DNA of 28,263 nt from Gemmatimonadota bacterium (GTDB lineage: Bacteria > 4572-55 > J002): NCBI GenBank assembly GCA_003697105.1, contig RFFQ01000178.1, forward strand, positions 1 through 28,263, written 5' to 3'. A program made the translations under genes and the position numbers. Under the pieces are notes generated by a model, which was not told where the DNA came from, searched no databases, and worked only from the letters and a program-made list of their open reading frames with translations. Positions 1-28,263 of this stretch are shown in pieces. Positions within the stretch are counted from its first letter, which is position 1, and every line of letters starts with the position of its first letter.

Positions 1-174
1 ATCATAGCGCTTCCGGTCTAAACCCGCCACAAACTTGTAAAGAAGCGTCGTCTTGCCACTGCTCTTTGGACCGTAAATAAACAACAATCGCCCGGGCTCG
101 TTGGCAACCCAATCATTCAAAAACGCAAGCTCCGCCTGCCGGTTGACAAATGCGGACTCCATCTTCCATTTCAT
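1..174 (-). CDS. AAA/archaeal-type ATPase, N-terminal part (cut by left edge)
   Basis: The 58 codons visible encode the start of a P-loop ATPase. The ATG at 174 is followed by a short lead (VNRQAELAFLNDWV) and then a Walker A motif, GPKSSGKTTLL, at about residues 36-46. The motif order (VNR.xEL, about 20 residues, then a beta strand IYGPxSSGKTTL) resembles the archaeal-type ATPase (ATPase_2) family of STAND-like NTPases. Walker B and everything C-terminal lie outside the window, so function cannot be given. An AAAGGTG ribosome site lies about 10 bases before the ATG. The gene begins 11 bases after the SLBB export gene ends, so it is probably the last visible member of the galT-prfB-SLBB operon. 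Confidence 0.75.
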   Translation of the reverse strand, partial: MKWKMESAFVNRQAELAFLNDWVANEPGRLLFIYGPKSSGKTTLLYKFVAGLDRKRYD

Positions 175-185
175 GGCAAACACCT

Positions 186-1844
186 TTACTTAGCCATATT
201 CTGGACAACCAGAGCCAATGTGGCAACTTGTGTTGTCACTAAGAGTACATCTTTGAATATCACCCAGTAGTCACGTTTGGGTTTTTCCGGAACGAAAATC
301 GTGTCGCCTAAATCAACGGGAGTGCGTTCATCCGCCTTAACCCACTCGCCGGATTTGGCTTTGATAAGCCGCATCTCACCGGTTTGGGCATTCCAACTGT
401 AATCTCCTGCCAGTTGGATGTAATCCCCGACGGTACGATTGGGTAAGTAGCTGGTAATACCGGGGAAACGGACGGCTCCAATCAGATTGACGGTCCGGGT
501 CAATGGTTGGATACGGATTAAGTCTTTATCCCGCAAGACAATATCTTGTGTCGTATCATTTTCCTCAAACAAACGGACAAAATCAACCGCAACAGCACCA
601 GTTACTTGCCGGGATTTCGCTTTAAAATAGGCATATTCGATTTCGGTCATTTCTTCAATATTCATCCGGCGTAAGCGTTCGTATTCGGGGTCCGTGAGTA
701 ACTCGGTTTCCTGCCGGATGAGTTCGGACTCCAACAAGGATGCCGTTGAGGTGAAACCCCCCGCTTGCCGGATCACATCGGAGAGGCGTGTTTTTCCTTC
801 ATTGATGACATAAGTCCCTGGATAAACCACTTCGCCAACCACGGTCACCTGCTGAAGTTCGGGGTAATCTGCCCGAGATCGTACAAAGATACGGTCATTG
901 GGTTGCACCTCGACGTCACCTTCGCCAGATGCAAGATTGACCATCAACGTCTCTGTTTGATTTTTACCCGTGAACCGGACGATTTCAATAGCCGTTGGGT
1001 CCGCATCATCACGCAAGCCATGCCCGAGGTCGATCAGGTCCTGTAACCGGTCACCGGTTCGAAATTCAATTTCACCAGGGCGATTGACCGCCCCATAGAT
1101 GCCAACAAACCCGACAGCGGCATCTACATAAGGAACATAAATCACATCACCATCGGCTAAGTACGGATTTCCAGAAAGATCGCCGGTCTCTTGGTAAGCA
1201 AACAGATCAACGGGGTCGCTCGACTGATCGGCATGCCGCAGGTGAATATTCCGCAACGAGGGGTTTTGCACGTGGATCAGCGGTTTATATTGGCTTTTTT
1301 TTGCCGGGTCTTCTGGAATTTCATAAAAACCACCCGCCGCTTGAATCGCTTCTGAAACGCGATCCATTGCGGTAACTACATACGTTCCGGGAATCATGAC
1401 GGCTCCGGTGACGGTCACGCGAAAACGTCGCAATTGGGTCAAGCTCACTGTAATATCGGCATTCAGATAGACCTCACGGAGGGCAAGTCGTACATCGGTT
1501 TTCACATCGGCGAGTGATTTCCCGGCGACCTTGATCTCACCGACGGTGGGAATAATCAAGTACCCTTCTGGGGAAACCGGCAAGGTCAAACTCTCGTTGA
1601 CCATACTCCAAATGTTGATGGCAAAGATGTCGCCGGGACCCACGATGTACTGTTCCGCATCAATCGCCCATTCGAGAGCTTGACCCCGCCAAGTCGGGTT
1701 TGCCTGTGCCTGAATCAGTTTCATTTTTTCGAGGGTTGGTGCTTTCGGGGAGGAGGCGTCTTCGGCGAGGGTTACGGTTGTGGTTCCGCCAATCCAGCAG
1801 AAAACAAAGAAAACGGCATAAATCAGTTTGTGAGATAACGCCAT
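186..1844 (-). CDS. SLBB-domain polysaccharide biosynthesis/export protein (Wza-like)
   Basis: This 552-residue protein has a signal peptide (hydrophobic stretch about residues 8-27). A Poly_export domain follows from about residue 65 (YIVGPGDIFAINIW, then SPEGYLIIPTVGEIKVAGKS). Four SLBB-type beta-grasp units come next, recognisable by their openings: VTGAVMIPGTYVV, IYGAVNRPGEIEF, VVGEVVYPGTYVI and LIGAVRFPGITSY. The C-terminus has one hydrophobic segment (VIFKDVLLVTTQVATLALVV), as in the outer-membrane C-terminal helix of Wza-type channels. No lipobox cysteine is visible, unlike E. coli Wza. The family exports capsular or exopolysaccharide across the outer membrane. No glycosyltransferase, Wzc or Wzx genes are in the window. 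The start lies 15 bases after the prfB stop, with AGGA upstream, so it is probably cotranscribed with prfB. Confidence 0.9.
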   Translation of the reverse strand: MALSHKLIYAVFFVFCWIGGTTTVTLAEDASSPKAPTLEKMKLIQAQANPTWRGQALEWAIDAEQYIVGPGDIFAINIWSMVNESLTLPVSPEGYLIIPTVGEIKVAGKSLADVKTDVRLALREVYLNADITVSLTQLRRFRVTVTGAVMIPGTYVVTAMDRVSEAIQAAGGFYEIPEDPAKKSQYKPLIHVQNPSLRNIHLRHADQSSDPVDLFAYQETGDLSGNPYLADGDVIYVPYVDAAVGFVGIYGAVNRPGEIEFRTGDRLQDLIDLGHGLRDDADPTAIEIVRFTGKNQTETLMVNLASGEGDVEVQPNDRIFVRSRADYPELQQVTVVGEVVYPGTYVINEGKTRLSDVIRQAGGFTSTASLLESELIRQETELLTDPEYERLRRMNIEEMTEIEYAYFKAKSRQVTGAVAVDFVRLFEENDTTQDIVLRDKDLIRIQPLTRTVNLIGAVRFPGITSYLPNRTVGDYIQLAGDYSWNAQTGEMRLIKAKSGEWVKADERTPVDLGDTIFVPEKPKRDYWVIFKDVLLVTTQVATLALVVQNMAK

Positions 1845-1859
1845 AATTGATAAAACATC

Positions 1860-2952
1860 CTATTTTTGTTTTAACCATGCATTGATAAACAGATCAATGT
1901 CACCATCCATCACCGCTTGGGTGTTGCTGGTTTCAACATTGGTACGGTGGTCTTTGACAAGGCTATACGGGTGAAATACATAAGACCGGATTTGGTTGCC
2001 CCAACCGATCTCGGTTTTACTTTCTTCCAATTTCGCCTTTTCGGCTTCACGTTTTTCGCGTTCCAGTTGGTAAAGCCGGGCGCGCAACATTTTCATGGCA
2101 TTGTCACGATTCATGTGTTGCGACCGTTCGCTTTGGCACTGTACCACAATATTGGTTGGCAAGTGGGTAATTCGTACCGCCGAACTGGTTTTATTGACAT
2201 GTTGCCCGCCGGCGCCACTGGCGCGGTAGGTATCGATTCGCAAATCCTCTTCCCGAATATCAATTTCGATATTGTCATCCACTTCAGGATAGACAAAAAC
2301 GGCGGCAAAAGAGGTCTGGCGTTTGCCTTGCGCATTAAACGGAGAAACGCGGACTAAGCGGTGGACACCGATCTCCGATTTCAGGTAACCGTAAGCATAT
2401 TCCCCACTGACTTCAATGGTCACACTCTTAATACCGGCTTCTTCACCACTTTGATAATCCAAAAAAGCCGTTTTGTAGTTGTGCTGTTCTGCCCAGCGCA
2501 GGTACATGCGCATCAGCATCTCTGACCAATCTTGGGATTCCGTACCCCCGGCACCCGGATTGATGGTCAAGATTGCGTTCTTGACATCATCTGGGTCATC
2601 TAGCATGGTTTCAAACTCTAAGGCATCCAGATGCCCGGTGATCAACTTTAATTGTTGTTCCACATCGGCAAACACATGATCGGCATGTTCTTCAACGGCG
2701 AGTTCGTAGAGCACACCGGCGTCTTCCAACTCCGCGTGAATGGTATCCCAACGTTCTACCCAGCGCTTACGCTGGTTGATCTCATCATAAATATGCTGGA
2801 CATGCCGCTGATCATCCCAAAAATTCGGCTCCAGCGTTTGTTTTTCCAGTTGAGCGATTTCTTCACGTTTGCGGTCGAGGTCAAAGATACCTCCTCAGGT
2901 CATTCAAACGACCTTCTAGCGTGGTAATCGCTTCTTGCAATTCTTTAGACAT
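1860..2952 (-). CDS. prfB: Peptide chain release factor 2, with programmed +1 frameshift
   Basis: RF2 ends translation at UGA and UAA. The gene is in two frames. The zero frame starts at ATG 2952 (MSKELQEAITTLEGRLNDL) and reaches an in-frame TGA at 2881-2883 after 23 codons. A +1 slip at CTT-TGA-C moves into the main frame, which runs RYLDLDRKREEIA... to the stop at 1860, giving 363 residues, the normal RF2 length. The slip site AGG AGG TAT CTT TGA C matches the E. coli site, including the internal Shine-Dalgarno-like AGGAGG. The SPF anticodon-like tripeptide (RVSPFNAQGK) and the catalytic GGQ (SGAGGQHVNKT) are present. GAGGAAAA precedes the start. It follows the galT-like gene by 33 bases. 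A simple ORF call beginning at 2729 would lose the N-terminal quarter. Confidence 0.96.
2881..2899 (-). promoter_or_regulatory. prfB: prfB programmed +1 frameshift site
   Basis: Read on the minus strand the site is CTGAGGAGGTATCTTTGAC. AGGAGG acts as the stimulatory internal Shine-Dalgarno, CTT is the slip codon, TGA (2881-2883) is the zero-frame stop and the following C is the usual poor termination context. In the known autoregulatory scheme, scarce RF2 lets the ribosome pause at UGA and shift +1, so more RF2 is made. All elements are read directly from the sequence; the regulation is inferred from the well-studied family mechanism. Confidence 0.95.
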
Positions 2953-2985
2953 GCGATATTTTCCTCAACTCCGGTTAAATATAAC

Positions 2986-3984
2986 TCAAATATAGTTCCG
3001 AAGCGCTTGTGCCGCAACTTCCGGAGGGGTATGGTTGATGTAAAATCCGGTACTATACTCAAAACCCACATCATCAAATAGCTTTGGTGTAATCTCCAAG
3101 CGCCAGTGATAATCATCTGATAACGTCTTCCAGTAGCCACGATGCGGGATTAAGTTTGGTGATGTATGCAATACGTAGGTGTACGGTGGAGAGTTTAACA
3201 CGTGCTGGAAGAGGCGTAGGATACCTTGCAACAGTACCGCTAAATCCCGAATTTGGGCGGCGGTTAGCAACGTAAAATCATGCTGATGCTCTTTCGGTAA
3301 AATCCAAACTTCAAATGGAAAACGAGAGGCAAACGGGCAGATGGCAATCATACTCCCATTTTCGTCCACCACCCGCTCACGAAACTGCATTTCCTGATCG
3401 ATAATATCACAGAACTGGCAACGTTCCTTGAACGCAAAAAATTGCTTTGCTGTATCTAATTCATGTTTGATACGTAGCGGAGTGGCAGGAATCGCTAAAA
3501 TCTCCGCAATGGAATGCCCAGAAGTGCTTTCTTGCGGGCGTGGTAGATACTTTTTAAATAGCAAGGCATAACGCACGTAATCATTCTCCCGCAAAGCATG
3601 TAATCGCTGGCGGTACACCTCAATGACCTGCTCTACGTGCGCCAGCGGCATTTGGGAAAGCTCCACACCGTGCTCAGGGGATTCAACGATCACCTCGTGC
3701 GAACCGGTACCGCTGACGGTATCATAAAACCCGACCCCTTCCAGTTTGTAATCCAGCGTATCTACCAGACGCGGTTGGGGATGCGGCACCACCCGCACCC
3801 GCCAATTGCCAGCCTCATCCGTCACGGTGTGTATGGCAGGAGCTAATCGACCCTCATGTCCTTGACAATACCGGCAGTGGGTACTTTCACCCGTCTGTAC
3901 CGGCGGATAGGTTGGGCTTACATCCACTAAATCCCGCACCAATACCCATGCCCCCACAATTGGGTCACGACGAATGTCCAGCAC
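2986..3984 (-). CDS. galT: Galactose-1-phosphate uridylyltransferase homologue, active-site histidine replaced
   Basis: This 332-residue protein is of the GalT/HIT-like nucleotidyltransferase superfamily, whose active members exchange UMP between UDP-glucose and galactose 1-phosphate. Both halves are visible: an N-terminal part with a Zn-type CxxC (THCRYCQGHE) and a VRVVPHPQPRLV strand, and a C-terminal part with a second CxxC (CQFCDIID), FPFEVWILPKEHQHDF and DYHWRLEITPKL. The family signature HPHxQ, whose second His carries the UMP, should lie between YALLFKKY and LAIPATP, but the sequence there is GHSIAE. The aligned order is His-Ser-Ile-Ala-Glu, so the nucleophilic His and the Gln are missing. 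The gene is otherwise complete and starts with GTG. It may be a diverged paralogue with another or no catalytic activity. It heads the operon, behind a sigma-70 promoter. Confidence 0.72.
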   Translation of the reverse strand: MLDIRRDPIVGAWVLVRDLVDVSPTYPPVQTGESTHCRYCQGHEGRLAPAIHTVTDEAGNWRVRVVPHPQPRLVDTLDYKLEGVGFYDTVSGTGSHEVIVESPEHGVELSQMPLAHVEQVIEVYRQRLHALRENDYVRYALLFKKYLPRPQESTSGHSIAEILAIPATPLRIKHELDTAKQFFAFKERCQFCDIIDQEMQFRERVVDENGSMIAICPFASRFPFEVWILPKEHQHDFTLLTAAQIRDLAVLLQGILRLFQHVLNSPPYTYVLHTSPNLIPHRGYWKTLSDDYHWRLEITPKLFDDVGFEYSTGFYINHTPPEVAAQALRNYI

Positions 3985-4409
3985 CGTTGACTGCTTCTTT
4001 CAAAAGTCATAAAAAATAGCTTAAAAGTTGGTTGCCAATATATTCACATTGATCCAGACTGTCAATAGACAAAACCGGTCATTTGAAACCCCCCAACTTT
4101 CCATTTGGATGCAATCGACGAGCTCCTCGCCTCTTTCGGGCGGTCTTCTACTCAAAAAATATCTTTTTTCACTCCAAGGAACACCGTATATTACAAATAT
4201 TGGTCTTTGTTAATTGAGTTTAGGCTTTCATCTATGGCGTTCTGAATCGTTTATATGCCTCTGAATGTTAGTACGGGCATAAATTGCTAAAACAGAAACA
4301 CCACAAGACCCCTCACCGCCGGTTCAGACCAGTACTCCGATGAAAACACTCTCAACCGCATGAAGATCGGTTTGAGTTTACCTTTCCCCCCTTTGAAGAA
4401 AGGAGTCTC
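3985..4409. other. Intergenic region between divergent galT-like gene and sensor kinase
   Basis: This 425-base divergent spacer holds the minus-strand promoter at 4037-4065. On the plus strand there is an imperfect hairpin, CTCAACCG (4351-4358) against CGGTTTGAG (4368-4376), just ahead of the AAGAAAGGAG ribosome site of the kinase gene. I could not find a convincing plus-strand promoter. A 61-codon open frame at 4028-4213 has no ribosome site and no recognisable protein features, so I do not call it a gene. Confidence 0.5.
4037..4065 (-). promoter_or_regulatory. Sigma-70-type promoter for the galT-prfB-SLBB operon
   Basis: On the minus strand TTGACA (4065-4060) is followed by a 17-base spacer and TATATT (4042-4037). 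The expected start of transcription near 4030 would leave a 5' leader of about 45 bases before the GTG of the galT-like gene. This is the only strong promoter seen upstream of the four minus-strand genes. Confidence 0.7.
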
Positions 4410-7400
4410 ATGAATAGAACGCACCGGCGGATAGCCCTCATACTGGGGTGTCTACTCCCGATGCTCCTGATAATGGAGTCCCCCGAAGCGTATGCTGCCA
4501 CTTCCCTCTCCGGACGCCATCTCTTTTTTGACCATCTGACTATTGAAGATGGGCTTTCCCAAAGTACTATCACCGCCTTACTCCAAGATCGACAGGGGTT
4601 TATGTGGATCGGAACACAAGAAGGCTTAAACCGCTACGACGGTTACACCTTTAAGGTTTACAAAAACGACCCCGACAACCCCTTCAGCATTAGCAACAAT
4701 ACCGTAACCACCTTGTACGAGGATGACGCCGGGTATTTGTGGGTCGGAACCGGTGGTGGCGGACTCAATCGATTCGATCCCCGCACCGAACAGTTTACCC
4801 GCTATTTAAATGACCCGCAAGATAGTACCAGTATTACGAGTAACATCATCAGTGATATTCTGTACGATAGCCAACAGAATTTCTGGGTTGGTACTGCCGG
4901 CGGGTTGACCCGATTTGAACCTGAAACGGGTATATTTACGCGCTTTCAGAATGACCCCGCGGATTCCAACAGCATCAGTGCGAATGGGATCAGCGATCTG
5001 TTTGAAGATCACACCGGGACACTCTGGATCGCCACGAATGGCGGCGGCATCAATCGCTACGACCGGACATCCCAGCGATTTAAACGGTTCATGAACAATC
5101 CGGCTGATCCGCGCACAATCAGCCTCAATTTTGCCAATGTGATTTACGAGGATAGTCAAGATACCCTATGGGTTGGGACGTTCTTTGGCTTAAATCAATT
5201 TGATCGAACAACAGAAACATTCCAGCGGTATCTGAACAATCCCAATGATCCCCATAGTTTATCGAATAATGCGGTCAATGCTATCATCGAATATCCTGAA
5301 GGTCATTTCTGGATCGGTACTAACGGCGGCGGGTTAGACCGGCTTGAACGCGAAACCGGCAAGTTCTACCACCACACCTACAACCCCAGCGATTTACGGA
5401 GTCTTAGCTATGATGCAATCACCACATTTTATGTGGATGACGCCGGTATCTTTTGGGTGGGAACCTTTGGCGGTGGCGCGAATTTGCATGATCCCCAAAA
5501 ACAAAAATTCCGCCTGCTAAAACATGACCCCAATAATACCAATAGCTTAAGCAGTAACAGTGTGTTCTCCATTGTGGAAGATAAACAGGGGATTCTATGG
5601 GTCGGAACGGTCAACGGACTAAACGCGCTTGATTTTGCCCAAGATTCCGTAACCCACTATTTTAGTGACCCAACAGACCCCACAACACTTGGCGCCAGTG
5701 CTATCTTTTCGCTCTATGTGGATCCGTATGATACCCTTTGGGTGGGTACAAACCCCGGCGGTTTGAATAAATTCAACCGTGAAACCGGCAGTTTTACCAC
5801 CTACCTCAACAATCCAGCCGATACAACCACGATCTCCGGTAATGTGGTCTCTGGGATGGTAGAAGATCACACCGGGGCGCTCTGGGTCTCCTCATTTGGC
5901 GGGTTGGATGTCTATGATCGCGCCACCGGTACCTTTCGACATTATCGCACGAATCCGGCGGATTCTACCACGATCGGCGCCAACTTCTGTTTTGACATTT
6001 ACGAGGATCGAACCCAAACCCTCTGGTTTGCCACAGCCGGCGGGGGGTTAAATCGATTTAATCGAGCCGATCACACCTTTACCCGATTCCAAAATAACCC
6101 GGAAGACCCACACAGTATCAGCCACAACACCGTGTTATGTATTCATGAGGATCATACTGGTACACTCTGGATCGGGACGAATGCCGGTCTGAACAAATTT
6201 GACCGGGAAACCGAAACGTTTAAAAGTTATCGCACCAAAGATGGTCTCCGCAGTGATGTCGTCTATGGCATTTTGGAGGACGAAACGGGGCATCTCTGGT
6301 TGAGTACCAATCTCGGTTTGGCAAAATTTGACCCGCTCACAGAACACATCCGGGTCTATGACGTCAGTGATGGGCTCCAGAGCAACGAATTCAATTCGGG
6401 TGCGTTTTACAAGCGGCGGGATGGGACGATGTTTTTCGGCGGTCTGTACGGGTTAAACATGTTCCATCCTGCGGAAATTAAGGATAATACCTACCAACCG
6501 CCCGTGGTGATCACCCGCTTGGACATCCTGAATAAACCGGTCATGGTGGGGGCAGAATCACCCCTACACCAACCAGTACACCGGACCCAGCACCTAACCC
6601 TATCCTACCGGGACAAGGTATTTTCTTTTGAATTTGCGGCATTGCATTACGCGGCACCGGAAAAAAATCAGTATGCTTACATGATGGAAGGGTTTGACCA
6701 AGACTGGAATTATACCACTGCCCAACGCCGCTTTGCCACATATTCTAACCTGAAAGGCAAAACATATATCTTCAAAGTCAAAGGTAGCAATGCGGATGGC
6801 ATCTGGAGTGAGCAAATGGCATCTCTTCAGGTCAAGGTAACACCCCCATTTTGGGAAACGCTGTGGTTTCGTATGGTTGTCCTTCTAACAGCGATATTGT
6901 TCGTCGTGGGGTTTTACAAGATACGCACCCGTGCCATCAAACAGCAAAAACGCTTGCTGGAACAAAAAGTAGAACAGCGCACCCGCGAACTTCGCCTTGC
7001 TAAAGAAGCGGCTGAAGCCGCCGCCCGCGCCAAATCCGATTTTTTGGCGACCATGAGCCACGAAATCCGAACCCCGATGAATGGCGTAATCGGAATGACA
7101 AGCCTGTTGCTAGGCACGCCACTAAACCGTGAACAACGCGATTTTGTAGAAACCATCCGCATCAGCGGGGAAGCACTCCTGACTATCATCAATGATATTC
7201 TTGATTTTAGTAAAATTGAATCCGGCAAAATGGAACTGGAGTGCCAGCCCTTTGAACTGAAAACCTGTGTCGAAGAAGCCGTCGAGCTATTTACCTCCAA
7301 AGCGGCAGAAAAAAACATCGATCTGCTATATCAGGTCGAACCAGACGTACCAAACTTTATTGAAGGGGATGTTACCCGACTACGGCAAGTGCTGGTCAAT

Positions 7401-8990
7401 CTAATCGGCAACGCACTCAAATTCACTGAAAGCGGCGAGGTGTTTATCTCCGTAAAAAAACGGGAAGAAGCCGGAGAGACCTTGGTCCTTCAATTCGCCG
7501 TAAAAGATAGTGGGATTGGCATCCCCAAGGAAAAATTAAACCGGCTATTCAAGGTGTTTTCACAAGTGGATTCCTCTACAACCCGCAAATACGGTGGTAC
7601 CGGGCTAGGGCTGGCAATCTCCCGCCGGATTGTGGAACTAATGAACGGCAACATTTGGGTCGAAAGTGAGGTTGGCACCGGATCAACCTTCTCATTTACC
7701 ATCCAGACCAAACGGGCAGAAGGGGTGCCAAAAGCCTATTGGGGACACGATATTCCGGAATTTCGGGGACGCCGGGTGCTGATTGTGGATGATAACGAGA
7801 CCAACCGCCGGATTTTAACCTTGCAATGCCAACGATGGGGCATGATTCCGACCGCCTTCGCCTCAGGAGCAGAAACACTGCACCATATTAAATCCGGCGA
7901 AATATTTGATATTGGTTTCCTTGATCTGCACATGCCTGAAATGGATGGGCTGGAATTAGGTATCAAAATCCGGGAATTGCGTTCAGAAGCGGAATTGCCA
8001 CTTATCATGTTTAGTTCCGGCACCAAACCGGCAGATTTTACCGAAAAAGCACGCGGTGTATTTGCGGAATTTATCGCCAAACCCATCCGGCAATCATTGT
8101 TGTTCAATGTGGCGATGAAAATCCTCACGGAAGCGGAAACCCAGACGGAATCTCACTTTCGGGACGCCGATAATGTAGATAACCAGTTAGCAGAAAAACT
8201 ACCTATCCGCATCTTATTAGCGGAAGATCACGCAATTAACCAAAAATTAGCGTTGGCTCTCTTCCGGCGTATGGGCTACACCGTCGATATTGCCGCCAAT
8301 GGGCTAGAAGTATTAGAAATGATGAAAATAAAGGATTACCATTTGATCTTCATGGATGTGCAAATGCCGGAACTGGACGGGTTGGAAACAACCCGGCGCA
8401 TCATTGAGCGCCTCCCAGACGCAACCCAACGCCCGCGCATCATTGCCATGACAGCAAATGCCCTGCGCGGAGACCGCGAAGTGTGCCTGAAAGCCGGCAT
8501 GGATGATTACATCAGCAAACCCGTCCAGATTCAGGAATTGCAACAAGCAATCTTGCGCTGGGGAGCGGCACATATTGAAACAAAGACATCCCTCGATACC
8601 CCTCCAGATACCAAAACCCACCGAAATAACGGATCATCACCACTGCTGGATTGGGCGACTATTCAAGAACTGGAAGCCATGGAAGAATTCGATCCGGGGT
8701 TATGCGCCGAAATGATGGAGATGTATCTTGAAGACTCCGTCCGGTTAGTGACCGCGATCGAGCAATCAATACAAAAAAAGGACGCACACATGTTAGGGAA
8801 GGAGGCACATGGATTAAAAGGGGTTGCCATCAGTATTGGTGCCGTTGCGGTCTCAGAAATAGCTTTGGAATTAGAACAAAAAGGTAAAAACAACGATCTA
8901 AACGGAGTAGTACCCCTACTTTATCAGTTAAAAACCATCAATGACCAAACACTCACTGAAATCCGTAACTATCAGGAGGACACCCCATGA
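4410..8990 (+). CDS. Hybrid sensor histidine kinase with 14 Reg_prop blades, Y_Y_Y, HisKA, HATPase, REC-REC-HPt
   Basis: A 1526-residue membrane phosphorelay protein. A signal segment (about residues 7-29) is followed by a periplasmic sensor of 14 repeats of about 47 residues (WVGT-GGLNRFD type), enough for two seven-bladed propellers (about 40-690). Next come a Y_Y_Y domain (about 725-815), a membrane helix (about 820-840) and a coiled linker. HisKA has the phospho-acceptor His884 in [11 protein letters not shown]. The HATPase has an N box (NLIGNALKF), DSGIGIP and GTGLGLA. Receiver 1 has Asp1172 (FLDLHMP), receiver 2 Asp1316 (FMDVQMP), and the C-terminal HPt has His1467 ([13 protein letters not shown]). 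It resembles the hybrid two-component systems that sense glycans in Bacteroidetes, but lacks their AraC-type HTH and ends in HPt, so signal must pass to a separate protein. AAAGGAG precedes the ATG. Its stop overlaps the next start (ATGA). Confidence 0.95.
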
Positions 8991-9322
8991 AAATTTTGAT
9001 CGTAGAAGACCACCGTATCACCGCACGCCTGATTCAAAGTATTGTAAAACGGTTAAATTATACCGTTTTGGATACCGTCACCACCGGTAAAGAGATGATC
9101 GAACAAACCCGCATCTTAAAACCCGATTTAGTTCTCGCAGACGTAGAACTCGCCGGCGAAATCGATGGGATCACCGCCGCAAAACAAATTTATCCCACCC
9201 CGGTGATCTTTTTGACGGCGAATCCAGAACGAAAAGAACTCCACGGATTTACCGCCCTGAAAAAAAAGGGGTTTGAGATCGAAGAACTCCGCACCGCGAT
9301 GGAAAAAGCTACGCGACTGTAG
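8987..9322 (+). CDS. Small stand-alone response regulator receiver, shortened in the alpha4-beta5 region
   Basis: This 111-residue receiver has no output domain. It shows the acidic pair (VEDHR), the phospho-acceptor in LVLADVEL (about Asp53) and the switch Thr in FLTA. After that it is about ten residues shorter than usual: [26 protein letters not shown] lacks most of helix alpha4, and the normal KPF reads KGF. It starts with an ATGA overlap on the hybrid kinase stop, so the two are almost certainly translated together. It is the natural candidate to receive phosphate from the kinase HPt or to act as a phosphate sink. I see no frameshift that would restore the missing helix. With no output domain, its effect must come through protein-protein contact. 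Confidence 0.87.
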
Positions 9323-9681
9323 TAATACACTGTAAATTAAGTGCTTTTGTCCTTTTTAATTTCCGACATTAACAAGACATCTTGAGCCTTGCTACCAAAT
9401 TAAGCGATAACTAAAAAGGGTCGAAATTTAATTTGTAATGCAAATAATCAACTCTAACCCAAACCCTGAGGGAATTGCAGAACCCTCAGGGTTTCATATT
9501 TTTTGACCCGAACCCTCATCCAACTCATCAACTCCCGAATCAGGATTTAGGGATTAGGGGTTAGGGGGAACGAAAATCGCAACTCACCAACTCACAATTT
9601 TGGATTGTCTTTTCCCTAAATCTGTGCTAAACTTATAAAAATTCTGATGATAGTACTTTTCATTTAGGAGGAAGATCACCC
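9323..9681. other. Intergenic region before the large propeller protein
   Basis: This 359-base spacer contains the terminator at 9461-9504. It also has a short G-rich run at 9543-9568 built of near-repeats of TTAGGG type (GG, GGG, GGGG, GGGGG). A weak sigma-70-like pair, TTGTCT (9605-9610) and TAAACT (9628-9633) with 17-base spacing, precedes the AGGAGG ribosome site of the next gene. No open frame looks coding. Confidence 0.5.
9461..9504 (+). terminator. Rho-independent terminator after the kinase/receiver pair
   Basis: A perfect 12-base-pair stem, AAACCCTGAGGG (9461-9472) with CCCTCAGGGTTT (9483-9494), has a 10-base loop and is followed by CATATTTTTT. It lies 139 bases beyond the receiver stop. 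Confidence 0.75.
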
Positions 9682-12600
9682 ATGAAACACCAGTTCATTA
9701 TCCTATTGATCCTTTGTTGCTTGCCGCTTTTTGCCATCGCTCAGGAGTGGGAAGCCCAAATCTCCGGCACAACCGAAACACTGTTAGGCGTGGATTTTAT
9801 CAATGATGAACGTGGCTGGGCTGTGGGCTTTAACGGCACGTTACTGCACACCAGCGATGGTGGTGAAACGTGGACTCCGCAAATCAGTAACACCCCCAAC
9901 AACCTCTACAGCATCAATTTTGTCAGCGAACAGCGCGGCTGGGCAACCGGCGCTTTTGGTAAGATCATCCATACTACTAATGGTGGGGAACAATGGTTAA
10001 ATCAGGTGAGCGGAACCACCAACGACCTAAACAGCGTCTATTTTGTGGATAATCAACGGGGTTGGGTGGTCGGTACCGGGGGAACAATCTTACACACGAC
10101 AAACGGCGGCACCACCTGGACGCCGCAATCCAGCGGGGTGAGCCAAACCTTGTGGGATGTAACCTTTATTGATAGCCAAACCGGTTGGATCAGCGGCGCG
10201 GGCGGACAGGTGCTCCATACCACCAACGGCGGCACCACCTGGATACCGCAAGCAAGCGGCGTAACCGTCACCCTGTACGGGATCGATTTTAATACGGCAG
10301 ATATTGGCTGGGCAGTTGGTTCCGCCGGAACGATCCTTTATACCAATGACGGTGGCACCACGTGGGAAGCCCAAGAAAGTGGTGTTCAGGTGATCTTATA
10401 CGATGTGAGTGGAGTCAGCCCCACAACCGCATGGGCATGTGGCTTTTTCGGTACGATTCTCTTCACCGACACCGCCGGATTGGAATGGACAACCCAACCC
10501 AGCAACACCACCAATGCCTTGTGGGGGCTTGATTTCATCAATATTGCTAATGGTTGGGCGGTCGGCGGCGCGGGAACCATCCTGCGATATACCAGTGATG
10601 TTCTACCCGACCCCAATATCTTTGTCCATCCTCTAGCAGTGAATTTTGACAGCGTGCGGGTGGAAACCGTCGCGGATACCCTTATCCGGATCGAAAATAC
10701 CGGTGGGTTGCCTCTGAATATCCATGAAATCCGAGTTGATACGGACGCATTCGACGTGGACACCACCCAATTGGTGATCGATGCCGGACGGCGCTATCAA
10801 CTCACCGTCAGTTTCCACCCACTGGAGGAGATCGATTATCACGATACGCTACACATTTTCAGCAATGACCCCGATCAGCCGGTGATCACCGTACCGCTTG
10901 CCGGACGGGGATTTATTCCCCCCTACTGGCGACCCCAAACCACCGATACGTTCTTTAACCTGAATGACATTCTCTTTTTAAATGAACGGCAAGGCTGGGC
11001 AGTCGGCGAGACGATCCTGCGCACCACCGATGGCGGGCAACATTGGGAAGGCGAAACCGGCGGACTTCCGGCAGATTGGCAAGGTATTGCCGCTCTGGAT
11101 TCCCTGCACCTCTGGGTAGTTGCCCGAAATGGCGAAATTCAGCGCAGTATCGATGGTGGCGAGAGCTGGTCTCCTCAAACCAGCGGAACAAACTTACCAC
11201 TGTGGGACATTGATTTTGTTGAAATCGGGCACGGCTGGATTGTTGGCGCAAACGGGCTGATTTTACATACCGAAGATGCCGGCCGCCAATGGCAGTTCCA
11301 AGCCTCCAACACCAATATGGATTTGTATGCCGTTGATTTTATTGATGACCAACACGGATGGATTTGCGGGGAAGCCGGATTGATCCTCTCCACCACAGAT
11401 GGCGGGAACACTTGGACGCCACAAAGCAGTTTCACCGACCGGCGGTTAAATGATATTCAATTTGCCAATTCCCAACATGGGTGGACGGTCGGACAAGATG
11501 GCGTGATCGTACATACCACCAACGGGGGCCAGTCGTGGATACCCCAAACCAGCGGCGTGAGCACCCATCTGAACGGAATTGCGGCAAAAACCGCGGAGTG
11601 GGCATGGGTAGTGGGGCAAAACGGTACAACGCTCCGCACGGAAGACAGCGGTTTTACATGGCTAATTGAGGATTCCGGGATTACCAGTACCCTGCGCGCG
11701 GTGAGCTTCCCCCACCCCAATCGCGGTTGGACTGCCGGTGATGGGGGCACCATTTTATATGCCGAAAACCTGTATGACATTTATACCGCCATTGAACCCA
11801 ATCCGGAGACCATCGATTTTGGTGACCGCTACCTCGGTGAGCTGGCGGAACAAACCTTCAGTGTCACCAACACGGGTAATCTACCCCTGCGGGTGGATTC
11901 CATCGAACTTGCCGGAGCAACAGAATTTAGTACGGAAAATCTCTCATTCACGCTGTTGCCAGAAGACTCACGCCAGATGACCATCCAATTTTACGCCACC
12001 GAAGAAGGTATCTACACCGGAACGATTCAGATTCACAGCAATGCCGAAAATGCCAACCCGTTGGAAATTGCGGTAACTGCCAACGCGGCATTTCCCCCGG
12101 ATTGGCAAGCACAGGAAAGCGGCGTCGGGGGCATCCTTTATGCCGTCGATTTTATCGATGATTACCACGGTTGGACGGTCGGACTAAACGGGACGGTTTT
12201 GCACACCACCAACGGCGGGACAATCTGGTCGGCACAAAATAGCGGCTCAAACCGTATTCTGCGGTCGGTCTTCTTTGAATCGGATCAAAATGGCTGGATT
12301 GCCGGTACCAGTGGCGAAATTTTGCGGACAACGGACGGCGGGCAAAACTGGATCGAGCAAAACAGCGGCATCAGTACGAATCTGTACGATCTGCACTTTG
12401 TCAATGCAACAGAAGGCTGGGCAGTGGGTGCGGAGGGCATTATTTTGCACACCAGCAACGGCGGCGAAACGTGGTCACCACAGAATAGCCCGGTTAATAG
12501 TACCCTTTGGGCAGTCGATTTTGTGGATGTCAACCGCGGTTGGGCCGTGGGAGACAACGGTATTGTGCTGAGTACCATCAATGCCGGTCAGGAATGGCTG

Positions 12601-13917
12601 CAACAGACGAGCACAACGATCCAGCGCTTACGAGACGTGGACTTTTTTGATGAAAATTTCGGCTGGATTGTGGGTGATCAAGGGGTGATTTTACACACCA
12701 TCAATGGCGGGGTGATTTGGCATCATCAGGACGGCGGTACCCAACGCCACCTGACCGGTATTTCCGTGGCAACACCGGTCAATTTGCGGGCGGTCGGTTT
12801 CGATGGCACCATTTTGCGCACCGATGACGGGGGGGAGGATTGGATACCGGAAGTCAGTGGCACCTTTCTTACCTTTTGGGACGTGGACTTCCCCTCGATC
12901 AGTGATGGTTGGGCGGTCGGGTTTGAGGGAATGATCCTCAATTATTCCGCACCGAATTACCCGCAAGCCCCGGTGATTCAATCCATTATGGACGTCGGGA
13001 ATGATCAAGGGCGACAAGTGCGCCTCACGTGGGAACGGAGCGTCTATGACGGCATTAACGATGGCTATACCATCACCAGTTACGATATTTGGCGGCGAGT
13101 GGATGCCTTCCGCACGGATTGGGACTTCATCAGCACCATTCCGGCAGTGCAATCACCCACGTACAGCGTTGTCGCGCCCACGTTGGCAGATTCCACCCGT
13201 GAGAATGGCATCTACTGGTCAATTTTCAAGGTCGTGGCGCATACGGCGAACCCGTACCTCTATTTCACGTCCGTGCCGGACAGCGGTTATTCCATAGATA
13301 ACCTTGCGCCGCACCCGCCGCAGGAGATTCAAGGTGGCTTTTTCAGCGAAAATCAGTCAATTGTACTCACGTGGCAACCCAGCCCGGATGCGGATTTTGA
13401 CTACTACACCATCTATCGCGGCTTGAGCCCCGACATCACGCCCCACCCGGCTTGGCTGTATGCCATCACCAGTGACTCCACCTTCATGGATAGCGAAATC
13501 ACCCTCGGTGAAACGTATTACTATCTTATCACCGCCTATGATTTTGCCGGTAATGAAAGTGATCCCACCCCGCCGGTGGAAGTCCGCGCCGACAATATTA
13601 TTTCTGTTGATGATCCGCTCGATCAAGTGACGGCACCCCAGCGGTTGATGTTGCACCAAAACTACCCCAACCCGTTTAACCCACAAACCACAATCCGGTT
13701 TGATGTGCCGCAAGCCACTCTGGTGAGCTTGGCAATTTATAATGTGCGGGGGGCATTAGTACGGACGCTGGTTGGTGGCAGGGTTGAAGCAGGTTATCAT
13801 CAAGCAATTTGGGATGGCACAAATGATAGCGGTCAAGCGATGAAGAGTGGGGTTTACTTCTATCGTCTGGACGCCGGCGTTTTCTCGCAAACCCATTCGA
13901 TGGTGCTCTTGCGATAA
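9682..13917 (+). CDS. Secreted multi-propeller (Ycf48/BNR-like) protein with ASH-type Ig domains and T9SS-like C-terminal sorting domain
   Basis: A 1411-residue exported protein. The signal peptide covers about residues 4-20 (cleavage likely near AIAQ). Blades of about 41 residues (GWAVGxxGTILHTTNGGxTW) form three groups of exactly seven: about 24-305, 412-690 and 805-1085. Two ASH/choice-of-anchor-type beta-sandwiches separate them (about 310-410 and 698-803; NFDSVRVETVADTLIRIENTG and IDFGDRYLGELAEQTFSVTN). Fn3-like sequence follows (about 1090-1315). The end (about 1322-1411) is a FlgD-like/Por-type sorting domain: HQNYPNPFNPQTTIRF, YNVRGALVRTLV and WDGTNDSGQAMKSGVYFYRL. In FCB bacteria such tails direct type IX or related secretion. 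The ligand is unknown; Ycf48-type propellers in these lineages are mostly uncharacterised surface proteins. TAGGAGG lies 10 bases before the ATG. Confidence 0.9.
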   Translation: MKHQFIILLILCCLPLFAIAQEWEAQISGTTETLLGVDFINDERGWAVGFNGTLLHTSDGGETWTPQISNTPNNLYSINFVSEQRGWATGAFGKIIHTTNGGEQWLNQVSGTTNDLNSVYFVDNQRGWVVGTGGTILHTTNGGTTWTPQSSGVSQTLWDVTFIDSQTGWISGAGGQVLHTTNGGTTWIPQASGVTVTLYGIDFNTADIGWAVGSAGTILYTNDGGTTWEAQESGVQVILYDVSGVSPTTAWACGFFGTILFTDTAGLEWTTQPSNTTNALWGLDFINIANGWAVGGAGTILRYTSDVLPDPNIFVHPLAVNFDSVRVETVADTLIRIENTGGLPLNIHEIRVDTDAFDVDTTQLVIDAGRRYQLTVSFHPLEEIDYHDTLHIFSNDPDQPVITVPLAGRGFIPPYWRPQTTDTFFNLNDILFLNERQGWAVGETILRTTDGGQHWEGETGGLPADWQGIAALDSLHLWVVARNGEIQRSIDGGESWSPQTSGTNLPLWDIDFVEIGHGWIVGANGLILHTEDAGRQWQFQASNTNMDLYAVDFIDDQHGWICGEAGLILSTTDGGNTWTPQSSFTDRRLNDIQFANSQHGWTVGQDGVIVHTTNGGQSWIPQTSGVSTHLNGIAAKTAEWAWVVGQNGTTLRTEDSGFTWLIEDSGITSTLRAVSFPHPNRGWTAGDGGTILYAENLYDIYTAIEPNPETIDFGDRYLGELAEQTFSVTNTGNLPLRVDSIELAGATEFSTENLSFTLLPEDSRQMTIQFYATEEGIYTGTIQIHSNAENANPLEIAVTANAAFPPDWQAQESGVGGILYAVDFIDDYHGWTVGLNGTVLHTTNGGTIWSAQNSGSNRILRSVFFESDQNGWIAGTSGEILRTTDGGQNWIEQNSGISTNLYDLHFVNATEGWAVGAEGIILHTSNGGETWSPQNSPVNSTLWAVDFVDVNRGWAVGDNGIVLSTINAGQEWLQQTSTTIQRLRDVDFFDENFGWIVGDQGVILHTINGGVIWHHQDGGTQRHLTGISVATPVNLRAVGFDGTILRTDDGGEDWIPEVSGTFLTFWDVDFPSISDGWAVGFEGMILNYSAPNYPQAPVIQSIMDVGNDQGRQVRLTWERSVYDGINDGYTITSYDIWRRVDAFRTDWDFISTIPAVQSPTYSVVAPTLADSTRENGIYWSIFKVVAHTANPYLYFTSVPDSGYSIDNLAPHPPQEIQGGFFSENQSIVLTWQPSPDADFDYYTIYRGLSPDITPHPAWLYAITSDSTFMDSEITLGETYYYLITAYDFAGNESDPTPPVEVRADNIISVDDPLDQVTAPQRLMLHQNYPNPFNPQTTIRFDVPQATLVSLAIYNVRGALVRTLVGGRVEAGYHQAIWDGTNDSGQAMKSGVYFYRLDAGVFSQTHSMVLLR
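10102..10243 (+). repeat. Near-identical DNA repeats inside propeller blades
   Basis: The 19-base word AACGGCGGCACCACCTGGA occurs at 10102-10120 and again at 10225-10243, exactly 123 bases (41 codons) apart, which is one blade. Identity at the DNA level in neighbouring blades points to fairly recent blade duplication or recombination within this gene. Confidence 0.75.
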
Positions 13918-13943
13918 AATTTAGAGCGTCCCGGCGGGTGAAA

Positions 13944-13982
13944 AACAGACCTGAAAGGCTTAGAGAACCTTTCAGGTCTGTT
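13944..13982 (-). terminator. Shared terminator between the convergent propeller gene and hutU
   Basis: A perfect 15-base-pair stem pairs AACAGACCTGAAAGG (13944-13958) with CCTTTCAGGTCTGTT (13968-13982) around a 9-base loop. On the minus strand the stem runs into a T tract, a standard terminator for hutU. On the plus strand the following sequence is GTGTGTGTGGGGG, without a T run, so termination of the propeller gene here is less certain. Confidence 0.75.
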
Positions 13983-13996
13983 GTGTGTGTGGGGGT

Positions 13997-15670
13997 CTAT
14001 TTTTCCCACATGGGGATGCGCACCCCGCGCTCTTTCGCAATGGATTTTGCTTTGTCGTAACCGGCATCCACATGGCGGATAATGCCCATACCGGGGTCAC
14101 TGGTAAGGACGCGCCGCAAACGATCTTCTGCCTCAGGAGTTCCATCGGCAACAATGACCATACCCGCATGGATGGAGTAGCCCATACCGACGCCACCGCC
14201 ATGATGGACACTGACCCATGTTGCGCCGTTGACGGCATTGATCAGGGCGTTCAGGATGGGCCAATCTGCGACGGCATCACTGCCATCAAGCATCGCTTCC
14301 GTTTCCCGATTGGGCGAGGCAACCGAGCCGCAATCCAAATGGTCGCGTCCAATCACAATCGGGGCGCTCACTTTACCGGATTTGACCAAATCGTTGAAGA
14401 GCACTCCCGCTTTTTCCCGTTCACCGTAACCCAACCAGCAAATTCGGGAAGGTAATCCCTGAAATTTGACCTGTTTTCCCGCTTTGATCAGCCAACGGTG
14501 CAAGGCTTTATCTTCAGGAAAAAGTTCAATCAAGGCATTGTCAGTGGTGTAAATATCCTGCGGATCGCCGGAGAGTGCCACCCAACGGAAGGGACCCTTG
14601 CCTTCGCAGAAAAGGGGGCGGATATATGCCGGAACAAACCCGGGATAGCGGAATTCCCCTGCGTCATTACGGACATTCAAACCACCGGTTTCCGCTTGTG
14701 CTCGCAGGTTGTTACCGTAATCAAAAGCAATTGCTCCCGCTTGTTGCATATCCAAAATGGCTTGGGTATGTGCTACCATCGATGCAAACGCCATTTGGAT
14801 ATACTTTTCCGGGTCGGTTTGTCGCAACGCCAACGCCTCTTCAAAAGGGATGCCGTGGGGTACATATCCGTTGAGTTCGTCATGGGCGGAGGTTTGGTCG
14901 GTGACCACATCGGGGATGATGCCCCGTTTGACAAATTCTGGGAAGACCTCTGCCGCATTCCCCAACAGCCCAATAGAAAGGGGTTCACCGGCATTTAGTG
15001 CTTTTTCAGCGTGCCGCATGGCATCATCAAATGTTTCGACGGCAACATCCAGATATTTGGTTTCCAGACGTCGCTGAATCCGGTGCGGATCAACTTCCAC
15101 GCAAATCCCGACGCCTTCTGCCATCGTAATCGCAAGGGGTTGGGCTCCGCCCATGCCCCCTAATCCGGCAGTGAGGGTCAATTTGCCTTTTAACGAGCCG
15201 CCAAAATGTTGCCGTGCTAATTCCGCCAACGTTTCATAGGTTCCTTGCAAGATGCCTTGTGTGCCAATGTAAATCCAGCTACCGGCGGTCATCTGCCCGT
15301 ACATCATCAAGCCTTTTTTATCCAGTTCGTAAAAATGCTCCCATGTAGCCCACTTGGGGACGAGCATACTGTTGGAGATCAGCACGCGGGGCGCGTCCAC
15401 ATGACTTTTAAATATACCAACCGGTTTACCGGATTGAACCAGCAGGGTTTCATCATTTTCCAGCGTTTTCAAGGCATTTACGATGGCATGGAAGCATTCC
15501 CAGTTGCGGGCGGCTTTGCCATAACCTCCATATACGATCAGTTCTTCAGGGACTTCGGCAACATCTGGGGAAACATTATGCTGAATCATCCGGAACGGGG
15601 CTTCGGTAAGCCAACTTTTACAATGAAGTTCCGTACCAGTAGGGGGGTAAATCGGTTTATAATCAGACAT
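13997..15670 (-). CDS. hutU: Urocanate hydratase (urocanase)
   Basis: A cytoplasmic enzyme of 557 residues, the usual length, that converts urocanate to imidazolonepropionate, the second step of histidine breakdown, with tightly bound NAD+. The NAD-binding stretch [20 protein letters not shown] (about 169-188), [17 protein letters not shown], the active-site Cys411 in ICWLGYGE (Cys410 of the Pseudomonas enzyme) and the end motif [11 protein letters not shown] are all present. [12 protein letters not shown] has Cys where many family members have Ser. A strong AGGAGG lies about 10 bases before the ATG. No hutH, hutI or hutG is within the window, so the rest of the pathway must be elsewhere. Convergent with the propeller gene; divergent from the aspartic-protease pair. 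Confidence 0.96.
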
Positions 15671-15735
15671 TTAAGACCTCCTCGGGAAAAAATGATTTGA
15701 GAGTAAAATCGTCTCTAAATTGGGGCATCTTTTTC

Positions 15736-15763
15736 AATTTAATTCACGCGGGGTAAAAGTCAA
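15736..15763 (-). promoter_or_regulatory. Possible hutU promoter
   Basis: On the minus strand TTGACT (15763-15758) is followed after 16 bases by TAAATT (15741-15736), about 65 bases upstream of the hutU start. The -10 is a four-of-six match, so the call is modest. No clear inverted-repeat operator was noticed. Confidence 0.4.
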
Positions 15764-15791
15764 TGCCCTCTTTCACGTTTCTAAAATTTTC

Positions 15792-15820
15792 TTGACATCC
15801 ATCACCGCTAAGGTTATACT
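15792..15820 (+). promoter_or_regulatory. Strong sigma-70-type promoter for the small protein/aspartic protease pair
   Basis: TTGACA (15792-15797), a 17-base spacer and TATACT (15815-15820) make a near-consensus promoter. Transcription would start near 15827, leaving about 70 bases of leader before the first gene. It is among the best promoters in the window. Confidence 0.8.
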
Positions 15821-15898
15821 CGTGGCAAGTTAGCCTTGTAATATTGCGTATTTACGTGATTTCGCCGGGGGTTGAACCTGAAGTTGTGAGGTGGATTT

Positions 15899-16153
15899 AT
15901 GTTTATTGAAGTGTCCGAAGCGCAAGTGATTAACAAGCGTGAAATTATCGGCAAAGGCAAAGCGATTTTGAGCCGTCTGGAAAACGAAATTAAAAATCAT
16001 GAGGGTGACTATATTGTGATCGATGTGGACAGCGGTGATTACGCGATTGAGAAAGATTCCGTGAAAGCTCGGGAAAAAATGCAACTCCGCCACCCCAACA
16101 AAATTTTTTATGCGGCGCGGCTCGGATTCCCCGCGATGTACAAATTTAATTAA
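15899..16153 (+). CDS. Small conserved-type protein encoded before an aspartic protease
   Basis: An 84-residue protein without signal peptide or membrane segment. Its middle (YIVIDVDSGDYAIEKDSVKAREKMQLRHPNK) and end (FYAARLGFPAMYKF) resemble, from memory, a family of small proteins seen mainly in cyanobacteria and other environmental bacteria. Those have the pattern VAIDxxSGDYxIG...A...RxxHPxxxFYxxRxGxPA and are often encoded just before a clan AA aspartic protease, as here. No biochemical role is known to me. GAGGTG lies about 7 bases before the ATG, and a near-perfect promoter stands upstream. The stop is 11 bases before the protease start, so the two form a bicistronic unit. A toxin-antitoxin or regulator/protease relation is possible but unproven. 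Confidence 0.75.
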   Translation: MFIEVSEAQVINKREIIGKGKAILSRLENEIKNHEGDYIVIDVDSGDYAIEKDSVKAREKMQLRHPNKIFYAARLGFPAMYKFN

Positions 16154-16164
16154 GGAGGCTGACC

Positions 16165-16533
16165 ATGATCGGATTTCTGGACGATGCGAAACGTCCGAAA
16201 ATTAAATTAAATGTGGATGGTCGCCGGACAAGCCTCTCGGTCGTAGCGCTCATCGATACGGAGTTCAACGGGGATTTGTGTTTGCCGGTCGAAGTCGCCG
16301 TCCAGTTAGGTTTAGAGCCGGTACAAGTGGTCGAAGTTGAAAAAGCAGATGGCTCGATTGAAAACACGCTTGTTTTTTCCGGATTTGTGGAATGGTTCGG
16401 AGAATCCCGCGAAGTGGATATTTTACTCACCGATGCCCCAGAATCACTCATCGGGACACGCCTATTGGAACAAACCCGGATGACAATCGATTTTGTGGAA
16501 AAGATGGTGATGATCGAAAATAAAGCGGCTTAA
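16165..16533 (+). CDS. Retropepsin-like clan AA aspartic protease homologue with DTE in place of DTG
   Basis: A 122-residue single-domain protein. The active-site region reads ALIDTEFNGDLCLP, where the family normally has A-L-[IV]-D-T-G-F-[NT]-G-x-L-x-LP. The flap region (VVEVEKADGSIENTLVFSGFVEWFGE) and the C-terminal psi-loop-like strand (VDILLTDAPESLIGTRLLEQTRMTIDF, containing the usual LIGxxLL) are clear. Proteins of this size act as homodimers, each giving one Asp. The catalytic Asp is kept, but Gly is replaced by Glu. The gene has an excellent AAGGAGG ribosome site and follows the small partner by 11 bases. Substrate unknown. It is soluble, with no export signal. Confidence 0.82.
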   Translation: MIGFLDDAKRPKIKLNVDGRRTSLSVVALIDTEFNGDLCLPVEVAVQLGLEPVQVVEVEKADGSIENTLVFSGFVEWFGESREVDILLTDAPESLIGTRLLEQTRMTIDFVEKMVMIENKAA

Positions 16534-16547
16534 ACGTCTTGATAACT

Positions 16548-16589
16548 GCCCCTCACCAAATCTGATTTTGGGCGAGGGCTCTTTTTTTG
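16548..16589 (+). terminator. Imperfect rho-independent terminator after the protease gene
   Basis: CCCTC (16550-16554) pairs with GAGGG (16574-16578). After a small internal loop, CCAAA pairs with TTTGG. The hairpin is followed by CTTTTTTTGG. It lies 15 bases after the protease stop and just before the coiled-coil gene. Confidence 0.7.
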
Positions 16590-16600
16590 GTCAATGAATC

Positions 16601-17029
16601 ATGCAAACTCACGAAGAAAAAGTTGATCTGAAACAATATTTATACGATCTGCTAGTGGTAGAGAAGCGGACATCTGCGCAACTAGAGCAAAAGCGCAAAG
16701 AGGCGCAAGAATGGCACGAAAAAGCCGCATACGCCTCCGGGAAGGGTCAAGTTGATTTAGCGGCGGAAGCGGCCCAATTTGCTATGAATTTGGAAGCTGA
16801 AATGCTGACGCTGGAAAAAGAACTCCAAGAGCTAGCCGTCAAAATACAGTATTGTAAGGATCAGGTTGCTAAACCGTCATTTACACCGCTGGTAGATATC
16901 AACCAATTGCAAGCCGAATTTGAGATGCTTCTGGGGGATGAGGGGAAAGCCCTGGTATTGGACAAAAAAATCAATGACCAAAAGGTAGATGATGACCTTG
17001 CAAAATTAAAACGCCAAATGGGTCTATAA
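16601..17029 (+). CDS. Hypothetical coiled-coil protein
   Basis: A 142-residue protein, highly charged and almost wholly helical in character. A long coiled coil covers about residues 15-95 (heptads such as LEAEMLTLEKELQELAVKI), followed by a short helical tail (about 100-142). There is no signal peptide, membrane segment or known motif. The opening resembles in style PspA/IM30-like helical proteins but is too short and lacks convincing identity, so I give no family. The ATG at 16601 lies directly after the preceding terminator and has only a weak ribosome site, so expression may depend on read-through or an unseen promoter. sucD follows 65 bases later. Confidence 0.7.
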   Translation: MQTHEEKVDLKQYLYDLLVVEKRTSAQLEQKRKEAQEWHEKAAYASGKGQVDLAAEAAQFAMNLEAEMLTLEKELQELAVKIQYCKDQVAKPSFTPLVDINQLQAEFEMLLGDEGKALVLDKKINDQKVDDDLAKLKRQMGL

Positions 17030-17039
17030 AAATTATCGG

Positions 17040-17068
17040 TTGAAATTTATAATATTTTAGAAGTTAAT
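17040..17068 (+). promoter_or_regulatory. Possible sucD promoter
   Basis: TTGAAA (17040-17045) is followed after 17 bases by GTTAAT (17063-17068). A second -10-like TATAAT lies at 17048-17053 but lacks a -35 at the right distance. The spacer is strongly AT-rich. Modest support only. Confidence 0.3.
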
Positions 17069-17094
17069 ATCTCAATATTTGTAAGGAGCGATTT

Positions 17095-17970
17095 ATGAGC
17101 ATTTTTGTGAATCAAGACACAAAATTGATCGTGCAAGGGATTACCGGACGGGACGGGTCCTTTCATACTAAGGGGATGCTGGAATACGGTACAACTATTG
17201 TTGCCGGTGTCACCCCCGGTAAAGCCGGACAAGAGGTGGAAGGCGTACCGGTTTATAATACGGTGGCAGATGCGGTTGCCGCCCATCCAGAAGCCAACGC
17301 CTCCATCATTTACGTACCGCCACCATTTGCCGCCGACGCCATTATGGAAGCAGCAGATGCCGGTTTAAAACTGATCGTCTGTATCACAGAAGGCGTACCC
17401 GCCGTGGATATGCTGAAAGTTGCGCCGTTCGTAAAAGAAAAAGGCGCCCGGTTGATTGGTCCCAACTGCCCCGGCGTGATTAGCCCCGGTAAGGCAAAAG
17501 TGGGAATCATGCCCGGTCAGATTCATGCAGAAGGCAATGTGGGGTTGGTTTCCCGTAGTGGGACGTTGACCTATCAAGTGGTGCATGAACTTACCGCCGC
17601 TGGTATGGGTCAGACCACCTGTGTCGGGATTGGCGGCGACCCGATTATCGGTACAAAGTTCATCGACTGTTTGGAAGGTTTCCAAAATGATCCGGAAACG
17701 GAAGCGATTGTGATGATCGGTGAAATTGGCGGCACGGATGAAGAAGATGCCGCAGAATACATCAAGGAACATGTAACCAAGCCGGTAGTCAGTTTTATTG
17801 CCGGTCAAACCGCGCCTCCGGGCAAGCGGATGGGTCATGCCGGGGCGATTATCTCCGGTGGTAAGGGCACCGCGGCAGACAAGATCAAAGCCTTGAATGC
17901 GGCAGGTGTTCCGGTGGCTAAAACCCCTTCGGAAATTCCGGACTTGCTGAAAAAAGCGATGAATAACTAA
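17095..17970 (+). CDS. sucD: Succinyl-CoA ligase (ADP-forming) alpha subunit
   Basis: A 291-residue alpha subunit of succinyl-CoA synthetase, which interconverts succinyl-CoA and succinate with substrate-level phosphorylation in the TCA cycle. The CoA-binding Rossmann domain opens with [37 protein letters not shown] and the C-terminal ligase domain follow. The phosphorylated His248 sits in [17 protein letters not shown]. The length and all hallmark motifs are normal. AAGGAG lies 9 bases before the ATG. The beta subunit gene sucC, usually adjacent, is not here, so the complex partner must be encoded elsewhere in the genome. Confidence 0.97.
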
Positions 17971-17995
17971 ATTTTTTATCGCTGCTGAAAAAAGC

Positions 17996-18030
17996 AAAAC
18001 GCTCCTGAATTTTCTCTCAGGAGCGTTTTT
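17996..18030 (+). terminator. Bidirectional terminator between sucD and the convergent lipoprotein gene
   Basis: A perfect 13-base-pair stem pairs AAAACGCTCCTGA (17996-18008) with TCAGGAGCGTTTT (18017-18029), with an 8-base loop and T tracts on both strands. It can therefore serve sucD and the minus-strand lipoprotein gene. Confidence 0.88.
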
Positions 18031-18058
18031 AATTTGATGCCCATTTGATGAGGCTGAA

Positions 18059-18637
18059 TTATTGATTTTTCCACGTGTTGTACAACGGCAACAAACTATG
18101 AGCATCGCTCATATCTTCTTTTACCTGCGTTTTAAAGCTGAATTCTTTGGTGCCTGCCTTCCAGACAATCATCGGGAAATCCTGATTTTCGCCCAGATAC
18201 TTACCGTTGGTCTCCAACAGCGTTTCCGAAAGTGACCCCATGTAGTACATGATACCGGAACAGTTACACGAGCGATCAGTGTAAAATCCGATAGAGTCCA
18301 GCGAAGAGAACGTAAAATGAACTTCCCCCATCAGCATATCATCTTTTTCGTAAAGTTTCTTTTCGGTGACGGTGTAATTCGGATTTTCGTCTTCGAACGT
18401 AGTCCCCTCATAATAATCGGAAATTAGTTCGCCGAAATCTTTGAAGGAAACATTTTTCCCTTCATCTTCTTCCGAGACAAGGTTGATGTAGGTGATCACC
18501 CCTTCGCCGGAACCATCGCTATTGAGCGTGAACCGGTACTCTTTTTCTTGTACCGTTAAACAACCACTGAAAACAACCAGTGCCAATATAACCCCCATCA
18601 GACCCACCCCGCGATGTCCATTTATCGTAAATATCAT
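18059..18637 (-). CDS. Hypothetical lipoprotein
   Basis: A 192-residue protein with a lipoprotein signal: a hydrophobic run ends in LALVVFSGC, so Cys26 would be lipidated. The mature part is acidic and beta-rich in character (EKEYRFTLNSDGSGEGVITYINL). That opening resembles the strand pattern of small lipoproteins in Bacteroidetes-type genomes that begin with a DGSGxxxxxY motif. No catalytic motif is seen. Two cysteines (SCNCSG) lie mid-protein. A clear AGGAGG is placed 7 bases before the ATG. It stands alone between the shared terminator and the divergent riboswitch region. Function unknown; it probably sits on the periplasmic face of one of the membranes. Confidence 0.8.
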   Translation of the reverse strand: MIFTINGHRGVGLMGVILALVVFSGCLTVQEKEYRFTLNSDGSGEGVITYINLVSEEDEGKNVSFKDFGELISDYYEGTTFEDENPNYTVTEKKLYEKDDMLMGEVHFTFSSLDSIGFYTDRSCNCSGIMYYMGSLSETLLETNGKYLGENQDFPMIVWKAGTKEFSFKTQVKEDMSDAHSLLPLYNTWKNQ

Positions 18638-18765
18638 ATAAGCCTCCTGTTAAGTAGATGTAAATCCCCAATCGGGACATAGTGTGACTGACAAAAATAC
18701 CCCCCTAAGATAATCCATCGTACCATAATAAATCGTAAGAGGCAAGCAAAATCAGCACAAAGCTA

Positions 18766-18794
18766 TTGACATTTTTTTTTATCGACTGTATTCT
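18766..18794 (+). promoter_or_regulatory. Sigma-70-type promoter for the TPP riboswitch transcript
   Basis: TTGACA (18766-18771) and TATTCT (18789-18794) are separated by 17 bases that include a run of nine T. Transcription would start near 18801, just ahead of the aptamer. Confidence 0.72.
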
Positions 18795-18814
18795 TCCCTC
18801 AAGTAGCTATCGAT

Positions 18815-18902
18815 CTTTACCAGTTGGGGTGCCACCTAGGTGGTGGCTGAGATTAGACCCATTGCACCTGATCTGGGTAATACCAGCGTAGGGAACGTAA
18901 TC
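18815..18902 (+). promoter_or_regulatory. TPP (THI-box) riboswitch aptamer
   Basis: All conserved blocks are present in order: GGGGTGCC (18826-18833), GGCTGAGAT (around 18845-18853), then CACCTGATCTGGGTAATACC and GCGTAGGGAA ending at 18895. TTAC (18817-18820) can close P1 with GTAA (18897-18900). The P3 arm here is very short. This aptamer binds thiamin pyrophosphate. Followed by an intrinsic terminator, it most likely switches off transcription when TPP is plentiful. Confidence 0.95.
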
Positions 18903-18938
18903 ATTTAACATGTAACCATTTTATAGGTTTATCAAGTT

Positions 18939-18972
18939 GCCGCTTCCTACGCGAGAGGAGGCGGCTTTTTTT
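18939..18972 (+). terminator. Riboswitch expression-platform terminator
   Basis: GCCGCTTCCT (18939-18948) pairs with AGGAGGCGGC (18956-18965), ten pairs with one G-U, around a 7-base loop, followed by seven T. It lies between the TPP aptamer and the receptor gene, as expected for a transcriptional off-switch. I did not work out the competing antiterminator pairing. Confidence 0.85.
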
Positions 18973-19001
18973 ATACCTTTTTCTGTTTAGGAGGTGTTCA
19001 G

Positions 19002-21452
19002 ATGCAACACATTCATATAATCGCTCTGTTTTTAGTGCTGGCATATTCTACCGGATGGGGGCAAACGTTGGCAGGGGTTGTCCTTGATGCGGAAACGCAA
19101 AAACCCTTAAATGGGGCAAATGTGATCTTGGAAGGAACTCCGCCACGCACCACAATATCAAATACGGAGGGTCAATTTGAATTTAAAAACATCAAGCCAT
19201 CAACATATCAATTACACGTCAGTTATATCGGTTATCAATCTTATAAAAAATCGATTGTAATCGAGCAGGATCAAACGCTGACCATTTTGCTCCAACCGGC
19301 AGCCGTCCCATTAGATGAAGTGTTAGTGCTTTCGAGCCGTGCTCGTGATCGAGAGACTCCAGCGGCATTCTCTACCCTGACGCGTAATGACATCGAAAAC
19401 CGGTATGCGGCACAGGATATCCCCATGTTACTCAGCGAGTTACCGTCGATCAAGGCGTATTCAGAAACGGGTCATGGTGTGGGGTACACGTATCTTTCGA
19501 TTCGTGGGTTTGACCAGCGCCGGATTTCGGTGTTGATCAATGGTGTTCCCCAGAATGACCCCGAAGACCATAATGTGTACTGGGTTGATCTGCCGGATTT
19601 GGTCGCTAATGTTGAGGACATTCAGGTGCAACGTGGCGCAGGCAGTGCTTTTTATGGACCTCCGGCGATTGGTGGGTCCATCAACATCATTACGTCTCAT
19701 TTTAAGGTAAAACCAAAGTTAACCGTCCAGACCGGTTTTGGTAGTTATGAGACACAGCGTCACTCACTTGCCCTCAACAGTGGACTGATCAAAGACCGGT
19801 ATATTTTGCACGGGCGGATTTCTCAAATCAAGAGCGATGGTTATCGGGACCAATCGTGGGTAGATTTCAAAAGTTATTTTTTGGGGATTCAGCGTCTGGG
19901 AGAACGCACAACAGCCCGCTTGCAGTTTTATGGTGGCCCCATTGAGGATCACCTCGCCTATAGTGGAATTTCTAAAGCGGATGCTAAAGATCAGGACTTA
20001 CGCAAACAGAATCCGATCCAGCGTCCGGATGAAATTGAGAATTTCAACCAACCTCATCTGGATTTTATCCATGAATTTCGGGTAAATGATCGATTAAAAA
20101 TCAATAATACCATTTTTGGAATTTGGGGCTACGGCTTTTTTGATTATGACGGATCGTGGGCGCCAATGTCTTACTTCCGCCTGACACCGGAATACGGATT
20201 TGACATCCAAGACCCGGAAAACACGTATGTGGATAGTTTGCTCATCCGGGCATATGTGGACAACCAACAATACGGGTGGTATCCGCAGGTAACGCTCAAG
20301 CAAGATTGGGGTGGAATTGTCAGTGGAGCGGAATTCCGTACCCATCGTTCCCTGCACTGGGGGCGTATTCAGAAGGGTGACAGCGAGCTACCCCGTGCTA
20401 TTTCCGGGGATTATCAGGGTTTGAATTACGTAGGCAGCCGCCGTTATTATGAATACAAAGGCGGGAAAGATATTATTTCGCCGTTTTTCCGGCTTAATTA
20501 TTATGTACGCCCCAACATCAATTTGATGGTTGACCTACAATATGTGTATCTCAAATATAAATTATATGATGAAAAATTTATCGGCACAGACTTTGATTTG
20601 ACATATCACTTTCTCAATCCCCGAATTGGAATCAATTACAATATTGACGATCAATTGAGTACATTTGTCAGTTTTTCCCGGACAAGCCGCGAACCCCGAC
20701 TCAAGAACTTCTATGATGCCGCGGAAGCCAGTACCCCGGAAAGTTGGGGAGCGGTCGTGCCTCAGTTTGAAGTCAACTCCGATGGAAGCTATAATTTTGA
20801 TGAACCTTTAGTGAATCCAGAAGTGTTAAACGATTATGAGTGGGGCTTGAGCTACCGGAAAGAACGGCTATTTGCTAGCGTCAATCTGTTCTATATGGAT
20901 TTTCAAGATGAAATCATTAAGAGCGGCCAACTAGACCGTTTTGGACAACCGGTCACAGGTAATGCCGAACAGACCGTTCATGCCGGAATCGAACTTGCGG
21001 CAACCCTACCGCTTCATGAAACATTGACGTTGAGTGGAAATTTCACATACAGCCAAAATGAGCTGAAAAAATACACGGTTTACGACTCCGATGAAACCGA
21101 GATCGATTTAGCTGGGAATCCAATCGCGGGTTTCCCCGATATACTGGGCAATGCCCGTGTAACGTACTCCAATTTTGGATTGACGGCATCCTTGAAAATG
21201 CAACACGTTGGTAAGCAATACACGGATAATTTTAAAAATGAAGAGAATACCGTCGATCCGTACACGGTCTTTGACCTCAATCTAAACTATCAAGTACCTG
21301 TAGAACCGCTCACCGGACTTTCGGTTAAAATGCATATTAATAATCTGTTTGATGAACTGTACATCTCGCATGGTGAAGGAGATTCGTTTTTTCCGGCGGC
21401 AGAACGGAACTTTTTTGTCGGCATGAGTTATGAACTCACCGGCAGCCGCTAA
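19002..21452 (+). CDS. TonB-dependent outer-membrane receptor, probably for thiamin or a thiamin precursor
   Basis: An 816-residue outer-membrane receptor. A signal peptide (about 1-20) is followed by a CarboxypepD_reg-like beta-sandwich (about 22-100; GVVLDAETQKPLNGANVILEG) and a TonB-box-like DEVLVLSS (about 104-111). Next come a plug (about 118-230; LLSELPSIKAYSETG, LSIRGFDQRRISVLINGVP, VQRGAGSAFYGPPAIGGSINI) and a barrel to the end, with the late NxxFxENT-like NNLFDELY segment. The TPP riboswitch in front is strong evidence for a vitamin B1-related substrate; THI-box-controlled TonB receptors of this kind are known in Bacteroidetes. No inner-membrane thiamin transporter is linked, since a terminator follows the gene. 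AGGAGGTG lies just upstream of the ATG. The exact ligand (thiamin, TPP, HMP or another) is inferred. Confidence 0.9.
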   Translation: MQHIHIIALFLVLAYSTGWGQTLAGVVLDAETQKPLNGANVILEGTPPRTTISNTEGQFEFKNIKPSTYQLHVSYIGYQSYKKSIVIEQDQTLTILLQPAAVPLDEVLVLSSRARDRETPAAFSTLTRNDIENRYAAQDIPMLLSELPSIKAYSETGHGVGYTYLSIRGFDQRRISVLINGVPQNDPEDHNVYWVDLPDLVANVEDIQVQRGAGSAFYGPPAIGGSINIITSHFKVKPKLTVQTGFGSYETQRHSLALNSGLIKDRYILHGRISQIKSDGYRDQSWVDFKSYFLGIQRLGERTTARLQFYGGPIEDHLAYSGISKADAKDQDLRKQNPIQRPDEIENFNQPHLDFIHEFRVNDRLKINNTIFGIWGYGFFDYDGSWAPMSYFRLTPEYGFDIQDPENTYVDSLLIRAYVDNQQYGWYPQVTLKQDWGGIVSGAEFRTHRSLHWGRIQKGDSELPRAISGDYQGLNYVGSRRYYEYKGGKDIISPFFRLNYYVRPNINLMVDLQYVYLKYKLYDEKFIGTDFDLTYHFLNPRIGINYNIDDQLSTFVSFSRTSREPRLKNFYDAAEASTPESWGAVVPQFEVNSDGSYNFDEPLVNPEVLNDYEWGLSYRKERLFASVNLFYMDFQDEIIKSGQLDRFGQPVTGNAEQTVHAGIELAATLPLHETLTLSGNFTYSQNELKKYTVYDSDETEIDLAGNPIAGFPDILGNARVTYSNFGLTASLKMQHVGKQYTDNFKNEENTVDPYTVFDLNLNYQVPVEPLTGLSVKMHINNLFDELYISHGEGDSFFPAAERNFFVGMSYELTGSR

Positions 21453-21500
21453 CTTTAAACTTGACAATCTTCTTAAAATTCATGATGTAGTACCAACTCA

Positions 21501-21538
21501 AACCCCTTCATGGTTTCAGTATGAAGGGGTTCTTTTTT
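21501..21538 (+). terminator. Terminator after the TonB receptor gene
   Basis: AACCCCTTCA (21501-21510) pairs perfectly with TGAAGGGGTT (21522-21531) around an 11-base loop, followed by CTTTTTT. It ends only about 16 bases before the next gene's ATG, so that gene must rely on read-through or a promoter I cannot see. Confidence 0.85.
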
Positions 21539-21554
21539 GTTGATTTTCAAGGAT

Positions 21555-22397
21555 ATGATGATGATTCGATTATATACATGTTTACTTGGTGTTATTTTGG
21601 TGTTGACGGGTTGCGCCTCCGCCCCGAAACCACCATCGTCTTCAGAAATATCGAACCAGTTACCGGAATTACCCCTACCGATTAATCTGATGGGTCAAGC
21701 GGGGGATCAACAGGCACAATTACACTGGGAATTACAGGGAGAATTGAATAAATATGTCCTCGGCTATCAGATTTTCGTAAGCGATAAGCCGTTAGCGGGA
21801 CTTAGCACTGCCCAATTACCCGCCCCGCGTGCCACGTGGCCTCCTTATCATTTGGATGGCGATAGCAATGATTGGACGCATTATCAATTAGACGATCTAA
21901 AAAATGGAGAACGATACTATATACACCTCCGGATCGTAGGCTCAAACCAACGAGTCAGTGCCCCCTCGAACGAAGTGACGGTCATCCCGCGCCCAGAAGG
22001 GGTTATCAAACTTTATGAAACATCATCCAAGTCTTTCAGTGCGTTTGATTTTTCTCACCTGGAATTGGTCAGCAGTACCAGCCAAAATGCTGATATTGTG
22101 TTTGATGTCCGCCAAAAAGTGCCACTATTGCGCAGCCCTCATTTACGTCAAAAAGGGCTGCGTAAAACTGGCATTGTAGATTTGAAAACGAGCTATCAAT
22201 TTCCCCAGTTCAATGAAGTCCCCCACCTTGTGCTTGTGGCAGAGGAACAAGCTGAAGTGGGGCATCTGTTTGTCATCCATACAGCAGATGGAAATTATGC
22301 GAAACTTCAGGTGGAATCCCTAGGAGGATCGCCACCAAACCGGTATGTAGAGCTACGATATTGTTACCAAACCCTTCCCGGCGTCACTCAATTTTGA
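21555..22397 (+). CDS. Hypothetical lipoprotein with a fibronectin type III-like domain
   Basis: About 280 residues. The lipoprotein signal ends in VILVLTGCASAPK, with the lipidated Cys about 18-20 residues in. A region from about residue 50 to 145 has Fn3-like character (VNLMGQ-type start, AQLHWELQG, YQIFVSDK, LKNGERYYIHLRIVG, SAPSNEVTVIPRP). The C-terminal half is unrecognised. Three ATGs stand in a row at 21555, 21558 and 21561; AAGGA at 21549-21553 best fits the last one. An upstream in-frame TTG at 21537 lies in the T tract of the preceding terminator and would spoil the signal peptide, so I reject it. Probably an envelope-anchored protein of unknown role. Confidence 0.78.
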   Translation: MMMIRLYTCLLGVILVLTGCASAPKPPSSSEISNQLPELPLPINLMGQAGDQQAQLHWELQGELNKYVLGYQIFVSDKPLAGLSTAQLPAPRATWPPYHLDGDSNDWTHYQLDDLKNGERYYIHLRIVGSNQRVSAPSNEVTVIPRPEGVIKLYETSSKSFSAFDFSHLELVSSTSQNADIVFDVRQKVPLLRSPHLRQKGLRKTGIVDLKTSYQFPQFNEVPHLVLVAEEQAEVGHLFVIHTADGNYAKLQVESLGGSPPNRYVELRYCYQTLPGVTQF

Positions 22398-22404
22398 ATT
22401 CTGA

Positions 22405-22433
22405 TTGACAGGAGGTATTTCCGTTATTATGTT
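22405..22433 (+). promoter_or_regulatory. Sigma-70-type promoter for the mnmG-rsmG-parAB cluster
   Basis: TTGACA (22405-22410), a 17-base spacer and TATGTT (22428-22433) stand about 50 bases upstream of the mnmG ATG. The -35 is a perfect match and the -10 four of six. No other promoter was seen between here and the right edge. Confidence 0.6.
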
Positions 22434-22480
22434 TCTAGCACATTTTTTTCACATTTACCGCGGTTGGGGTAAGAGGTTTC

Positions 22481-24361
22481 ATGGCACGTAATCGTAAATA
22501 TGACATCATCGTAGTGGGTGCCGGTCACGCTGGGTGTGAAGCCGCACTCGCGGCCGCACGGATGGGAATGCGGACGGCATTATTCACGCTAAATTTAGAT
22601 CATGTTGCCCAAATGTCCTGCAACCCCGCAATTGGCGGCTTGGCAAAAGGGCAGTTAGTGCGTGAAATCGATGCCCTTGGCGGCGAAATGGCAAAAGTGA
22701 CAGATAAAACCGGTATTCAGTTCCGAATGTTGAACACTCGGAAGGGACCGGCGGTCTGGTCACCCCGAGCCCAATCGGACAAAAAAGCATACCAGCTTCA
22801 GATGAAATATGTTGTAGAAAATCAGGAAAACCTTGATCTCAAACAAGCGTTGATTGAGCGAATCTTGATTAAAGAAGGGTGTGCTTATGGTGTCCAAACC
22901 CAGATTGGAATGGAATACAATGCCGACGCGATCATCCTGACCACGGGTACATTTTTACGTGGGCTGATTCATATTGGACACAACAATTTTTCTGGGGGTC
23001 GGGCAGGGGACACCGCAGCCGAAACACTTTCCAGTGATTTGCGTAATGCCGGGTTTGAACTGGCACGCTTCAAAACGGGCACCCCCCCCCGGCTTGATGC
23101 GAAAACCATCGATTTTTCCAAACTTGAAATTCAACCGGGCGATAATCCACCACCGGCATTTTCATTTCAAACAAAAGCAATTACCCAACCCCAAATTCCA
23201 TGCTGGATCACCTATACGACGGAAAAGACGCACGATCTCATTCGGGAAAATTTAGATGCTTCCCCGATGTATGCCGGGATTATTGAAGGCACAGGTCCCC
23301 GGTATTGCCCTTCCATTGAAGATAAAGTGGTGCGTTTTGCCGATAAAACCCGCCACCAGATTTTCCTTGAGCCAGAGGGGTATCACACCCGCGAAATTTA
23401 CTGCAATGGTATATCCACAAGCTTACCGGAGGAAGTCCAATGGGAACTGGTACACACGATCCCCGGTTTAGAAAATGCAGAAATCATGCGTCCGGGTTAT
23501 GCCATTGAATATGATTATGCCCCGCCGAATCAAATCCACATGACAATGGAAACCAAAGCGGTGGAAAACCTCTATTTTGCCGGACAAATCAACGGAACAA
23601 CAGGTTATGAAGAAGCCGCCGTACAAGGGCTGATGGCAGGAATCAACGCGGTGCGAAAACTCCGCGGGCAATCACCTTTTATTCTTCAACGTTCGGAAGC
23701 CTATATTGGCGTATTGATTGACGATCTGGTTACAAAAGGCGTAGATGAACCCTACCGGATGTTCACCAGCCGTGCGGAATACCGCTTGGTATTACGGCAG
23801 GATAACGCCGATGAACGGTTAATGCCTTACGGGTATGACTTAGGATTATTGCCAGAAACGGTTTATCGCGCATTCGAGAAAAAGCAAGCCTGCATTGACG
23901 CAGAAATCGACCGGATGCACTCTGTGCGAGTCAAACCAAAAGAACTGAACCCATTTTTGGCAACCGCCGGCGGCGCTCCGGTGAATGAATCCCTTTCATT
24001 AGCTGATTTAATCAAGCGCGTAGAATTCGATTACGCGACATTGGCGGAGATCGACCCAGACCGCACGCCATTACCGGAGGAGGTCACGCGACAAGTGGAG
24101 CTAAAGATAAAATACGAGGGTTACATCAAACGCCAGACGGAACAAATTGAACGATTTCGCAAGATGGAACAACTTCAGATTCCACAGGACGTCAATTTCC
24201 GTGAAATTCAGGGAATTACCCTCGAAGCGCGGGAGAAGCTTTCGCGCATCCGTCCGGTTTCCGTCGGGCAAGCCTCCCGAATTTCAGGCGTATCCCCGGC
24301 GGATATTGCGGTATTAATGGTACATCTCAAAGCACGGACTCAAACCAGCAAATTAGGTTAA
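22481..24361 (+). CDS. mnmG: tRNA uridine-5-carboxymethylaminomethyl modification enzyme MnmG (GidA)
   Basis: A 626-residue FAD protein that, with MnmE, installs the cmnm5 group on U34 of certain tRNAs using methylene-tetrahydrofolate. Visible motifs are the dinucleotide-binding VVGAGHAGCEAALAAARMG (about 11-29), SCNPAIGGLAKGQLVREIDALGG, GTFLRGLIHIG and FKTGTPPRLD. The catalytic-region PCWITYTTEKTH, RPGYAIEYDY, FAGQINGTTGYEEAAVQG and the C-terminal YEGYIKRQ helix also match. The length is normal and the gene is intact. AAGAGG precedes the ATG. It begins the classic mnmG-rsmG-parA-parB order found close to the chromosomal origin in many bacteria. MnmE is not in the window. Confidence 0.97.
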   Translation: MARNRKYDIIVVGAGHAGCEAALAAARMGMRTALFTLNLDHVAQMSCNPAIGGLAKGQLVREIDALGGEMAKVTDKTGIQFRMLNTRKGPAVWSPRAQSDKKAYQLQMKYVVENQENLDLKQALIERILIKEGCAYGVQTQIGMEYNADAIILTTGTFLRGLIHIGHNNFSGGRAGDTAAETLSSDLRNAGFELARFKTGTPPRLDAKTIDFSKLEIQPGDNPPPAFSFQTKAITQPQIPCWITYTTEKTHDLIRENLDASPMYAGIIEGTGPRYCPSIEDKVVRFADKTRHQIFLEPEGYHTREIYCNGISTSLPEEVQWELVHTIPGLENAEIMRPGYAIEYDYAPPNQIHMTMETKAVENLYFAGQINGTTGYEEAAVQGLMAGINAVRKLRGQSPFILQRSEAYIGVLIDDLVTKGVDEPYRMFTSRAEYRLVLRQDNADERLMPYGYDLGLLPETVYRAFEKKQACIDAEIDRMHSVRVKPKELNPFLATAGGAPVNESLSLADLIKRVEFDYATLAEIDPDRTPLPEEVTRQVELKIKYEGYIKRQTEQIERFRKMEQLQIPQDVNFREIQGITLEAREKLSRIRPVSVGQASRISGVSPADIAVLMVHLKARTQTSKLG

Positions 24362-24365
24362 TCAA

Positions 24366-25061
24366 ATGGATGTTTCACGTGAAACATCAGCGGTATCTGA
24401 TTGGCAATACTCATTTTTAGAGGGGCTTCGTTCATTTAATATTGAATTGGAGGAGGAGCAATTACGCCAATTTCAGCACTACCACCAGTTGCTTGTCGCA
24501 TGGAATCGCCGGATCAATTTAGTCTCCAGAAAGGATGCAACCCGCCTTGAAATTGCCCACTTTTTGGATTCATTACTGATCGTGCCGGAATTACAACGAC
24601 GGCGTCCCCAAACGTTAATCGACGTGGGAACCGGAGGAGGATTCCCCGGCTTGCCTTTAAAACTGGCGTTACCGGAGATGAACACCACCCTTGTGGATGC
24701 GTCACGCAAGAAAACACTGTTTCTGCGGCATTTTATCCGAGAAACCCAACTCGCTGGAGTAACCATTTTAAACATCCGAGCGGAAGCGTTAGCACAATCC
24801 CATGCAGGACAGTTTCAGGTGGGGGTTGCCCGAGCCGTTGCCGCGCTCGAGACGCTAATTCCGCTAATGCTACCCCTACTGCGTCCCGGAGGTATTTTTT
24901 TTGCATATAAAGGCGGGGATTTAAAAAACGAAATTGACGCATCAAAACCTGTTTTAGCACAGTACCACGCATCACTTGAAACCGTTCATACGTTTAAACT
25001 ACCCGGTATTCAAAAAGAACGCAAAATTTTAGTCATCTGTAAGCACTCTGAGGAAAAATAA
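24366..25061 (+). CDS. rsmG: 16S rRNA (guanine-527 N7)-methyltransferase RsmG (GidB)
   Basis: A 231-residue SAM-dependent methyltransferase that modifies G527 of 16S rRNA. The SAM-binding motif I reads LIDVGTGGGFPGLPLKLALP (about 79-98), followed by TTLVDASRKKTLFLRHF, and VGVARAVAALETLIPL and FFAYKGG fit the family. The start lies 4 bases after the mnmG stop. Codons 2-7 are written over a perfect parS site, so the N-terminus (MDVSRETSA) is partly dictated by DNA partition sequence rather than enzyme function. Confidence 0.95.
   Translation: MDVSRETSAVSDWQYSFLEGLRSFNIELEEEQLRQFQHYHQLLVAWNRRINLVSRKDATRLEIAHFLDSLLIVPELQRRRPQTLIDVGTGGGFPGLPLKLALPEMNTTLVDASRKKTLFLRHFIRETQLAGVTILNIRAEALAQSHAGQFQVGVARAVAALETLIPLMLPLLRPGGIFFAYKGGDLKNEIDASKPVLAQYHASLETVHTFKLPGIQKERKILVICKHSEEK
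24371..24386. promoter_or_regulatory. parS centromere site (ParB-binding)
   Basis: TGTTTCACGTGAAACA is a perfect 16-base palindrome identical to the consensus chromosomal parS of B. subtilis type. It sits within the first codons of rsmG, about 1.4 kb from parB. ParB is known to load here as a CTP-dependent clamp and spread. Confidence 0.96.
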
Positions 25062-25068
25062 AAACGTT

Positions 25069-25833
25069 ATGGCACGAGTCATCGCCATTACCAATCAAAA
25101 AGGGGGCGTGGGTAAAACGACAACCTCGATCAACTTAGCCGCATGCCTTGTGGAAGCGGGACAGCGCGTGCTACTCGTTGATATGGACTCCCAAGCAAAT
25201 TCTACGAGCGGGTTGGGAATTGACAAAAATGCAGTTGAGACCAGTATTTACCACGTGTTGATCGGAGAAGCGAACCTGCAAGAAATTATCCGGCCAATCG
25301 CGGTCGATTTTGATCTCGCCCCATCAAACCCTCATCTTATCGGGGCGGAAGTGGAATTGATTCAAACTCTAGCACGGGAACAACGGCTCAAAAATGCCCT
25401 CCAACCCCTACGAGAGGCATATGACTTTATCATCATTGACTGCCCTCCGTCATTAGGGTTACTTACTATCAACAGTTTGACCGCCTCCGATAAAGTATTG
25501 ATCCCCATCCAATCAGAGTATTACGCCTTGGAAGGGTTGCAACAATTGTTAAACACCATCGAATTACTGAAACGGAGTGGCTTAAATTCAACGTTGGATA
25601 TCGAAGGGGTGCTAATCACCATGTATGATCAACGGTTGAACCTATCCAAACAGGTCATGGAAGAAGTAGAATCTTTTTTTAAGGATAAAATTTACAAAAC
25701 CGTTATTCCTCGTAACGTCCGGCTTAGTGAGTCTCCTAGTTTTGGGCAGACGATCATTGAATATGCCCCGGACTCCTCTGGGGCACAAAGTTACCAACAA
25801 TTAGCAAAAGAGGTATTATCTCGTGAAGGGTAA
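25069..25833 (+). CDS. parA: Chromosome-partitioning ATPase ParA (Soj)
   Basis: A 254-residue MinD/ParA-family ATPase of the small chromosomal type, without the extra N-terminal HTH of plasmid ParA type Ia. The deviant Walker A NQKGGVGKTTTSINLA is at about residues 8-23. MDSQANSTSGLG (A') and the Walker B IIIDCPPSLGLLT follow, and IPIQSEYYALEGLQQL and VIPRNVRLSESPSFG complete the family pattern. It starts 7 bases after rsmG, and its last 11 bases overlap parB. With ParB and parS it separates origins after replication. Confidence 0.97.
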   Translation: MARVIAITNQKGGVGKTTTSINLAACLVEAGQRVLLVDMDSQANSTSGLGIDKNAVETSIYHVLIGEANLQEIIRPIAVDFDLAPSNPHLIGAEVELIQTLAREQRLKNALQPLREAYDFIIIDCPPSLGLLTINSLTASDKVLIPIQSEYYALEGLQQLLNTIELLKRSGLNSTLDIEGVLITMYDQRLNLSKQVMEEVESFFKDKIYKTVIPRNVRLSESPSFGQTIIEYAPDSSGAQSYQQLAKEVLSREG

Positions 25834-26704
25834 ATCAAACCGGCTGGGACGCGGATTAGGCGCATTGATCCCGGGTGGTGAAAGCGTGGGTAAAGGTGAA
25901 CACGTTTTACATCTCGAACTAAATCAAATCCAACCCAATGCACTTCAGCCCCGCCGGGAATTTGACACCGAAAAACTGGAAGAATTGGCACAATCGATTC
26001 GGATCAATGGTGTGTTGCAACCCATTATCGTCCGGCAACAGGATACAGATAGTACCTATGAGTTAGTTGCTGGAGAACGCCGCTGGCGAGCGTCCCAATT
26101 AGCCGGATTAACGAAAATTCCTGCCATTGTTCGTGACGTTTCCAATGACCAGCTATTACAGCTCGCCTTGATCGAAAATATCCAACGAGAAAACTTAAAT
26201 CCGGTAGAGGAAGCCCAAGCTTACGAACAGTTAATCCAACAATGGGGTTGGACACAAGAAGAACTCGCCGTACAAGTCGGAAAAAGCCGGTCCACCATTA
26301 CCAATGTTCTGCGGCTACTCAAATTACCGTTAGCCATTCAAAAATATCTTCAAGAAGGACACCTTTCGATGGGACATGCCCGGGCATTGCTCGCGTTACC
26401 CGATACCCCCAGTCAGATTTATTATGGTGAATTGGCCATCAAGGAAAAGCTTTCCGTACGCGAAATAGAAGCCCTCGTTAAAAAGAACCAACGCTCCGGA
26501 AAAAAATCCGGTAACCGGAATTTAAAAATAAAATCGCCTCAATTATCATCCGTAGAAGCGCAATTGCGAACACTTTTGGGCACAAAAGTGGTTGTAAACC
26601 AAAAATCAAATAAAAAAGGTAAAATTGAAATTGAATTCTACTCCAATGAGGATTTGAACCGGCTCATTGAACAGTTCTCAAAAATAGGTGGGTCACATGT
26701 TTGA
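25823..26704 (+). CDS. parB: Chromosome-partitioning protein ParB (Spo0J)
   Basis: A 293-residue ParB that binds parS. It begins with a basic RLGRGLGALIPG segment, the usual ParA-stimulating N-terminus. The CTPase/ParB domain follows (about 28-115) with LQPRREFD, LVAGERRWRASQLAGL (GERRWRA at 84-90) and ENIQRENLNPVEEAQAY. A central HTH (TQEELAVQVGKSRSTITNVLRLLKL, about 140-165) and a C-terminal dimerisation region complete it. Translation starts at GTG inside the end of parA (11-base overlap), which indicates coupling. Its end overlaps the start of the M23 peptidase gene by 8 bases. Confidence 0.97.
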   Translation: MKGKSNRLGRGLGALIPGGESVGKGEHVLHLELNQIQPNALQPRREFDTEKLEELAQSIRINGVLQPIIVRQQDTDSTYELVAGERRWRASQLAGLTKIPAIVRDVSNDQLLQLALIENIQRENLNPVEEAQAYEQLIQQWGWTQEELAVQVGKSRSTITNVLRLLKLPLAIQKYLQEGHLSMGHARALLALPDTPSQIYYGELAIKEKLSVREIEALVKKNQRSGKKSGNRNLKIKSPQLSSVEAQLRTLLGTKVVVNQKSNKKGKIEIEFYSNEDLNRLIEQFSKIGGSHV

Positions 26705-27548
26705 AGAACCAAAAGCGATTTCCATCGTTATTGTGCGGCACGGGATGCACAATCCGATCAACTTACGTATTCCCTTACGGTTATTGTATTTTATCATCGG
26801 TATTTTAACCGTTAGCATGATCATATTAATCAGTTTTTTATGGAATTATGGACGCCTGCAACTGAAAGCACAGATGGTTGACCGTTTAATCGTCGAAAAT
26901 GAGATTCTAACCGAAAAAAACCAAAAAGTGATGGCACTGGCAGAGGAATTGGTCTCCTTACAGGAGATGGACCGCCGTATTCGGGAAATGGCAAAGCGTG
27001 AAACTGGCATTAAACCGGCAGGAAATCCTGGTACAAGTTTATTTGATGCGACAAATGGCGGCGAGGATACCGGTCAAAATGTGAGTTCTTTAATGATGCC
27101 CCGTAAAGCAACCTCAGAACTGGATCAAGCCGTAGAACACCAACGGAAAGCAAAAGATTTCATCCCCTCCATTGATCCTGTCAAACAAGGTTGGGTCAGT
27201 CGCCGGTTCATCAACGCAAAACAGAACCCACACCTTGGAGTTGACATCGCCGCTCCGAAAAATGCCCCCATCCTAGCCACGGGCGCCGGCGTAGTGACTT
27301 TTGCTGGGGCAGATTCCGTGCTCGGAAATCTGGTCATTATTGATCATCACAACACGTTCATCACAAAATATGGGCATACCTCTTCCATAGCCGTGAAAAA
27401 AGGTGAACATGTCACAAAAGGTCAGGTGATTGCCTATGTGGGCAATACGGGACATAGTACATCCCCTCATGTTCATTATGAAATTTGGAAAGAAAATCAA
27501 CCCGTTGATCCGGGGAAATATATTCCGCTTAAAGTATCTGCAAATTGA
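26697..27548 (+). CDS. Membrane-anchored M23 (LytM-type) peptidase
   Basis: About 283 residues. A short cytoplasmic N-terminus is followed by a transmembrane helix (about 26-50) and a periplasmic coiled coil (about 52-100). The LytM domain (about 160-280) has zinc ligands HLGVD (His179, Asp183) and HVH (His258 and His260), with KYGHTSS and GNTGHSTSPHVHYEIW. It is therefore likely an active peptidoglycan endopeptidase. ATG 26697 is preferred: AGGTGG at 26686-26691 sits 5 bases before it, whereas the GTG at 26688 lies inside that ribosome site. It overlaps parB by 8 bases and is followed by a bactofilin. M23 peptidases with similar topology are known to work with bactofilins in cell shape control. 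Confidence 0.92.
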   Translation: MFEEPKAISIVIVRHGMHNPINLRIPLRLLYFIIGILTVSMIILISFLWNYGRLQLKAQMVDRLIVENEILTEKNQKVMALAEELVSLQEMDRRIREMAKRETGIKPAGNPGTSLFDATNGGEDTGQNVSSLMMPRKATSELDQAVEHQRKAKDFIPSIDPVKQGWVSRRFINAKQNPHLGVDIAAPKNAPILATGAGVVTFAGADSVLGNLVIIDHHNTFITKYGHTSSIAVKKGEHVTKGQVIAYVGNTGHSTSPHVHYEIWKENQPVDPGKYIPLKVSAN

Positions 27549-27600
27549 CAACAAAAACCATACAACCATCGTTATACTTTAAAAAATGGAGAGTTAAAAC

Positions 27601-27951
27601 GTGTTCAATCCAAAAGAAGGTTCAGGAATTGCAATTACCGTATTAAGTGAAGGATGCACTGGCAAAGGCGAACTTAAAGAAAAAGGCGATGTCCGCATTG
27701 ATGGCGTGTGGGAAGGCACCATTAATGTGGAAGGAACACTGACCATCGGCAAAAGTGGAAAAGTCAACGCCGAAGTAATTGCCAATAATATGGAAATCGG
27801 TGGAACGATTGAAGGTAACGTCCAAGTGATTAATGTCTTAAAAGTGAATAGTACCGCCAATATTTTCGGTGATATTGCCGTTCCCAAAGGTAAACTCAAC
27901 ATGGACGAAGGGGCTCAATTTAATGGAAAAATCCAAATGAAAGACGAGTGA
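27601..27951 (+). CDS. Bactofilin
   Basis: A 116-residue bactofilin (DUF583/polymer-forming cytoskeletal protein). The core, about residues 18-105, is a run of short beta-strands with a period of about 16-18 residues (GELKEKGDVRIDG, EGTINVEGTLTIGKSGKV, EVIANNMEIGGTIEGNV, TANIFGDIAVPKGKLNM), which folds as a right-handed beta-helix and polymerises without nucleotide. The start is GTG with GGAGAG upstream. It follows the M23 gene by 52 bases, so a joint role in envelope growth or pole organisation is likely. Bactofilins are also known to position ParB-parS complexes in Myxococcus, which makes this neighbourhood notable. Confidence 0.94.
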   Translation: MFNPKEGSGIAITVLSEGCTGKGELKEKGDVRIDGVWEGTINVEGTLTIGKSGKVNAEVIANNMEIGGTIEGNVQVINVLKVNSTANIFGDIAVPKGKLNMDEGAQFNGKIQMKDE

Positions 27952-27955
27952 TGTC

Positions 27956-28263
27956 ATGCCAAATGACGACCATCATATCATACGGCGCTACCTGTGGATC
28001 ATTATCCGTACGGCGTTAATTGTGGCAGTTATGTTCGTCGTAGCAATAATCTTAGGCTATTTCGTAGGGGGAATTTTTGGCCGTCGGAGTCTATTTATAC
28101 TTTTGTTTAGCGTTGTGGGTATCGCCGGGGGGTCGTTGACCATTTACTATACGATTACCCATACAGACTTCACCGATATTAGCCGAACTCCGAGGACACA
28201 GGGACGAACGATCGACCCTACATCGATATCTTCTTCTACGACGGTCCGATCTCTCGGGATATG
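27956..28263 (+). CDS. AtpZ/AtpI-like small membrane protein, cut by right edge
   Basis: The 102 codons visible from ATG 27956 show two hydrophobic segments (about residues 14-39 and 46-65). A glycine-rich first helix (VVAIILGYFVGGIFGRRSLFILL) and a second (VGIAGGSLTIYYTI) give the pattern of AtpZ-type proteins encoded ahead of F0F1 ATP synthase operons. A polar, Ser/Thr-rich tail follows and runs off the window. The first ATG at 27951 is in another frame. The gene starts 4 bases after the bactofilin stop. Bactofilin followed by atpZ and the atp genes is a plausible order, but nothing beyond the edge can be confirmed. Confidence 0.6.
   Translation, partial: MPNDDHHIIRRYLWIIIRTALIVAVMFVVAIILGYFVGGIFGRRSLFILLFSVVGIAGGSLTIYYTITHTDFTDISRTPRTQGRTIDPTSISSSTTVRSLGI

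Follow-up and report, generated by a model that had tools for sequence, protein, structure and literature searches.

A contig of a Gemmatimonadota bacterium carries, within a window of 28,263 nucleotides (the window being the whole stretch of DNA that was analysed), two short adjacent genes, the second of which codes for a homologue of retropepsin-like aspartic proteases with a glutamate in place of the active-site glycine. The locus raises the question of what such a pair may do, and whether its unusual active site belongs to the system or to this copy.

The two genes and their products

The module lies on the forward strand behind a sigma-70-type promoter-like site, TTGACA-N17-TATACT (positions 15792 to 15820), the top promoter-like site of the region. 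The near-consensus promoter of the initial annotation is borne out to the extent of 11 of 12 consensus positions, the consensus match being its sole basis, and by chance 3.6 promoter-like sites scoring at least 9 of 12 would be expected. A Shine-Dalgarno-like GAGGTGG (15888 to 15894) precedes the gene for P0001, an 84-residue small partner protein of putatively antitoxin-like role (15899 to 16153), and a second such motif, AAGGAGG (16152 to 16158), precedes the gene for P0002, a 122-residue, putatively toxin-like protein (16165 to 16533). Both open reading frames are intact and on the same strand, in keeping with the earlier description of two short genes with good ribosome sites, and the overlap of AAGGAGG with the P0001 stop codon suggests translational coupling of the two. 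As for the terminator that had been claimed downstream of P0002, a GC hairpin followed by a T-tract is present (about 16548 to 16588), yet the hairpin is imperfect, was missed by the terminator scanner and has a folding z of -1.4; a terminator here is plausible but weak. No striking operator palindrome was found in the promoter region. Upstream, the flank holds a divergent urocanase gene; downstream come a fragment resembling PspA and a gene of the succinyl-CoA-ligase type. The pair therefore stands alone. The protein encoded directly 3' of the module (16601 to 17029, 142 residues) has a weak partial match to PspA/IM30, and elsewhere in the window (9682 to 13917) there is a 1411-residue protein that combines YCF48-like repeats with ASH/Ig-like domains and carries at its C-terminus a sorting domain of the FlgD/CHU_C type.

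P0002 is a single-domain homologue of the clan AA aspartic proteases, as the initial annotation had it, despite a marginally low score against TIGR03698 (E 2.4e-15, 56.8 bits, 0.6 bit short of the curated cut-off of 57.35); all 59 of its aligned relatives match this family. It shares with TIGR03698 (DTGF type) and with the bacterial single-domain COG5550/COG3577 peptidases the fold, the length, the D-T-x-F loop and the second hydrophobic-Gly motif, and differs in the sub-threshold TIGR03698 score and in the Glu for Gly. The predicted model (pLDDT 94.7) has a retropepsin-type beta fold and finds its best PDB matches among the retropepsins, foremost APRc of Rickettsia conorii (PDB 5c9f, 5c9b and 5c9d; Z 11.5-12.2, the best match having Z 12.2 and an rmsd of 3.1 over 114 residues), followed by the retroviral and Ddi1 enzymes (Z 9-11). 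Identity to all of these is about 20%, and the active-site Gly that they carry is replaced in P0002. The second retropepsin motif (hydrophobic-hydrophobic-Gly) is retained as LIG, whereas the catalytic D-[TS]-G triad reads DTE. Scans with Pfam, NCBIfam and PADLOC assigned P0002 to no known toxin family, the one sub-threshold match being to MazE (E 0.019). To our knowledge, the small partner does not figure in the description of TIGR03698, and we know of no P0001-like partner for APRc or for the viral or Ddi1 retropepsins.

The partner protein is less readily placed. Beyond single weak matches, neither P0001 nor its 73 aligned members belong to a Pfam or NCBIfam family, and the same scans together with PADLOC placed P0001 in no antitoxin family; it lacks both a recognised DNA-binding domain and any known antitoxin fold. 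The predicted secondary structure runs helix-strand-strand-helix-strand-strand (model pLDDT 84). A sequence comparison with solved structures returned no significant relative, and the fold search with the model gave no convincing match (best Z 3.1), from which novelty of the fold does not follow. Its relatives have in common an Arg-bearing helix at the N-terminus, the motif ID-x-E-T-G-x-Y with a beta-hairpin around it, P-x-A at the end of a second helix, and R-I-G within a C-terminal strand. Endosulfine and GroES were rejected as relatives, the matches being weak and confined to single members. Membership in DUF5678 (PF18929), proposed by analogy, was likewise abandoned: the profile matches none of the 73 members, and hhalign scores no better than with shuffled profiles, leaving homology unsupported.

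Pairing across genomes

Profiles of the P0001 relatives and of the P0002 relatives were run on 291 genomes of one phylum, taken to be the Cyanobacteria from the likeness between its copies and plasmid-borne ones of Nostoc, Tolypothrix and Trichormus. Relatives of P0001 appear in 63 of these genomes, a single genome holding as many as 12, and relatives of P0002 in 62; of the 66 genomes with either family, 59 have both (Fisher p = 7e-53). Pairs also occur in rare lineages, the window's own among them and others represented by genomes G002, G030 and G579, in accordance with the recurrence in cyanobacteria and elsewhere that the initial annotation gave for the pairing. A protease gene lies directly downstream of 90 of 114 distinct P0001 relatives, overlapping by 4 nt in about 70 of these 90. 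One of the other 24 borders a contig end, and beside the remainder there are protease remnants or nothing recognisable. Forty proteases seemed to be unpaired, and a deeper profile detected a divergent P0001 relative directly upstream of 36 of them; the remaining 4 are NTT-mutated, truncated or fragments. The initial annotation would have given up the proposal had most relatives proved unpaired, and the opposite is clearly the case. The pairing is real, widespread and far above chance. It does not extend to every related enzyme, since proteases of the DTGA type were met in other phyla without a P0001-like partner. Spurious matches in Methylobacterium from the first genome scan (L004-L008), short and inside ABC-F-type ATPase genes, were discarded.

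The two partners are also inherited together. Across pairs, the distances among P0001 sequences correlate with those among P0002 sequences (r 0.92, permutation maximum 0.07), as they do within the two subfamilies (0.87 and 0.88, permutation maxima 0.21 and 0.70), and the partners have thus rarely been swapped. At one locus (L207, in one genome) both domains are fused in a single 207-residue ORF; an apparent second fusion, in G402, proved to be a frameshifted partner. Arrays of two or three P0001-like genes with a single protease gene are found at L100, L106, L154, L156 and L173.

Plasmid copies of the module are found in Nostoc, Tolypothrix, Trichormus and Microchaete, one of them in a BREX locus, flanked by pglZ and pglX, and another adjoining a ParDE-type pair; a search for phage or viral copies found none. 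The compactness attributed to the unit is supported, and the unit is transferable as well. Among the 25 families listed, the flanks of the module hold DUF433 (three times), PIN (three), DUF2442 (three) and DUF4160 (two), and matched random regions of the same genomes hold Phd and ParE (two each). From these raw flank counts, an enrichment of other toxin-antitoxin families near the module is only suggestive. In a separate arrangement (L194:1211-1842), a gene for a HicB-like antitoxin directly precedes one for a DSGA-type retropepsin-like protein, with no HicA between them.

A toxin-antitoxin-like reading and its rivals

The reading preferred here, held at about even odds on comparative grounds, is that the two genes form a co-inherited, horizontally dispersed module that behaves as a toxin-antitoxin pair would. 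Its toxin would be the single-domain protease of retropepsin fold encoded downstream, which presumably acts as a homodimer and does harm unless restrained. The antidote would be the small alpha/beta protein encoded upstream, whose translation comes first and is coupled to that of the protease; it may bind the protease directly and hold it in check. A substrate for the protease is a further presumed element of the proposal. The reading draws on the observed pairing, gene order and coupling geometry, on co-inheritance and the one fusion, on the arrays with several P0001 copies to one protease, on the patchy, multi-copy and plasmid distribution, and on a lopsided pattern of decay. In the "stronger" subfamily both genes of a pair are intact in 69 cases; an intact P0001 gene has no intact protease adjacent in 39, and an intact protease has no intact P0001 adjacent in only 4. 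This asymmetry has a binomial p of 3e-8, or 3e-6 once gene length is allowed for, both values being optimistic, since some of the copies counted are related to one another and some lie where a contig ends.

The 4 lone proteases can each be accounted for. In G048 a transposase gene has come between the two genes; in G383 P0001 is still present further upstream; in G402 P0001 is frameshifted and other P0001 copies are present in the genome. The fourth, in G497 (L146:995-1354, G497:C8), has lost its catalytic Asp, reading NTT for DTG, and no P0001 relative was found in that genome. A protease that is kept alone only if disarmed looks, by comparison, like a toxin, and the 39 to 4 ratio agrees, on comparative grounds, with the expectation that a toxin is not retained without its antitoxin, the antitoxin being tolerated alone. 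The earlier suggestion of a toxin-antitoxin-like module is to this extent supported by the pattern of presence, absence and decay, although the lopsided decay could also come from P0001 having a useful function of its own. Other observations count against the reading: P0001 lacks the DNA-binding domain and the fold of known antitoxins, a striking operator palindrome is missing from the promoter, and the enrichment of further toxin-antitoxin genes in the neighbourhood is no more than suggestive.

The strongest rival to the toxin-antitoxin-like reading is a non-toxic pair of adaptor and protease, in which P0001 acts as an adaptor, chaperone, zymogen-like regulator or substrate and the two together process a specific cellular protein. 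Tight coupling, co-inheritance and fusion would suit any obligate partner, and the combination of a small domain with a retropepsin recurs as a design in cyanobacterial fusions of DUF5678 with DSGA-type retropepsins, in which, as in the module, the small domain lies directly ahead of the protease domain, but within one polypeptide. Characterised retropepsin-like enzymes of Pseudomonas are moreover regulatory and not toxins (PMC12239564). Simple mutual dependence, however, would leave about as many orphans of one gene as of the other, not 39 against 4, and the patchy spread, the many copies in one genome and the frequent decay are unlike a housekeeping regulator. Regulated proteolysis without toxicity is regarded as a serious but rather doubtful explanation. 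The DUF5678 fusions, which have DSGA- or NSGA-type active sites and lengths of about 190-250 residues, were seen at L209, L213, L216-L218 and L221-L225, and we know of no description of them.

Like type II toxin-antitoxin modules, the module consists of a conserved operon of two small, commonly overlapping genes with the smaller partner upstream, occurs on plasmids, and shows patchy multi-copy spread and lopsided decay; unlike them, neither of its products matches a known toxin or antitoxin family. The survey of type II systems by Makarova 2009 (PMC2701414) does not mention aspartic proteases. RloA/RimB of Pseudomonas resemble P0002 as bacterial, single-domain, retropepsin-like and operon-encoded proteins, yet they are of the DTGA type and either secreted, as RloA is, or paired with an ATP-grasp ligase, and no P0001-like partner is described (PMC12239564). 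The literature, of which coverage was incomplete, yielded no paper that treats the pair, the family TIGR03698 or an aspartic protease as part of a toxin-antitoxin system.

The DTE active site

The active-site loop of P0002 (GAT ACG GAG, 16255 to 16263) does read D31-T32-E33, as first noted, with the Glu codon GAG at 16261-16263. Scoring the residue after D-T across the family, as the initial annotation had proposed, gave DTG in 116 of 122 distinct relatives, DSG in 3, DTA, NTT and DTE in one each, the last being the window copy. DTE is, by this comparison, neither a family trait nor a property of the system. The codon is one transition (G/A) from a Gly codon, and there is no frame damage, so that of the two signs in the DTE loop that were to tell together against the proposal, uniqueness is present and adjacent frame damage is absent. 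From the chemistry of retropepsins, a Glu for the active-site Gly beside the catalytic Asp-Thr should impair or abolish catalysis. In this copy, as the sequence reads, the antidote gene is intact and the protease bears the substitution; most likely, the module of the window either was disarmed recently, its antidote being left intact, or is in fact still armed and the consensus is wrong at one base. A disabled protease with an intact antidote is the simplest account, in line with the usual mode of decay in the family.

A consensus error of the assembly, the real gene having DTG, would be explained by a single G/A difference in a draft genome of 199 contigs; it is nevertheless judged improbable, as the ORFs of P0001 and P0002 have no sign of errors elsewhere. 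The comparison within the phylum covered two genomes, and the other one has no DTGF-type pair. The same genome carries a second pair (L002:1441-2096, G000:C112), in which an 83-residue small ORF overlaps by 1 nt the gene for a 134-residue retropepsin-like protein with STSA instead of DTGA in its active site. That DTE is a functional adaptation, making P0002 a non-proteolytic binding module, is more improbable still: the reading frame and remaining fold are intact and the second pair reads STS at the DTG position, yet DTE, found once in 122 distinct relatives, is absent from close relatives and lies one base from DTG. The options that the protein needs other conditions or is a binding module accordingly gained no comparative support.

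As a disarmed member of a larger family, the DTE copy is probably of minor importance. It is tentatively proposed, with somewhat less assurance than the toxin-antitoxin-like reading itself, that this family makes up a large class of so far undescribed modules of toxin-antitoxin-like kind, with an intracellular retropepsin, an aspartic protease whose fold is akin to that of HIV protease, as toxin and an unclassified alpha/beta protein as antitoxin, perhaps serving in abortive phage defence. The 39 to 4 pattern of decay renders the toxin idea directly testable in E. coli. If it is true, an aspartic protease would join the known kinds of toxin in such systems, the unclassified partner family would receive a name, and a large group of single-domain retropepsins from bacteria, so far without an assigned function, would gain a role.
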